Source of the DNA: Megamonas funiformis
Lineage (GTDB): Bacteria > Bacillota > Negativicutes > Selenomonadales > Selenomonadaceae
DNA: 64,000 bases
Assembly (NCBI RefSeq): GCF_010669225.1
Contig: NZ_CP048627.1
Span: forward strand, 372,001-436,000
Direction: 5' to 3'
This document shows positions 1-64,000 of the stretch, in pieces. The notes under the pieces are model-generated. The model ran no database searches, was not told the DNA's origin, and saw only the letters and a program-made list of their open reading frames with translations. The translations under genes and the position numbers were made by a program. How positions within the stretch are numbered: position 1 is the first letter of the stretch; each line of letters begins with the position of its first letter.

Positions 1-35
1 CCAAAATTTTCAGTTATGTATTTTACACTACTCAT
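1..35 (-). CDS. Start of a gene leaving the window (redox operon partner)
   Basis: An ATG at 35-33 on the minus strand is preceded by a GGAGGTA ribosome binding site at 47-41. Only eleven codons are visible (MSSVKYITENF), too few to assign a family. It begins 18 bases after the stop of the NuoE-like gene and shares its direction, so it is probably co-transcribed. In NuoE/HndA operons the next gene usually encodes a ferredoxin-like or NuoF-like flavin subunit; that is inference from context only. Confidence 0.6.
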   Translation of the reverse strand, partial: MSSVKYITENF

Positions 36-52
36 GAAAATACCTCCGTTTC

Positions 53-553
53 TTAGATGAATTTTTGTAATAAATCTCTAATTTTTTCTTCGCTGTCTAA
101 ATGACCATATACTGTGCCGTTTATTTTTACTGCTGGAGCAACATCACAAGCACCAAAGCAAGATACTTTTTCTAAAGTGAATTTACCATCATAAGTTACA
201 GTATCAAAATCAATATTTAAAAGACGACGCAATGTATCAATTAAGAATTCATTATTATTTACTTTACAAGCGATGCTATCGCATACTTCAATTGGGTAAC
301 GTCCACGAGGTTTATCAGATAAAGTATCGTAGAAAGTTATACAGTCATAAATGACAGAAAGTTTTACGTTAGGAAGTTTTTCTACAATATAGTAAGCTAC
401 AATTTTAGGAATATAATGTTGGGGAATTTGTTCTTGAACTTCTACTAGAATACCAACAATTTGAGTGTAATCATAATCGTGAGCTTGTAAGATATTATCA
501 ATTTTTTCTTTGAGTTCATCTGTTAGCTCAAATTTTGTGCTATCCTCAATCAT
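53..553 (-). CDS. NuoE/HndA-like [2Fe-2S] thioredoxin-fold subunit
   Basis: 166 residues, the usual length of the 24-kDa (NuoE) subunit of complex I and of NAD(P)-linked bifurcating hydrogenases (HndA). The four cluster-binding cysteines are present in the family spacing: C91-x4-C96 (CDSIAC) and C132-x3-C136 (CFGAC). An N-terminal helical region precedes a thioredoxin-like domain from about residue 85. It is a soluble cytoplasmic subunit passing electrons between NAD(P)H-FMN and the enzyme core. The ATG at 553 has an AAGGTAGG-type site upstream. A partner gene starts at 35. Whether it belongs to a hydrogenase, a formate dehydrogenase or complex I cannot be decided without the downstream genes. 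Confidence 0.88.
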   Translation of the reverse strand: MIEDSTKFELTDELKEKIDNILQAHDYDYTQIVGILVEVQEQIPQHYIPKIVAYYIVEKLPNVKLSVIYDCITFYDTLSDKPRGRYPIEVCDSIACKVNNNEFLIDTLRRLLNIDFDTVTYDGKFTLEKVSCFGACDVAPAVKINGTVYGHLDSEEKIRDLLQKFI

Positions 554-617
554 GTCATCAACCTACCTTTATATAATATATACAGATAATAATTTTACTT
601 AACTGACTAAATAAAAT

Positions 618-642
618 TTATGTTAGTAATATATTAACATAA
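618..642. promoter_or_regulatory. Inverted repeat upstream of the NuoE-like gene
   Basis: TTATGTTA (618-625) and TAACATAA (635-642) form an 8-bp inverted repeat with a 9-base spacer, 65-90 bases upstream of the NuoE-like start. It resembles a repressor operator. A Rex (NADH-sensing) site would fit the gene's function but uses a shorter spacer, so the regulator is unknown. Confidence 0.4.
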
Positions 643-705
643 TTTAGATTTAGAGTGAATATAAAAAAGTGTAAACTTTACAATTAAATTAAGAGTGTAA
701 AAAAT

Positions 706-741
706 AAGAGCATTGATTAATATAATGCTCTTATTTTTTAC
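706..741 (-). terminator. Rho-independent terminator after uxaA
   Basis: AAGAGCATT (706-714) pairs with AATGCTCTT (724-732) across a 9-base loop. A-rich and T-rich flanks on both sides make it usable in either direction. It lies about 60 bases downstream of the uxaA stop and closes the sigma-54 sugar-acid operon. Confidence 0.8.
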
Positions 742-799
742 ATTTTATTAGTTGATTTTTTATTCAGATAAATTTATTTTAAATAATAATATATTACTA

Positions 800-2287
800 T
801 TATTCAGTAATACCATCTTTCATTATAGCTATTTCATTGAAATGCATTTGTTCAGATTTTGTTAATTTACCTGAAATAATAGTTAATATATAATCAAATA
901 GTTCATTACGAAGTTTTTCCATAGAGGATTTTTCAATTAATTCGCCTGCATTAAAGTCAATCCATTTGGATTTATGCTGTGCTAATTTACTATTGGTTGC
1001 TATCTTAATAGTAGGAACAATTGTACCCCATGGTGTACCACGTCCTGTAGAGAATAAGATTATTTGACAGCCAGAAGCTGCTAAAGCTGTTGTAGATACT
1101 GAATCATTGCCAGGAGCATTTAATAATTGAAGACCTACTTTATTGATAGTATCGCCATAATCTAATACATCAACAATAGGAGCATGACCACCTTTTTGAA
1201 CACAGCCCAAAGATTTGTCTTCTAAAGTAGTAATTCCACCAGCCTTATTACCTGGAGAGGGATTATCAGATATAGGTTGGTCATAACGTTTAAAATATTG
1301 TTTAAAATTATTGATTAAATCCACCGTTTTGTGAAAAATATCTTCATTAATAGCTCTATTCATTAATAAAGTTTCAGCACCAAACATTTCAGGAACTTCA
1401 GTAAGCACAGTAGTAGCACCACTACCAATAGCTAAGTCTGACAATTCACCAATTAAAGGATTAGCTGTAATGCCAGAAAAGCCATCAGAACCACCACATT
1501 TTAGACCAATGCGTAGTTTACTAATAGGACAAGTAGTTCTAGTGTATTTATTGGCAAATGTAGCTAATTCTGTTAGTAGTTGCTTCCCGATGATATCTTC
1601 ATCTTCAACTTCTTGAGTTACTAAAAATTTAACACGGTCAGAATTGTAATTACCAAGAATTTTTTTAAATTCAGTTAGATTATTGTTTTCACAGCCAAGA
1701 CTGATGACTAATACTGCACCAGCATTAGGATGATTAACAATATCAGCTAAAATTTTTTGAGTCATTTGATAATCTTTGCCGATTTGTGAACAACCATAAG
1801 GGTGAGTAATGCCAATACAGTCATCAATATTAGGATAATTTTTTATTAATTCTTTACCGATTTTTTCAAGGTAACGAACGGTACTGGTAACGCAATTTAC
1901 TGTAGGTACAATCCATAAATTATTACGAATGCCAACATCACCATTTTCTCGTTGATAACCTTTGAAGGTGCAGTTTTCAATTTTAGGTAAATTTGATATT
2001 TTTGTCGGCTTGTAGCTATAATTTAAGATTTTTCCTAAGTTAGTTTTTAAGTTATGTGTATGCACATGAGAACCAGCTATAATATCGTCTGTAGCATGAC
2101 CAATAGAGAAGCTATACTTGATAATTTGTTCATCTTTGTTGATATTTTTTAAGGCAATTTTATGACCAGCAGGGATATTTTCTTTTAAAATGATATCATG
2201 CTCATCTATTTGTATTATTTTACCTTTGGTTAAATCAGTTAGAGCAACAGCGACATTATCTAATTTATTGATTTGTAAGATGTCCAT
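800..2287 (-). CDS. uxaA: Altronate dehydratase UxaA
   Basis: 495 residues, full length. It dehydrates D-altronate to 2-keto-3-deoxygluconate (KDG) in the cytoplasm. The N-terminal SAF domain (about 10-85) ends in the conserved HTHN segment (residues 76-79). The catalytic UxaA/GarD domain starts with GYQRENGDVGIRNN near residue 110 and carries CGGSDGFSGITANP near 265. It is the last gene of a three-gene operon, three bases after uxaB, and is followed by a terminator. The product feeds KdgK and KdgA encoded 7 kb away. Identification is firm. Confidence 0.96.
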   Translation of the reverse strand: MDILQINKLDNVAVALTDLTKGKIIQIDEHDIILKENIPAGHKIALKNINKDEQIIKYSFSIGHATDDIIAGSHVHTHNLKTNLGKILNYSYKPTKISNLPKIENCTFKGYQRENGDVGIRNNLWIVPTVNCVTSTVRYLEKIGKELIKNYPNIDDCIGITHPYGCSQIGKDYQMTQKILADIVNHPNAGAVLVISLGCENNNLTEFKKILGNYNSDRVKFLVTQEVEDEDIIGKQLLTELATFANKYTRTTCPISKLRIGLKCGGSDGFSGITANPLIGELSDLAIGSGATTVLTEVPEMFGAETLLMNRAINEDIFHKTVDLINNFKQYFKRYDQPISDNPSPGNKAGGITTLEDKSLGCVQKGGHAPIVDVLDYGDTINKVGLQLLNAPGNDSVSTTALAASGCQIILFSTGRGTPWGTIVPTIKIATNSKLAQHKSKWIDFNAGELIEKSSMEKLRNELFDYILTIISGKLTKSEQMHFNEIAIMKDGITE

Positions 2288-2290
2288 AGA

Positions 2291-3790
2291 TTATTCCTCA
2301 TTTAATAATAATGATTGCATGATTTGTTTGATATTTTGTGTATCAATGGCATAAAGATATTTACTAACATCATTAATAAGTTCAGGGTAAGTAGTTAAAT
2401 TTATGCCCCATAAATTAGTATCACCTAAAATTTCATTAACAACTACAGTGGCAGATTCTTGAGTTTTAGCATAATATTTCCATGCGGAAGTTAATTTTTG
2501 AATAGCATACTCATCATCAGTTAACTCACAAGTTGTACCATTATGTTCAATATAGAAATGATTTCCATTAATTTTAGAAGTATTATATAAAGTTATATAA
2601 GCGGCGAAACTAAAACTTAAATTTTGTGAGAATGTATGGAATTTATCATGATACTCTAAAATAGAAGGTAAAACTCTAGCTTTAAATTTTGATGTACAAT
2701 TAAGTAAAATACTTGATAATTGATGCTTGATAAATGGATTTTGGAAACGTTCAATTACAGCATTAGCAAAATCAATGAGCATTTCTTTATCCATAGAAAT
2801 TGACGGCAAAATATGATTATTTATGGTTTGTTGGGCAAATTTACCAGTGATTTGGTCATTCATCATTTCAGCTACAGTATTTAATCCAGCGAGAAAACTA
2901 GCTGGAACGTTAGCTGTATGCCCACCGTTTAAAAGGCGAACTTTGCGCTGGCGGTATTGGGAGATATCGTTTTCAATAACGACATTTAATCCACTATTTA
3001 ATAGTGGTAATTTTTCATTTAAACTAGTATCTCCTTCAATAGCTAAGAAATGGAATGGTTCACCACAAGCGATAAGTATATCATTATAACCTAATTCTTG
3101 GGTAAGGGTTTCAATTTCATCTTTAGGATAACCACTAACTACTCTATCTACTAAAGTATTGTAGAATTTATTGTGGGCATTAAGCCAAGTGATGAAGTCA
3201 GAAGGTAATTGCCATTGTTTACAGTATTTTAAGATTATACTTTTGAGTAATTGACCATTATTTTCTAATAATTCACAAGGAATAATATACATTCCTTTTG
3301 TTGCATCACCATGAAAATATTGATAGCGATGATAGAGAAATAAGGTTAATTTAGCAGGGAAAGAAAGTGGAGGTGCCATTGTGGCTGTATCTTGATTGTT
3401 ATAGGTAAGTCCCGCTTCAGTAGTATTGGAAAATACAATTTCGATTTCAGGGTTTTCAGCACATTTTAAAACATCTTGCCAATTAGTGTAAGGATTGATA
3501 CCACGACTGATAGAGGAGATGATTTCTTTAGTATTTACAGTTTGACCGTCTTGAATACCACGTAAAATAGTAGTAAATAATCCGTTTTGAGTATTTAATT
3601 TACCGACCACTTTGCCATGAGGTGTTGGTTGAATAGCAACTACACTACCATTGAATTTATTTTGATTATTTAATTGTTGAATAATCCAATCCATGAAGGC
3701 ACGAATAAAATTACCTTCGCCAAATTGAATGATTTTTTCAGGTCGTTTACAGATTAATTCAGGAAAATTATCAGCATTTAATTTATTCAT
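2291..3790 (-). CDS. uxaB: Tagaturonate reductase UxaB (altronate oxidoreductase)
   Basis: 499 residues, polyol/mannitol dehydrogenase family. It reduces D-tagaturonate to D-altronate with NADH. The N-terminal nucleotide-binding segment is GEGNFIRAF (24-32). The family catalytic signature K-x4-N-x2-H is visible as K283, N288 and H291 (KVRLLNGGH). It sits between the lgoD-like dehydrogenase, which should make tagaturonate, and uxaA, which consumes altronate. Gaps of 13 and 3 bases indicate one operon. Distinguished from uxuB by length and by its partner uxaA. Confidence 0.95.
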   Translation of the reverse strand: MNKLNADNFPELICKRPEKIIQFGEGNFIRAFMDWIIQQLNNQNKFNGSVVAIQPTPHGKVVGKLNTQNGLFTTILRGIQDGQTVNTKEIISSISRGINPYTNWQDVLKCAENPEIEIVFSNTTEAGLTYNNQDTATMAPPLSFPAKLTLFLYHRYQYFHGDATKGMYIIPCELLENNGQLLKSIILKYCKQWQLPSDFITWLNAHNKFYNTLVDRVVSGYPKDEIETLTQELGYNDILIACGEPFHFLAIEGDTSLNEKLPLLNSGLNVVIENDISQYRQRKVRLLNGGHTANVPASFLAGLNTVAEMMNDQITGKFAQQTINNHILPSISMDKEMLIDFANAVIERFQNPFIKHQLSSILLNCTSKFKARVLPSILEYHDKFHTFSQNLSFSFAAYITLYNTSKINGNHFYIEHNGTTCELTDDEYAIQKLTSAWKYYAKTQESATVVVNEILGDTNLWGINLTTYPELINDVSKYLYAIDTQNIKQIMQSLLLNEE

Positions 3791-3803
3791 TATTTACACC
3801 AAC

Positions 3804-4823
3804 TTAAAATTTGATAACAACTTTTAGCATTGAAGCAACATTTTTAGAGAAATCTTGGAAAGCTTTATCAGCCTCGTCTAAGTTATAAGTATTAGTAACG
3901 ATTTTTTCTAAATCAACTTTTCCAGATTTTACTAAATCGATTAATTCTAAGAAATCTTTTTTCAAAGCATTGCGAGAACCATAAACATTTAATTCTTTTT
4001 TCTGAAGCAAAGTGAAGTCAAATTCATGAGTGCGTTTACCTACACCTATTTGTACCATACGAGCACCAAATGCCGCAGCATCAATACAAGCTTGGAAGGT
4101 AGATGGTAGACCTACTGCTTCAATGGTTACATCAAAATAATTGCCATTAGTGATTTCTTCAACACGTTTAATAAAGTTTTCTGGGCTATCATTTAAAATA
4201 CCATCATCAAGACCGAAAGTTTCAATGGCATAATTCATTTTATTTTCTGCTACATCAGAAATATAAACTTTAGCTCCTTTAGCCTTAGCAGCTACAGCAG
4301 CAAGAACACCAATTGTACCAGCACCGATTACTAAAACTTTATCATTAGGCTGAATATTTGCTCGGCTGATACCATGATAGCTAATACAAAATGGTTCAAT
4401 AAGTGCTAATGTTTTTGCTGATAATCCTTTACCATCATAGATACGTTCAATAGGCATTGTTATATATTCAGAAAAAGCACCATCACGTTGTGCGCCCATG
4501 GTTTCATTACTAGTGCAACAGTTAACAAGACCACGTTGACAAGAATAACAGTGACCACAGTTAAAATATGGATTACAAGTTACAATCATACCAGGTTTTA
4601 AGTTGCGGTCATTATCACCAATTTCGATGATTTCTGCGGAAAATTCATGTCCAGGAATACGTGGATAGGAAGCATAAGCAAATGTTCCACGATATGTACC
4701 TAAATCACTACCACAAATTCCACCATATAATATTTTAAGTAAAGCTTCTCCTTGTTTACGTACAGGCATAGCTTGTTCAATAATTTCAACTTCACCAGGT
4801 TTATTAATAATAATGGTTTTCAC
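3804..4823 (-). CDS. Zn-dependent dehydrogenase, LgoD-like (L-galactonate to tagaturonate)
   Basis: 339 residues, medium-chain alcohol dehydrogenase. Catalytic zinc ligands are C37 and the GHE at 58-60; the structural zinc is held by C89, C92, C95 and C103; the Rossmann motif GAGTIG is near 167. Overall it resembles E. coli LgoD (L-galactonate 5-dehydrogenase), including the ALIEPF segment. As first gene of an operon with uxaB and uxaA, oxidation of L-galactonate to D-tagaturonate is the simplest role and completes a route to KDG. Substrate is inferred; another aldonate or polyol is possible. It is transcribed from the sigma-54 promoter at 4880-4864. Confidence 0.85.
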   Translation of the reverse strand: MKTIIINKPGEVEIIEQAMPVRKQGEALLKILYGGICGSDLGTYRGTFAYASYPRIPGHEFSAEIIEIGDNDRNLKPGMIVTCNPYFNCGHCYSCQRGLVNCCTSNETMGAQRDGAFSEYITMPIERIYDGKGLSAKTLALIEPFCISYHGISRANIQPNDKVLVIGAGTIGVLAAVAAKAKGAKVYISDVAENKMNYAIETFGLDDGILNDSPENFIKRVEEITNGNYFDVTIEAVGLPSTFQACIDAAAFGARMVQIGVGKRTHEFDFTLLQKKELNVYGSRNALKKDFLELIDLVKSGKVDLEKIVTNTYNLDEADKAFQDFSKNVASMLKVVIKF

Positions 4824-4863
4824 CTAAATCACTCCATTTAAAAATTTTTCTAATATTATATAA

Positions 4864-4880
4864 TGCAAATAGTATGCCAA
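4864..4880 (-). promoter_or_regulatory. Sigma-54 (-24/-12) promoter of lgoD-like-uxaB-uxaA
   Basis: Read on the minus strand the sequence is TTGGCATACTATTTGCA. It has the GG of the -24 element and the GC of the -12 element exactly 12 bases apart, as in the consensus TGGCAC-N5-TTGC. The start point would fall near 4853, leaving a 30-base leader before the ATG at 4823. A sigma-54 activator gene ends 131 bases upstream. Confidence 0.85.
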
Positions 4881-4962
4881 TTTTAAATTTTTAACTGATT
4901 TAGTTTGAATTACTTAATTTTTAAAGATTTTTATAGCAAAAAACGATTTATAGTAAAAAAAA

Positions 4963-5000
4963 GAAATAGCTATATTTCATAAAAGAAATACAACTATTTC
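4963..5000. promoter_or_regulatory. Paired upstream activator sites for the sigma-54 regulator
   Basis: Two copies of the 16-bp dyad GAAATA-N4-TATTTC lie at 4963-4978 and 4985-5000. Their centres are 22 bp apart, two helical turns, and about 118 and 140 bp upstream of the predicted start point. That is the usual position for enhancer sites bound by AAA+ activators. They lie just after the activator's own stop codon. Confidence 0.75.
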
Positions 5001-5010
5001 ATATTTGAAA

Positions 5011-6849
5011 TTATTTAGTTTTTCGCCATAAGGTAACTTTGCTTATACCTAATAAATGGCAAATTTCATCATTAGAATAATTTTTATCAATTAATTGCTG
5101 AATAATAGTTTTTTCCATATTTTTTAAATTATTATTTATAGGTAAAGTTAACATAGAAGTGTTAGATGATGAAATATCATTAACATCATCTAATATATGT
5201 TTAACATCATCTAAAGAAATATCGTTTTTGTAAATAAAAGCAAGAACTTCTGCTACATTTTTTAATTCACGAATATTGCCATTCCAAGGATAATTAAGTA
5301 AATAACGATTTATTTCTGTAGCGAGATTTTTAGTTGATATTTGACCATATTTATTTAAATAATAATCCAATAATAAAGATATATCTTCTGTACGTTCACG
5401 TAATGGTGGTAGGGTAATGCGCAGTACATTGATACGATAATACAAATCTTGGCGGAATTTGCCTTCATGAATGAGTTGTTTAAGATTTTTATTAGTGGCA
5501 CAAATTAGACGAATATCTATAGGGAGTATTTTATCATCGCCAATACGCATGATTTCACGCTCTTGCAGTACACGAAGTAATCTACTTTGAATATCTAGTG
5601 GTAAATCTCCGATTTCATCAAGAAAAATAGTACCTGTATGAGCCATTTCAAATAGACCTTTTTTACCAGATTTTCTAGCGCCTGTGAATGCTCCTTCAAC
5701 ATATCCAAATAGTTCTGATTCAATAAGTGTTGGTGGGAGTGAAGCGCAGTTTACAGAAACAAATGGTTTGTCGTGGCGTTGACTGGCATTGTGAATACTT
5801 TGTGCCAGACCTTCTTTGCCTGTGCCTGTTTCACCATATATTAGGATATTAGAGTTAGATTGGGCAAATTGTTTAGCTGTAGTTAGAAGTTTTTCCATTT
5901 TGGGAGATTTATATAAAATATCGTTAAAGGTTTTTTTAGCATAAAGACCTTTTTGATAGAGTGCTACTTGAATTTTACGAGCAGTCTTTTCAATTAAATT
6001 TACTTTTTGGAAAATCAAGATTTGATTATTTAATTCATTATTAATATCTAAAGAAATAACATCTAAAAGTAATTTTTCATTATTGATATCTAAAATTTTG
6101 CCTTTATACATAGTTAGATAATTATTAAGTTGAGCAGTTCCTTTTTTTCCGGCAAGAACCGTATTATTATTAAGTATCTCTTTACCTAGTTTATTGTAAA
6201 ATATAGGTTGTTTATTTAGATTATAGACAATAATACCCTCGTTTATATTGTCTATAATGCTTTGCAATGTTTGCAAGCGAAGCTGTTTTTTCTGTTGTTT
6301 GTTGGCAAGGATTAATGCCTCATTAATGGCTTTCCTTATAGAGATGATATCAGATTCAATATATATACTGTTTTTAATATTATATTTTTTGGCAAGTTCA
6401 ACAGGCTTAATATCACCAATAATTCCATCAATATTTTTAGGTAATAGATTTTCAATAATTTTGGAAACATCTTCATCGTTTGAATAGGGACAAATTTTTA
6501 CACTTGTTTGGTGAATGTTAATAATAGAGCTTTCTGGTTCAATTATATTGTTATTAGAAATAATAGCGATATTTTTACAACCGGCTAGGTGAAGTTTTTC
6601 TATAGATTTTAAAATATTAGTAAGAGAAATACCAATATCAACTATAATTTTATTTGTGTATTTTTTTAAATCACGAACAGTACCACCACGGCTGATGATA
6701 ATAGATGTAGATTCTGATTGTTTGGCTATATTTACGGCAATTTTATTTTTAGCTACAATTAATGGTATAGATAAATTCATTTCTATCAAGGTTTTTTTGG
6801 CAATAGAAGCAATTTCTTCATGAGGGGCAATAAAAAGAATAGAATTCAT
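5011..6849 (-). CDS. Sigma-54-dependent activator (PrpR-N, PAS, AAA+, Fis HTH)
   Basis: 612 residues. Residues 1 to about 165 match the PrpR-N sensory fold (SRGGT at 53-57), followed by a PAS-like segment (about 195-290). The AAA+ domain has Walker A GETGTGKE (339-346), the sigma-54-contacting loop GAFTGA (386-391) and Walker B LDEIGD (410-415). A Fis-type helix-turn-helix closes the C-terminus (NYSNDEICHLLGISKVTLW). All elements needed to open a sigma-54 promoter are intact. It lies directly upstream of the lgoD-like operon with paired dyads and a -24/-12 promoter in between, so it very probably controls that operon. The inducer is unknown. Confidence 0.95.
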   Translation of the reverse strand: MNSILFIAPHEEIASIAKKTLIEMNLSIPLIVAKNKIAVNIAKQSESTSIIISRGGTVRDLKKYTNKIIVDIGISLTNILKSIEKLHLAGCKNIAIISNNNIIEPESSIINIHQTSVKICPYSNDEDVSKIIENLLPKNIDGIIGDIKPVELAKKYNIKNSIYIESDIISIRKAINEALILANKQQKKQLRLQTLQSIIDNINEGIIVYNLNKQPIFYNKLGKEILNNNTVLAGKKGTAQLNNYLTMYKGKILDINNEKLLLDVISLDINNELNNQILIFQKVNLIEKTARKIQVALYQKGLYAKKTFNDILYKSPKMEKLLTTAKQFAQSNSNILIYGETGTGKEGLAQSIHNASQRHDKPFVSVNCASLPPTLIESELFGYVEGAFTGARKSGKKGLFEMAHTGTIFLDEIGDLPLDIQSRLLRVLQEREIMRIGDDKILPIDIRLICATNKNLKQLIHEGKFRQDLYYRINVLRITLPPLRERTEDISLLLDYYLNKYGQISTKNLATEINRYLLNYPWNGNIRELKNVAEVLAFIYKNDISLDDVKHILDDVNDISSSNTSMLTLPINNNLKNMEKTIIQQLIDKNYSNDEICHLLGISKVTLWRKTK

Positions 6850-6911
6850 ATAAAAGCTCCTTTAATAAAATAAATATAATTATTATTTTAGCTAATTTAA
6901 CAAAATAAAAC

Positions 6912-6951
6912 AAAGGAGAATTAAGATTTTAATCTTAATTCTCCTTTATTT
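6912..6951 (-). terminator. Strong hairpin terminator after the LarA-like gene
   Basis: AAAGGAGAATTAAGATT (6912-6928) is perfectly complementary to 6931-6947, giving a 17-bp stem with T-rich sequence beyond it on either strand. It lies just downstream of the LarA-like stop and separates that operon from the sigma-54 activator gene. Confidence 0.8.
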
Positions 6952-6960
6952 TATTTATAT

Positions 6961-8223
6961 TTAAGGTAAACGCCAAAGTCCAGTAGCAGGATTTTTAATA
7001 AAATAAATTTCTTCACCATCAGGCATTATTTGCCATCCATCGGATAATTTATCAGGATTATATCTTTTTATAGCATCATCAATATTCATATAATTAAAGC
7101 CTACGCTTTCGATTTCTGTTTTACTTATTAACTTTGGATTAACAGCATAAGTAATAGAAAATCTATCATCAGAAGAACCGTGAATTAAGTGTGCGGGAAC
7201 CATTAATTGATTAGGAAATTTATTTTCATTATACAGTTTTAAAATTTTTGTTCTACCAATATAGCCATATTTACGAATGACTTCATCAACTTCAGCATTT
7301 TCTCCAAAACTGTGAATACCAGGAGCCAACAATAATAATTCTCCACCATCAGCAATAGCCATACGAGAACGATAAATACCTTTATTACCTACCCATGTGG
7401 TTTTTAATTCCATAGGATTTAGATAAGCAACAACTTTTTTTGCAGGTTTATTTAAATAGGTGATATTAAGTTTTTGTGATAATTGAACAGCTTGTTCGTA
7501 AGCTTGGCGGCTGGTACCAATGTATAAACCATTTAAATTAATAGTATCATCTTTATTTGTGGTAGTAACTGTTAGAATATATACTAGAGGTTTATTTTTT
7601 AAATAATGTTTTTGAGCATAATCAAAGACTTGACGTGCTGGTGCGTGGTCATTGCCAAGAGCTTTTTCAATACCACATATAGCACCGAGCATATGGCTTT
7701 TATTTATCATTTGGCGACCGCCAATACCTACAAAAATATTTTTACTATAATTAGCCATACCAACAACTTCATGTGGAACAACTTGTCCTATAGATAAAAT
7801 TAAATCATAATCGTCTTCCCAAAAATATTTATTAACTTCAACATCAATAGTATCGTTAAATAGATTATTAGATATTTTGGCTACAAAGTCTTTAGGAACT
7901 TCACCTATCTTTATAGTATCTGATTGCCATTTATGATGTAAAAAATTAGCTTTAGGAATATCACCATACATTTTAATGCGTTCTTCGTCATTAATCATTG
8001 CATGAGTACCTAATGCGGGCATAATATCAATTTTTACATTAGTAGATAATTTTTTATAAATTATTTGGGTAATATCACCAGCTTTAGAAAAACAACGTGT
8101 AAAATCTGGCGGAATAATTAGAATTTTTCTTAAATTATCATACTGCTGTAATAATTTATCTATAGCTGTTTCAATATCATAATTAGATAAATTTTTAGTA
8201 GATGATAAATAAATTTCATTCAT
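6961..8223 (-). CDS. LarA-family nickel-pincer racemase/epimerase homologue
   Basis: 420 residues (DUF2088/LarA fold). LarA enzymes use a nickel-pincer nucleotide to interconvert 2-hydroxyacid stereoisomers. Residues matching the LarA active site are present: R43 (PDFTR), H74 (GTHA), H151 (VVPHE), K161 (YSKN, equivalent to the cofactor-linked lysine) and H177. It therefore looks catalytically competent. The substrate is not lactate by necessity: family members act on malate, phenyllactate and sugar acids. Placed among aldonate genes and after a 2-hydroxyacid dehydrogenase, a C2 epimerase of an aldonate is the best inference. The cofactor genes larB, larC and larE are not in the window. Start ATG 8223 follows AAGGAGG. 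Confidence 0.85.
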   Translation of the reverse strand: MNEIYLSSTKNLSNYDIETAIDKLLQQYDNLRKILIIPPDFTRCFSKAGDITQIIYKKLSTNVKIDIMPALGTHAMINDEERIKMYGDIPKANFLHHKWQSDTIKIGEVPKDFVAKISNNLFNDTIDVEVNKYFWEDDYDLILSIGQVVPHEVVGMANYSKNIFVGIGGRQMINKSHMLGAICGIEKALGNDHAPARQVFDYAQKHYLKNKPLVYILTVTTTNKDDTINLNGLYIGTSRQAYEQAVQLSQKLNITYLNKPAKKVVAYLNPMELKTTWVGNKGIYRSRMAIADGGELLLLAPGIHSFGENAEVDEVIRKYGYIGRTKILKLYNENKFPNQLMVPAHLIHGSSDDRFSITYAVNPKLISKTEIESVGFNYMNIDDAIKRYNPDKLSDGWQIMPDGEEIYFIKNPATGLWRLP

Positions 8224-8246
8224 GGAATTTATACCTCCTTATTAGT

Positions 8247-8286
8247 AAATAGACTATCGATTAATAAGTTAATCGATAGTCTATTT
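8247..8286 (-). terminator. Perfect 18-bp hairpin between the 2-hydroxyacid dehydrogenase and LarA-like genes
   Basis: Positions 8247-8264 pair perfectly with 8269-8286 around a four-base loop. On the minus strand only a short T-run follows, so it may act as a partial terminator or as an mRNA processing and stability element that lowers LarA-like expression relative to the upstream gene. Confidence 0.65.
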
Positions 8287-8312
8287 ATTTAGTTACATTA
8301 AGAATAAGATTT

Positions 8313-9266
8313 TTATTTCAAATGATTTATTGGATAACGAACAGTATGTTCTTTTAAAAAGCTAACACATTCTTCTGCAACTTTACGTTTTAATTCTAAG
8401 GCAGCTTCTTCAGAATACCATGCCATATGTGGTGTAGCTAAATAATTATCTAAAGTAAATAATTTATTATTTGGCATCATAGGTTCTGTTGCTGCACAGT
8501 CAATGGCAGCTCCAGCTATTTCTTTATTTACAAGTGCATCATAAAGGTCATCTTCGTTAATAATTCCACCACGAGCTACATTAATGATAATAGCATTATT
8601 TTTCATCATTTTAAATGTTTCATCATTAAATAGGTTTTTATTTCCATCTGCTGGAATATGAAGGGATATGATATCAGATTCTTTGATAACATCTTCTAAA
8701 GATTTTATTTTTATAAATTTAGTATTTTCATTTTCTTTATAATATGGGTCATAACCGATAATATTGTATTCTAGAGCATGAGCTTTAATAGCAAAATTTC
8801 TGCCAATACGACCTAAACCAATAACACCAACTGTTTGTGTGGAAGCACGATGTATTGGAATAGAATGAGCATAGTCCCATTTTGTGCTTTTAGTGAAATT
8901 GTTCATAAGCACGATTTTTCTGGTCATAGCCATCATTAAAGCAATAGCATGGTCAGCAACTTCATTCATTCCATAATCGGGTACATTACAAATTTGAATA
9001 TTATGTTTAGTCGCTTCTTCTATATCAATAGTGTCAACACCTACACCATAACGAACGACCATTTTTAATTTTGGTAAAGCGTCCATAACTTTTTTTGTAA
9101 TATGTGCATATTGAACAATAAGAGCATCAGCATCTTGGCATTGAGAAATAACATCTTCTTCAGAATGGCATTGTTTTAGCTCAAAATCGATTTGAGCAGT
9201 ATTTAGAATTTTGGTTTCCATATCAATATTATCATGATCGCAATCAGTAATAATAACCTTCATCAT
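8313..9266 (-). CDS. NAD-dependent D-2-hydroxyacid dehydrogenase
   Basis: About 317 residues, D-isomer 2-hydroxyacid dehydrogenase family. The NAD-binding motif GLGRIGR is near residue 152 and the catalytic Arg, Glu and His appear in VARGGIINEDDL, ATEPMMPN and TPHMAW. It reversibly reduces a 2-keto acid. I chose ATG 9266 because GGAG lies five bases upstream; a GTG six bases earlier overlaps that site. It is the first gene of a unit with the LarA-like gene. A 2-ketoaldonate reductase would fit, but phosphoglycerate or hydroxypyruvate activity cannot be excluded from sequence. Confidence 0.9.
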   Translation of the reverse strand: MMKVIITDCDHDNIDMETKILNTAQIDFELKQCHSEEDVISQCQDADALIVQYAHITKKVMDALPKLKMVVRYGVGVDTIDIEEATKHNIQICNVPDYGMNEVADHAIALMMAMTRKIVLMNNFTKSTKWDYAHSIPIHRASTQTVGVIGLGRIGRNFAIKAHALEYNIIGYDPYYKENENTKFIKIKSLEDVIKESDIISLHIPADGNKNLFNDETFKMMKNNAIIINVARGGIINEDDLYDALVNKEIAGAAIDCAATEPMMPNNKLFTLDNYLATPHMAWYSEEAALELKRKVAEECVSFLKEHTVRYPINHLK

Positions 9267-9300
9267 AATCACTCCAATTCATCATATGTATTATAAAAAT

Positions 9301-9329
9301 ATAATAAAATATTAAAATAGAAAAGTCAA
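9301..9329 (-). promoter_or_regulatory. Sigma-70-type promoter of the 2-hydroxyacid dehydrogenase operon
   Basis: On the minus strand TTGACT (9329-9324) and TATTAT (9306-9301) are separated by 17 bases. The start codon is 35 bases downstream of the -10 element. Confidence 0.65.
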
Positions 9330-9471
9330 GAAGTTTAGAAAAATATAATTATAAATATACTGATTTTATATTTTAAAATGTATAAAACAGTAAATAGATA
9401 TTGTTTTTTTGGAGAAAAATAGAAAAATGATTAATAAAAATCTGAAATATAAAAAAAGAATGAAAAAAATA

Positions 9472-9504
9472 TTGCATATAAAAATATAATATGATATCAT
9501 ATTA
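9472..9504 (+). promoter_or_regulatory. kdgK promoter with overlapping palindromic operator
   Basis: TTGCAT (9472-9477) and TATCAT (9495-9500) have a 17-base spacer. A perfect 18-bp palindrome, TAATATGAT-ATCATATTA (9487-9504), covers the -10. A second inverted repeat (ATCATAT 9496-9502, ATATGAT 9514-9520) overlaps it. A GntR/FadR-type repressor bound here would block RNA polymerase; two such regulators are encoded downstream. Confidence 0.6.
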
Positions 9505-9568
9505 TCAAAATTGATATGATGAATTATAGAAAATCGTTAGATGATTTTAGAGGTGGGAGGATAAACTA

Positions 9569-10510
9569 ATGCAAAGTGGATTAATTTTAGTTGGTGAGCC
9601 TATGGGATTATTGATTGCCCAAACTGAAGGCAGTTTAAATAATGTTAGTAGTTATGATTTAGCAGTAGCAGGTGCAGAATTTAATGTAGCAATAGGTACA
9701 GCAAGATTAGAACATAAAGTTACATATATGACTAAATTGGGTGATGACCCTTTTGGAAAACGTATTACTACAGTATTAAAAGATAATAAAATTGGTGATG
9801 AATTTATATCTTTTTCTAAAGAACGAGCTACTGGTTTTATGTTGAAAGGTAGAACTAGTGTAGGAGATCCAGAAATTTTTTATTTTAGAAAAAATTCTGC
9901 TGCATCAACATTAAATGAAGATGATGTAGAAAAAATAGATTTATCAAATTATGGTTATATTCATTTGACTGGTATTTTACCAGCTTTATCAGAAGATACT
10001 AAGAAAGCTACATTTTCTTTAATTAAAAAGGCTAAAAAACAAGGTTTATTTATAAGTTTTGATCCTAATTTACGTCCTCAATTATGGAAATCTCAAGAAG
10101 AAATGATACAAACTATTAATGAATTAGCATCATATGCAGATTTAGTTTTACCAGGGCAGGCAGAAGGAAAAATATTAATTGGCACAGATGATGAAAAAGA
10201 GATTAATGATTTTTATTTACAAAATGGAGCTTCTATTTGTGTAACTAAATGTGGAAGTAAAGGGGCATACGTATCTACTAAAGATGGAGAAGGTTATATG
10301 GTAGAAGGTTATAAAGTGGAAAAAGTTGTTGATACTGTGGGGGCTGGTGATGGATTTGCAACAGGCGTAGTTACTGGTTTAATGGAAGGATTAACTTTAT
10401 CGGAGGCAGTTAAACGAGGTACAGCAATTGGGGCAATTCAGGTTATGAGTCGTGGCGATAATGAAGGTTTACCAACTAGACAAGAGTTAAAAGATTTTAT
10501 GAATAAATAA
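9569..10510 (+). CDS. kdgK: 2-keto-3-deoxygluconate kinase KdgK
   Basis: 313 residues, PfkB/ribokinase family. It phosphorylates KDG to KDPG. The family C-terminal signature DTVGAGDGFATG (255-266) carries the catalytic base D261, and the N-terminal glycine-rich substrate loop AGAEFNVA lies at 34-41. GGTGGGAGG precedes the ATG. Followed 20 bases later by the KDPG aldolase gene, so kinase and aldolase are made together. It is the common sink for both the UxaA and UxuA branches in this window. Confidence 0.93.
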   Translation: MQSGLILVGEPMGLLIAQTEGSLNNVSSYDLAVAGAEFNVAIGTARLEHKVTYMTKLGDDPFGKRITTVLKDNKIGDEFISFSKERATGFMLKGRTSVGDPEIFYFRKNSAASTLNEDDVEKIDLSNYGYIHLTGILPALSEDTKKATFSLIKKAKKQGLFISFDPNLRPQLWKSQEEMIQTINELASYADLVLPGQAEGKILIGTDDEKEINDFYLQNGASICVTKCGSKGAYVSTKDGEGYMVEGYKVEKVVDTVGAGDGFATGVVTGLMEGLTLSEAVKRGTAIGAIQVMSRGDNEGLPTRQELKDFMNK

Positions 10511-10530
10511 TTTTAAAGGAGTTTTTATTT

Positions 10531-11502
10531 ATGATTAGTAAGAATATACAAAAAATTTTTGATATAGGTTTAGTACCTTTAATTGTATTAGATGATGTAG
10601 AAGATGCTGTTCCTTTAGGAAAAGCTTTAGTTGCTGGTGGTATACCTGTAGCAGAAGTTACTTTCCGTACAGAGGCAGGTGGTGCTGTTATAGAAAAGAT
10701 GACTCAAGAAGTACCTGAAATTCTTGTAGGTGCGGGTACTGTTCATGATGTGGAACATGCTAAAGAAGCTGTAGAAAAAGGTGCTAAATTTATTGTGACA
10801 CCAGGATTTAATTTAGATGTAGTCAAATGGTGTGTAGATAATAATATAGATGTAATTCCAGGAACTGTAGCACCTAGTGATATTGAAGCTGCAATGAATT
10901 TAGGATTATCAGTATGTAAATTTTTCCCAGCAGAAGCATATGGTGGAGTAAAAACTTTAAAAGCTTTAGCTGGTCCTTATGCTGATATAAAATTTATGCC
11001 TACTGGTGGAGTCAGCGAAAATAATATGAATGAATATTTAACATTATCTAATGTAGGAGCTATTGGTGGAAGTTTTATGACTCCTTCAAAATTAGTTAAA
11101 GAGAAAAAATGGAATGAAATTACTGAGGTTTGCAAAGCTATTGTGAAAAAAATGTTAGGTTTTGAATTGGCACATGTAGGTATTAATACAAAAGATGCTA
11201 ATGAAGCTAATAATATAGCTAATACTTTAGGAAATGTATTTTTACAAGAAAAAAGAGAAACTTCTGGTGCATATTTTAGTGGTGATGTAGCAGAGGTAGT
11301 AAAAGGCTCGTTTTTAGGCGAACATGGCCATATTTGCATTGATACAATTGATATGCCACGAACTATTGCATATTTGAAACGTATTGGCGTGGAATTCAAT
11401 AATGAAACTTGGGCTAAAGATGACAAGGGGAATATTATTAACGTTTATTTAAAAGATAGTATAGGTGGTTTTGCTATACATGTTAGAAGAAAAGCTCAGT
11501 AA
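10531..11502 (+). CDS. KDPG aldolase fused to a C-terminal VOC-like domain
   Basis: 323 residues; ordinary KDPG aldolases have about 210. Residues 1-210 are a complete KdgA/Eda barrel with catalytic E42, R46 and Schiff-base K130 (CKFFPAE), so KDPG cleavage to pyruvate and glyceraldehyde 3-phosphate is expected. Residues 211-323 look like a vicinal-oxygen-chelate (glyoxalase-like) half: HVGINT, HICIDT and FAIHV strands supply possible metal ligands H215, H277 and H317. The role of this extension is unknown; it could bind a substrate, a metal or an oligomer partner. One continuous frame, no sign of frameshift. Confidence 0.9.
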   Translation: MISKNIQKIFDIGLVPLIVLDDVEDAVPLGKALVAGGIPVAEVTFRTEAGGAVIEKMTQEVPEILVGAGTVHDVEHAKEAVEKGAKFIVTPGFNLDVVKWCVDNNIDVIPGTVAPSDIEAAMNLGLSVCKFFPAEAYGGVKTLKALAGPYADIKFMPTGGVSENNMNEYLTLSNVGAIGGSFMTPSKLVKEKKWNEITEVCKAIVKKMLGFELAHVGINTKDANEANNIANTLGNVFLQEKRETSGAYFSGDVAEVVKGSFLGEHGHICIDTIDMPRTIAYLKRIGVEFNNETWAKDDKGNIINVYLKDSIGGFAIHVRRKAQ

Positions 11503-11531
11503 TACTTTTTTTAATGAAAAGAGGGTCTTTT

Positions 11532-12818
11532 ATGGAATTAAATACAAATAAGAAAACTAACTATAGGTGGATTGTATGTGGTTTTTTATGGGTAGCAGTT
11601 GCTGTAAACTATGTTGATAGGACTGCATTATCAGCAGCAACACCTATTATTATGAAAGAATTTAATATTGATGGTACAGAAATGGGTATTATCATGGCAG
11701 CTTTTTTCTGGGCATATGCTTTGTTACAAGTTCCTATGGGATATATTGCTGATAAATTTGGACAACGTATAGTATATTCAATAGCTGTTGCATGGTGGTC
11801 AATTGCTCAAATGTGCATTGCAGTATGTAGTTCTTTATTTGGTTTTGTTACAGCTCGACTATTTCTTGGTGTAGGTGAAGCTGGTTCTTATCCATGTAAT
11901 GTTGGTGTTGTTTCTAAATGGTTTCCAAAACATGAGCGTTCTAGGGCTACTGCCATTTTTGATAGTGCTTCTAAATTTGGTAATGCTTTTGCAATGCCGG
12001 TAGTTGTTGGTCTTATTACTATGTTTACATGGCATGCACCATTTTTAATTTTTGGGGCTATTGGTATTGTTTGGGCTATTTTATGGTGGTTTTTCTATAA
12101 TGATCCACGTAAATCTAAATATACAAATAAAGCAGAAGTGGCTTATATTGAACAAGATGGATCTGCTGTAATTGAAGATGTAAATTGCAAGTCAACAATG
12201 AAATGGTACCAATTGTTAAAATATAGAAATGTTCAAGCAATGTGTTTAGGATTCTTTATTTTGAATTATATTTTATACTTTTTTATTACATGGTTTCCAA
12301 CATATCTTGTAGAAGAACGTGGTATGCAATTTTCTCAAATGGGTATGGCTGCTTCAGTACCATTTATTGCAGCAGTTTGTGGTTCTCTTATTGCAGGTAT
12401 ATTAGCAGATAAACTTTTAATGAAAGGTTGGTCTGTAACAAAAACTCGTAAAACTTTATTAGTAATTGGTATATTATTAGCAACTTCTGTAGGTTTTGCA
12501 GCATTTGTAGAATCAAATGTAATTGTAATTGCTTTATTGGCAGTAGCTAATTTTGGATGTGCTGTTACTGGTGCTATGCAATGGTGTTTAGCAAGTGATG
12601 TTGCTCCTAAAAATATGAGCTCTCAATTGGCAGGAATTCAGAATTGTGTAGCAAATTTTGGAGGAGTAGCAAGTCCAATTGTAGCAGGAGCTATTTTATC
12701 TGCAACTAATTCATTTCAGATTGCTTTATATACTTATGGTATTACAGCTGTAATTGGTGCACTTATTTATGGATGTTATTTAGGAAAAATTGAACAAATA
12801 AAAGTACCTGAAAAGTAA
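11532..12818 (+). CDS. MFS transporter, anion:cation symporter family (sugar acid)
   Basis: About 428 residues and twelve predicted membrane spans, ACS-type major facilitator like ExuT, GudP and DgoT. The loop 2-3 motif appears as GYIADKFGQR and the first helix has NYVDRTALS. It should import a hexuronate or aldonate with protons. I place the start at ATG 11532 because AGAGGG lies about seven bases upstream; an ATG at 11514 overlaps that site. It closes the kdgK-kdgA operon and is followed by a strong terminator. The exact substrate cannot be read from sequence. Confidence 0.9.
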   Translation: MELNTNKKTNYRWIVCGFLWVAVAVNYVDRTALSAATPIIMKEFNIDGTEMGIIMAAFFWAYALLQVPMGYIADKFGQRIVYSIAVAWWSIAQMCIAVCSSLFGFVTARLFLGVGEAGSYPCNVGVVSKWFPKHERSRATAIFDSASKFGNAFAMPVVVGLITMFTWHAPFLIFGAIGIVWAILWWFFYNDPRKSKYTNKAEVAYIEQDGSAVIEDVNCKSTMKWYQLLKYRNVQAMCLGFFILNYILYFFITWFPTYLVEERGMQFSQMGMAASVPFIAAVCGSLIAGILADKLLMKGWSVTKTRKTLLVIGILLATSVGFAAFVESNVIVIALLAVANFGCAVTGAMQWCLASDVAPKNMSSQLAGIQNCVANFGGVASPIVAGAILSATNSFQIALYTYGITAVIGALIYGCYLGKIEQIKVPEK

Positions 12819-12829
12819 AATTCATAATA

Positions 12830-12878
12830 AAATAGGAGCTTATAGAAAGGCATTTCTATAAGCTCCTATTTTTATTTA
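12830..12878 (+). terminator. Rho-independent terminator of the kdgK operon
   Basis: A perfect 19-bp stem (12830-12848 with 12853-12871) closed by GGCA and followed by T-rich sequence lies 12 bases after the transporter stop. Confidence 0.9.
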
Positions 12879-12926
12879 TATATTTATGATAAAATAATTT
12901 TAATTAAGTAAATGAGGAGTGGTTTT

Positions 12927-13622
12927 ATGACTACATCATTAGTTAATATAACAATAAACAAAATATTAAATTTAATAAAAAATGAAAATCTTAAACCAAA
13001 TGATAAATTGCCAACAGTTGAAGAATTATCAACGAAATATAATGTAGGTAGAAGTACTATAAGAGAAGCTCTAAAAGTATTAGCTACTCAAAATATAATA
13101 ACAATAAAACAAGGTTCAGGAACATTTATTTCAGAACAACAAGGTATGAGTAAAGATCCTTTAGGGTTAGAATATATTAGTGATGATATAAATATAATTT
13201 TTGATATGGTAACGTTACGTTTGATTTTTGAACCAGAAATGGCAGCAATGGCAGCGCAATTTGCAACAAGAAAAGATATTCAATATATAAAGGATTGTTG
13301 CTATGAGGTGGAAAATTTAATAAATGAGGGAAAAGATTACTATAAAGAAGATGCAAATTTTCATGTAGCTATAGCTAAAGCTAGTGGAAATAGTATAATT
13401 CACAAAATTACGCAAGTAATACATTCTTCAATAAAAAAGAATATTTTTATGACAGATAATACTTTATGTAAAGATACAATTGTTTTTCATAAAAGAATAA
13501 TTGATTGTATTGAAAATGGAGATATAAGTGGAGCTAAATATGCAATGATAAATCATTTAGATGCACAACGAAGATTTTTAATAGATAATTACAAATATAA
13601 ATTGACAAGAAAACAACTATAA
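12927..13622 (+). CDS. FadR-subfamily GntR transcriptional regulator
   Basis: About 231 residues. The N-terminal winged helix (about 5-72) contains GRSTIREALKVLA and the wing KQGSGTFIS; the C-terminal FCD domain (about 95-220) has the helical effector and metal pocket typical of sugar-acid repressors (DANFHVAIAKASGN). ATG 12927 is preceded by AGGAG at 12915-12919; an earlier ATG at 12912 overlaps it. It lies after the kdgK operon but behind a terminator, so it probably has its own promoter. It is a candidate repressor of the kdgK or uxuA promoters; which one is not resolved. Confidence 0.92.
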   Translation: MTTSLVNITINKILNLIKNENLKPNDKLPTVEELSTKYNVGRSTIREALKVLATQNIITIKQGSGTFISEQQGMSKDPLGLEYISDDINIIFDMVTLRLIFEPEMAAMAAQFATRKDIQYIKDCCYEVENLINEGKDYYKEDANFHVAIAKASGNSIIHKITQVIHSSIKKNIFMTDNTLCKDTIVFHKRIIDCIENGDISGAKYAMINHLDAQRRFLIDNYKYKLTRKQL

Positions 13623-13662
13623 TTTAAAATGATGAGCTATAATTATTGTATCTTTAAGCAAT

Positions 13663-13703
13663 AAAGACCTAAATAAATTTATTATAAATTTATTTAGGTC
13701 TTT
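13663..13703. terminator. Bidirectional terminator between convergent GntR genes
   Basis: Positions 13663-13681 pair perfectly with 13685-13703 (19 bp, loop TTA), with T-rich ends on both strands. It serves both converging regulator genes. Confidence 0.88.
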
Positions 13704-13720
13704 ATTATTTTGATATATTA

Positions 13721-14410
13721 TTATTCAAAATAATCAGGATAAATAGTTTTTAATTCTTCAATATCACCAATAACTTTATTAATATGTTCAGTTATTATTT
13801 TATTACCTAAAACAGAATCATGATTTAAAATAGCTTCTACTATTTGTTGATGTTGAGTAAATAATAAATCAATTTCATTATTTTTAGAATGTAAATCTAA
13901 GACTCGGGAACGTATATAATTTAAATTAGTATTTTGCATTAACTGCCAAATATTAGGTTTTTCACATCCGGAAAAGATGATAGAATGCATTCCATTATCT
14001 AATTCAAAAAAGCGACTATAATTTTTTATTTTTACACAAGTTGATTGTTCTTCTAAGCAATCTATGATTTTTTGTTGATATTCAGGGGGAAACTTTTCAC
14101 AGGCTAATTTCATAACTGCTTGTTCAAGTGTAACACGTAAAAATCTAAATTCAGCAATTTGAGAAGTGTTTATTTTAGAAATATAAGTTCCTCTTTGAGG
14201 AAGTACTTCTAATAGTTGTTCTTGAGATAGTCGAATAAAAGCTTCTCGGACTGGTGTTCTACTTATAGATAAAGTATCAGAAATTTCTTTTTCAGATATT
14301 TTATCCCCAGGTTTTAGCTTTAATTTTAATATGTTTTCACGTAAGGTACGATAAGCATATTCACGTACAGATTCATTTTCTTTAAATAGAGATAAAGTTA
14401 ATGTTGTCAT
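13721..14410 (-). CDS. GntR-family regulator with FCD domain
   Basis: 229 residues. The winged-helix segment (about 15-75) contains ISRTPVREAFIRLSQEQLLEV and the wing PQRGTYIS; an FCD effector domain follows (about 90-215). It is divergent from uxuA, and the shared 227-base region holds a dyad across the uxuA -10, so it is the likely local regulator of the uxuA-uxuB operon, sensing fructuronate, mannonate or a related acid. That assignment is by position. Confidence 0.9.
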   Translation of the reverse strand: MTTLTLSLFKENESVREYAYRTLRENILKLKLKPGDKISEKEISDTLSISRTPVREAFIRLSQEQLLEVLPQRGTYISKINTSQIAEFRFLRVTLEQAVMKLACEKFPPEYQQKIIDCLEEQSTCVKIKNYSRFFELDNGMHSIIFSGCEKPNIWQLMQNTNLNYIRSRVLDLHSKNNEIDLLFTQHQQIVEAILNHDSVLGNKIITEHINKVIGDIEELKTIYPDYFE

Positions 14411-14537
14411 AAAAAATCCTCACAATATAAGTAATATATAATTACAGTAATATGTATGTTTTTTATTATAACAGATGAATTTAATTAATAATAGTATAGA
14501 ATTGTTTATTGATTTTGAAATTTTTTTATAATAATAC

Positions 14538-14568
14538 TTGAAATTGATATACTTGTATGGTAGTATAT
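14538..14568 (+). promoter_or_regulatory. uxuA promoter with operator dyad
   Basis: TTGAAA (14538-14543), a 17-base spacer and TAGTAT (14561-14566). The inverted repeat ATATACT (14547-14553) / AGTATAT (14562-14568) covers the spacer and the -10, a repressor arrangement. The core TACTTGTATGGTAGTA resembles GntR/FadR-type operators. Confidence 0.65.
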
Positions 14569-14637
14569 AAGTAATAAAAGACAGAAAATTTAAAATTAAT
14601 GATTTATTTTAAATAAAAAATAAGGAGATTAGATAAC

Positions 14638-15717
14638 ATGAGAATGACTTTTCGTTGGTATGGTAAGAAAGATGATAAAATCACATTACAACAAATTCAA
14701 CAAATCCCAGGTATGGATGGAATTGTAGGAGCTTTATTTGATGTACCAGTAGGGGAAGTATGGCCATTAGAAGATTTATTATCAATAAAAGAAGATGCTA
14801 ATAAATATAATTTAGATTTTAAAGATATCGAAAGTATAAATGTTCATGAAGATATTAAATTAGGGTTACCATCAAGAGATAAATATATAGAAAATTATAT
14901 TATATCTTTAAGAAATGCAGCTAAAGCAGGTATTAAAGTAGTTTGTTATAATTTTATGCCTATTTTTGATTGGACAAGAACAGATTTAGCATTACCTTTA
15001 TATGATGGTTCTACAGCTTTAGCATACGATTATCGTTTAATAGCTGGAAAAAGTCCTCAAGATATGGCAAGAGAAATATTAGATAATTCTAATGGTTTTG
15101 TACTTCCAGGTTGGGAACCAGATAGATTAGAAGAACTATCAAAATTATTTGAACAATATGAAGGTATGGATGAAGATAGATTAAGAAAAAATTTAGAGTA
15201 TTTCTTAAAAGCTGTTGTACCTGTAGCAGAAGAATGTAATATTAAAATGGGAATTCATCCAGATGATCCACCAATTTCTGTATTTGGTTTACCTAGAATT
15301 GTAAAAAATGAAGAAGATTTAGATAAAATTGTTAATATGGTAGATAGTGAAAGTAATGGATTAACCATTTGTACAGGTTCTTTAGGATCTAATTTAAAAA
15401 ATGATATTCCACATATTATTCGTAAATTTGGTGCTAAAAAAAGAATTGCATTTATGCATGTAAGAAATATTCAAGTACATGAACCTTGGGTGTTTAACGA
15501 AGTAGCACATAAATCTAAACATGGGTCTTTAGATATGTTTGAAATTATGAAAGCATTATATGATGTAGATTTTGATGGACCAATTAGACCAGATCATGGA
15601 CGAATGATTTGGAATGAAGAAGGTAGACCAGGATATGGTTTATATGATAGAGCATTGGGTGCAAATTATCTTTGTGGTCTTTGGGATTCGATTAATAGAA
15701 TATACGGTGCAAAATAG
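14638..15717 (+). CDS. uxuA: Mannonate dehydratase UxuA
   Basis: 359 residues, xylose-isomerase-like TIM barrel. It dehydrates D-mannonate to KDG and needs a divalent metal. Family hallmarks are the N-terminus MTFRWYGKKDD, CYNFMPIFDWTRT near 102-114, HPDDPP near 203-208 and RPDHGRM near 318. AAGGAGA precedes the ATG. First gene of the uxuA-dehydrogenase-MFS-uxuB operon; it converges with UxaA at KDG. Confidence 0.96.
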   Translation: MRMTFRWYGKKDDKITLQQIQQIPGMDGIVGALFDVPVGEVWPLEDLLSIKEDANKYNLDFKDIESINVHEDIKLGLPSRDKYIENYIISLRNAAKAGIKVVCYNFMPIFDWTRTDLALPLYDGSTALAYDYRLIAGKSPQDMAREILDNSNGFVLPGWEPDRLEELSKLFEQYEGMDEDRLRKNLEYFLKAVVPVAEECNIKMGIHPDDPPISVFGLPRIVKNEEDLDKIVNMVDSESNGLTICTGSLGSNLKNDIPHIIRKFGAKKRIAFMHVRNIQVHEPWVFNEVAHKSKHGSLDMFEIMKALYDVDFDGPIRPDHGRMIWNEEGRPGYGLYDRALGANYLCGLWDSINRIYGAK

Positions 15718-15731
15718 AATTTAAAATATGA

Positions 15732-15770
15732 TAACTATAGGGATTTTAGACAAATCTCTATAGTTATTTA
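15732..15770 (+). terminator. Intra-operon hairpin after uxuA
   Basis: Positions 15732-15746 pair with 15752-15766 (15 bp, one G-T wobble). Only a short T-run follows, so it is probably an attenuator or an mRNA stability element that makes uxuA more abundant than the downstream genes. Confidence 0.6.
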
Positions 15771-15792
15771 TAAAATAGAAAGGTGAAATGAA

Positions 15793-16812
15793 ATGAAAGC
15801 AGCAGTTGTTTATGGTATAAATGATTTAAGATTAGAAGAAATAGAGAAACCACAAATTGAAAGAGATGATCAAATTTTAGTAAAAATAAAAGCAGTAGGA
15901 ATATGTGGCTCAGATATACATATACTTCATGGTGCAAATCCATTTGCTACTTATCCGAGAATTATGGGGCATAAAATGGTCGGAGAAGTGGAAGCAGTAG
16001 GTGATAATGTTAAAAATATAGCGATTGGCGATCATATTGTAGTAGAACCGATTACTTACTGTGGAAAATGTTATGCTTGTAGAAAAGGAATGCCTAATGT
16101 TTGCCAACAATTAAAGGTATCGGGAGTTCATGTAGATGGTGGTATGAGGGAATATATAGTAATTGCTGAAAAACAGGCGCATAAAATAAAAAAAGATATT
16201 CCATGGACTACAGCTGTTTTAGCAGAGCCATATACGATTGCAGGAAATGTAACAACAAGAACAAATATTAGTGCAGGAGATAAAGTCGTTATACAAGGTG
16301 CAGGTCCTATTGGAATTACTATATTACGTATGGCAAAAGTAAAGGGAGCAACAGTTTTAGTTACTGATATGGTTGATGAAAAATTAGCTTTTGCTAAAGA
16401 AAATGGTGCTGATATGGTGGTAAATCCAAGTAAAGAAAATTTAATTGAGGCTGTAAAAACATGGACTGATGGAGAAATGGCTAATGTGGTAATTGATGCA
16501 GCTTGTACACCTAAAACTTTTGAAATATGTTTTGATTTAGTTTCCATTGCAGGAACAATTGGTGTATTAGGAATGGATGAAAAGCCATCAAACATACCAC
16601 AAATTCATTTTATGAAAAAACAATTAACAGTAGTTGGTTCAAGATTACAGGCTTATCAGTTTGCTCCAGTAATTAGATTAATGGAAGCTGGCTATTTGAA
16701 AGATGATGCACTTGTTACACATAAATTTAAATTTTCAGATATTAAAGAAGCTTTTAAATTAATAGAAGAAAATCCAGAAAAAGTAAAAAAAGCAGTACTT
16801 ATTTTCGAATAA
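15793..16812 (+). CDS. Zn-dependent dehydrogenase, RspB-like (L-gulonate to fructuronate)
   Basis: 339 residues, medium-chain dehydrogenase. Catalytic C38 and H60 and the structural zinc cysteines C90, C93, C96 and C104 are present; Rossmann motif GAGPIG near 169. Overall resemblance is to E. coli RspB, an L-gulonate 5-dehydrogenase, including GVHVDGG and the C-terminal SRLQAYQF region. Between uxuA and uxuB, producing D-fructuronate for UxuB is the natural role. Odd point: the usual GHE motif reads GHK (K61), which removes a conserved second-shell glutamate. Substrate is inferred. Confidence 0.83.
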   Translation: MKAAVVYGINDLRLEEIEKPQIERDDQILVKIKAVGICGSDIHILHGANPFATYPRIMGHKMVGEVEAVGDNVKNIAIGDHIVVEPITYCGKCYACRKGMPNVCQQLKVSGVHVDGGMREYIVIAEKQAHKIKKDIPWTTAVLAEPYTIAGNVTTRTNISAGDKVVIQGAGPIGITILRMAKVKGATVLVTDMVDEKLAFAKENGADMVVNPSKENLIEAVKTWTDGEMANVVIDAACTPKTFEICFDLVSIAGTIGVLGMDEKPSNIPQIHFMKKQLTVVGSRLQAYQFAPVIRLMEAGYLKDDALVTHKFKFSDIKEAFKLIEENPEKVKKAVLIFE

Positions 16813-16834
16813 GAAAGGATAATATAGGTGAATT

Positions 16835-18112
16835 ATGAATGATATAGCAAAAAAACGAAAAATAATAATGATTTTATTATTTGCTTGTGGTGTAATCAAT
16901 TATTTAGACCGTTCAGCACTTTCAATATCAGCAGGACATATTGCTGGAGAATTTGCGTTATCTAGTTCAGAAATGGGTATAATTTTTTCAGCTTTTTCCG
17001 TAGGTTATGCGTTATTTAATTTGGTTGGTGGTATGGCAGCTGATAAATTTGGACCAAAAGATACTTTATTAGTAGCTGTAATAGTTTGGTCATTGTTTAG
17101 TGGTGCACTCATTTTTGCTGTAGGGTTTTTAAGCATTTTAATTATTAGAATAATTTTTGGTATGGCAGAAGGTCCATTATCAACAACAATGAATAAAACT
17201 ATTGATTTATGGTATCCTGACAATAAAAAAACATCTGTAATGGGAATTTGTTCTAGTGGTACTCCACTAGGAGCTGCTATTTCTGGACCAATTGTTGGTT
17301 ATATTACTTTAAATGTGGGTTGGAGAGAATCTTTTATTGTAATAACTTTAATTGGTTTAGTTTGGGCTTTAATCTGGTATAAAATGGTTGATAAAAAACC
17401 TGCTAAAGTATCAGAAGAATTTAATCAAAAAGCAGAAGAAAAAATTTCTACCACTAAAATCAGAGTAACTTTAAGAAAAGGTTTTTATTTAAAAAGACCT
17501 ACTATCATTTTTACTGCTTTAGCTTTTTTCGCCTATAATTATATTTTATTTTTCTTTTTAACATGGTTTCCATCTTATTTACAAAAAGGTTTAGGTATAG
17601 GTCTGGAAGAAGTGAGTTTAATTAGTGTAATTCCATGGACTTTTGGTTTTGTAGCTATTGCAATTGGAGGAATTATATCTGATAAAATTACTGATTCTAG
17701 AGAGTGGAAAGATCCATTAACTCCAAAACGATTGGTCTTAGGTATTTGTTTACTTATATCTGGAGGTGCTGTTATTGTAGCAGCAAATACAACTAATTTT
17801 ATTTTGATTATAGCAATGATTACTGTATCAGTATTTGCTTTATATTTTACTGGTGGTATTTATTGGGGTGTAGTAAATGATATTGTAGATAGTAGTAATG
17901 TGGGGTCTATTGGTGGAGCAATGCATGCTGTAGGTAATTGCGCCGGTATTTTAGGTCCTGCTATTACAGGTTTTATTGTTCAGGCAACTGATTCATTTAT
18001 ACCTGCATTTATTTTAGCCGGAACGATTGGAGTTCTAGGTGCTTTAGGTGCGTTAATTAATGTTAAAAAATTGAATATTAGTGAATCAGAAATTGCATTG
18101 AATAAAAAATAA
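16835..18112 (+). CDS. MFS transporter, ACS family (sugar acid), second copy
   Basis: 425 residues and about twelve membrane spans. The first helix carries NYLDRSALS and loop 2-3 reads GGMAADKFGPKD. It is related to but clearly distinct from the transporter at 11532. Placed inside the uxuA operon, so it probably imports the acid feeding this branch (an L-gulonate-, fructuronate- or glucuronate-type substrate), while the other transporter serves the kdgK unit. Start ATG 16835 has AGGTG close upstream. Confidence 0.9.
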   Translation: MNDIAKKRKIIMILLFACGVINYLDRSALSISAGHIAGEFALSSSEMGIIFSAFSVGYALFNLVGGMAADKFGPKDTLLVAVIVWSLFSGALIFAVGFLSILIIRIIFGMAEGPLSTTMNKTIDLWYPDNKKTSVMGICSSGTPLGAAISGPIVGYITLNVGWRESFIVITLIGLVWALIWYKMVDKKPAKVSEEFNQKAEEKISTTKIRVTLRKGFYLKRPTIIFTALAFFAYNYILFFFLTWFPSYLQKGLGIGLEEVSLISVIPWTFGFVAIAIGGIISDKITDSREWKDPLTPKRLVLGICLLISGGAVIVAANTTNFILIIAMITVSVFALYFTGGIYWGVVNDIVDSSNVGSIGGAMHAVGNCAGILGPAITGFIVQATDSFIPAFILAGTIGVLGALGALINVKKLNISESEIALNKK

Positions 18113-18119
18113 TGTAATC

Positions 18120-18152
18120 AAAAAATGAATGTCGTTAAGGCATTCATTTTTT
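18120..18152 (+). terminator. Hairpin with T-tract between MFS gene and uxuB
   Basis: AAAAAATGAATG (18120-18131) pairs with CATTCATTTTTT (18141-18152) around a nine-base loop. It may terminate part of the transcripts so that uxuB is made at a lower level; no separate uxuB promoter is evident in the 65-base gap. Confidence 0.65.
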
Positions 18153-18177
18153 CTAATTAAAAGAAAGGATTTTTCAA

Positions 18178-19785
18178 ATGTATTTTAATGAAGAATGTTT
18201 AACGTCACAAGAATTAGTAAATAAAACAAATATAAAATTACCTTTATTTAATAGAAGACAAGTTAAAGAAAATACTAAAAAAAATCCTAAATGGATTCAT
18301 TTTGGACCAGGAAATATTTTTCGTGCTTTTATAGCTAATTTACAACAATCCTTATTAGATAGGGGAGAAGATGATTGTGGTATTATCGCAGTAGCACCAA
18401 ATAATAGTGAAATAATAGATAAAATATATCGACCACATGATAATTTAAGCTTATTAGTGACTATGAATGCTGATGGAAGTAATGAAAAAAAGATTATTGC
18501 TAGTATTACTGAAAGTTTAACTTGCGATATGCAAAATAAAGTGGATTGGGAAAGGATAGAGAGTATTTGTATAGCAGGAAGTTTACAAATAATGAGTTTT
18601 ACAATTACTGAAAAAGGTTATAAGTTAAAAAAAGATAATGGGGAATATCTAGAGTCTGTAAAACAAGATTTACAAATGGGACCAAGCCAAGTAAAAAGTT
18701 TTATGGGGAAGATTACTTCATTATTGTATAAGCGCTATTTAAATGGAGCAAAACCAGTATCTTTAGTTAGTATGGATAACTGTTCACATAATGGGATAGT
18801 ATTGCATGATGCAATATTAGATATTGCTAAAATTTGGATAGATAGAAATTTAGTAAAAAGAGAATTTCAACAATATCTTGAAAAAAATATAACATATCCA
18901 TGTACAATGATTGATAAAATCACACCATATCCTTCAGAAAAAATACAAGAAGAATTGAAACAAGATGGTTTTAATGATATGGATTTTGTTGTTAGTAGCA
19001 GAGGAAGCAAATATGCACCATTTGTAAATGCAGAGAAAACAGAATATCTTGTTGTTGAAGATTCTTTTATTAATGGTCGTCCAGCATTAGAAAAAACAGG
19101 TGTGATTTTTACTGATCGAGCTACAGTAGATAAAGTGGAAAAAATGAAAGTATGTACTTGCTTAAATCCCTTACATACAGCATTGGCTATTTTTGGCTGT
19201 TTATTAGGTTATACCTCTATTTCTAGTGAGATGAATAGTCCATTATTAAGAAAATTAGTAGAAAAAATTGGTTATGATGAAGGTATGAAAGTAGTAATAG
19301 ATCCAGGTGTAATTTTACCAAAAGAATTTATTGAAAAGTGTATAAATGAACGTTTTCCTAATTCAGCAATTCCAGATACACCACAACGTATAGCTTGTGA
19401 TACATCACAAAAAGTAGCTATTCGTTTTGGCGAAACAATTAAAGCATATATGAAATCTAATACTTTAAAATCAGAAGATTTAGTATATATACCATTGACA
19501 ATAGCTGCTTGGTGTAGATATTTATTAGGAATAGATGATAAAGGAAATGAATTTTCTATAAGCCCTGATCCATTATTAGAAGTACTACAAAGTAAATTAG
19601 GAAATATAAATTTGGGAGATAAAATAAATGTCCATAATATATTAGAAGATATATTAAGTGATAGTAAAATTTTTGGTGTAAATTTATATGATGCTGGTAT
19701 TGGAGAAAAAATAGAAGGATATTTTCTTGAAATGATTTCTAAAAAAAATGGAGTAGAAATTACTTTAAATAAATATTTAAAATAG
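18178..19785 (+). CDS. uxuB: Fructuronate reductase UxuB (mannitol dehydrogenase family)
   Basis: 535 residues. It reduces D-fructuronate to D-mannonate, the substrate of UxuA. The nucleotide-binding start is HFGPGNIFRAF (41-51). The catalytic Lys-Asn-His cluster is seen in KVCTCLNPLH, with one more residue between K and N than in UxaB, as in the longer Firmicutes UxuB type. Last gene of the uxu operon, followed by a terminator. Mannitol dehydrogenase activity is the alternative, but the neighbours argue for mannonate. Confidence 0.92.
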   Translation: MYFNEECLTSQELVNKTNIKLPLFNRRQVKENTKKNPKWIHFGPGNIFRAFIANLQQSLLDRGEDDCGIIAVAPNNSEIIDKIYRPHDNLSLLVTMNADGSNEKKIIASITESLTCDMQNKVDWERIESICIAGSLQIMSFTITEKGYKLKKDNGEYLESVKQDLQMGPSQVKSFMGKITSLLYKRYLNGAKPVSLVSMDNCSHNGIVLHDAILDIAKIWIDRNLVKREFQQYLEKNITYPCTMIDKITPYPSEKIQEELKQDGFNDMDFVVSSRGSKYAPFVNAEKTEYLVVEDSFINGRPALEKTGVIFTDRATVDKVEKMKVCTCLNPLHTALAIFGCLLGYTSISSEMNSPLLRKLVEKIGYDEGMKVVIDPGVILPKEFIEKCINERFPNSAIPDTPQRIACDTSQKVAIRFGETIKAYMKSNTLKSEDLVYIPLTIAAWCRYLLGIDDKGNEFSISPDPLLEVLQSKLGNINLGDKINVHNILEDILSDSKIFGVNLYDAGIGEKIEGYFLEMISKKNGVEITLNKYLK

Positions 19786-19798
19786 AAATATTTATTGA

Positions 19799-19848
19799 TA
19801 AACTAGTTTAGTATAAAATTTTTATATTAAACTAGTTTATTTTTTTTG
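19799..19848 (+). terminator. Terminator of the uxuA-uxuB operon
   Basis: TAAACTAGTTTA at 19799-19810 and 19828-19839, itself palindromic, forms an extended stem with the flanking A/T bases. A run of eight T follows. Confidence 0.8.
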
Positions 19849-19909
19849 ATATTAATAAATTATCTATATAATATAAATAATTTCAAAAAATAAACTTTTA
19901 GTAATAACG

Positions 19910-19937
19910 TTGACTACTTTAACTAGTATGGTATAAT
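19910..19937 (+). promoter_or_regulatory. Near-consensus promoter of the small membrane protein gene
   Basis: TTGACT (19910-19915), a 16-base spacer and a perfect TATAAT (19932-19937), 33 bases before the ATG at 19971. Confidence 0.8.
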
Positions 19938-19970
19938 TACACTTTGTAAATAAGTATAGAGGTGAAATAG

Positions 19971-20180
19971 ATGAATTTAATATTAATATTTTGTAGTTTT
20001 ATCTCAGTTTTTTCGGGTATAATTTTTTTTGCAATTACAGGAGATTTGCTAATGATATTTATACCAGGTATAGTTAATTTCTTAGGATTAAGTATAGTGG
20101 GTATAATTTATAAATTATTAGTAAAAAATGAAAAAAAGGAAAAATATTCTTCATATTATAGCATACATACGCCATTATGA
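19971..20180 (+). CDS. Small two-span membrane protein, unknown
   Basis: 69 residues. Two hydrophobic stretches (about 3-22 and 26-49) are followed by a lysine/glutamate-rich cytoplasmic-type tail (KNEKKEKYSS). The gene has a GAGGTG ribosome binding site, a near-consensus promoter and a terminator, so it is a real independent unit despite its size. I do not recognise a family. It is monocistronic between the uxu and arg operons and neither neighbour suggests a role. Confidence 0.75.
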   Translation: MNLILIFCSFISVFSGIIFFAITGDLLMIFIPGIVNFLGLSIVGIIYKLLVKNEKKEKYSSYYSIHTPL

Positions 20181-20192
20181 TATTATAAATAA

Positions 20193-20226
20193 AAAGCACG
20201 CAAATCTATAGAATTTGCGTGCTTTC
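20193..20226. terminator. Bidirectional terminator (small ORF / argH)
   Basis: AAAGCACGCAAAT (20193-20205) pairs with ATTTGCGTGCTTT (20213-20225). It lies between the converging small membrane protein gene and argH. Confidence 0.88.
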
Positions 20227-20240
20227 TATATTTAAAGATA

Positions 20241-21665
20241 TTAAAGTTTAATTTGTTTATCTTTGTAGATATCTAATTGAGCTTGTTCTTGAGCTAAGAT
20301 TTTATCAGCAAGAGCAAGTTGCATATCTACTTGGCTATAAGATGTTCCACCATAGGAATTGCGGTTTTTAACGCAAGTTTCTGGTGCAATAGCTTCATAG
20401 ATATCTTCTTCAAATAAATCAGACATCTGTTTGAATTCGTCCATAGTTAAATCTTCAAGCCATTTGTTATTTTCAATGCAGTAATGAACAGCATGACCAG
20501 ATACACTATGAGCTTTTCTAAATGGCATACCTTTTTTTACAAGATAATCAGCAAGGTCAGTAGCATTAGAGAAGTCTTCACGAACAGCTTTAAGCATTAC
20601 ATCTTTTCTAACTTTCATGCCACGGATTAATTGAGCATATACAGCAAGGCTGAATTTGATAGTATCAATAGCGTCAAATAAACCTTCTTTATCTTCTTGT
20701 AAATCTTTATTATAAGCAAGAGGTAAGCCTTTTACAGTTGTGAGCATAGCCATTAAATGACCAATTACACGACCTGTTTTACCGCGAACAAGTTCGGATA
20801 CGTCAGGATTTTTTTTCTGTGGCATCATACTAGAACCAGTGCAATGAGCATCATCTAATTCTACGAAAGAGAATTCACGAGAGCACCAGAAGATGATTTC
20901 TTCGCTGATACGGCTTAAGTGAATCATGAGAATAGAAGCTGCGGATAAAAATTCCATGATGTAATCTCTATCACTTACAGCATCTAAGCTGTTTGCATAA
21001 ATAGCATCAAAATTGAGCTGTTTAGCAACGAATTCACGATCAATAGGGAAAGTTGTACCAGCAAGAGCACCAGCACCAAGTGGCATAATATCACAGCGTT
21101 CATAAACACCTTTGAAACGGGAGAAGTCACGGCTGAGCATGGAGAAATATGCCATCATATGATGAGAGAATAAAATAGGCTGTGCACGTTGAAGGTGAGT
21201 ATAACCAGGCATGATTACATCTTTGTATTTTGTAGCTGTTTCAGTTAAAGCAGTCTGTAATTCTTTGATTAAATTAATAACTTCAACTGTTTCACGACGT
21301 ACATACATATGGGTATCAAGTGCTACTTGGTCATTACGGCTTCTAGCAGTGTGAAGACGACCGCCAGCTTCACCGATAGCTTCTGTAAGACGTTTTTCAA
21401 TATTCATGTGAATATCTTCAAGGTCAACAGAAAAATTAAAATCACCTTGTTCAATTTTAGCTAAAATATTTTTTAAGCCGGAGATGATATTATTTTTATC
21501 TTCTTCAGTCAAGATACCAACTTTGCAAAGCATGGTAGCATGAGCTATGCTACCAGCTATATCTTCATGATACATGCGTTTGTCAAAGTTAATAGAAGCC
21601 TGAAATTCATTGATCATTTCATCTGTAGATTTGGCGAATCTACCGCCCCACATTTGTTCAGCCAT
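20241..21665 (-). CDS. argH: Argininosuccinate lyase ArgH
   Basis: 474 residues, fumarase/aspartase superfamily. It splits argininosuccinate to arginine and fumarate, the last step of arginine synthesis. Motifs HTARSRNDQ (105-113) and the superfamily signature GSSMMPQKKNPD (277-288), carrying the catalytic serine loop, are intact. Its ATG overlaps the argG stop by one base (TAATG), indicating translational coupling. Last gene of the arg operon. Confidence 0.98.
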   Translation of the reverse strand: MAEQMWGGRFAKSTDEMINEFQASINFDKRMYHEDIAGSIAHATMLCKVGILTEEDKNNIISGLKNILAKIEQGDFNFSVDLEDIHMNIEKRLTEAIGEAGGRLHTARSRNDQVALDTHMYVRRETVEVINLIKELQTALTETATKYKDVIMPGYTHLQRAQPILFSHHMMAYFSMLSRDFSRFKGVYERCDIMPLGAGALAGTTFPIDREFVAKQLNFDAIYANSLDAVSDRDYIMEFLSAASILMIHLSRISEEIIFWCSREFSFVELDDAHCTGSSMMPQKKNPDVSELVRGKTGRVIGHLMAMLTTVKGLPLAYNKDLQEDKEGLFDAIDTIKFSLAVYAQLIRGMKVRKDVMLKAVREDFSNATDLADYLVKKGMPFRKAHSVSGHAVHYCIENNKWLEDLTMDEFKQMSDLFEEDIYEAIAPETCVKNRNSYGGTSYSQVDMQLALADKILAQEQAQLDIYKDKQIKL

Positions 21666-22879
21666 TATTTTAAACCTGCTTGTTCTTTCATTAATGCACG
21701 AACTTTGAGTGGAAGACCAAAGAGATTGATGAATCCAGTAGCATCTGCTTGGTTGTAAACATCGTCTTCTTCAAATGTTACGAATTCTTGGCTGTAGAGG
21801 GAGTATGGAGATTTTGCACCAGCTGGGCAAATATTACCTTTATAAAGTTTAAGTTTAACAGTACCAGTAACTGTTTCTTGAGTTGCATCAACGAATGCTG
21901 CAAGAGCTTCACGAAGTTGGGAGAACCACATACCATCATAAACGAGTTCAGCATATTTGATAGCAACTGTTTCTTTGTAATGAAGAGTTTGACGGTCAAG
22001 GCAAAGATATTCAAGTTCTTGATGAGCAGCATATAAGATAGCTCCGCCTGGGTTTTCATATACACCACGGGATTTCATACCAACAAGACGGTTTTCTACG
22101 ATATCTGTGATACCTACACCATTTTTAGCACCAATTTCATTTAATTTTTCAAGAAGTGCAACAGGAGCAAGTTTTTCGCCGTTTACAGCAACAGGAATAC
22201 CTTTTTCAAAGTCAATTGTTACATATTCGGCTTCATCAGGAGCATTTTCAGGAGCTTTACTGATTAAGTACATGCTATTTTTTGGAGCGTTCCAAGGATC
22301 TTCAAGGTCAGAACCTTCATGGCTTAAGTGCCAGATATTTCTATCCATGGAATAAGTTTTGTTTTCTATAGCGATTGGAATACCATGTTTTTCAGCATAA
22401 GCAATTTCTTGTTCACGAGAACGAAGTTCCCATTCACGCCATGGAGCGATTAATTTGATGTTTGGAGCAAGAGCTTTTACAGAAAGTTCGAAACGAACCT
22501 GGTCATTACCTTTACCAGTAGCACCATGAGCAATAGCATCAGCGCCTTCTTCTTTAGCGATTTCAACAAGGCGTTTTGCGATGAGTGGACGAGCAAAGGA
22601 AGTACCTAAAAGATATTTACCTTCATAAACAGCGCTAGCTTTTAAAGTTGGGAATACATAGTTTTCTACGAAGTCTTCTGTTAAATGTTCAATATAAACT
22701 TTAGAAGCACCAGATTTTAAAGCTTTGTCATGAACAACATTTAATTCGTCACCCTGTCCGATATCAGCACAAACAGCGATAACTTCGCAACCATTATAGT
22801 TTTCTTTGAGCCATGGAATGATAACGGAAGTATCAAGACCACCAGAGTAAGCAAGGACTACTTTTTTAATATTTTCCAT
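21665..22879 (-). CDS. argG: Argininosuccinate synthase ArgG
   Basis: 404 residues, full length. It joins citrulline and aspartate with ATP. The N-terminal PP-loop is AYSGGLDTS (10-18). It follows argF by 77 bases, a gap that holds no clear terminator, and is coupled to argH. AAGGAG lies ten bases before the ATG. Confidence 0.98.
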
Positions 22880-22956
22880 TTAAATTACAACTCCTTAAAT
22901 TACGATTTTTAAATAGTCATATTTATGTATGGCTATTAGATATATTAACAGATTTA

Positions 22957-23886
22957 TCAGCCCATTAAAAGAGCCATAATTGCTTTTTGTGTGTGAAGAC
23001 GATTTTCTGCTTCATCAAAAATAACATTTGCATTCTTTTCAAGAACATCTTCAGCGATTTCTTCACCGCGATGAGCAGGAAGACAATGCATTACAATAGC
23101 GCGTTTATCAGCTACGCTGAGAAGTTCATTATTGATTTGATAATCTTTGAAGATTTTTACACGTTCATCATGTTCAGCTTCTTGTCCCATGCTTGCCCAA
23201 ACATCAGTATATAAAATATCTGCATCTTTAGCAGCTTCAAATGGGTCATTTAAGATTTCAATAGTAGAACCAGATTGTGCAGCATCAAGTTTAGCATTAG
23301 CTACTACTTGAGCATTTGGTTCATAGCCTTTTGGACTAGCACTAGCAAAGTTCATACCAACTTTAGCACAAGCATACATTAAGGAATGAGTCATATTGTT
23401 ACCATCGCCAATATAAGCCATTTTCAAGCCTTTTAAATCTTTGCCTTTATGTTCTTGAGCAGTTAAAAGGTCTGTGAGTGCTTGGCAAGGGTGAAGTAAG
23501 TCTGTGAGTGCGTTGATTACAGGAATGCTAGCATATTGAGCAAATTCTTCAACAATCTCATGACCGAAAGTACGAATCATTACACCATCAAGATAACGAG
23601 AAAGAACACGAGCAGTATCTTTAATTGGTTCGCCACGACCGATTTGAAGGTCACGGTTGGATAAGAATAATGCTTGTCCGCCTAATTGATACATACCAAC
23701 TTCAAAGGAAACACGAGTACGAGTAGAAGATTTTTCAAAAATCATACCGAGAGTTTTACCTTTTAAAATGTGATGTTCAATACCAGCTTTTTGTTTAGCT
23801 TTTAATTCATGAGCTAAATTTAAAATTTCCATAACTTCATCAGAAGTTAAATCATGTATAGATAATAAATCTTTGCCTTTTAGCAT
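22957..23886 (-). CDS. argF: Ornithine carbamoyltransferase ArgF
   Basis: 309 residues. It makes citrulline from ornithine and carbamoyl phosphate. The carbamoyl-phosphate loop STRTR (54-58), HPCQ near 132 and the ornithine-binding HCLPAHRG loop near 265 are intact. The gene sits among biosynthetic arg genes rather than with arcA or arcC, so the anabolic role is favoured. AGGAGG precedes the ATG. Confidence 0.97.
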   Translation of the reverse strand: MLKGKDLLSIHDLTSDEVMEILNLAHELKAKQKAGIEHHILKGKTLGMIFEKSSTRTRVSFEVGMYQLGGQALFLSNRDLQIGRGEPIKDTARVLSRYLDGVMIRTFGHEIVEEFAQYASIPVINALTDLLHPCQALTDLLTAQEHKGKDLKGLKMAYIGDGNNMTHSLMYACAKVGMNFASASPKGYEPNAQVVANAKLDAAQSGSTIEILNDPFEAAKDADILYTDVWASMGQEAEHDERVKIFKDYQINNELLSVADKRAIVMHCLPAHRGEEIAEDVLEKNANVIFDEAENRLHTQKAIMALLMG

Positions 23887-23909
23887 GAATATTTCCTCCT
23901 CGTTAAGTT

Positions 23910-25106
23910 TTAAGCGTATTTTGGTAATACTTTATCTAAAACAGAAATTAATTCGTCAACATGAGCTTTTGTTATATTAAGTGGTGGTACAAAGCGAAGT
24001 ACATTGCCAGCAGTGCAGTTGATGATTGCACCATAATCTAAACATTCGTTGGCAATTTCACGGCCAGGACGAGTAAGTTCCATGCCTAAAATTAAACCAC
24101 GTCCACGAACTTCTTTGATTAAATTTGGATATTTTGCTTTGTATTCTTCAAATTTAGATTGAAGATAAGCACCGATTTCTTTGGCATTTTCCATGAGATT
24201 ACCATCAATTAAAGCGTCTAAAACAACGCAAGCAGCTGCACAAGCAAGAGGATTACCACCGAATGTAGAACCATGGTCTCCAGCGTGGAAGGCACTAGCA
24301 ACTTTGTCTGTAGCCATGAAAGCACCGATTGGTACACCACCAGCTAAGCCTTTAGCGAGTGTTACAATATCTGGTTTTACACCAAATTGTTGACAACCAA
24401 AGAATGTACCAGTACGACCCATACCGCATTGAACTTCATCGAAGATTAAAACGGCATTGTATTTGTCGCATAAAGCACGTACTTTTGGTAAATAATCTGG
24501 ATCAGGAACATGAACGCCACCTTCACCTTGGATAGCTTCAAGCATTACAGCACAAGTTTTATCACTCATTTTTGCTTCAAGTGCTTGAATATCATTGTAT
24601 GGTACATAGTCAAAACCAGCAGGTAATGGACCAAAGCCATGATGATAATGATCTTGACCTGTAGCAGTCAATGTAGCAAGTGTACGTCCATGGAAACTAT
24701 GAAGCGCAGAGATTATTTGAATTTTTTCAGGGTCAATATTAGTTGCGTATTTACGAGCAAGTTTGATAGCACCTTCATTAGCTTCTGCACCGGAATTTCC
24801 GAAGAAGACTTTATCCATGCCACTTAATTTTTTGAGTTTTTCTGCTGCTTCAACTTGAACTTCAGTGTAATAAAGGTTGGAGCAATGTATCATTTTGCTA
24901 GCTTGTTGAGAAACTGCATCAACGAGTGGTTTATAATTATGACCAACTACATTTACGGCAATGCCAGCTAAAAAGTCGATATATTTTTTACCTTTTGTAT
25001 CATAAACATATGGACCATCGCCATGGTCTAAAACTATATTATAACGAGCAAAGACAGGCAAATAATCGCTTTTGTCTTTGGCGAATATTTCTTCATTAGT
25101 TAACAT
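23910..25106 (-). CDS. argD: Acetylornithine aminotransferase ArgD
   Basis: 398 residues, class-III PLP aminotransferase. It converts N-acetylglutamate semialdehyde to N-acetylornithine. The PLP-lysine segment is TLAKGLAGGVPIG, preceded by the FDEVQCGMGRTG cofactor motif; GNSGAEANEGAIKLAR binds the phosphate. In operon between argB and argF. Succinyl-diaminopimelate transamination is a known secondary activity in the family. Confidence 0.96.
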   Translation of the reverse strand: MLTNEEIFAKDKSDYLPVFARYNIVLDHGDGPYVYDTKGKKYIDFLAGIAVNVVGHNYKPLVDAVSQQASKMIHCSNLYYTEVQVEAAEKLKKLSGMDKVFFGNSGAEANEGAIKLARKYATNIDPEKIQIISALHSFHGRTLATLTATGQDHYHHGFGPLPAGFDYVPYNDIQALEAKMSDKTCAVMLEAIQGEGGVHVPDPDYLPKVRALCDKYNAVLIFDEVQCGMGRTGTFFGCQQFGVKPDIVTLAKGLAGGVPIGAFMATDKVASAFHAGDHGSTFGGNPLACAAACVVLDALIDGNLMENAKEIGAYLQSKFEEYKAKYPNLIKEVRGRGLILGMELTRPGREIANECLDYGAIINCTAGNVLRFVPPLNITKAHVDELISVLDKVLPKYA

Positions 25107-25127
25107 ATAAATTCTCCTTTTGTCGAA

Positions 25128-26030
25128 TTAACGAACTACTTCTGTACCGATACCTTGAGAAGTAAATAATTCGAGAATTAAAGAATGAGCTTCGCGACCA
25201 TCAATGATACAAGCTTTGCCAGTACCGCTATCAAGAGCATGAAGACATGCTTCTACTTTTGGTATCATGCCACCGCCGATACTGCCATCATTGATGAGTT
25301 TTTTAGCTTCGCTTTGAGTGAGTGTAGAAATAAAGGAAGATTTATCTTCAAAATCACGATAAATTCCTTTAGTATCAGTTAAGAGTAAAAGTTTTTCAGC
25401 TTGAAGTGCACCAGCAACTTCAGCAGCTACATAATCAGCATTGATATTAAATGATTCATCTGCATGACCTGCACCGATTGGAGCGATTACAGGAACATAA
25501 TCATTATCTAGTAAATCATTGATTAAAGCTGTATTGATTTTTTCTACTTCACCAACATAACCGATATCTACTTGTTCAACAGCGTCTGTACCATTATGTA
25601 CTTCTGCTAATTTTTTATGAGCGATGATTAAATCTGAATCTTTACCACTTAAACCAACAGCACGAATGCCGAGGCGATTTAAACGATTTACGATTTCAGA
25701 ATTGATTTTACCAGCAAGTACCATTTCAGCGATTTGCACAGTTTCTTTATCAGTAACGCGAAGACCGCTTACAAATTCAGTTACTTTGCCGAATTTTTTT
25801 AAGAAAGATGTGATATCAGGACCGCCACCATGAACGATTACAGGGCGAATACCAACATATTTCATAAGTACGATATCTTTCATTACTTGTTCTTTTAAAG
25901 TATCGTTTATCATGGCATTACCACCGTATTTGATAACGATGGTTTTGCCGTAGAATTCTTGAATATATGGAAGGGCTTCTACTAGAATAGAAGCCTTATC
26001 TTCTGCGGAAAAATTATTTAAATTACTCAT
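25128..26030 (-). CDS. argB: Acetylglutamate kinase ArgB
   Basis: 300 residues, amino-acid kinase fold. It phosphorylates N-acetylglutamate and is usually the arginine-inhibited step of the cyclic pathway. Motifs: VIKYGGNAM near 32-40 (catalytic lysine) and VIVHGGGPDI near 63-72. The ATG overlaps the argJ TGA by one base. An N-terminal helix (about 1-20) of the kind linked to arginine-sensitive hexameric enzymes is present. Confidence 0.97.
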   Translation of the reverse strand: MSNLNNFSAEDKASILVEALPYIQEFYGKTIVIKYGGNAMINDTLKEQVMKDIVLMKYVGIRPVIVHGGGPDITSFLKKFGKVTEFVSGLRVTDKETVQIAEMVLAGKINSEIVNRLNRLGIRAVGLSGKDSDLIIAHKKLAEVHNGTDAVEQVDIGYVGEVEKINTALINDLLDNDYVPVIAPIGAGHADESFNINADYVAAEVAGALQAEKLLLLTDTKGIYRDFEDKSSFISTLTQSEAKKLINDGSIGGGMIPKVEACLHALDSGTGKACIIDGREAHSLILELFTSQGIGTEVVR

Positions 26031-27235
26031 CAGGTGTGATACTCCCCATTGATTTTTACATATTCGTAAGAAAGGTCACAACTCCAAACTGTAGCATCTT
26101 CTTGCCCCATGTTTAATTCAATATCGATAACGATATCTTTTTCTTTCATAACATGAGCGAGAGCTTTTTCATCATAAGTTGCACCAGTACCATTAGCAAA
26201 AATAGTAATGCCACCGAATTTTACAACAGTTTTTTCAGGAACCATATCTGCACCAGAGTAACCAACAGCACAGATTACACGTCCCCAGTTAGGGTCTTCA
26301 CCGAAGAATGCAGTTTTTACAAGTGGGGAATTAGCAATTGCCATACCTACAGTTTTAGCATCAGCAAAAGATTTTGCACCTTTTACATTGATTGTTAAGA
26401 ATTTGCTAGCACCTTCACCATCAGCTGCAATTTGTTTTGCAAGTTCTGTGCAAAGCATCATGAGTTTATCAAAGAAGATTTGGTAATCAGCGTTTTCTTC
26501 TGTGATTTTTGCATTATTTGCTTCGCCGTTAGCAAGAACGATTACCATATCATTTGTACTCATATCACCATCAACGGAAATCATGTTGAAGGATTTTTCT
26601 ACGCAGCCAGATACAGCTTTTTGTAAAAGCGCTTGGTCGATAGCAATATCAGTAGTAATATAGCAAAGCATTGTAGCCATATTAGGACGAATCATACCAG
26701 AACCTTTTGCGATAGCGCCCATGCGAACTGTTTTACCAGATAATTCAAATTCGCAAGTTACACTTTTGCTGTGAGTATCAGTAGTGATGATAGCTCTACC
26801 AGCATTACCACTGCCATCAGCAGATAAATTAGCTACAGCATCTTTGATACCAGCTTCAAGTTTATCCATTGGCAAATTAACACCGATAACACCAGTGGAA
26901 CCAACGATTACATCATCAGCATTAACACCGAGTTCATCAGCTGCGATTTGTGCCATTTTGTGAGCATCATCTAAACCTTGTTGACCAGTGCATGCATTAG
27001 CACAACCAGCATTAGCTACGATTGCATGAGCAGTTCCTGTAGCAACAACTTCTTTAGATACATAAACTGGAGCAGCAGCTACTTTATTTTGAGTGAATGT
27101 ACCAGCTACAACAGCTTGAGTTTTTGTATAGATAACAGCAACGTCTAAGTTACCGCTTTTTTTTATGCCAGCTTTAACGCCTGCTGCAGTGAAACCTTTG
27201 GCAAACGTTACACCTTGAGTATCTTTTTTTATCAT
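26030..27235 (-). CDS. argJ: Glutamate N-acetyltransferase/ornithine acetyltransferase ArgJ
   Basis: 401 residues. It transfers acetyl from acetylornithine to glutamate, recycling the acetyl group. The self-cleavage nucleophile is Thr188 in PNMATML, and the oxyanion motif STGVIG is at 113-118. Presence of argJ and absence of argE fit the cyclic pathway. Whether it also uses acetyl-CoA (bifunctional type) cannot be read directly; no argA is present in this window. Confidence 0.97.
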   Translation of the reverse strand: MIKKDTQGVTFAKGFTAAGVKAGIKKSGNLDVAVIYTKTQAVVAGTFTQNKVAAAPVYVSKEVVATGTAHAIVANAGCANACTGQQGLDDAHKMAQIAADELGVNADDVIVGSTGVIGVNLPMDKLEAGIKDAVANLSADGSGNAGRAIITTDTHSKSVTCEFELSGKTVRMGAIAKGSGMIRPNMATMLCYITTDIAIDQALLQKAVSGCVEKSFNMISVDGDMSTNDMVIVLANGEANNAKITEENADYQIFFDKLMMLCTELAKQIAADGEGASKFLTINVKGAKSFADAKTVGMAIANSPLVKTAFFGEDPNWGRVICAVGYSGADMVPEKTVVKFGGITIFANGTGATYDEKALAHVMKEKDIVIDIELNMGQEDATVWSCDLSYEYVKINGEYHT

Positions 27236-27262
27236 AAAATATACCTCCGAGTTATCGAAATA

Positions 27263-28300
27263 TCATGGATAAATTGGAGTGAAATCCAATCCTGTTTTTT
27301 CATCAAAACCGCAAGCAATATTAAAGTTTTGAATAGCTTGACCTGCGGCGCCTTTTACTAAATTATCAATAGCGGAAAGGACGATAATGCGACCTGTTCT
27401 AAGGTCAATATGCCAACCGATATCGCAGAAGTTAGAACCACGAACTTCTTTAGTAGATGGATAAGCACCTCTACCTAATAAGCGAATGAAATATTCATCG
27501 CCATACATATCAGTGTATGCTTTATCTATCATTTCTGGAGTAACCCATTGTTTGATATTAGCATAGCAAGTGCTTAAAATTCCTCTAGACATTGGTACTA
27601 GATGAGGTGTGAAGTTCAAAGTAACTTTACGATGACATAAATGACCTAAAGCCTGTTCGATTTCAGGTGTATGACGATGTGTAGCTACGCCATAAGCTTT
27701 GAAATTATCATAAAGCTCAGGGTAATGTGTCATTTGTTTAGCTGAACGACCAGAACCAGAAGTACCAGATTTAGCATCAACAATAATAGTATTTGGTTCA
27801 ATAAATTCATTTTTTACAAGTGGTGCTAAAGCTAAGATACTAGCAGTAGTATAGCAACCAGCATTACCAATAATTTTAGCATTTTTAATATCTTCGCGAT
27901 AAAGTTCAGCTAAACCATAAACGCGAGGTGCGTCTTTATGTGTATGAGCTACTTTATACCATGCTTCATAGATATCTGTATCATCAAAGCGATAATCAGC
28001 ACCTAAATCAATAATGCGAACATTAGTATCGGCTAAAGCTTTACCTACTTCCATAGCATGACCATGAGGAAGACCAATAAATACAAAATCGCTATCGTTT
28101 GCGATAGTATCCATATCTTTCATACTGATTAATTCTTGGTCATATAATCCTCGTAAGTGAGGATATACTTCAGAAATTTTTTTACCAGTATAACTTTCTG
28201 AAGTTATATGCACTACTTGAACTTGGGGATGGTTGTACAGTAAACGTAAAAGTTCTGCACCAGCATATCCAGTAGCACCAATAATACTTACTCTAATCAT
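27263..28300 (-). CDS. argC: N-acetyl-gamma-glutamyl-phosphate reductase ArgC
   Basis: About 345 residues. NADPH-dependent reduction to N-acetylglutamate semialdehyde. N-terminal Rossmann motif GATGYAGAELLRLL; catalytic cysteine in GNAGCYTTASILAL; C-terminal histidine region THRHTPEIEQ. I place the start at ATG 28300 because GGAGG lies at 28310-28306; an upstream ATG at 28312 precedes the site. First gene of the seven-gene arg operon. Confidence 0.97.
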   Translation of the reverse strand: MIRVSIIGATGYAGAELLRLLYNHPQVQVVHITSESYTGKKISEVYPHLRGLYDQELISMKDMDTIANDSDFVFIGLPHGHAMEVGKALADTNVRIIDLGADYRFDDTDIYEAWYKVAHTHKDAPRVYGLAELYREDIKNAKIIGNAGCYTTASILALAPLVKNEFIEPNTIIVDAKSGTSGSGRSAKQMTHYPELYDNFKAYGVATHRHTPEIEQALGHLCHRKVTLNFTPHLVPMSRGILSTCYANIKQWVTPEMIDKAYTDMYGDEYFIRLLGRGAYPSTKEVRGSNFCDIGWHIDLRTGRIIVLSAIDNLVKGAAGQAIQNFNIACGFDEKTGLDFTPIYP

Positions 28301-28376
28301 GATATCCTCCATTTTTAAAAGTTAAATATTAACGCTTCAATATAATTAAAGATATGCAGTGTTAACATGTAAATAA

Positions 28377-28385
28377 ATTATAACA
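28377..28385 (-). promoter_or_regulatory. Extended -10 of the arg operon promoter
   Basis: TGTTATAAT on the minus strand is an extended -10 (TGnTATAAT) about 77 bases before the argC start. The -35 is poor (TTAGCG). I could not identify a convincing 18-bp ARG box nearby. Confidence 0.5.
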
Positions 28386-28481
28386 CAAAATAAAAAAAAC
28401 GCTAACAAAATAAGGTGGTTATAATTATACAACTCAATCGTATAAAATTTCAATAGTTTTTTTAAAAATTTTTAATAAAAA

Positions 28482-28516
28482 ATGGTATATATAAACTAAA
28501 AGAATATATATACCAT
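28482..28516 (-). terminator. Terminator of the secreted protein gene
   Basis: ATGGTATATATA (28482-28493) pairs with TATATATACCAT (28505-28516). On the minus strand it is followed by ATTTTTTATT. Confidence 0.8.
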
Positions 28517-28539
28517 AAATTAATATTTATAAACTATGT

Positions 28540-29124
28540 TTATTTTTGGCTTTGAATAGTTAAAGTACGGAAGAACTTATGCATAAACATTGAATAATTT
28601 TCTAAATTATCATCTTCAGTATCTCCGCCGATTATTTGATAAGAACAAATCCAATGACTGTCTTTAGCATCATAAACATCAGCAAACATAACTACACGGC
28701 TATCATTAGCAAATGTGAAAATTACATAAGCATCAGCGTAATTTTTAATATTTTCTTTATAGATAGCTAGTGCTTCACGATTGGACAAAGTAGTGATATC
28801 AGTACCTGTAGTAGCTTTTATATTTTGGATTACATCTTTATCAGATAATAAAGTATAAGTAACTTCATCTTCTTTAGCTACTTTGAAGATAACGTCTGTC
28901 AACATATCAGGAGTGATTAATTCTGGAGCATTAGGTAATTTAGCTTTACGTTCAATGCTTAATGCGGAAGGTTTGTAGCTTGGTGTATAAATAGCCAATG
29001 TATGGATATTTTTTAAATTATAATCTTCATCCATCATGGTGATTTTCTCATTAGCAGCAAAGGCTGTAGATATACTAAAGAGCATAATTGCTAATAATGA
29101 AAATATAGTAATTAGTTTTTTCAT
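28540..29124 (-). CDS. Secreted protein of unknown function
   Basis: About 194 residues from ATG 29124, chosen because GGAGG lies seven bases upstream and the protein then begins with a classical signal peptide: MKK, a hydrophobic core, then STAFA-AN as signal peptidase I site. No lipobox cysteine. The mature part (about 170 residues) mixes alpha and beta segments and has a single cysteine (WICSYQ). I do not recognise a family. It is monocistronic with its own terminator, downstream of the Fe-S assembly genes, and is probably periplasmic in a diderm host. Confidence 0.8.
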   Translation of the reverse strand: MKKLITIFSLLAIMLFSISTAFAANEKITMMDEDYNLKNIHTLAIYTPSYKPSALSIERKAKLPNAPELITPDMLTDVIFKVAKEDEVTYTLLSDKDVIQNIKATTGTDITTLSNREALAIYKENIKNYADAYVIFTFANDSRVVMFADVYDAKDSHWICSYQIIGGDTEDDNLENYSMFMHKFFRTLTIQSQK

Positions 29125-29192
29125 GAAAAAGCCTCCTAAATAAATCTTAATCAATAAATAATATTCGTTTTAAAAATTTTATTTCCTGCAAA

Positions 29193-29230
29193 AAAAGACT
29201 CCAAACGATATATTTTGTTTGGAGCCTTTT
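29193..29230 (-). terminator. Terminator of the sufC-sufB operon
   Basis: AAAAGACTCCAAAC (29193-29206) pairs with GTTTGGAGCCTTTT (29217-29230). On the minus strand a T-run follows. Confidence 0.85.
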
Positions 29231-29235
29231 GTATT

Positions 29236-30156
29236 TTATTTTAAGAAACCGTTTATGATTTGATTTTCGGCTTCTTTTTCAGTTAAGCCTAAGCTCATTA
29301 ATTTTATTAATTGTTCTCCTGCAATTTTACCGATAGCTGCTTCATGAATTAAATTTGATTCAGGGTGATTTGCTTTGATTTCAGGAATTGCAGAAATTGT
29401 AGCATCGTCCATGATGATAGCATCACATTCAGAATGACCATGGCATTTGTTATTACCATAGATTTTAGCAATGAAGATTTGTTTTGATTTTTCTTGAGCT
29501 ACAGCTCGAGAGATAATATTAGAGTGGGAATTTTCTCCATCTAAATTTACTTCAAAATCACTTTCTGCATATTGATTGCCATGTGTTAAAAGTTTTTCTT
29601 TTACAATTAAAGTGGAATTTTTACCAACAGTTCCTTTAGTAATTCTTTTTGTAGAATTAATACCACGAATTTGAGTTGTTTCCATTTCCATATAGGAATT
29701 TTCGTCCATTTCAACAATGGTAGTAGGGTTCATGATGCGTTTACCATCACCATCGCCAGAACCATAATGTTTTTCTAAATATTTTACTTTAGAATTTTTA
29801 CCTATATAAAAAGCATGAATACCATCATGTTCGGAGTCTGCATTGCCACAGTTATGGATACCACAGCCAGCGACGATGGTTACATCACAATCATCACCGA
29901 TGAAAAAGTCATTATATACTAATTCATTAACGCCAGATTTATCCATGATTACAGGAATGTAACAAACTTCTTTTTTTGTTCCTGGAGCAATGCGGATATC
30001 AATGCCATCTTTATCTTCTTTTTTAGTTATAGTTATATTTTTACTAGAAGCTCTATCAACAGCTTTACTATTTAAACGGATATTATAAGCACCTTGTGGT
30101 TTATCTTTAATACCGGCTACTTTTTCTAATAAATCTTTTTCTAGATTATCTAACAT
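29236..30156 (-). CDS. Short SufB/SufD-type Fe-S assembly scaffold (SmsB-like)
   Basis: 306 residues, much shorter than SufB (about 465) or SufD (about 420), corresponding to the beta-helix core and C-terminal domain only. Conserved end ISAIPEIKANHPESNLIHEAAIGKI is the SufBD signature. With the adjacent ATPase it forms the two-gene minimal SUF system (SmsCB), which lacks sufS, sufU and sufD. It assembles or repairs Fe-S clusters in the cytoplasm. Several cysteines and histidines (GCGIHNCGN, CHGHSECDA) are candidate cluster or sulfur ligands. It follows the ATPase gene by 11 bases. Confidence 0.88.
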   Translation of the reverse strand: MLDNLEKDLLEKVAGIKDKPQGAYNIRLNSKAVDRASSKNITITKKEDKDGIDIRIAPGTKKEVCYIPVIMDKSGVNELVYNDFFIGDDCDVTIVAGCGIHNCGNADSEHDGIHAFYIGKNSKVKYLEKHYGSGDGDGKRIMNPTTIVEMDENSYMEMETTQIRGINSTKRITKGTVGKNSTLIVKEKLLTHGNQYAESDFEVNLDGENSHSNIISRAVAQEKSKQIFIAKIYGNNKCHGHSECDAIIMDDATISAIPEIKANHPESNLIHEAAIGKIAGEQLIKLMSLGLTEKEAENQIINGFLK

Positions 30157-30167
30157 GAGGAGTCCTC

Positions 30168-30887
30168 CTATTTTTTATAGAAATCACAAACACCAGCAAC
30201 TTCCATAAGTTGAGGCATGATTTCTTCTTTTGTGCCAATTTGTTTAATGGAGCCATTTGCAACTAATACAATTTGGTCAGCTATATTTAAGATGCGTTCT
30301 TGATGAGAAATAATCATAATGGATTGTTGTTGTTCATGTAATTTTTCAAAAACACTGATGAGTTTTTGGAAGCTCCATAAATCAATACCAGCTTCAGGTT
30401 CATCAAAAACAGCTAATTTAGTTTGTTTACGAGCTAAGATAGTAGCGATTTCAATACGTTTGATTTCACCACCAGATAGGGAAGTATCTACTTCACGATT
30501 TATATAATCAGCAGCGCAAAGACCTACTTCAGAAAGATAAGTGCAAGCACCACTAGTAGATAATTTTTCTCCAGCTGCTAGGCTGAGTAAATCTTTAACA
30601 CCAATTCCTTTGAAGCGAACTGGTTGCTGGAAGGCAAAACTAATACCAGCTAAAGCTCGTTTAGTAATATCCCAATCAGTTATATCTTCACCATTAAAGA
30701 AGATTTTTCCGCTAGTTGGTTTTTCAATGCCCATGATGATTTTGGCTAATGTAGATTTACCACCACCATTTGGACCTGTGATTACTGTAAATTTTTTATC
30801 ATCAATAACTAAATTGATATCTTTAAGAATTTGTTTTGTTTTATTTCCATCATTAACAGAAAATGATAGATTTTTTAATTCTAACAT
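30168..30887 (-). CDS. sufC: SufC-type ABC ATPase (SmsC-like)
   Basis: 239 residues. Walker A GPNGGGKST (38-46), signature LSGGEIKR near 150 and Walker B LAVFDEPEAGID near 172, the DEPEAGID form being characteristic of SufC. It is a soluble ATPase that drives conformational change in its SufB-type partner, encoded next. ATG 30887 follows GGAG. The promoter at 30982-30954 is directly upstream. Confidence 0.92.
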   Translation of the reverse strand: MLELKNLSFSVNDGNKTKQILKDINLVIDDKKFTVITGPNGGGKSTLAKIIMGIEKPTSGKIFFNGEDITDWDITKRALAGISFAFQQPVRFKGIGVKDLLSLAAGEKLSTSGACTYLSEVGLCAADYINREVDTSLSGGEIKRIEIATILARKQTKLAVFDEPEAGIDLWSFQKLISVFEKLHEQQQSIMIISHQERILNIADQIVLVANGSIKQIGTKEEIMPQLMEVAGVCDFYKK

Positions 30888-30953
30888 TAATCTAACTCCA
30901 ATCTAATATATTTATGTAATTTATATATATTAAATACATAATATATGATACCT

Positions 30954-30982
30954 ATTATACAATTTTTATTATGTATTAGCAA
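30954..30982 (-). promoter_or_regulatory. sufC promoter
   Basis: On the minus strand TTGCTA (30982-30977), a 17-base spacer and TATAAT (30959-30954). The remaining 200 bases between here and the tRNA promoter are A/T-rich and hold no gene I can support; one small hairpin (AAGCATAA/TTATGCTT, 31133-31151) is visible. Confidence 0.7.
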
Positions 30983-31189
30983 AATAAATTAAATCAAAAA
31001 TATTTGTTAAATCGTGATTGATTATAAAAGAGTTTATATGGCTAGTCAATGAAGAATATAGCTTTTTTGAAGAAAAAAATAAAGATTTTTGGAAATGAAA
31101 TCAATAAAAAAGATATCCTTAATTAATATATATAAGCATAATTTTTATGCTTGAAAACAACTTTTTTTAACTTTTTTTCAAAAAAGGGG

Positions 31190-31218
31190 TTTACAAATGA
31201 ATTATCTTATGATAACAT
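31190..31218 (+). promoter_or_regulatory. tRNA operon promoter
   Basis: TTTACA (31190-31195), a 17-base spacer and TAACAT (31213-31218), 42 bases before the first tRNA. Confidence 0.65.
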
Positions 31219-31225
31219 TATTACC

Positions 31226-31244
31226 TGTCAGCACGGTGCTGACA
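31226..31244 (+). repeat. Palindrome in the tRNA operon leader
   Basis: TGTCAGCAC and GTGCTGACA are perfect 9-bp inverted arms around one G. It sits at the predicted transcription start, so it may be a protein-binding site or a leader hairpin guiding tRNA processing. Confidence 0.6.
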
Positions 31245-31260
31245 AACGAAAGCGAGAAAC

Positions 31261-31336
31261 GCTGGTGTAGCTCAATTGGCAGAGCAGCTGACTTGTAATC
31301 AGCAGGTTGGGGGTTCGATTCCTCTCGCCAGCTCCA
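31261..31336 (+). tRNA. tRNA-Thr (anticodon TGT)
   Basis: 76 bases with encoded CCA. Acceptor GCTGGTG/CGCCAGC, D-loop AATTGGCA, anticodon stem GCTGA/TCAGC with loop CTTGTAA, T-loop GTTCGATTC. First of four tRNAs in one transcript. Confidence 0.97.
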
Positions 31337-31351
31337 TATTCTTTACCAAAT

Positions 31352-31427
31352 CGCGGGGTGGAGCAGTTGGTAGCTCGTCGGGCTCATAACCCGAAGGCCA
31401 GAGGTTCAAGTCCTCTCCCCGCAACCA
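31352..31427 (+). tRNA. Initiator tRNA-fMet (anticodon CAT)
   Basis: 76 bases with encoded CCA. The initiator hallmarks are present: an unpaired C1-A72 end (CGCGGGG against CCCCGCA) and three G-C pairs in the anticodon stem (GGG/CCC) around loop CTCATAA. Confidence 0.97.
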
Positions 31428-31438
31428 AAACCGATTCT

Positions 31439-31514
31439 GCTGGTGTAGCTCAGTCGGTAGAGCGTATCCTTGGTAAGGATAAGGTCACCGGTTCAATCCC
31501 GGTCATCAGCTCCA
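31439..31514 (+). tRNA. tRNA-Thr (anticodon GGT)
   Basis: 76 bases with encoded CCA. Acceptor GCTGGTG/CATCAGC, anticodon stem TATCC/GGATA with loop TTGGTAA. Together with the TGT isoacceptor it covers most Thr codons. Confidence 0.96.
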
Positions 31515-31527
31515 GAAAATATAATAT

Positions 31528-31604
31528 GGCGGCGTAGCTCAGTTGGCTAGAGCATGCGGTTCATACCCGCAGTGTCCGGAGTTCGAATCTCTGCGCCGCC
31601 ACCA
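31528..31604 (+). tRNA. tRNA-Met, elongator (anticodon CAT)
   Basis: 77 bases with encoded CCA. Acceptor GGCGGCG/CGCCGCC is fully paired, unlike the initiator; anticodon stem TGCGG/CCGCA with loop TTCATAC. Overall like Firmicutes elongator Met rather than the lysidine-modified Ile tRNA. Confidence 0.92.
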
Positions 31605-31614
31605 ATTAAAACAA

Positions 31615-31640
31615 CAACCCCTTAATAGGGGCTTTATTTA
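31615..31640 (+). terminator. tRNA operon terminator
   Basis: CCCCT (31618-31622) pairs with AGGGG (31627-31631) around TAAT, followed by CTTTATTTA, eleven bases after the last tRNA. Confidence 0.75.
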
Positions 31641-31748
31641 TGTTGGTAGCCTTTGAATATACCATATAAATATTCAATGAAAAATGATAATATTTTCAGT
31701 GTCAGGCGTTTTTGGTAGTTCAATTTCGCCTGAAGTCGTGTTATTTAT

Positions 31749-31777
31749 TTGACACATGTTTTTAATTGTGATAAATT
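31749..31777 (+). promoter_or_regulatory. rpmG-secE-nusG promoter
   Basis: Perfect TTGACA (31749-31754), a 17-base spacer and TAAATT (31772-31777), 65 bases before rpmG. Confidence 0.75.
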
Positions 31778-31841
31778 ATATAGGCGACGTTTATAAGACG
31801 AACGAATATTATACTAAATGATGTAAAGAGGGGTGCATGAG

Positions 31842-31991
31842 ATGCGCAATGCTGTTACTTTAGCCTGCACTGAATGCAAACAGCGCAACTATCAGACTAA
31901 TAAAAACAAAAAAAATAATCCTGATAGAATTGAAATGAAAAAGTATTGCAAATTCTGTAAAAAACATACTTTACACAGAGAAACAAAATAA
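31842..31991 (+). CDS. rpmG: Ribosomal protein L33 (zinc-binding type)
   Basis: 49 residues, too short for many ORF filters. The two CxxC pairs (CTEC 9-12, CKFC 36-39) define the zinc-ribbon form of L33 of the large subunit. GAGGGG lies about 11 bases before the ATG. It is 35 bases upstream of secE, the standard rpmG-secE-nusG order. Confidence 0.96.
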
Positions 31992-32026
31992 GGTTTTCCT
32001 TTGTAGTAGTGTGAGGAAGTGAAGAA

Positions 32027-32245
32027 ATGGCACAGAATGAGAATACTCCAGTAAATCAGGAAAAATCCGGAATAATAGGATTTTTATCTGGTGTAAAAAG
32101 TGAGTTAAAAAAAGTTGTTTGGCCTACTCGCAGAGAACTGGTTTCTTATACAGGAGTAGTTTTCGTTGCAGTGGCATTTGTTTGTGCTTTAATTTGGATA
32201 TGTGATACTGTTTTTGCCCGTATATTTGATCTCATTTTACGATAA
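32027..32245 (+). CDS. secE: Preprotein translocase subunit SecE
   Basis: 72 residues with a single transmembrane segment (about 43-63) after the conserved amphipathic KSELKKVVWPTRRE surface helix. It clamps the two halves of the SecY channel. Short single-span form typical of Firmicutes. Followed 20 bases later by nusG. Confidence 0.97.
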   Translation: MAQNENTPVNQEKSGIIGFLSGVKSELKKVVWPTRRELVSYTGVVFVAVAFVCALIWICDTVFARIFDLILR

Positions 32246-32265
32246 TTACAGGAGGTGGAGATGTC

Positions 32266-32805
32266 TTGTCCCTTGGCATGGAATTAGAAAAGAAATGGTA
32301 TGTTATACATACATATTCCGGTTATGAAAACAAAGTAAAAGCCAATCTTGAAAGAAAAATCCACTCCATGGGCATGGAAGACAAAATCTTCAATGTAATC
32401 GTGCCTGTAGAAAAAGAGACTGAAAAGAGAAATGGCAAAGAAAAAGTAGTAGAAAGAAAAATTTTTCCAGGTTATGTCTTACTTGAAATGATAGTTGATG
32501 AACGTTCTTGGTATATTGTAAGAAATACACCAGGCGTTACAGGATTTGTAGGTTCAAATACAAAACCTGTTCCATTAACTGAAGAAGAAGCAAATAGAAT
32601 TTTAAAAGCAATGGGTATGGATAAACCAACAGAACTTGATGTTGAAGTGGGAGACCAAGTAAACATTACTTCTGGTGCTTTTGAAAATTTTGTTGCAACT
32701 ATAACAGAAATTGATTATAGTAAGAGTAAGATTAAAGGCGTTGTTGATATGTTTGGTCGTGAAACTGCAATTGAAGCAGATTTCGACCAGATAGAAAAAA
32801 TATAA
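32266..32805 (+). CDS. nusG: Transcription termination/antitermination factor NusG
   Basis: 179 residues. The NGN domain (about 8-115) has KWYVIHTYSGYE and the KOW domain (about 125-179) begins near DQVNITSGAF. It binds RNA polymerase and couples it to the ribosome or Rho. The start is TTG 32266, nine bases after GGAGGT; no suitably placed ATG exists before residue 5. Confidence 0.96.
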   Translation: MSLGMELEKKWYVIHTYSGYENKVKANLERKIHSMGMEDKIFNVIVPVEKETEKRNGKEKVVERKIFPGYVLLEMIVDERSWYIVRNTPGVTGFVGSNTKPVPLTEEEANRILKAMGMDKPTELDVEVGDQVNITSGAFENFVATITEIDYSKSKIKGVVDMFGRETAIEADFDQIEKI

Positions 32806-32867
32806 ATCAGCAAATTCAAATATAACATATAGTTATATTCCATAATCCTAAGGAGGTGTAAATAACA

Positions 32868-33293
32868 ATGGCAAAAAAAGTTGTTAAACTTGTAAAATTG
32901 CAAGTTCTCGCTGGTAAAGCTACTCCTGCTCCTCCAGTTGGTCCTGCTTTAGGTCAGGCTGGTGTAAATATCATGGCTTTCGTTAAAGAATTCAACGAAA
33001 GAACTGCTAAACAGGGCGGTTTAATTATTCCAGTAGAAATTACAGTTTTTGAAGATAGATCCTTTACTTTTGTTACAAAAACTCCACCAGCAGCTGTGTT
33101 ATTAAAGAAAGCAGCTGGCATTGAAAAAGCATCTGGTGAACCTAATAAAAAGAAAGTGGCTAAATTACCACGTGCTGAAGCAATGAAAATTGCTGAAAGC
33201 AAAATGCAAGACCTCAATGCTGCAGATATCGAAGCTGCAACTCGCATGATTGAAGGTACTGCACGCAGCATGGGTATCGAAATCGTTGACTAA
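32868..33293 (+). CDS. rplK: Ribosomal protein L11
   Basis: 141 residues. N-terminal [19 protein letters not shown] and the RNA-binding C-terminal domain are intact. L11 forms the GTPase-associated centre on 23S rRNA with L10 and L7/L12. AAGGAGGTG precedes the ATG. Confidence 0.98.
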
Positions 33294-33313
33294 TTTTATT
33301 AGTTGATGTAAGA

Positions 33314-33358
33314 TACTTGACTGTGGGAGGCTTATACCGTTAAAACCACAAAGGAGAG
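33314..33358 (+). ncRNA. L1-binding leader element before rplA
   Basis: TGTGG (33322-33326) pairs with CCACA (33346-33350), enclosing GGAGG and CCGTTAA. The GTGGGAGG...CCGTTAA...ACCACA layout is the L1 recognition motif commonly found in front of rplA in Firmicutes, through which free L1 represses its own mRNA. Identification is by pattern. Confidence 0.65.
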
Positions 33359-33368
33359 AATTTTAATA

Positions 33369-34073
33369 ATGGCTAAATTTGGTAAAAAATACCAGGACGC
33401 AGCTAAATTAGTTGAAGCTGGTAAAGCATATGATTTAGCAGAAGCTATTGAAGTAGTTAAAAAAACTGCTACTGCTAAATTTGATGAAAGTGTTGATGTA
33501 GCTGTTCGTTTAGGTGTTAACCCTAAATATGCAGATCAGCAAGTTCGCGGTGCCGTTGTATTACCACATGGTACTGGTAAATCTAAAAGAGTTTTAGTTT
33601 TTGCTAAAGGCGATAAAGTTGCTGAAGCAGAAGCTGCTGGAGCTGACTTCGTTGGCTCTGATGAACTCGTTGCAAAAATCAAAGAGGGCTGGTGTGACTT
33701 CGATGTTACAGTAGCAACTCCTGATATGATGGGTGTTGTAGGTCGTTTAGGTAAAATCCTTGGTCCTCGTGGCTTAATGCCAAACCCTAAACTTGGTACT
33801 GTTACAATGGATTTAACAAAAGCTGTTAATGAAATTAAAGCAGGTAAAGTTGAATATAGAACAGATAAAGCTGGTAACGTACATGTGCCAATCGGTAAAG
33901 TTTCTTTCGACAATGCAAAACTTGTTGAAAACTTACAGGTTCTTCTTGACACATTAGTAAAAGTTAAACCAGCAGCAGCTAAAGGTCAGTATATGCGTAA
34001 CATCACAGTTAGCACAACTATGGGCCCAGCTGTTACTGTAAACACAAACTTCAAAGCTGCTAAAGCTGAATAA
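33369..34073 (+). CDS. rplA: Ribosomal protein L1
   Basis: 234 residues. Contains [19 protein letters not shown], the L1 signature. It builds the L1 stalk at the E site and represses translation of its own operon. Preceded by a candidate L1-binding hairpin and AAGGAG. Confidence 0.98.
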
Positions 34074-34094
34074 TTTAATATTCATTTAGTAAAG

Positions 34095-34212
34095 CGACTT
34101 AAGACAGCAGGTGTTACATTATTTGTAACATAATATAGCCTGCCGAGGTCAGATACTTGGCAAGGCATGAAAACTTTGCGGTCTCTGGTCCTCACTAGAG
34201 ACCGTTTTTTGG
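34095..34212 (+). ncRNA. Ribosomal L10 leader with attenuator
   Basis: The sequence holds AGACAGCAGG (34102-34111) and CCTGCCGAGG (34139-34148), the conserved halves of the Firmicutes L10 leader, with an internal TGTTAC/GTAACA hairpin. A terminator hairpin, CGGTCTCT/AGAGACCG (34179-34186 with 34197-34204) and six T, follows. L10-(L12)4 binding would control read-through into rplJ-rplL. Confidence 0.9.
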
Positions 34213-34255
34213 TTTCGTAATAAATATTTCTCATTTGAGAGGGGGTGTCATGTAA

Positions 34256-34798
34256 ATGGCAAACATTCGTCCAGAAAAACAGGCCGCAGTTGCAGGTCTT
34301 AAAGAACAACTTAGCTCTGCAAAAGGTGCTGTATTAACAGGTTATAGAGGTTTAACTGTAGCTCAAGATATGAAACTTCGTGCTAAACTTCGTGAAGCAG
34401 GTGTTACTTATCATGTTGTAAAAAATACAATGGTTCGTATTGCTGCAAATGAAATTGGCTTAGAAGGTTTAGATCCAGTTCTTAACGGTACTACTGCTCT
34501 TGCAGTATCCGCTGATGATGCTGTAGCTCCAGCTAAAGTTATATATGAATTCATCAAAGAAAACAAACTTGAAAACACAGAAGTTTTAACTATTAAAGCT
34601 GGTCTTGTTGAAGGTAAAGTTATCAATGTTGAAGAAGTTAAAGCTTTGGCATCCCTACCATCCCGCGAAGTTCTCATCGCGAAAGTTCTTGGCAGTATGC
34701 AAGCTCCTATCTCTGGCGTTGTCAACGTACTTCAGGGTACTATTCGCAATGCAGTATATGTGCTTGATGCAATCCGCGCTCAGAAAGAATCTGCATAA
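34256..34798 (+). CDS. rplJ: Ribosomal protein L10
   Basis: 180 residues. Conserved RNA-binding start with ALTGYRGLTVAQ-like segment (VLTGYRGLTV near 28) and a C-terminal helix for L7/L12 dimers. Base of the ribosomal stalk. GAGAGGGGGTG precedes the ATG; expression is gated by the L10 leader. Confidence 0.98.
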   Translation: MANIRPEKQAAVAGLKEQLSSAKGAVLTGYRGLTVAQDMKLRAKLREAGVTYHVVKNTMVRIAANEIGLEGLDPVLNGTTALAVSADDAVAPAKVIYEFIKENKLENTEVLTIKAGLVEGKVINVEEVKALASLPSREVLIAKVLGSMQAPISGVVNVLQGTIRNAVYVLDAIRAQKESA

Positions 34799-34869
34799 GC
34801 AGACTCTCTCTATATAAATAATATAAAAATAAAATGAAATTAATGTTTTAAATTTGGAGGAATATAAAA

Positions 34870-35238
34870 ATGACTAAAGAAGAAATTATGCAAGCCATTG
34901 AAGAAATGACTGTTCTTGAATTATCCGAACTTGTAAAAGCTATGGAAGAAAAATTTGGTGTTAGCGCTGCTGCTCCTGTAGCTGTAGCTGCTGCTCCTGC
35001 AGCTGGTGCTGCTGCTGCTGAAGAAAAAACTGAATTCGATGTAATTCTTGCTTCCGCTGGCGACAAAAAAATCAACGTAATCAAAGTTGTTCGTGAAGTA
35101 ACTGGCCTTGGCTTAAAAGAAGCTAAAGCTTTAGTTGACGGTGCTCCTGCTCCTGTTAAAGAAGGTGCTTCCAAAGAAGACGCTGAAGCTTTAAAAGCTA
35201 AATTAGAAGAAGCTGGCGCAACTGTAGAACTTAAATAA
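34870..35238 (+). CDS. rplL: Ribosomal protein L7/L12
   Basis: 122 residues. N-terminal dimerisation domain (1-33), alanine-rich hinge (about 36-52) and C-terminal factor-binding domain with [15 protein letters not shown]. Stalk protein that recruits EF-Tu and EF-G. A strong terminator follows at 35269; rpoB, the usual next gene, is missing. Confidence 0.98.
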
Positions 35239-35268
35239 TTTTATTTTAAGTAAAGTTGATAAGCTATT

Positions 35269-35302
35269 AAAGGACACTGGATATTATCCGGTGTCCTTTT
35301 TG
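35269..35302 (+). terminator. Terminator after rplL
   Basis: AAAGGACAC (35269-35277) pairs with GTGTCCTTT (35291-35299), extended inward to a near-perfect stem (TGGATA/TATCCG, one wobble) and followed by T. It ends the L10 transcript before the insertion element. Confidence 0.88.
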
Positions 35303-35359
35303 TGCTTTTTACGATAATATTAGGTGAAAAATAAAAGGTTCTTTGTCAAATGTTGGGGT

Positions 35360-35392
35360 AAAGGATAGACAAATTTTTGTCTATCCTTTTTC
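35360..35392 (+). terminator. Terminator hairpin inside the IS left end
   Basis: AAAGGATAGACAAA (35360-35373) pairs with 35376-35389, followed by a pyrimidine/T tract. It would stop transcription entering the element from rplL. Confidence 0.75.
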
Positions 35393-35398
35393 TCTTTT

Positions 35399-36528
35399 TT
35401 AAGCCAAATATAATATTCTTTTCCTAAATCTATCAAATCTTCTTACACCAAAACTTATTCTTTTTAAAACTTTTATCTTATTGTTTTTTCCTTCTGTAAA
35501 TCCATTTGTATATCCTGTTTCAAATCCTTTTACTATTGGATTAAACCACCTGTACATCGTTTCTGCTACTTTATTGTATTCTTTTATATTGCTTCTTTTT
35601 TGTTTTTCTCTTTTTCCATTAATTCATAAAAAGCTTCTTTTAGTTCATATGCTTCTCTTAATTTTTCTGACACTGTCAACATCATTTCTAGTTGCTTTCT
35701 ATCTTCTTCTTTCTTTAATTTTTTATTCCTTTTTAATAATATCCATCTACTTCTTTTGAAATATTTTCTTCTGTCATTTCCAAAGCTTTTTTGTACTTCT
35801 TTTCTTATGTTTTCTAATGCCCACTGTACATATCGGCATATGTGAAATTTATCTACCACTATCTTGGCATTTGGAAAACAATTCCAAATTACTTGTTTAA
35901 AGGATTTATTCATATCCATTACTACATACTTTACTTTGCATCTGTCTTTATAACTGAACTTCAAAAAATAATGTTCCAGATACTCAACTCTCCTTGTCGG
36001 AAGAACATCCAATGTCTTTTTAGCTATAGGATCGTTTATTACAAATTGAAATTTTTCTTTAGCAGCATTGCCTTTAAATTCATCAATAGAAATAATTTCC
36101 GGAAGATGAACTGTTTTAGTAGAAATTTTATCAATAAGTCTTAAAACGGTAGAAACGGAAAGCTTATTATCTTTGGCAATAGAAGAGGCGGATTTCAAAA
36201 AACTTATTTGGCTGAGAATAAATTTAATAAAAGAAGTAGTCATACGTTGGTATTTACCAAGAAAAGAGATGTTTTCAATGAAGCGTTTATTGCAAAAAGG
36301 GCAGCGATAGCGACGTTTAGAAATAAAGATAGAAAAAGATTGTGTACAATAAGTTAAATGATGTATTTTTTGTAAGCGATAGTCATGAACAGAGTTAGTA
36401 GTATGATGACAGCAAGGACAAAGATGAGGTTTACGAGGTAATTGAATAGTAACAGAAGAATCAGAGAAATTTATAATAGAAACATCTTTTAAATTTAATA
36501 AAATTTGTATATAATTAGAATGAAACAT
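35399..36528 (-). pseudogene. ISL3 transposase with a frame change near the C-terminus
   Basis: The first frame gives 314 residues (36528-35584): an N-terminal zinc-finger-like segment (CPCC, CPFCNKRF), a helix-turn-helix and the DDE catalytic core (ISIDEFKG, VVMDMNKSFK, VVDKFHICRYV). The expected C-terminus (YTNGFTEGKNNKIKVLKR...FRKRIL) continues in the -1 frame to a stop at 35399, for about 376 residues in total. The frames meet near 35590-35620 in an A-rich tract including CAAAAAAG. Either a one-base indel inactivated it or slippage rescues it. Confidence 0.8.
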
Positions 36529-36683
36529 AAAACCATTCCTTTCTAAGATATTTGTTGTGGTGACTATATTTTAACCGAAAAGAATGGATTTGTGCTTCTT
36601 TTTTTGTAAAAAAATAAATGTTGAAGCAAGAGAATTTTCTCTTACCCCAACATTTATTATAGAACCAAAAAATCTAAAGGCTG

Positions 36684-36920
36684 GTGAATATTTTGTTTAA
36701 TTTATTAAAAAAAGTAATTTATATCCCATTAAAAGATAATCCAAATCCTAATTTTATAGAAATACAGGATTTGATAAATCAATATTGTAAGGAATATAAT
36801 TACACTTTAAGATTTATAGATGATAAAGAAATAGAAATTGATGGGAAAAAATATGTTTATAGCAAAGATTTTGAGTCGGGTAGTAGAGGAAATTATGCAA
36901 TAAAGTGTATAGAAAAGTAA
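36684..36920 (+). CDS. Small hypothetical protein next to the IS end
   Basis: 78 residues from a GTG 17 bases beyond the right IS end; AAAGG just upstream is a weak, close ribosome binding site. The protein has a hydrophobic N-terminal stretch, then charged alpha/beta sequence (RFIDDKEIEIDGKKYVYSKDF). I recognise no family. It may be the 3' remnant of a longer gene cut by the IS, or carried in by a rearrangement. Confidence 0.45.
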   Translation: MNILFNLLKKVIYIPLKDNPNPNFIEIQDLINQYCKEYNYTLRFIDDKEIEIDGKKYVYSKDFESGSRGNYAIKCIEK

Positions 36921-37067
36921 CTTTAAAAATAAAAATATTTTTAGAAAATTTATTTATTTTGTTCATAACATTGTATAAATGCTTGTAATATAAGGGTTTT
37001 TACGATGTTTGTTTTTAAATATGATACGCCAGGATGCGTGTATATAAAAATACTTATAAAATATGTG

Positions 37068-37096
37068 TTGACAATGCTTTTTAATGATGATAATAT
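37068..37096 (+). promoter_or_regulatory. Consensus promoter of the L7Ae-like-rpsL-rpsG-fusA-tuf operon
   Basis: Perfect TTGACA (37068-37073), a 17-base spacer and TAATAT (37091-37096). It makes the str operon independent of any upstream rpoBC transcript. Confidence 0.85.
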
Positions 37097-37141
37097 TAAT
37101 GAGTGCCTGAAATCTGTCAGTTAGTATTTAGGAGTGATAAA

Positions 37142-37381
37142 ATGACAGTTACACTGAAAAATGCTAAACGCGTTATTGGCATAAAACAAGTTACTAAAGC
37201 GGTGAAAAACGATTTAGCGAAATGTGTTTACGTAGCAGATGACGCAGATGATAGAGTTTTAAGCCCTTTAAAAGAGCTTTGTATGACTAAAAATGTAGAA
37301 ATGATTTTTGGAAATACAATGGCTGAACTAGGTAAATCCTGTAACATTGAAGTAGGAGCTGCTGCGGTAGCATTACTTTAA
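37142..37381 (+). CDS. L7Ae-family RNA-binding protein (YbxF/RplGB type)
   Basis: 79 residues from ATG 37142, chosen because AGGAG lies seven bases upstream; a longer reading from 37103 has no such site. L7Ae fold binding kink-turn RNA (AKCVYVADDADDRVLSPLKELC). In Firmicutes this gene normally stands between rpoC and rpsL; here rpsL follows but rpoC does not precede. Its role on the ribosome is not established. Confidence 0.93.
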   Translation: MTVTLKNAKRVIGIKQVTKAVKNDLAKCVYVADDADDRVLSPLKELCMTKNVEMIFGNTMAELGKSCNIEVGAAAVALL

Positions 37382-37403
37382 GGGATACCGTTAACTAAGC
37401 TGA

Positions 37404-37475
37404 AAATCTCACAGCAAGTGAGATTTCTTAATCTAAAATATCCGAAACAAGGATAGGGCTTTGAAGCCTTTGGAA
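37404..37475 (+). ncRNA. rpsL leader hairpins
   Basis: The 116 bases before rpsL hold three small hairpins: AAATCTCAC/GTGAGATTT (37404-37412 with 37418-37426), ATCC/GGAT (from about 37439) and GGCTT/AAGCC (from about 37458). The first has a weak T-rich tail and could attenuate. A regulatory role is suggested, not shown. Confidence 0.45.
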
Positions 37476-37497
37476 ATTTGAGGAAGGAGGTGCATGT

Positions 37498-37875
37498 ATG
37501 CCTACAATAAATCAGTTGATTCGTAAAAGCAGACAGAGCATGCAGGAAAAATCTACAGCACCGGCATTAAAAAATTGCCCGCAGAAACGTGGTGTTTGCA
37601 CAAGAGTATATACTACTACTCCTAAAAAACCAAACTCCGCATTGCGTAAAGTTGCCCGTGTTCGTTTAACGAATAGTATTGAAGTAACAGCTTATATCCC
37701 TGGTATTGGTCACAATCTTCAGGAACATAGTGTTGTTTTAATTAGAGGCGGTCGTGTAAAAGACTTACCAGGTGTGCGTTATCACATCATTCGTGGTTCT
37801 TTGGATACTGCAGGTGTTCAAAACCGTGAACAAGGAAGATCTAAATACGGTGCAAAACGTCCTAAGAAAAAATAA
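37498..37875 (+). CDS. rpsL: Ribosomal protein S12
   Basis: 125 residues. Contains the streptomycin-related [15 protein letters not shown] and [26 protein letters not shown] segments of the decoding centre with wild-type lysines. AGGAAGGAGGTG precedes the ATG. Confidence 0.99.
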
Positions 37876-37899
37876 TTACTAAAACATTGAAGACTATGA

Positions 37900-38385
<486 letters not shown>

Positions 38386-38426
38386 TTTTAAAGTATCTTT
38401 TGTATAATATAAGGAGCGATGAGTAA

Positions 38427-40505
38427 GTGGCAAGAGCATTTTCACTCGAAAAAACTCGTAACATTGGTATTATAGCACATATTGATGCTGGTAAAACCAC
38501 TACTACAGAGCGTATTCTGTTCTACACAGGTATACTTCATAAAATGGGTGAAGTTCATGAAGGTGGAGCAACAATGGACTGGATGGCACAGGAAAAAGAA
38601 AGAGGTATTACAATTACTTCTGCTGCTACAACTTGCCATTGGAAAAACCATCGTATTAACATCATTGATACACCAGGTCACGTGGATTTCACAGTTGAAG
38701 TAGAACGCTCTCTTAAAGTACTTGATGGTGCTGTTACTGTATTATCCGCAAAAAGCGGTGTTGAACCTCAATCTGAAACAGTTTGGCGTCAAGCTGAAAG
38801 ATATCATGTACCTCGTATGGTATACGTTAACAAAATGGATATCATCGGTGCTGACTTCTATAATGTTCTCAAAATGATGGTTGAACGTCTTAACGCACAT
38901 CCAGTTGCTATTCAGATTCCAATCGGATCTGAAGATACTTTCCAAGGTCTTATTGACTTAATTAAAATGAAAGCTGTAATCTACGAAGAAGATTATACAA
39001 AAGAGCCTGAAGCCGTAGAAATTCCAGCTGAATATAAAGAAAAAGCTGAAGAATATCGTCAGAAAATGCTTGATTCTGTTGCAGAAACAGATGATGAATT
39101 AATGATGAAATATCTTGAAGGTGAAGAACTTACTGAAGAAGAAATCAAAGCTGCAATTCGTAAAGCTACAATCGCTTGCGAAATTACTCCAGTAGTTTGC
39201 GGTTCTTCTTACAAAGATAAAGGTATTCAGCCTATGCTTGATGCTGTTGTTGACTATATGCCAGCTCCAGTTGATATTCCAGCAATCAAAGGTATAAATC
39301 CTGATACAAATGAAGAAGACAAACGTGAATCTAGCGACGAAGAACCATTCGCAGCGTTAGCATTCAAAATTATGGCTGACCCATTTGTTGGTAAACTCGC
39401 ATTCTTCCGTGTTTACTCCGGTACATTAAATGCTGGTTCTTATGTATTTAACTCTACAAAAGGCAAAAAAGAACGTATCGGACGTATTTTACAGATGCAT
39501 GCAAACAACCGTAAAGAAATTGAAGTTGTTTACAGCGGTGATATCGCTGCTGCTGTAGGTCTTAAAGATACTACAACAGGTGATACACTTTGCGATGAAA
39601 ATCATCCAATCATTCTTGAATCTATGGAATTCCCAGATCCAGTTATTTCCGTAGCTGTAGAACCAAAAACTAAAGCTGACCAGGAAAAAATGGGTATTGC
39701 TCTCCAGAAATTAGCAGAAGAAGATCCTACATTCCGTGTAAGAACTGATGCTGAAACTGGACAGACAATTATCTCTGGTATGGGTGAATTACATCTCGAT
39801 ATTATCGTAGACCGTATGAGCCGCGAATTTAAAGTAGATTGTAAAGTAGGTAAACCACAGGTTGCTTACCGTGAAACAATCCGCAAAACAGTTAAATCTG
39901 AAGGTAAATTCGTTCGTCAGTCCGGTGGTAAAGGTCAGTATGGTCATTGCTGGATTGAACTCATTCCACAAGATCCAGGTGAAGGTTTCTCCTTCGAAAG
40001 CAAAATCGTTGGTGGTGCTATTCCTAAAGAATACATCGGACCAATCGAAAATGGTATCAAAGAAGCTATGGAAAACGGTGTTGTTGCTGGTTATCCAATG
40101 GTTGATATCAAAGCTATCGTTTATGATGGTTCTTATCATGAAGTTGACTCCTCAGAAATGGCCTTCAAAGTTGCAGGTTCTATGGCATTCAAAGCTGGTG
40201 CTTTAAAAGCAAATCCAGTATTATTAGAACCATATGTAAAAGTTGAAGTTACTGTTCCTGAAGAATACATGGGCGATGTAATTGGTGACTTAAACTCCCG
40301 TCGTGGTCGTATCGAAGGTATGGAACCACGCAATGGTGTACAAGTAATCAACGCATTTGTTCCACTTTCTGAAATGTTCGGTTATGCAACCGACTTACGC
40401 TCTAAAACACAGGGTCGTGGGAACTACTCCATGGAAGTTTCTTACTATGATGAAGTTCCTAAAAATATATCTGATGCTATTGTCGCTAAAACAAAAGGCG
40501 AATAA
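38427..40505 (+). CDS. fusA: Elongation factor G
   Basis: 692 residues, standard EF-G. G1 [12 protein letters not shown] near 18-29, G3 DTPGHVDF, G4 NKMD and domains II to V present. Catalyses ribosomal translocation. The start is GTG 38427, with AAGGAG 11 bases upstream. Single copy in this window. Confidence 0.99.
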
Positions 40506-40525
40506 TAAAGGAGGAAATTAATTAA

Positions 40526-41713
40526 ATGGCTAAACAGAAGTTTGAAAGAACTAAACCACATGTAAACATTGGTACAATCGGTCACGTTGACCATGGTAAA
40601 ACTACTTTAACTGCTGCTATCACTAAAGTTTTATCTGAAAAAGGTATGGCTCAGTTCGAAGATTACAGCATGATTGATAAAGCTCCAGAAGAACGTGAAC
40701 GTGGTATTACAATCAACACTGCACACGTTGAATATGAAACTGACAGCAGACACTATGCACACGTTGACTGCCCAGGCCATGCTGACTATGTTAAAAACAT
40801 GATCACTGGTGCTGCTCAGATGGACGGTGCTATCCTCGTTGTTAGCGCTGCTGATGGCCCTATGCCACAGACTCGTGAACACATTCTTCTTGCTCGTCAG
40901 GTTGGTGTTCCTGCAATCGTTGTATTCCTTAACAAAGCTGACCAGGTTGACGATCCTGAACTTCTCGAACTCGTTGAAATGGAAGTTCGTGAGCTTCTTT
41001 CCAGCTATGACTTCCCAGGTGATGATATCCCTGTAATAACTGGTTCCGCTCTTCAAGCTCTTGAAGGCGATGCAGCTGCTAAAGAAAAAATTCTTGAATT
41101 AATGCAAGCTGTTGATGATTATATCCCAACTCCAACTCGTGACACTGATAAACCATTCTTAATGCCAGTTGAAGACGTATTCACAATCACTGGTCGTGGT
41201 ACAGTTGCTACTGGTCGTGTAGAACGTGGTGAACTCAAACTTGGTGACACTGTTGAAATCGTTGGTCTTTCTGAAGAAAAGAAATCCACTACTGTAACTG
41301 GTATCGAAATGTTCCGCAAAATGCTTGATAGCGCTGTTGCTGGTGACAACATCGGTGCATTACTTCGTGGTGTAGACCGTAAAGAAATTGAACGTGGTCA
41401 AGTACTTGCTAAACCTGGTACTATTCATCCACACAAAAAATTCAAAGCTCAGGTTTACGTTCTTACTAAAGAAGAAGGTGGACGTCATACTCCATTCTTC
41501 TCCAACTATCGACCACAGTTCTATTTCCGTACTACTGACGTTACTGGTGTTGTAACTCTTCCAGAAGGTACTGAAATGGTTATGCCTGGCGATAACATTG
41601 AAATGTCTATCGAACTTATCACTCCAATCGCTATTGAAAAAGGTCTTCGCTTCGCTATTCGTGAAGGTGGCCATACAGTAGGCGCTGGTCGTGTAATCGA
41701 AATCGACGAATAA
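40526..41713 (+). CDS. tuf: Elongation factor Tu
   Basis: 395 residues. G1 GHVDHGKTT (19-27), G3 DCPGHADY, G4 NKAD; domains II and III complete. Delivers aminoacyl-tRNA. AAGGAGG before the ATG, 20 bases after fusA. Codon use is more strongly biased than in neighbours, as expected for a very highly expressed gene. Confidence 0.99.
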
Positions 41714-41747
41714 TTTCAAGCTTAAGCTTATTACTTTTAATAATTAA

Positions 41748-41790
41748 TTTATATAAGGGCGGCATTTTGCTGCCCTTATATAAAGTTCTT
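41748..41790 (+). terminator. Hairpin between tuf and the S10 operon
   Basis: TTTATATAAGGGC (41748-41760) pairs with GCCCTTATATAAA (41772-41784). The following T-run is short (GTTCTTTT), so some read-through into rpsJ is likely. Confidence 0.75.
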
Positions 41791-41794
41791 TTAA

Positions 41795-41885
41795 AATGCG
41801 ATGACGCGGCAGATTGCTTGCATAAGGCAAGGGAACTGGCGTGGAGAAATTGTCCGGGTCATGAATCTGGGCGACAAGGAGGAAA
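41795..41885 (+). ncRNA. Possible structured leader of the S10 operon
   Basis: Between the tuf hairpin and rpsJ are 100 bases, GC-richer than other spacers here, with CTTGC/GCAAG (41817-41821 with 41827-41831) and TTGTC/GACAA (41850-41854 with 41873-41877). The second helix abuts the rpsJ ribosome binding site (41878-41882), so its formation could affect translation. No family recognised. Confidence 0.4.
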
Positions 41886-41890
41886 ATAAT

Positions 41891-42202
41891 TTGGCTAAAC
41901 AGCAGAAAATCAGAATTCGTTTAAAAGCATATGATCATAAAGCACTTGATCAGAGCTCCGTTAAAATTGTTGAAACAGCTAAAAGAACAGGTGCAATGGT
42001 ATCAGGTCCTATTCCATTGCCTACCGAAAAAAATATTTTTACAATTTTAAGATCTCCACATGTTAATAAAGACTCTCGTGAACAGTTCGAAATGAGAACT
42101 CACAAACGTCTTATTGATATTTTAGAACCAACATCTAAAACTGTTGACGCTTTAATGCGTTTAGATTTGCCAGCAGGTGTGGATATCGAAATTAAATTGT
42201 AA
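41891..42202 (+). CDS. rpsJ: Ribosomal protein S10
   Basis: 103 residues from TTG 41891, eight bases after GGAGG. An in-frame extension back to 41801 exists but covers leader RNA and has no conserved sequence. Contains [14 protein letters not shown] and the [19 protein letters not shown] loop. First gene of the S10-spc-alpha cluster; also NusE in antitermination. Confidence 0.97.
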
Positions 42203-42218
42203 GAGGAGGTGGCAATAG

Positions 42219-42860
42219 ATGGCAAAAGTAATTTTAGGTAAAAAACTTGGCATGACTCAAATCTTTACTGAAGAAGGTAAAGTAGTTCCTGTTACAGTTG
42301 TAGAATCCGGTAAAAATGTTGTTCTTCAGAGCAAAACTGTTGAAACTGATGGCTACAATGCCGTTCAGATTGGCTTTGGAACAGTTAAAGAAAAAAATGT
42401 AACTAAACCAATGAAAGGCCATTTCGCAAAAGCTGGCGTTGAACCAGTAAAATTTATTCGTGAATTACGCCTTGCAGATGTTCCTGAATATAAAGCTGGT
42501 GACTCCATCAGCGTTGACATATTTGGTGCCGGTGATTTAGTTGATGTTACTGGTACTTCCAAAGGTAAAGGTTTTGCCGGCGGTATTAAACGTCATAACT
42601 TTGCTAGAGGTCCTATGGGTCACGGTTCTAAATCTCATCGTGAACCAGGTTCTACAGGTGCTATGATTTCTGGTCATGGTGGACGTGTACTAAAAGGTAA
42701 AAAATTACCAGGCCGTATGGGTGGCGCTAAAGTTACAGTTCAGCGTTTAAGCGTTGTACGTGTTGATGCAGACCGTAACCTTATTTTAATCAAAGGTGCT
42801 ATTCCTGGTGCTAAAAATAGCTTTGTTGTAATTAAAGATACAGTTAAACCTAAGAAATAA
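42219..42860 (+). CDS. rplC: Ribosomal protein L3
   Basis: 213 residues. Begins [15 protein letters not shown]; contains [17 protein letters not shown] and [12 protein letters not shown] approaching the peptidyl transferase centre. AGAGGAGGTG before the ATG, 16 bases after rpsJ. Confidence 0.99.
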
Positions 42861-42886
42861 TAATTGGAAGGAGGATATGCTATATT

Positions 42887-43510
42887 ATGCCTAAAGTAGC
42901 AGTTTATACAGTTGCCGGCCAGCAGATCGGTGATATCGAATTAAATGAAAGCGTATTTGGCGTTGAAGTTAACGAAGGTCTTGTTCATCAAGCAGTTGTA
43001 ATGCAGTTGGCAGCTCAGCGTTTAGGAACGCATGCAACAAAAACTAGAGGTTTAGTACGCGGTGGCGGTCGTAAACCTTGGAAACAAAAAGGTACAGGTC
43101 GTGCTCGTAGCGGAAGCACCCGTTCCCCACTTTGGGTAGGCGGTGGTACAGTTTTTGGTCCATCTCCTCGTTCCTATGCATTCAGAATGCCTCGTAAACA
43201 GCGTCGTTTAGCAATTAAATGCGCTTTAACAGATAAAGTAAACAATGGTGATTTCATTGTATTAGAAAGCTTAGATTTCGCAGCTCCTAAAACAAAAGAA
43301 GTTGTAAAAATGATGAGCGATTTCAACGTTGCAGAGAAAGCTCTTATCGTTACTGCTGATGTAGTAGAAAACGTAGAGAAATCTTCTCGCAATATCCCTG
43401 GTGTAAAAGCTATCAGTTCTTGCGGATTAAATGTATATGATATCTTAAATCATAACAAACTCTTCATTACTAAAGATGCTATTACACGTATTGAGGAGGT
43501 ATTAGCATAA
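42887..43510 (+). CDS. rplD: Ribosomal protein L4
   Basis: 207 residues. The extended exit-tunnel loop with [16 protein letters not shown] (around 62-77) is intact. Its TAA overlaps the rplW ATG by one base, so the two are coupled. Whether L4 represses this operon as in E. coli is not known for this lineage. Confidence 0.99.
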
Positions 43511-43791
43511 TGGAAGCTAGAGATATCATTATCAGACCGCTTGTTACAGAAATGACAACTGAATTGATGGAAGAAGGCAAATACGTATTTGTAGTTGCTA
43601 AAGAAGCTAACAAAATTGAAATTGCCAAAGCAGTATCTACTATCTTCAACGTAAAAGTTGAATCCGTAAATACAGTTAACGTTCTTGGTAAAGTAAAACG
43701 TATGGGCCGTAATCTTGGCAAACGTTCTGACTATAAAAAAGCAATCGTAAAACTTGCAGCTGGAGAAACTATCGAGTTCTTCCAAGCTTAA
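43510..43791 (+). CDS. rplW: Ribosomal protein L23
   Basis: 93 residues. Docking site for trigger factor and SRP at the tunnel exit. Starts [14 protein letters not shown]. Translationally coupled to rplD; GAGGAGG lies inside the rplD end. Confidence 0.98.
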
Positions 43792-43818
43792 GTAAAAAAT
43801 AAAAAGGAGGTTAATTAA

Positions 43819-44655
43819 GTGGCAGTAAAGAGTTTTAAACCTTATTCTGCAGGTAGAAGATTTATGACTGTTTCTTCTTTCGAAGAAATTACAGCAAAAA
43901 AACCTGAGAAATCCTTGGTTGAAAGTCTTAAAAAGAATGGTGGTCGTAACTTCCAGGGCCGTTTAACAGTAAGACATCAAGGCGGCGGACACAAACGTTT
44001 ATATCGTGTAATCGATTTCAAACGTAATAAAGATGGTGTTCCAGCACGCGTTGCTACTATAGAATATGATCCAAACCGTAGCGCTCGTATCGCACTTCTT
44101 AACTATTTCGATGGTGAGAAACGTTACATCTTAGCTCCAGATGGATTAAAAGTTGGTGACCAGATTGTATCCGGTCCAGAAGCAGATATTAAAGTAGGTA
44201 ATGCATTACCACTTGCTAATATTCCACTTGGTACATTAGTACACAACATTGAAATGAAAATCGGTAAAGGCGGTCAGATGGTTCGTTCCGCTGGTGCAGC
44301 TGCTCAGCTTATGGCTAAAGAAGGCAACTATGCTCTCTTACGTATGCCATCTGGTGAAATCCGTAAAATCCATATCAATTGCCGTGCAACAATCGGTCAG
44401 ATTGGTAACTTAGAACATGAAAACCTCACAATTGGTAAAGCAGGTCGTAACCGTTGGTTAGGCGTTCGTCCTGAAAACCGTGGTGTTGCGATGAACCCTA
44501 ATGACCATCCACATGGTGGTGGGGAAGGCCGTAGCCCAGTTGGACGTAAACATCCTGTTACTAAATGGGGTAAATGTGCTATGGGTGCTAAAACTCGCCG
44601 TAAAAAAGCATCTGATAAACTCATCGTTAAACGTCGTGCAAAACGTCGTAAATAA
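43819..44655 (+). CDS. rplB: Ribosomal protein L2
   Basis: 278 residues. [25 protein letters not shown] (from about 220) is the peptidyl-transferase-associated L2 signature with the conserved histidine. GTG start at 43819, AAGGAGG ten bases upstream. Confidence 0.99.
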
Positions 44656-44717
44656 TAAATTTATGAATAAGGTAGCTTAATTGATTACCTTATTCTAAAA
44701 TGAAAGGAGGACATATT

Positions 44718-44999
44718 TTGTCAAGATCAGTAAAAAAAGGACCTTACGTTGCAGAAAGCCTTGAAAAGAAAATTGATGCTTTAAATGCAGCTAATGACAA
44801 AAAAGTTGTTAAAACTTGGTCCCGCAGTTCGACAATCCTTCCTACATTTGTAGGCCATACAATTGCAGTTCATGATGGTCGCAAACATGTACCTGTATAT
44901 GTTACAGAAGACATGGTTGGTCATAAACTTGGTGAATTTGCACCAACAAGAACTTACAAAGGCCATGCTGGCGAAGAAAGACGTACATCTTTAAGATAA
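44718..44999 (+). CDS. rpsS: Ribosomal protein S19
   Basis: 93 residues from TTG 44718, with GGAGG at 44705-44709. An upstream ATG at 44700 lies before that site and would add six unconserved residues. Contains [10 protein letters not shown] and the [11 protein letters not shown] end. Head of the small subunit. Confidence 0.97.
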
Positions 45000-45020
45000 T
45001 TGTTGAAAGGAGGAACAACT

Positions 45021-45353
45021 GTGGAAGCTAAAGCAGTAGCAAAATATATCCGTATTTCTCCGCGTAAAGTACGTATTGTTATGAATCTTATTCGTGGCAA
45101 AAACGTAGCTGACGCGTTTGCAATATTGAAATTCACACCTAAAGCAGGTGCTGATGTAATTAATAAAGTTTTAAAATCAGCAGTAGCAAATGCTGAAAAT
45201 AATTTTGATATGAATCCTGATAACCTCTATGTGGCTACAGCATTCGTTGATCAGGGACCTACCCTTAAACGTATTCACCCACGTTCCCGTGGACAGGCAT
45301 TCAAAATCTTAAAACGTACATCTCATGTTACGATCGTAGTTAAAGAAAAATAA
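45021..45353 (+). CDS. rplV: Ribosomal protein L22
   Basis: 110 residues from GTG 45021, after AAAGGAGG. Contains [20 protein letters not shown] and the tunnel hairpin [19 protein letters not shown], wild type for macrolide-contacting residues. 21 bases after rpsS. Confidence 0.97.
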
Positions 45354-45372
45354 TTAGAAGGAGGGAATAGAT

Positions 45373-46047
45373 TTGGGACAAAAAGTTAATCCACATGGTA
45401 TGCGCCTTGGTATCGTAAAAACTTGGGATGCGAAGTGGTATGCTGGTAAAGATTTCGCTGCTAACTTACACGAAGATATTAAAATTCGTAGCTTCTTAAA
45501 AGAGACTTTAAAAGTTGCTGGCGTATCTAAAATTGAAACAGAACGTTCTAAAAATCGTCTCAGATTAACTATTCATACTGCTAAACCTGGTATGGTTATC
45601 GGCCGTGGTGGTTCTGGTATTGAACAGCTTAAAAAAGGCCTTAAAAAATACACTGATAAACACGTAGATATTAATATCGCAGAAATTAAACAGCCAGATA
45701 TGGATGCTACACTCGTAGCTGAAAACATCGCTTCTCAGCTCGAACGTCGTGTTGCTTTCCGTCGTGCAATGAAACAGGCTGTTAGCCGTACAATTCGTAT
45801 GGGTGCAAAAGGTATTAAAGTAACAGTAGGTGGCCGTCTCGGCGGTGCTGAAATTGCTCGTAGTGAATCTTACCGTGAAGGTAGTATTCCACTTCATACT
45901 TTACGTGCTGATATTGATTATGGTACAGCTGAAGCACATACAACTTATGGCCGTCTTGGCGTAAAAGTATGGATCTTCAAAGGTGAAGTTCTTCCTGAAA
46001 AGAAACTTGCTGCACAAGCAGAAGCTGTTGAAGGGAGCGAAGATTAA
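45373..46047 (+). CDS. rpsC: Ribosomal protein S3
   Basis: 224 residues. N-terminal [14 protein letters not shown] domain with [14 protein letters not shown] and C-terminal S3 domain. TTG start at 45373 with AAGGAGGG upstream. Its TAA overlaps the rplP ATG by one base. Confidence 0.98.
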
Positions 46048-46484
46048 TGTTAATACCTAAAAGAGTAAAATACCGTAAACAGTTCCGTGGTACTATGAAA
46101 GGTAAAGCTCATAAAGGTAATACTGTAGTACATGGTGAATTCGGTTTACAAGCTCTCGAACCTGCATGGATTACAAACCGTCAGATCGAAGCAGCTCGTA
46201 TTGCGATGACTCGTTATATTAAACGTGGTGGTCAGGTTTGGATTAAAATCTTCCCTGATAAACCAGTAACTGCAAAACCTGCTGAAACTCGTATGGGTAG
46301 CGGTAAAGGTTCACCTGAATACTGGGTAGCAGTAGTTAAACCAGGTCGTATTATGTTTGAAATGGGCGGCGTTAGTGAAGAAGTTGCTAAAGAAGCTATG
46401 CGTCTTGCAAGCCATAAACTCCCAATCAAAACAAAATTTGTTAAGCGTGAAGTGCAAGGGGAGGGTGAAGTAAATGAAGGTTAA
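46047..46484 (+). CDS. rplP: Ribosomal protein L16
   Basis: 145 residues. Contains the conserved [19 protein letters not shown] segment near the A site. Coupled to rpsC at the start and overlapping rpmC by 11 bases at the end. Confidence 0.98.
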
Positions 46485-46668
46485 TGAAATACGTGAAATG
46501 AGTGCTGGCGAACTTAACCAGAAACTTGCTTCGCTTAAAGAAGAATTATTCAACCTCAGATTCCAGCTTGCTACAGGTCAGCTTGAAAACCCTATGCGTA
46601 TCAAAGAAGTAAAGAAAACTATTGCTCGTATTAAAACTATTCAACGCGAACAAGAATTAAAAGCTTAA
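46474..46668 (+). CDS. rpmC: Ribosomal protein L29
   Basis: 64 residues, two-helix hairpin protein at the tunnel exit ([27 protein letters not shown]). Starts inside the rplP end, with GGGGAGGG as ribosome binding site there. Confidence 0.97.
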
Positions 46669-46726
46669 TAGTTAAGATTAGACTAATAGATAATAAATGA
46701 TATGCAGAAGGAAGGAGGTTCTTTTA

Positions 46727-46987
46727 ATGAGCGAAATTAGAAATGAACGCAAGACTAAAGTTGGTAAAGTTGTAAGCGACAAAATGGAAAAAACTATTGT
46801 TGTTGCTGTAGTTGATACTGAAAGTCATCCACTCTATAAAAAATCAGTTAAGAAAACTGTTAAATTTAAAGCACATGATGAAAACAACGAAGCTCACGTA
46901 GGAGATACAGTTTCTATTATGGAAACTCGTCCTTTATCTAAAGATAAACGTTGGAGACTCGTTGAAATTCTTGAAAGAGCAAAATAA
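46727..46987 (+). CDS. rpsQ: Ribosomal protein S17
   Basis: 86 residues from ATG 46727, preceded by GGAAGGAGG; an upstream ATG at 46697 would read through this site. OB-fold protein with [14 protein letters not shown] and [21 protein letters not shown]. Confidence 0.97.
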
Positions 46988-47026
46988 TTTGTTACTTGAT
47001 ATAGAATTTTAGAAGGAGGTAAAGCA

Positions 47027-47395
47027 ATGATTCAGCAACAAACAATGTTGAATGTTGGTGATAACACTGGTGCAAAAGAAATTATGTGTATCCGTGTAAT
47101 GGGCGGTTCTTATCGTAAATATGCCAACATTGGTGATATAATCGTAGCTGCAGTTAAATCTGCTTCACCTGGTGGAATGGTTAAAAAAGGTGACGTTGTT
47201 AAAGCTGTAGTAGTACGTTCTAAAAAGGGTTTACGTCGTGTTGACGGTTCTTATATCCGCTTTGATGAAAACGCTGCTGTTATTATTAAAGATGATAAAA
47301 CTCCACGCGGAACTCGTATTTTTGGCCCGGTAGCCAGAGAATTACGTGACAAAGATTTCATGAAAATCGTTTCACTGGCACCAGAAGTAATTTAA
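47027..47395 (+). CDS. rplN: Ribosomal protein L14
   Basis: 122 residues, full length. Contains [17 protein letters not shown] and the [16 protein letters not shown] signature. At the subunit interface. GAAGGAGG precedes the ATG. Confidence 0.99.
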
Positions 47396-47419
47396 TAAAT
47401 AGACAGGAGGTGCCAAGAT

Positions 47420-47752
47420 TTGTCACAGGCTAAATTGCATGTAAAAAAAGGTGATACAGTTTTAGTATTATCCGGTAAAGATAAAGGTAAACAAGGTAAA
47501 ATCCTTCAGGCTATGCCTGCTAAAGATAAAGTTGTAGTTGAAGGCGTTAACAAAATTAAACGTCATACTAAACCTAATCAGAAAGCTCCAAACGGCGGTA
47601 TCATTGAAAAAGAAGCTCCTATGTTTGCTTCTAAAGTTATGGTAGTTTGCCCAGCTTGTTCTAAAGCAACTCGTGTTGCGAAAAAAGAAATTGATGGTAA
47701 AATGGTTCGTGTATGCAAAAAATGCGGTGAAGCATTAGACCAAGCAAAATAA
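47420..47752 (+). CDS. rplX: Ribosomal protein L24
   Basis: 110 residues. KOW motif [20 protein letters not shown], plus a C-terminal CPAC...CKKC pair that can hold zinc, seen in many Firmicutes L24. TTG start at 47420 after AGGAGG. Confidence 0.97.
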
Positions 47753-47773
47753 TTGAGGAAGGAGGATATCTTG

Positions 47774-48313
47774 GTGGATAGATTACAAGAAAAATATATC
47801 AATGAAGTTGTTCCTGCTATGACTGAAAAATTCGGTTATAAAAATGTAATGCAACTTCCTAAGATTGAAAAAGTTATCATTAGTATGGGTGTTGGTGAAG
47901 CTGCTCACAACTCTAAAGCATTAGATTCTGCTGTAGCTGACCTCACTATTATCGCTGGTCAGAAACCTGTTTTGACTCGTGCGAAAAAATCTCTTGCTGC
48001 ATGGAAATTACGTGCAGGAATGCCTATTGGCGCTAAAGTTACTCTTCGTGGAACTCGTATGTATCAGTTCCTTGATAAATTTATGAATATCGCTTTGCCT
48101 CGAGTTCGTGACTTCCGTGGCGTAAGCCCTAAAGCTTTTGATGGTCGCGGAAACTATTCAGTTGGTCTTAAAGAACAATTGATTTTCCCTGAAATCGAAT
48201 ATGATAAAATCGAAAAAATTCATGGTATGAATATTATTATTGTTACTACGGCAAAGACTGATGAAGAAGCTAGAGCTCTTCTTAAATTAATGGGTATGCC
48301 GTTTAGTGCTTAA
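47774..48313 (+). CDS. rplE: Ribosomal protein L5
   Basis: About 179 residues. Binds 5S rRNA; contains [13 protein letters not shown]-like and [18 protein letters not shown] segments. Start is GTG 47774, eight bases after GGAGG; TTG 47771 is an alternative. Earlier codons back to 47753 overlap the binding site and are not coding. Confidence 0.95.
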
Positions 48314-48338
48314 TTCTTAAGAGGAGGTATACTGATCT

Positions 48339-48524
48339 ATGGCCAGAAAGGCAATGGTCCAGAAATGGAGTCAAGAACCTAAATTTAAGGTTCGTAAATA
48401 TAACAGATGCAAAATCTGTGGTCGTCCACATGGTTATATGCGTAAATTTGAAATGTGTCGTATTTGTTTTAGAGAACAAAGCTACAAAGGCGCAATCCCT
48501 GGCGTAACAAAAGCTAGTTGGTAA
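48339..48524 (+). CDS. rpsZ: Ribosomal protein S14, zinc-binding type Z
   Basis: 61 residues, the short S14 with CKIC...CRIC (residues 24-27 and 40-43 region) coordinating zinc. GAGGAGG before the ATG. Like L33 and L36 here, the zinc form is the one kept in the main operon. Confidence 0.97.
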
Positions 48525-48551
48525 GGTTGAAAGAAAGGAGGATATCGATTT

Positions 48552-48950
48552 ATGGGAATGACTGATCCTATTGCAGATATGTTAACTCGTTTGCGTAATG
48601 CAAACTCCGTACTTCATGATAAAGTTGAAATTCCTGGTTCTAAAATTAAACAGGCTATTGCAGAAGTTCTTAAAGAAGAAGGTTTCATTAAAGACTTCTC
48701 CTTCGCAGAAGATAACAAACAAGGTGTTATCACAATTAACTTGAAATATGGTCCAAACCGTGAACAAGTAATCACTGGTATTAAACGTATTTCTAAACCT
48801 GGTCTTCGTGCTTATGCTAAGAAAGATCAATTACCTCGCGTACTTGGTGGTCTTGGTATTGCTATCATCTCTACTTCTAAAGGTATTATGAGTGATAAAC
48901 AAGCACGTCGTGAAGGTGTTGGCGGCGAAGTTTTAGCTTACGTATGGTAA
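48552..48950 (+). CDS. rpsH: Ribosomal protein S8
   Basis: 132 residues. [14 protein letters not shown] start and [26 protein letters not shown] end are conserved. A classical repressor of spc operons in E. coli; no S8 site was identified here. AAAGGAGG upstream. Confidence 0.98.
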
Positions 48951-48978
48951 AATTAGTTTTAGACTAGGAGGTGTACAG

Positions 48979-49524
48979 ATGTCAAGAATTGGTAGAGAAC
49001 CGATTACAATCCCTGCTGGGGTTACTGTAACAGTTGATGAACATAATCACGTAGCGGTTAAAGGTCCTAAAGGAGAAATTAGCCGTGACTGTCATAAAGA
49101 TATGAAAATTACAGTAGGTGAAGGCGTTGTAACAGTAGAACGTCCATCCGAAGATAAAATGCATAGATCTTTACATGGTCTTACTCGTACTCTTATCAAC
49201 AATATGGTTGTAGGTGTAACACAAGGCTTTGTAAGAAATCTTGAAATTAATGGTGTAGGTTATAGAGCTGCACAGGCTGGTAAAAACCTTAACTTATCTT
49301 TAGGTTTTTCCCATCCAGTAGTTGTTGAACCTCCTGTTGGAATCAAATTAGAAGCTCCTGCTCCTAACAAGATTGTTGTATCTGGTATCGATAAAGAAGC
49401 AGTTGGCGCTATGGCAGCTAAAATTCGTTCTTACAGAGAACCTGAACCTTACAAAGGAAAAGGTATTAAGTACGAAGGCGAACATATCCGTCGTAAAGCT
49501 GGTAAAACTGGTTCTAAGAAATAA
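48979..49524 (+). CDS. rplF: Ribosomal protein L6
   Basis: 181 residues, two homologous domains; C-terminal [22 protein letters not shown] is the family signature. Near the factor-binding site. AGGAGGTG before the ATG. Confidence 0.98.
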
Positions 49525-49560
49525 TAATCTTTAGTTAGAAATAGAAAGGAGAGGCTGGTT

Positions 49561-49920
49561 TTGTTTAATAAACAGGATAAAAATAAAGCTCGTCAGAAAC
49601 GTCATTTAAGAGTTCGTAATCATATTTCTGGCACAGCTGAAAGACCTCGTTTAAACGTATTCCGTAGCTTAAGCAACATTTATGCTCAAGTTATTGATGA
49701 TGTTAATGGTGTTACATTAGTATCCGCAAGCTCTAAAGATAAAGATTTCAACGCTTACGGCGGTAACATCGAAGCAGCTAAAGCTGTAGGTGCAGCTGTA
49801 GCAAAACGTGCTCTTGAAAAAGGCATTACTGAAGTTGTATTTGACCGCGGTGGCTATGTATATCATGGTCGTGTAGCAGCTTTAGCAGATGCAGCTCGTG
49901 AAGCTGGTCTAAAATTCTAA
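49561..49920 (+). CDS. rplR: Ribosomal protein L18
   Basis: 119 residues. 5S rRNA-binding; [23 protein letters not shown] start and [24 protein letters not shown] end. TTG start at 49561 with AAAGGAGAGG upstream. Confidence 0.97.
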
Positions 49921-49942
49921 TATTGGAACAGGAGGTAAATTA

Positions 49943-50443
49943 ATGGCCAAGATTGACGCTAACGCACTTGAATTAGAAGAAAAAGTTGTGTATATTAATC
50001 GCGTTGCTAAGGTTGTAAAAGGTGGCCGTCGCTTTTCTTTCAGCGCTCTTGTTGTAGTAGGCGATAAAAACGGTCATGTTGGTGCAGGTCTCGGTAAAGC
50101 TAGCGAAGTACCTGAAGCAATCAGAAAAGGCATTGAAGATGCTAAAAAGAATCTTGTAGAAGTTTCTTTAGTAGATAAAACTATTCCACACGAAAGCCTC
50201 GGTGTATTCGGTGCAGGTCGTGTGCTCTTAAAACCAGCTGCAAAAGGTACTGGTGTTATCGCAGGTGGTCCAGCTCGTGCAGTCTTAGAACTTGCAGGTG
50301 TTGGTAATATCTTAACAAAATCTCTTGGTTCTTCTAACCCTAATAACATGGTTCGTGCAACTATTAAAGGTTTAGAACAGCTTAAAAAAGCTGAGCTCGT
50401 AGCTGAACTTCGTGGAAAATCCGTTCAGGAACTTTTAGGTTAA
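49943..50443 (+). CDS. rpsE: Ribosomal protein S5
   Basis: 166 residues. N-terminal dsRNA-binding-like domain ([23 protein letters not shown]) and [18 protein letters not shown]. Ribosomal fidelity protein. AGGAGG before the ATG. Confidence 0.98.
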
Positions 50444-50458
50444 GGAGGAAATATTTCA

Positions 50459-50644
50459 ATGGCAAAAGTGAAAATTACCCTTACAAGAAGTCTGATCGGC
50501 AGACCTGAAACTCAGAGAAGAACAATTCAGGCTTTGGGATTACGTAAATTAAATTCTACAGTAGAACATGAAGATACAGCTACAATTAGAGGTATGATTC
50601 ATAAAGTAGAACATCTTATTACAGTAGAAAAAATCGGCGAATAA
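50459..50644 (+). CDS. rpmD: Ribosomal protein L30
   Basis: 61 residues, the short bacterial L30 ([28 protein letters not shown] region). AAGGAGG before the ATG, 15 bases after rpsE. Confidence 0.97.
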
Positions 50645-50665
50645 TTTAGAGGAGGTGTCCAGGTT

Positions 50666-51106
50666 ATGAAATTACATGAATTATCACCAGCACCGGGCTC
50701 TAGAAAAGTTCGTATTCGTGTTGGTCGTGGTTTAGGTTCTGGTTTAGGTAAAACTTCCGGACGTGGTCATAAAGGTCAGAACGCTCGTTCTGGTGGCGGC
50801 GTACGTACAGGTTTTGAAGGTGGCCAGATGCCTTTATACCGTAGATTGCCAAAACGCGGCTTCAAAAATATTTTTGCAAAAGAATATGCTGAAGTAAACG
50901 TTTCTTCTTTAAATCGTTTTGAAGATGGCGCAACAGTAGATCCAGCAGCATTAGTAGAAGCAGGTATCCTTAAAAACGTTTGTGACGGTGTACGTGTTCT
51001 TGGTAACGGCGAAATTACTAAGAAATTAACTGTTGTAGCAAACGGCTTCACAAAATCTGCTGAAGAAAAAATTACAGCAGCAGGTGGAAAAGTAGAGGTG
51101 ATCTAA
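50666..51106 (+). CDS. rplO: Ribosomal protein L15
   Basis: 146 residues. Glycine-rich [20 protein letters not shown]-terminal tail and [28 protein letters not shown] upstream. The secY start codon follows its stop with no gap. Confidence 0.98.
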
Positions 51107-52363
51107 GTGCTTTCAGCTCTTAGCAATATCCTCAAAATCACCGAATTGCGACAGAAAATAGTATTTACACTAATTATGTTTGCAGTCTTCAGGCTCGGGA
51201 CTCATATCCCGGTGCCTGGAGTAAATCCTTCAGTAATTGAACAGTTATTTAACAGCGGTAACTTGTTTGGCTTGTTGGATTTATTTTCCGGTGGTGCTTT
51301 AAGTAAATTTTCTCTCTTTGCTATGAGTATTACCCCATATATCAACGCGTCAATTATTATTCAATTATTGACCGTAGTAGTACCTACTTTGGAACAGTGG
51401 TCTAAAGAAGGTGAAGAGGGACATAAAAAGATAACCAAGACGACCCGTTATTTGACTGTTGTCTTGGCATTTTTACAAGCTATAGGTATGTCTATTGGTC
51501 TTAAACAGGCCATAATTAATCCTAGTATTACATCAATTCTTATTATTGCAATTACCCTAACAGCAGGAACAGTGTTCCTCATGTGGATTGGTGAGCAGAT
51601 AACTGCACATGGTGTGGGAAATGGTATATCGCTTATCATTTTCGCAGGTATCGTTGCAGCACTTCCACAAAATTTGGGTACTATATATAATTACTTGCAA
51701 GCAGGCACAATAAGCTATTTTAATGTGTTATTCTTTGCAATAATCGCCCTTGCTATGATTGTTTTTGTTATTGCCATTCAGCAAGGACAACGTAGAGTTC
51801 CGGTGTCTTACGCAAAACGCGTTGTAGGTCGTAAAACTTACGGTGGCCAATCTACGCATATACCGCTTAAAGTAAATCAGGCCGGCGTTATACCAATCAT
51901 CTTTGCATCATCAGTATTGATGTTCCCAGCTACTTTAGCTCAGTTTGTACAAACTCCTTGGATTAAAACAATTGCTGATTATTTCCAATGGGGAACACCT
52001 TTTCAAAGTGCTGTATATGCATTATTGATTTTATTTTTTACGTATTTTTACACTGCGGTTACATTTAAAATTCCGGATCTCGCTGATAATTTGAAAAAAT
52101 ACGGTGGTTTTATTCCTGGAATTCGTCCAGGTCAGGCAACTGCAGATTATTTAGACCGTATTATGACACGTATTACATTAGCGGGTGCATTTTTCCTTGC
52201 ATTCATTGCAATTTTACCAACAATGATAGCTGGTGCTACTCATATTGAAGGAATTCATTTTGGTGGTACAGCATTATTAATCGTAGTTGGGGTTGCTCTT
52301 GATACGATGAAACAAATTGAATCAATGGTCGTAATGCGCCATTATGAAGGTTTTATGAAGTAA
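51107..52363 (+). CDS. secY: Protein translocase channel SecY
   Basis: 418 residues with ten predicted membrane spans. Conserved cytoplasmic loop [19 protein letters not shown] and [14 protein letters not shown]. Inner-membrane channel with SecE, encoded at 32027. GTG start immediately after the rplO stop; the site AGAGGTG lies inside rplO. Confidence 0.98.
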
Positions 52364-52374
52364 GGAGGATTTTT

Positions 52375-53019
52375 ATGCACATCCTTTTAATGGGCCCTCC
52401 TGGTGCTGGTAAAGGTACACAGGCAGCTAGGCTAGTAGAAGAATTTAAAATTCCTCATATCTCCACTGGGGATATGTTTCGTGCAGCAGTAAAAGAAGGT
52501 ACTGAACTTGGAAAACAAGCAAAAACTTGCATGGATGCTGGAAAATTAGTTCCAGATGAAGTTACAATTGGTATTGTAAAAGAACGTTTAGCTAAAGCTG
52601 ACTGCGAAAAAGGATTTATTTTGGATGGTTTTCCTCGTACAGTAGAACAAGCTGTGGCTTTGGATAAAATTTTAAGTGAATTAGGTTTAAAACTTAACTG
52701 TGCTTTGAACGTTGCTGTTCCAGCAAGTGAATTAATCAGAAGAGCAGTTGGTCGTCGTATTTGTAAAAAATGCGGTGCTACTTATCATGTAGAATTTAAG
52801 CCATCTAAGAAAGACGGAATTTGTGACGTGTGCGGCGGTGACCTTTATCAAAGAGCTGACGACAGCGAAGCAACAATGAAAAATCGTCTTTCTGTTTATG
52901 AAGAACAGACAAAGCCTCTTATTTCTTATTATGAAAAAGAAGAACTTTACAAAGAAGTTGACGGAAGTCAGTCAATGGATAAAGTATTCCAAGACATTGT
53001 TGCAATTTTGCGCAGTTAA
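52375..53019 (+). CDS. adk: Adenylate kinase with zinc lid
   Basis: 214 residues. P-loop GPPGAGKGT (7-15), DGFPRT near 84, and a long LID with CKKC...CDVC holding zinc, as in Gram-positive enzymes. Converts AMP and ATP to two ADP. 11 bases after secY. The map gene that usually follows is absent. Confidence 0.98.
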
Positions 53020-53103
53020 TTGATAATATAATACGGTAATATATCTGTTGTAAAAAAAGTGTGAAAAAAATCGCTGATAATGATATATTTAAACGCTGTA
53101 ATA

Positions 53104-53112
53104 TGTTATAAT
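53104..53112 (+). promoter_or_regulatory. Extended -10 promoter before infA
   Basis: TGTTATAAT (53104-53112) is a TGnTATAAT extended -10. The -35 is poor. The start point would be near 53119, giving a leader of about 165 bases before infA. Confidence 0.6.
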
Positions 53113-53118
53113 TAATAT

Positions 53119-53270
53119 TCGGGCAGTAAACAGAAATGTTTTTCTGTGGCAGATAACAATAATGTTGGGCATGGCATTGCTGTAAAAACGGATTACTGAC
53201 AGGTTTGGGCATATCATGGGCATGATAATTCAAACCTCAAAGAGTTTTCGGCCCAACTTAAGCTTTAATT
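53119..53270 (+). ncRNA. Structured leader RNA upstream of infA-rpmJ-rpsM-rpsK-rpsD
   Basis: The 264-base gap holds no ORF with a ribosome binding site but several strong helices. ACAGAAA/TTTCTGT is at 53130-53136 with 53141-53147. A long-range stem GTTGGGC/GCCCAAC (53164-53170 with 53251-53257) encloses a two-part hairpin: AGGTTTG/CAAACCT (53201-53207 with 53231-53237) topped by TATCATG/CATGATA (53212-53218 with 53221-53227). GGGC at 53121-53124 could compete for the same GCCC. The layout is that of an autoregulatory r-protein leader; S4, encoded downstream, is a candidate ligand. Family unknown. Confidence 0.6.
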
Positions 53271-53283
53271 GAAGGAGAATTTC

Positions 53284-53502
53284 ATGTCTAAGCAAGATGT
53301 AATTGAAGTTGAAGGTAAAGTATTAGAGGCTTTGCCTAATGCAATGTTTAAAGTGGAGTTAGAAAACGGACATGTTGTTCTAGCTCATGTTTCTGGGAAA
53401 ATTCGCATGAATTTTATCCGCATCCTGCCAGGTGATAAAGTTACTATTGAACTTACGCCTTATGATTTGACCAGAGGCCGAATCACTTACCGTTTTAAAT
53501 AA
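53284..53502 (+). CDS. infA: Translation initiation factor IF-1
   Basis: 72 residues from ATG 53284, with GAAGGAG upstream; an ATG at 53269 precedes the site. OB-fold [25 protein letters not shown] and [17 protein letters not shown] are diagnostic. Confidence 0.98.
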
Positions 53503-53536
53503 GACCTATTGGGAAATAGGCATTATAGCAATGTAG

Positions 53537-53665
<129 letters not shown>

Positions 53666-53680
53666 GGAGGTGCTCATTGT

Positions 53681-54049
53681 ATGGCACGTATTGCCGGTGT
53701 AGATTTACCACGCGATAAACGAGTTGAAATTGCTTTAACATATATTTTTGGTATTGGTATTAAAACTTCTCAGGATATCTTAGCTGCTACTGGTATTAAT
53801 CCAGATACTAGAGCTCGTGATCTCACTGAAGATGAAGTTGCTAAGTTACGTGAATATATCGACAAAAATCATCTTGTAGAAGGTGACCTTCGTCGTGAAA
53901 TTTCTTTAAATATTAAACGTTTAGTTGAAATTGGCTGCTATCGCGGTAGACGCCATCGTTTAGGCTTACCTGTACGCGGTCAGAACACTAAAAACAACGC
54001 ACGTACTCGTAAAGGTCCTAAAAAGACTGTAATGGGTAAAAAAGGCTAA
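53681..54049 (+). CDS. rpsM: Ribosomal protein S13
   Basis: 122 residues. [25 protein letters not shown] start, helix-two-turn-helix, and [15 protein letters not shown] tail reaching the P-site tRNA. AAGGAGGTG upstream. Confidence 0.99.
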
Positions 54050-54068
54050 GAAGAAGGAGGTTTAATAA

Positions 54069-54461
54069 GTGGCAGCAAATAAATCATCTCGTCCAAAGAG
54101 AAAAGATCGTAAAAATGTCGAATACGGTGTGGCTCACATTCGTTCGACTTTCAATAATACAATTGTTACTATCACTGATAAAAATGGTAATGCTTTATCC
54201 TGGGCTAGTGCTGGCGGACTTGGCTTCAGAGGCTCTAGAAAAAGCACTCCATTTGCAGCTCAAATGGCAGCAGAAGTTGCAGCAAAAGCAGCAATGGAAC
54301 ATGGTTTAAAACAGGTTGAAGTATATGTAAAAGGTCCTGGTGCAGGTCGTGAAGCTGCAATCAGATCTTTACAGGCAACTGGTCTTGAAGTTAACATGAT
54401 TAAAGATGTTACTCCAATTCCTCATAATGGTTGTCGCCCACCTAAACGTAGAAGAGTATAA
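54069..54461 (+). CDS. rpsK: Ribosomal protein S11
   Basis: 130 residues. Contains [24 protein letters not shown] and the [14 protein letters not shown] signature; ends [21 protein letters not shown] start at 54069 after GAAGGAGG. Confidence 0.99.
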
Positions 54462-54482
54462 TTAGGAGGTTGAAGTAGAAAT

Positions 54483-55076
54483 ATGGCTATTGACAGAGTT
54501 CCTTCTCTGAAAAGATGTCGCGCTCTCGGCTTAGAAACAGCTGTAGTTGGTCTTGCAAAAAGCTCCAAAAGACAGCCTAAACGTTCTGGTCGTAAAGTAA
54601 GCGAATACGGAATGCAGTTAAAAGAAAAACAAAAAGCTAAATTTATATATGGTGTATTAGAAAAACAGTTTAGAGCTTATTATGATAAAGCTAAAACTAT
54701 GCCAGGCGTAACAGGTGAAAACTTACTTGGTCTTCTCGAACGTAGAATTGACAACGTTGTTTTCCGTTTAGGTCTTGCATCCACTCGTCGTCAGGCTCGT
54801 CAGCTCGTTTCCCATGGTCACATCACTGTTAATGGTAAACGTCTTGACATTCCTTCCGCTTTAATTAAAGTTGGCGATGTAATCGGTGTTAAAGAAAAAA
54901 GCCGTGGTACTGCATTATTCAAAGAAATTGCAGAAAGCAAAAATGCTTTAAACGTACCAGCTTGGCTTACTGCTGATATCCAGAATCTTAGCGGTTCTGT
55001 TACAAGATTCCCTAACCGCGACGAAATTGATATTCCAGTTGATGAACAGGCGATTGTCGAATTGTACTCCAGATAA
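54483..55076 (+). CDS. rpsD: Ribosomal protein S4
   Basis: 197 residues. S4 RNA-binding domain (LERRIDNVVFRLGLASTRRQARQLVSHGHI, about 88-117). No zinc cysteines. Placed between rpsK and rpoA, as in clostridia and proteobacteria. A possible ligand of the infA leader. Confidence 0.98.
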   Translation: MAIDRVPSLKRCRALGLETAVVGLAKSSKRQPKRSGRKVSEYGMQLKEKQKAKFIYGVLEKQFRAYYDKAKTMPGVTGENLLGLLERRIDNVVFRLGLASTRRQARQLVSHGHITVNGKRLDIPSALIKVGDVIGVKEKSRGTALFKEIAESKNALNVPAWLTADIQNLSGSVTRFPNRDEIDIPVDEQAIVELYSR

Positions 55077-55119
55077 TATGTCTGTGTTTTATAGCGCATA
55101 GAATAGGAGGTTGTTTCAG

Positions 55120-56076
55120 ATGATCGAAATCGAAAAACCAAAGATTGAGATTGTGGAAATAAGTGAAGACAACCGTTATGGTAAATTTGTCTGTGAACCA
55201 TTGGAACGCGGATATGGTACTACTCTTGGCAACAGCTTACGTCGTATTTTGTTGTCTTCTTTAGAGGGTGCAGCTATAACATCTATCAAAATTGATGGTG
55301 TTCTTCATGAATTTTCTACTATTCCTGGGGTTCGTGATGATGTAACAAACATTATTTTAAACTTAAAAGAATTATGCTTAAAAATGCATGATGAAGAACC
55401 TCATACCATTCGTATAGATGTTACTGGTGAAAAAGAAGTAACAGCAGCAGACATTATTGTTGATTCTGATATTGAGATTCTCAATAAAGATTTGCATATT
55501 GCTACTGTTGATGAAACTGGTTCTTTGAAAATGGAAATGGTAGTTGAACGTGGAAGAGGATATACACCTGCTGATAAAAATAAAAAACCAGATCAGGTTA
55601 TTGGTATTATCCCTATCGATTCCATCTTCTCTCCTATTCAAAGAGTTAACTACACAGTAACAGATACTCGTGTTGGTAATGTTACCGACTATGATAAACT
55701 TACATTAGAAGTATGGACTGATGGTTCTATAAAACCAGAAGAAGCAGTAAGTAAATCAGCTAGCATTTTGATTACTCACTTGCGTCTATTCCAGAATATG
55801 GGTGGTTCTGTAGAAGATATTCCTGCTGATGAAGGAATTTTCAATACACCAGAAGAAGATAATACTTCTAAAGTTATGGAAATGACAATCGAGGATCTTG
55901 ATTTATCTGTACGTTCTTACAACTGCTTGAAGAGAGCTGAAATCAACACTGTTGCAGATTTAATGCAAAAGAGTGAAGATGATATGATTAAAGTTAGAAA
56001 CCTTGGTCGTAAATCTCTTGAAGAAGTTAAGAAAAAATTACAGGAATTGGGATTAACACTCGCTGAAAAAGAATAA
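55120..56076 (+). CDS. rpoA: RNA polymerase subunit alpha
   Basis: 318 residues from ATG 55120, after AGGAGG at 55105-55110; a TTG at 55111 is too close to the site. N-terminal dimerisation domain (about 1-230) with [19 protein letters not shown] and C-terminal DNA/activator-binding domain (about 245-318). The only polymerase core subunit in this window. Confidence 0.98.
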
Positions 56077-56096
56077 CAGGAAAGGACAGGCTGCTA

Positions 56097-56438
56097 ATGG
56101 GCTACAGTAAATTAGGACGCAACTCCAGTGCACGTAAAGCTTTATTCCGTAGTGTGCTAGTTTCCCTTTTTAAACATGAACGCATTGAAACTACTGAAGC
56201 TAAGGCTAAAGAAATCAGCGGTCTTGCTGAAAAACTCATTACCCTTGCAAAACGCGATGACTTAAGTGCTCGCCGTCAGGTTATTGCTGAACTTGTTGAT
56301 AAAGAAGTTGCAAAAAAATTATTCGATGAAATTGCACCTAAATATAATGACCGCAATGGTGGTTATACTCGTATTCTTAAATTAGGCGTACGTCGTGGTG
56401 ACGCTGCTCCAATGGCTCTTTTAGAGTTAGTAAAATAA
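56097..56438 (+). CDS. rplQ: Ribosomal protein L17
   Basis: 113 residues, short bacterial L17 ([34 protein letters not shown] region). 20 bases after rpoA; last gene of the ribosomal cluster. Confidence 0.98.
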
Positions 56439-56474
56439 TTTAGAATTAGTAATTCATTGAATTATTGATATGTG

Positions 56475-56495
56475 AGGCGGTCAAATGGGCCGCCT
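56475..56495 (+). terminator. Hairpin after rplQ
   Basis: AGGCGG (56475-56480) pairs with CCGCCT (56490-56495). A T-run is lacking, so it may protect the 3' end or act with Rho rather than terminate alone. Confidence 0.5.
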
Positions 56496-56556
56496 TCGCC
56501 TTATCAATTAAGTTAAAAATTTAATTAATAGATTTTTGGTTTACTTGATAAGGTGA

Positions 56557-56622
56557 TTGTGTTAACAATTTAAAATGGGTATAATAAGAACTGTAATTTT
56601 GATTGCAGTTCTTATTTTTTTA
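56557..56622 (+). promoter_or_regulatory. Promoter overlapping a terminator hairpin ahead of ecfA1
   Basis: TTGTGT (56557-56562), a 17-base spacer and TATAAT (56580-56585) are followed at once by a 12-bp hairpin (56586-56597 with 56602-56613) and seven T. The hairpin reads as the true terminator of the ribosomal operon; if the promoter is active, its transcript would begin within it. Confidence 0.6.
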
Positions 56623-56644
56623 TATAGATTTATAGGTGATGATA

Positions 56645-57490
56645 TTGAGTTTTATAGAAGTGAAAAATCTCACACATATTTTTAGGGAAAATGATGAGAA
56701 AAAAACAGAAAAAATAGCGTTAGATAATATTAATTTAAAGATAGATAAAGGTGAATTTATAGCTATTATTGGCGTTAATGGTTCAGGCAAGTCAACACTA
56801 GCAAAGCATTTCAATGGCTTATTATTGCCAAGTGAAGGCGAATGTATTGTTGATGGCATGAAAGTTGATGATAGTGAGGATATTTGGAAAGTACGTCAAA
56901 AAGTAAGTATGGTATTTCAAAATCCTGACAATCAAATAATCGCTACTGTAGTAGAAGATGATATTGCTTTTGGCCCTGAAAATATGGGTCTTGAGCGTGA
57001 AGAAATAAAAGATAGAATAGAATTTGCTTTAAAATCTTTGCATATTGAGCATTTGCGCAAGATGCCACCGCATTTGTTATCAGGTGGGCAAAAACAATTG
57101 ACTGCTATTGCTGGGGCTATAGCGATGCGTACTCAATGTATAGTTTTAGACGAACCGACAGCAATGCTTGACCCACAGGGTAGAAATGCTGTAATGAAAG
57201 CTTTGAAGGAATTACATGAAAAATATAATATAACTATTATTATAATTACACATTTCATGGAAGAAGCTGTGCAGGCAGATAGAATTATTGTCATGAATGA
57301 TGGCAAGATAATACAAGATGGTATGCCAAAAGATATTTTTAAACAAAAGGAAAATTTAAAGAAAATCGGTCTTAGTGTACCTTTAGCTGTAGATATTGTA
57401 GATGCTTTGCAGAAAAAAGGTTTGAAACTAGCTAATCTTTTTGATAATGAAAATTTAGCTAAAGAATTACAACAATTAATATGCAAATAA
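56645..57490 (+). CDS. ecfA1: ECF transporter ATPase EcfA1
   Basis: About 281 residues. Walker A GVNGSGKST, signature LSGGQKQ, Walker B CIVLDEPTAMLDP. Energises vitamin or metal uptake through swappable S components. TTG 56645 follows AGGTG at good spacing; ATG 56639 and GTG 56636 are alternatives. The rplQ-ecfA1-ecfA2-ecfT-truA order is the standard Firmicutes arrangement. No S component is encoded here. Confidence 0.93.
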   Translation: MSFIEVKNLTHIFRENDEKKTEKIALDNINLKIDKGEFIAIIGVNGSGKSTLAKHFNGLLLPSEGECIVDGMKVDDSEDIWKVRQKVSMVFQNPDNQIIATVVEDDIAFGPENMGLEREEIKDRIEFALKSLHIEHLRKMPPHLLSGGQKQLTAIAGAIAMRTQCIVLDEPTAMLDPQGRNAVMKALKELHEKYNITIIIITHFMEEAVQADRIIVMNDGKIIQDGMPKDIFKQKENLKKIGLSVPLAVDIVDALQKKGLKLANLFDNENLAKELQQLICK

Positions 57491-57519
57491 TATTAAATAG
57501 ATTTTAAAGTGGTGAGAAG

Positions 57520-58389
57520 ATGCCAATAGAGGTAAAAAATATAAGTTATATTTATATGGAAAATACGCCATATGAAAAAAAAGCATTAAATAATGTTAGT
57601 TTAACAATAAATGAAGGTGAATTTGTAGCTATTGCAGGTCATACAGGTTCAGGAAAATCCACACTTATGCAACATTTTAATGGTTTATTAAATCCTACTA
57701 AAGGTGAAGTTTTTATTGATGGTATTGACATTAATAAAAAGAAGGATAAAAAGACTTTAAATGCTAGGCGTAGTGTGGGTATGGTGTTTCAATATCCAGA
57801 ACAACAATTATTTGAGGAAAGTATTTTTGCAGATATTGCTTTTGGCCCTAGAAATTTTGGTTGTAGTGAAGATGAAGTAAAGCAAAGAGTCAAAGAAGCA
57901 ATGGATTTTGTAGAATTAGATTATGAGGAATATAAAGATAAATCTCCTTTTTTATTGAGTGGCGGTCAAATGAGACGTGTGGCAATAGCTGGAATAATAG
58001 CATTAAAGCCTAAATATCTAGTTTTAGATGAGCCGACAGCAGGTCTTGACCCTAGACTTAAACAGAATTTATTGCAAAAGGTAAAAAAATTACATCAAAA
58101 AGAAAAGATGACAATTATTATGGTATCGCATAATATGGACGATATAGCACTTTTGGCAGATAAGGTAGCTATTATGAGACAGGGAAAATTAATGATATAT
58201 GGCGAGCCACGCGAAGTTTTTACACATAAAGATGTAATTGAACAAGCAGGCTTATTAGAGCCAGAAGTGATGCAATTATTGCGAAAAATAAAAGAATATG
58301 GTTTAGATGTGGATATAAATGCTTTAAATAAACAAGAAGCCTTAAATAATATTTTAGTAGCTTTGAGAAAGAGAGGGATAAAATGCTAA
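57520..58389 (+). CDS. ecfA2: ECF transporter ATPase EcfA2
   Basis: 289 residues. Walker A GHTGSGKST, signature LLSGGQMRR, Walker B YLVLDEPTAGLDP. Forms the heterodimeric motor with EcfA1. Its last seven bases overlap the ecfT start. Confidence 0.95.
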   Translation: MPIEVKNISYIYMENTPYEKKALNNVSLTINEGEFVAIAGHTGSGKSTLMQHFNGLLNPTKGEVFIDGIDINKKKDKKTLNARRSVGMVFQYPEQQLFEESIFADIAFGPRNFGCSEDEVKQRVKEAMDFVELDYEEYKDKSPFLLSGGQMRRVAIAGIIALKPKYLVLDEPTAGLDPRLKQNLLQKVKKLHQKEKMTIIMVSHNMDDIALLADKVAIMRQGKLMIYGEPREVFTHKDVIEQAGLLEPEVMQLLRKIKEYGLDVDINALNKQEALNNILVALRKRGIKC

Positions 58390-59207
58390 CTGATATAAAA
58401 ATTGGTCAATTTTTCCCAGCAAATTCTTTATTGCATAAATTAGATGCTAGATTGAAAATCGTAAGTTTATTTATTTTAATCGTGGGGATTTTTGTTTTTG
58501 ATAGCCAATTAGATTATATTATATGGTGCATGTTAATTGGAACTTTGATGTATATGTCAAAAATTCCCTTAAAAATGTTTTTTATATCCATAAAGCCAAT
58601 TATCTGGATTATTTTATTTACTTTTATTTTGCATTTATTTACAACGCAAGGAAAAGTTATTTTTGAAATTTGGAAGCTCAGTATTACATGGGAAGGTTTG
58701 GCAAATGGTAGTTTTGTCTGCCTTAGGTTGTTATTATTGATGTTTGGAGCATCTTTATTAACATTTACAACGCCACCACTTGTATTATCTGATGCTTTGG
58801 AAGATTTGATGAAGCCATTAAAAAGATTTGGCGTGCCAGCTCATGAATTAGCTATGATGATGACAATAGCACTTCGTTTTATTCCTACTTTATTGGAAGA
58901 AACAGATAAAATTATAAAAGCTCAAAAATCTCGTGGTGCTGATTTTATGACAGGAAATATCTTAAAAAGAGTCAAAGCTTTTATGCCAATATTGATACCG
59001 TTATTTATCAGTGCTTTTCGCAGAGCAGATGATTTAGCTATGGCTATGGAAGCAAGATGTTATCATGGCGGAGTGGGTAGAACACGCTTGAAACAATTGA
59101 GTTTTGCTTCTAGAGATTATATAGCAATGACTGCTTTTATAGGGATTTTATTAATTTTGACAGTTATAAAAATAGTTTTTCCCCATATGGTATTATTTAC
59201 TTTATAA
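58383..59207 (+). CDS. ecfT: ECF transporter transmembrane subunit EcfT
   Basis: 274 residues, several membrane spans. The coupling-helix motifs appear as KSRGAD near 181 and EARCYHGG near 224; the second is ARC rather than the usual ARG/ARA pattern. Membrane scaffold linking the ATPases to S components. Overlaps ecfA2 by seven bases. Confidence 0.94.
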   Translation: MLTDIKIGQFFPANSLLHKLDARLKIVSLFILIVGIFVFDSQLDYIIWCMLIGTLMYMSKIPLKMFFISIKPIIWIILFTFILHLFTTQGKVIFEIWKLSITWEGLANGSFVCLRLLLLMFGASLLTFTTPPLVLSDALEDLMKPLKRFGVPAHELAMMMTIALRFIPTLLEETDKIIKAQKSRGADFMTGNILKRVKAFMPILIPLFISAFRRADDLAMAMEARCYHGGVGRTRLKQLSFASRDYIAMTAFIGILLILTVIKIVFPHMVLFTL

Positions 59208-59226
59208 AATTAAATATGTATAATCT

Positions 59227-59275
59227 AAAAGAACTAGTTTATTTTAAATGTATATAATAGACTAGTTCTTTTTTG
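59227..59275 (+). terminator. Terminator after ecfT
   Basis: AAAAGAACTAGT (59227-59238) pairs with ACTAGTTCTTTT (59261-59272), followed by more T. It separates the ecf genes from truA. Confidence 0.82.
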
Positions 59276-59310
59276 AAGCGATAAAATAAAAAATTAAACG
59301 AGGATAGAAA

Positions 59311-60081
59311 ATGAAATCTGAACATAAGGAAATGATGAAAGCTAGAAGACGTAATATAAAACTTACGCTTAGTTATGATGGGACAAATTATCATGGTTTT
59401 CAAAGACAGACTAAAGTTGTAGCTGTGCAAAATGTATTAGAGGGTGCATTATTTAAATTATTTGGCGATAGTATTGAGTTAGCGGCAGCAGGTAGAACTG
59501 ATGCTGGTGTTCATGCTATAGGTCAAGTGGTGAATTTTTTTACTGATGGAACTATTCCTATTCAAAATGTAGTGCGTGCAGGAAATCGCTTGTTGCCAGA
59601 TGATATAGTTTTATTAAAAGCAGAAGAAGCTGACCGTGATTTTAGTGCACTACATAGTGTAAAATCTAAGATTTATATTTATAAGGTTTTTGAAAATGAA
59701 TTAGCAGACCCATTTATGAGTAGATTTTATTGGCATGTAAATAAAAAATTAAATTTAGAAGATATGCAAGAGGCTTTAAAATATATTGAAGGAGAGCATG
59801 ATTTTTCTTCATTTCGTTCTGCTGGCGGAAATGATACAAGCCCTATTCGTGAAATCTATGAAGCTAGTTGTACAAAAGAAAATAATGTATATACTTTTAA
59901 ATTTTGGGGCAGTGGATTTTTATATCATATGGTCAGAAATATCATGGGTTTGATGATAAATATTGGGCTTGGTAGAGTGGATAAACATGAAGTGCCAAAA
60001 ATAATAGAGGCTAGAAATAGAGCTTTAGCAGGGAAGATGGCGCCAGCAAATGGATTGTATTTGCAAAAGGTATATTATTGA
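59311..60081 (+). CDS. truA: tRNA pseudouridine(38-40) synthase TruA
   Basis: 256 residues. Catalytic aspartate in AAGRTDAGVHA (near 60), and the conserved YHMVRNIMG near 209. Modifies the anticodon arm of tRNAs. ATG 59311 follows GAGG; a short N-terminal extension (about 14 basic residues) precedes the family start KLTLSYDGTNYHGFQ. rplM-rpsI, which often follow truA, are not here. Confidence 0.95.
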   Translation: MKSEHKEMMKARRRNIKLTLSYDGTNYHGFQRQTKVVAVQNVLEGALFKLFGDSIELAAAGRTDAGVHAIGQVVNFFTDGTIPIQNVVRAGNRLLPDDIVLLKAEEADRDFSALHSVKSKIYIYKVFENELADPFMSRFYWHVNKKLNLEDMQEALKYIEGEHDFSSFRSAGGNDTSPIREIYEASCTKENNVYTFKFWGSGFLYHMVRNIMGLMINIGLGRVDKHEVPKIIEARNRALAGKMAPANGLYLQKVYY

Positions 60082-60126
60082 TAATATTTTGTTTAAGCTA
60101 CGAATAATAAAAATGTAGAGGTATAA

Positions 60127-60636
60127 ATGGTCATTTTAATTGCAGGTGCTAGTCATACAGGGAAGACTTTATTTGCACAGAAATTATTAGAAAAATATAA
60201 ATATCCTTATTTAAGTATAGATCATTTAAAGATGGGTTTAATTAGAAGTGGGCAAACTAATTTAACAGTGGAAGATGATGAGCAATTAACGAAATATTTA
60301 TGGTCAATTGTTGTAGAAATGATAAAAACTGCTATTGAAAATAAACAAAATTTAATTGTTGAAGGCTGTTATATTCCAGCAGATTGGAATGGGTATTTTA
60401 AACAAAGATATTTAGAAGAAATAAAATATTGTTGTTTAATTATGAGTGAAGAATATATAAAAAATAATTTTAGTACAATAAAACAGAAAGCGAATATCAT
60501 TGAAAAGCGTTTAGATGATAGTTATTGTACAAAAGAATTGTTGATAAAAGAAAATAAACGTAATTTAGAGATATGTAAGCAATATAATTATAAATATATA
60601 TTAATTGATGAAAAATATAATATAAGTGATATATAA
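60127..60636 (+). CDS. P-loop kinase-like protein
   Basis: 169 residues. Walker A GASHTGKT (7-14), then SIDHLKMGL with a DxxK-like segment and LIVEGCYIP as Walker B equivalent. Resembles small nucleoside/phosphoglycerate-kinase-like or zeta-type P-loop phosphotransferases. The substrate cannot be inferred. There is only a modest ribosome binding site (TAGAGG). Monocistronic, followed by a terminator. Confidence 0.75.
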   Translation: MVILIAGASHTGKTLFAQKLLEKYKYPYLSIDHLKMGLIRSGQTNLTVEDDEQLTKYLWSIVVEMIKTAIENKQNLIVEGCYIPADWNGYFKQRYLEEIKYCCLIMSEEYIKNNFSTIKQKANIIEKRLDDSYCTKELLIKENKRNLEICKQYNYKYILIDEKYNISDI

Positions 60637-60669
60637 AAAAAGCAGTAGATTTATATCTACTGCTTTTTT
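60635..60669. terminator. Bidirectional terminator
   Basis: AAAAAAAGCAGTAGAT (60635-60650) pairs with ATCTACTGCTTTTTT (60655-60669), between the converging P-loop and DUF134-NifX genes. Confidence 0.9.
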
Positions 60670-60686
60670 GTTAGCGAATAATTTGA

Positions 60687-61460
60687 TTAGTTACCAGAAC
60701 AACCACGTTTATCTTCATGGCAAGCATGTCCATGACCACCGCAAGAATGACCGTGACCATGATGATTGCATTGTACATTAGCATTATAGTTTAATGTGCC
60801 ATTAAGATATGCTTTTACAGCTTCATCAGCATTTCCCATGACGCCACCGAATAATTTAATACCAGCTTGAGCTAAAGCGTTTTGAGCTCCACCGCCGATA
60901 CCACCACAGATTAAGATATCTGCTTGAGCGTTATTTAAGAATGTAGCTAAAGCACCATGTCCTTGACCTTGTGTATCAATGATTTGTTCATTTATGATTT
61001 GATTATTTTCAATATCATAAACTTTAAATTGTGATGTATGACCAAAATGTTGGAAGATATTTCCATTATCGTATGTAACAGCTATTCTCATTGTATTTAC
61101 TCCTTTTTTAGTTATAATTTGTTGTTTGTGAATTTTTCGTTTAGGGCAATTTTGTAAACAGTTTTGTTCTCCTTGGCAAAGTTGATAATTGCCACCAGAA
61201 ATCAATAGTGGACGACCATGTACAAGGCTATTGGCTATTTTATAGCGAGCCATTTCATATATTTCACTGACTGTAGTGCGAGAAATATTCATTTGTTTAG
61301 AAGCTTGTTCATGGGTGAGTTTATTTAAATCTATTAGGCGAATTACTTCATATTCATCTAAGGTCAAAATAATTTTTTCACCATTAGAGATGCCTTCAGG
61401 AATAAAACTATCATAAGTTGGTTCAAAACAAATTTTGCGACAGCGACTAGGTCTTGCCAT
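60687..61460 (-). CDS. DUF134 DNA-binding domain fused to NifX/NifB-type cofactor-binding domain
   Basis: 257 residues. Residues 1 to about 105 are a DUF134 domain: N-terminal MARPSRCRKI, a helix-turn-helix (about 47-75, LTHEQASKQMNISRTTVSEIYEMAR) and a cysteine cluster (C95, C101, C105). Residues 124-230 form a dinitrogenase iron-molybdenum-cofactor (NifX-like) fold (MRIAVTYDNGNIFQHFGH), followed by a His/Cys-rich tail likely to bind metal. No nitrogenase genes are nearby, so a metal or redox regulator is more likely. An ATG at codon 124 (61091) has its own AAAAGGAG site and could give the second domain alone. Confidence 0.85.
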   Translation of the reverse strand: MARPSRCRKICFEPTYDSFIPEGISNGEKIILTLDEYEVIRLIDLNKLTHEQASKQMNISRTTVSEIYEMARYKIANSLVHGRPLLISGGNYQLCQGEQNCLQNCPKRKIHKQQIITKKGVNTMRIAVTYDNGNIFQHFGHTSQFKVYDIENNQIINEQIIDTQGQGHGALATFLNNAQADILICGGIGGGAQNALAQAGIKLFGGVMGNADEAVKAYLNGTLNYNANVQCNHHGHGHSCGGHGHACHEDKRGCSGN

Positions 61461-61563
61461 AAAATCATCTCACTAAAATTTATTTCCGACATATGTCGAT
61501 TATTATTATAAGATATTAATCAAGAAAAAACAAGTTTAATTAGAAAATTTTTCAGATAATCAT

Positions 61564-61594
61564 TTGACTTGGAGTTTACTTAAAGTTCTATAAT
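61564..61594 (+). promoter_or_regulatory. MerR-type promoter with 19-bp spacer
   Basis: TTGACT (61564-61569) and TATAAT (61589-61594) are 19 bases apart, longer than normal. The dyad CTTGGAG-TTTA-CTTAAAG (61568-61585) fills the spacer. This is the geometry of promoters activated by MerR-family proteins, and the 7-N4-7 layout resembles sites of the AdhR type. Confidence 0.75.
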
Positions 61595-61627
61595 AATAAA
61601 AAAATACATAAGAAAAGAGTGATTTTT

Positions 61628-62371
61628 ATGGATAACGGAGAAAAATATCAGGATAAATTATTAAATGATAAAGCTATATTATTTGGCGAAACAGACCCAG
61701 ATTTTGCAAAGTTTTTTGCTGATTTTGCTTTTGATGATGTCGTTAATCAAAATGATTTAGATGATAAAACTCGCATGATGGCTATACTTGCTACATTGAT
61801 TGGTTGTCAGGGCAGAAAAGCTTTTGAAAGTATATTGCCAGATAGCTTGAAGATGAATGTTACACCTATAGAAATAAAAGAAATAATTTATCAAGCTGTA
61901 GCTTATCTAGGAATAGGCAGAGTAGCTGACTTTTTAGGGATTGCAAATGATTGTTTTAAATCTTTAAATATCAATTTACCACTTGAAGTACAATCAACAA
62001 CTACAAGACAGACTAGATTAGAAAAAGGTATACAAGCTCAAGTTGATATCTTTGGCGAAAATATGAAAGATTTTTGGAAATCCGGAGATAGTGAAACTAG
62101 ACATATAAATCGTTGGCTTGCAGAAAATTGTTTCGGTGATTATTACACTCGCAAAGGTTTAGATTTAAAACAAAGAGAGATGATAACTTTTTGTTTTATC
62201 TTGGCACAAGGCGGTTGTGAAAATCAATTGACAGCACATATTCAAGGTAATTTAAATGTTGGCAATGATAAAGAATTTTTATTAAAAGTTTTAACTCAAT
62301 GTTTGCCGTATATTGGTTATCCTAGAAGTTTAAATGCCCTAGCTTGTATAAAAAAAGTTTGTGATAAATAA
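61628..62371 (+). CDS. Tandem carboxymuconolactone decarboxylase-like protein
   Basis: About 247 residues. Two AhpD/CMD-like helical repeats (about 30-110 and 160-240; DDKTRMMAILATLIGCQG and LKQREMITFCFILAQGG). The redox CxxC of AhpD is absent, so it is of the decarboxylase-like, function-unassigned type often found with aldo-keto reductases in MerR-controlled electrophile stress operons. ATG 61628 is used, since AAGAG precedes it; GTG 61619 is too close. Followed 17 bases later by an SDR gene. Confidence 0.85.
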   Translation: MDNGEKYQDKLLNDKAILFGETDPDFAKFFADFAFDDVVNQNDLDDKTRMMAILATLIGCQGRKAFESILPDSLKMNVTPIEIKEIIYQAVAYLGIGRVADFLGIANDCFKSLNINLPLEVQSTTTRQTRLEKGIQAQVDIFGENMKDFWKSGDSETRHINRWLAENCFGDYYTRKGLDLKQREMITFCFILAQGGCENQLTAHIQGNLNVGNDKEFLLKVLTQCLPYIGYPRSLNALACIKKVCDK

Positions 62372-62388
62372 GGAAAGAAGATTTTTTG

Positions 62389-63213
62389 ATGAAAGATGTT
62401 TTATTATTAGTAGGCGCAGGTCAAATAGGTATGGCTATCGCTAGACGTATTGGCTTTAATAAAAAAATAATAATTGGTGATAAAAATTTAGATAATGCTA
62501 AAAAAATAGCAGATATTATGTATAATGCTGGTTTTGATGTAAATTATTTAGAAGTAGATTTAGCAGATAGAATATCTATTAAGAATTATATACAGGAAGC
62601 TCAAAAATATGGTCAGATAGGAATGCTTATAAATGCAGCTGGTGTATCACCTAGTCAAGCTTCTATAGAAACTATTTTAAAAGTAGATTTATATGGAACA
62701 GCTGTGTTATTAGAAGAAGTCGGAAAAGTAATCAAACCATATGGCACAGGCGTAACGATTTCTAGTCAATCAGGTCATCGCATGGAAGCTTTAGGTAGTG
62801 AAATTGATGAACAATTAGCAACTACTGATTGTGAAGATTTATTATCTTTACCTGTTTTACAAGTAGAAAATATAAAAGACAATTTACATGCTTATCAATT
62901 AGCAAAACGTTGTAATGTAAAAAGAGTTATGGCAGAAGCTGTAAAATGGGGTAAGAAAAAAGCTCGTATAAATTCAATTTCTCCAGGGATTATAGTTACT
63001 CCACTTGCTATAGATGAATTTAATGGCAAAAGAGGTGCTTTTTATAAAAATATGTTTGCCAAAGCACCAGCAGGACGACCAGGTACAGCAGATGAAGTGG
63101 CAAATGTAGCAGAATTATTGATGAGTGAAAAAGGTAGCTTTATTACAGGCGCAGATTTCTTAGTTGATGGCGGAGCTACAGCAGCATATTTTTATGGCGA
63201 TTTAAATAAATAG
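62389..63213 (+). CDS. Short-chain dehydrogenase/reductase
   Basis: About 274 residues. The cofactor loop is GAGQIGMAIARR (near 8-19) rather than the usual TGxxxGxG, followed by NAAGVSPSQ, the catalytic YQLAK (Tyr-x3-Lys) and INSISPGIIVTPLA, ending GADFLVDGG. An NAD(P)-dependent oxidoreductase. Longer than standard SDRs by an insert around 130-165. Operon with the CMD-like gene behind a MerR-type promoter suggests detoxification of a reactive carbonyl; substrate unknown. Confidence 0.9.
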   Translation: MKDVLLLVGAGQIGMAIARRIGFNKKIIIGDKNLDNAKKIADIMYNAGFDVNYLEVDLADRISIKNYIQEAQKYGQIGMLINAAGVSPSQASIETILKVDLYGTAVLLEEVGKVIKPYGTGVTISSQSGHRMEALGSEIDEQLATTDCEDLLSLPVLQVENIKDNLHAYQLAKRCNVKRVMAEAVKWGKKKARINSISPGIIVTPLAIDEFNGKRGAFYKNMFAKAPAGRPGTADEVANVAELLMSEKGSFITGADFLVDGGATAAYFYGDLNK

Positions 63214-63277
63214 ATAGGTATTTTTAGTTTAAGGTGAATTTAGAAGCTGAAATAAAACATTATATAATATGTAAAGT

Positions 63278-63316
63278 AAAAGCTCTTTGATTAAAAACTA
63301 ATCAAAGAGCTTTTTG
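63278..63316. terminator. Bidirectional terminator (SDR / hydrolase)
   Basis: A perfect 16-bp stem, 63278-63293 with 63299-63314, with T- and A-runs outside, between converging genes. Confidence 0.9.
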
Positions 63317-63352
63317 TTAGTGAATAAAAAGGATTTATAAAATTTTTAGATT

Positions 63353-63955
63353 TTATTTAAGGTTATTTTTGAAGAATAATTCTAATTTATCAAATGGTAT
63401 TTTATCAATTTTGTCATATAAATCAATGTGTTCAGCATCATCTACAACATATAATTCTTTAGGTTCAGAGGCTTTATTAAATGCTTCTTCACTGAAAAAT
63501 TTAGAATGAGCTCTATCGCCAACAATAAATAATATTGGACGAGGAGAAATTTCATCAAGATAATCAAGTAAATGATAATTCATAAAAGCAAGATTACTAG
63601 TTGTAGTAAAGCCACCTAAAGCATTGATATGATGTCCTCTTTTTAAAGCGTAAAAACGGAACCATTCAGCTGTTGGTTCTGTTAAATCTTCAGGAACTTT
63701 TTCAAGTGGTTTATCTGGAAAATATGGAATGTATTCAGGATAGCCATTTTGAGCATCAATCCATCTTTGTTTAGATAATTTTTCTTTAGTAGCTTGAACA
63801 GTTTCTTTATCCATGCCTAAGCGAGAAGCTACAGTCATATCATACATTGAAGCTGTAGCTACAGCTTTTATACGTGTATCCATCTGTGTTGCAGATAAAG
63901 CGAAACCACCAGAACCACAAATGCCGATAGCTCCAATTTGCTCACGGTTTACCAA
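63353..63955 (-). pseudogene. Alpha/beta hydrolase, N-terminally truncated
   Basis: 200 residues are readable. The nucleophile elbow region IGAIGICGSGGFAL is near the N-terminus and the catalytic Asp/His regions appear in ILFIVGDRAHSKFF and VDDAEHIDLY. Family members have about 100 more residues before the elbow. Here a TAA stands in frame at 63985-63983, just before the homology begins, and no ribosome binding site precedes the TTG at 63955. The gene is probably a 5'-truncated remnant, unless a frameshift places the N-terminus beyond the window edge. Confidence 0.6.
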
Positions 63956-64000
63956 ATGCGAGCGTAAAGCCCCTAAATTTATTTATGGGGATATAAGCTC

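Follow-up and report, generated by a model that had tools for sequence, protein, structure and literature searches.

A group-18 LarA homologue predicted to be a nickel-pincer-dependent hexonate 2-epimerase in an aldonate locus of Megamonas funiformis

LarA proteins have been divided into 25 groups, and D-gluconate 2-epimerase activity was demonstrated in 2020 for two of these, groups 19 and 20; for group 18, epimerisation of a hexonate was likewise proposed (PMC7583248). GntE1 of Corynebacterium glutamicum (LarAH19) has been shown to epimerise mannonate to gluconate; the KM of the tested group 19 member for mannonate is very high (PMC7583248), so that its natural substrate is uncertain and groups with the gluconate epimerase signature can prefer other hexonates. 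For GntE2 of Thermotoga maritima (LarAH20, structure 4NAR), a gluconate 2-epimerase, the link from mannonate to gluconate was shown in vitro (PMC7583248), and PMC6978723 cites Rodionova et al. 2012 for the proposal of this link in T. maritima. At four specificity positions, equivalent to F175, F176, W358 and T359 in LarA1, the usual residues of gluconate epimerases are E, V, A and H (PMC11770544). Group 18 is itself catalogued as the family model NF052594, 'nickel-dependent putative hexonate epimerase', and the literature cited here contains no assayed member of it.

The window analysed here, a stretch of 64,000 nucleotides from M. funiformis, contains a LarA-superfamily gene (6961-8223, minus strand, 420 amino acids) and, 89 nt upstream on the same strand, the ORF of a D-2-hydroxyacid dehydrogenase (2-HADH; 8313-9272, 319 amino acids, ATG at 9266). 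Both had been named in a preliminary description of this DNA and are borne out by ORF coordinates and Pfam domains. The LarA protein has the Pfam domain Lar_N and matches NF052594 over its full length (residues 9-418) with 614.6 bits against a cut-off of 500, while the models for lactate racemase (NF033504, 37.3 bits, cut-off 460) and malate racemase (NF052593, 56.8 against 500; NF052595, 45.8 against 462) are missed by a wide margin. Among solved structures, 4NAR is the nearest (E=2e-33). Seven residues, D40, R43, H74, H151, K161, H177 and K281, do not vary across 24 aligned group-18 proteins that are 45-70% identical to the window protein; five of them (R43, H74, H151, K161 and H177) had been placed at exactly these positions before. 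The seven comprise the NPN-binding set (R43, K161, H177) and the catalytic set (D40, H74, H151, K281), and correspond to the residues listed for LarA, Mar2 and GntE2 (PMC7583248).

The specificity positions point in the same direction. E152, V153, A344 and H345 of the LarA protein reproduce the E-V-A-H signature of D-gluconate 2-epimerases, the equivalence of A344/H345 with W358/T359 being based on the signature pattern and the position of the loop rather than on structural superposition. All 24 group-18 proteins have E152, A344 and H345, and 23 of them have V153, whereas other residues occupy these positions in 18 further LarA proteins that were sampled from the same class. The protein also shares the EV loop, W277 and A344 that mark group 18, and differs from this group only in its neighbours, as a PrpR-type regulator, a UxaAB operon and a 2-HADH are not found next to most of its relatives. 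With GntE2 it has in common the catalytic set, the E following the catalytic His and a uronate/gluconate context, but GntE2 belongs to group 20, is distant in sequence and carries S instead of V as the second loop residue. With GntE1 it shares the signature class and the uronic-acid context, although that enzyme, too, belongs to a different group. The type of enzyme is therefore already published, and the window protein is a further member of group 18; the suggestion that the system was not a described one does not hold for the enzyme.

An active LarA homologue would carry a nickel-pincer cofactor made by the products of larB, larC and larE, and the preliminary description had named a lack of these genes as the observation that would speak against its proposal. 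A search of the 2.57-Mb source genome recovered all of them, with larB (294 bits), larE (283 bits) and larC1 (213 bits) each found once above cut-off, and with a larC2-like ORF between larB and larE that was identified from position and sequence only. The larC gene is thus split, its larC2-like part lying with larB and larE and larC1 more than 800 kb away. Since the window's LarA protein is the single Lar_N match in the whole genome, it is probably the sole client of the cofactor. This adds to the nickel-pincer enzymes a well-supported member that is accompanied by a complete cofactor set. On the basis of the family model, the signature, the cofactor genes and the gene context in relatives, it can be assigned as a hexonate C2 epimerase with a probability of roughly 0.95. 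The earlier proposal of an aldonate C2 epimerase is well supported in this respect.

Family scans of the surroundings revealed UxaA-, UxaB-, UxuA-, KdgK- and KDPG-aldolase-family genes, in agreement with the earlier view that the neighbours degrade sugar acids. On the 3' side of larA follow a PrpR/PrdR-type sigma-54-dependent regulator (5011-6849, minus strand) and an operon on the same strand (4823 to 800) of a Zn-dependent MDR dehydrogenase (3804-4823), a tagaturonate reductase of the UxaB family (2291-3790; NF002969, 622 bits, cut-off 359) and an altronate/galactarate dehydratase of the UxaA family (800-2287). The Zn dehydrogenase is a candidate L-galactonate/L-gulonate 5-dehydrogenase, its best NCBIfam model (NF007489) scoring below cut-off. 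On the divergent side, all on the plus strand where coordinates are given, lie a PfkB-family 2-keto-3-deoxygluconate (KDG) kinase (KdgK, 9569-10510), a KDPG aldolase that has an additional domain at its C-terminus (10531-11502), an MFS transporter and two GntR regulators, and beyond these an operon of mannonate dehydratase UxuA (14638-15717; TIGR00695, 376 bits, cut-off 199.55), a second Zn-dependent MDR dehydrogenase (15793-16812), an MFS gene and a UxuB-like oxidoreductase of the mannitol dehydrogenase family (18178-19785).

Two terminator-like hairpins, one directly 3' of larA (6906-6953, minus strand), between the dehydrogenase-larA unit and the regulator, and one following the regulator (4963-5000), point to separate transcription units. 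The only exact sigma-54 (-24/-12) promoter match within the 64 kb, TGGCATACTATTTGC (4865-4879, minus strand), is located 42 nt before the start of the first Zn dehydrogenase, and thus the PrpR-type regulator probably drives the UxaAB operon and not the dehydrogenase-larA unit. Upstream of the dehydrogenase a sigma-70-like promoter candidate (TTGACT-17-TATTAT, 9301-9329, minus strand) is present, in a region where promoter-like matches are no more frequent than in shuffled sequence.

Uronate isomerase UxaC (PF02614) was not detected in the source genome by a search that was positive in 7 of 14 control genomes, despite the presence of UxaA-, UxaB-, UxuA- and UxuB-like genes. As UxaC is undetected, these Uxa/Uxu enzymes probably act on aldonates that enter the cell as such, unless an unrelated isomerase exists; this would mean that in M. 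funiformis they serve aldonates and not uronates, and it lends support to the label 'aldonate locus' that the region had been given. Candidate entry acids are L-galactonate and L-gulonate, for example, which the Zn dehydrogenases would oxidise. Neither gluconokinase nor Gnd was found near larA in the window. Elsewhere in the source genome, at about 2.40 Mb, gluconokinase, a permease and Gnd are clustered together with an RpiR regulator.

Group-18 larA genes are sparse, exceeding the cut-off in 4 of 380 genomes of the class and in 12 of 397 genomes of one other family, and their surroundings narrow the substrate. Within 6 kb of larA in 23 relatives, the scans identified mannonate oxidoreductase-type genes (UxuB-like or SDR) in 11, Zn dehydrogenases in 11, Gnd in 9 and UxuA in 6, and gluconokinase is also among the sugar-acid genes found there; at one locus (L056) gluconokinase is close to larA together with homologues of larB, larC and larE. 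Two arrangements dominate: an operon of Zn dehydrogenase, UxuA, UxuB and larA, and a cluster of an SDR mannonate oxidoreductase and larA with a PfkB kinase and Gnd. The simplest pair common to both is mannonate and gluconate, at which a mannonate dehydratase context and a kinase/6-phosphogluconate dehydrogenase context would meet, and the gene context of the relatives therefore supports C2 epimerisation of D-gluconate and D-mannonate. Gluconate/mannonate is accordingly the favoured main substrate pair, though clearly less assured than the assignment as a hexonate epimerase; the very high KM of the group 19 enzyme for mannonate and the lack of gluconokinase and Gnd next to larA in the window count against it.

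In the proposed mechanism, proton-coupled hydride transfer would invert C2 of the hexonate, which passes through a short-lived 2-keto form; D-gluconate and D-mannonate are the pair most likely to be interconverted in nature. By this step gluconate could enter the mannonate dehydratase/KDG/KDPG route of the window; alternatively, mannonate could be channelled into the gluconokinase/6-phosphogluconate dehydrogenase route, whose genes lie elsewhere in the genome. That one pathway can take in a second aldonate through the epimerase is the best reading of the role of the LarA protein.

Alternatively, the natural pair could be L-gulonate/L-idonate or L-galactonate/L-talonate (or altronate/allonate), and the epimerase would then feed a Zn dehydrogenase that delivers fructuronate or tagaturonate to UxuB/UxuA or UxaB/UxaA. 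This is a possible but less probable choice of substrate. A Zn dehydrogenase is the closest partner of larA in many relatives and would fit the first two of these pairs as well; 11 of the 23 relatives have one near larA, and in L014, L018 and L021 it adjoins larA with neither UxuA nor UxuB within 6 kb. The window itself encodes two such enzymes. Homologues of the second share with the UxuB/SDR oxidoreductases the first place among operon partners of group-18 larA. Undetected UxaC implies that aldonates, or another isomerase, must feed UxaAB and UxuAB. Against these pairs speaks the complete GntE signature of the LarA protein. In addition, only one of the nine relatives with Gnd near larA has a Zn dehydrogenase too, and four of the nine also have, within 6 kb, a gene of the mannonate oxidoreductase type; this again indicates mannonate and gluconate.

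The partner of larA had been described as a D-2-hydroxyacid dehydrogenase, and this identity is confirmed by both Pfam domains above their cut-offs (PF00389, 103 bits; PF02826, 183 bits) and by the Arg, Glu and His motifs NVARGG, ATEP and TPHMAW, which were read directly. The protein (8313-9266, minus strand) resembles NAD-type dehydrogenases of the PGDH/glyoxylate reductase/CtBP-like kind, with phosphoglycerate dehydrogenase, glyoxylate reductase and CtBP as its nearest solved structures, and it reached no curated equivalog cut-off in NCBIfam. Its best relative among the examined loci is the 2-HADH of L056 (43% identity), which exceeds the SerA-like paralogue of its own genome (37%). A 2-HADH lies within 6 kb of larA in 2 of 23 other group-18 loci, compared with about 0.5 expected by chance, an estimate based on five full-length 2-HADHs per genome. 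Only the one in L056 is clearly related; the other, directly upstream of larA in L074, is 30% identical. Because two loci are so near to chance, the association of larA with a 2-HADH is not established: within the window the pairing is real, but the counts do not support a conserved module. A comparison within the genus (G136) gave no match to the neighbouring aldolase and hence no syntenic site.

Perhaps the dehydrogenase and LarA nevertheless form one unit in the window, by which 2-ketogluconate would be converted to gluconate, mannonate and finally KDG, a doubtful proposition that is compatible with gluconate/mannonate epimerisation. The dehydrogenase would then play an auxiliary part, plausibly by supplying the 2R-aldonate through reduction of a 2-ketoaldonate, for the epimerase to invert. 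Such a role as 2-ketoaldonate reductase is chemically sensible but speculative. The two genes adjoin on one strand with a terminator-like hairpin only after larA, the related 2-HADH in L056 and the upstream position in L074 fit a joint function, and the stereochemistry also agrees, as gluconate is the 2R and mannonate the 2S acid. These points are offset by the scarcity of the pairing in relatives, the low identity in L074, the fact that the dehydrogenase is less close to 2-ketogluconate reductase than to phosphoglycerate dehydrogenase and glyoxylate reductase, and a near-perfect inverted repeat (8246-8287) without a clear T-run in the 89-nt spacer between the genes, which may permit read-through or act in attenuation. 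Cooperation of the dehydrogenase with the LarA epimerase on 2-ketoaldonates is thus rather unlikely. Still a little less likely is a full two-enzyme entry module in an anaerobe in which UxaC was not detected, leading from 2-ketogluconate or another 2-keto acid via the 2R- and the 2S-aldonate to dehydration by UxuA or UxaA; if true, no aldonate kinase would be needed.

That the LarA protein is a racemase of lactate, malate or another small 2-hydroxyacid that lies in a sugar-acid locus by chance is highly improbable. It does share Lar_N and the catalytic residues with such enzymes, but the family scores and the GntE-type specificity residues argue against lactate or malate racemase, and most relatives stand in a sugar-acid context as well.

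Some further features of the region and of the genome were observed. At its C-terminus the KDPG aldolase is extended by about 120 residues that by eye resemble a glyoxalase-type domain and for which the scans found no Pfam or NCBIfam domain of their own. The 12-mer ATATGATGAATT occurs in two exact copies (9276-9287 and 9514-9525) in the intergenic region between the divergent dehydrogenase and KdgK genes, facing both, and nowhere else exactly in the window; considered as a possible shared operator, it is not present upstream of uxuA and is given here as an observation only. Finally, an FGGY-kinase-like gene near 2.511 Mb of the source genome (L095, 2620-3860) appears to be split over frames and is probably a pseudogene.
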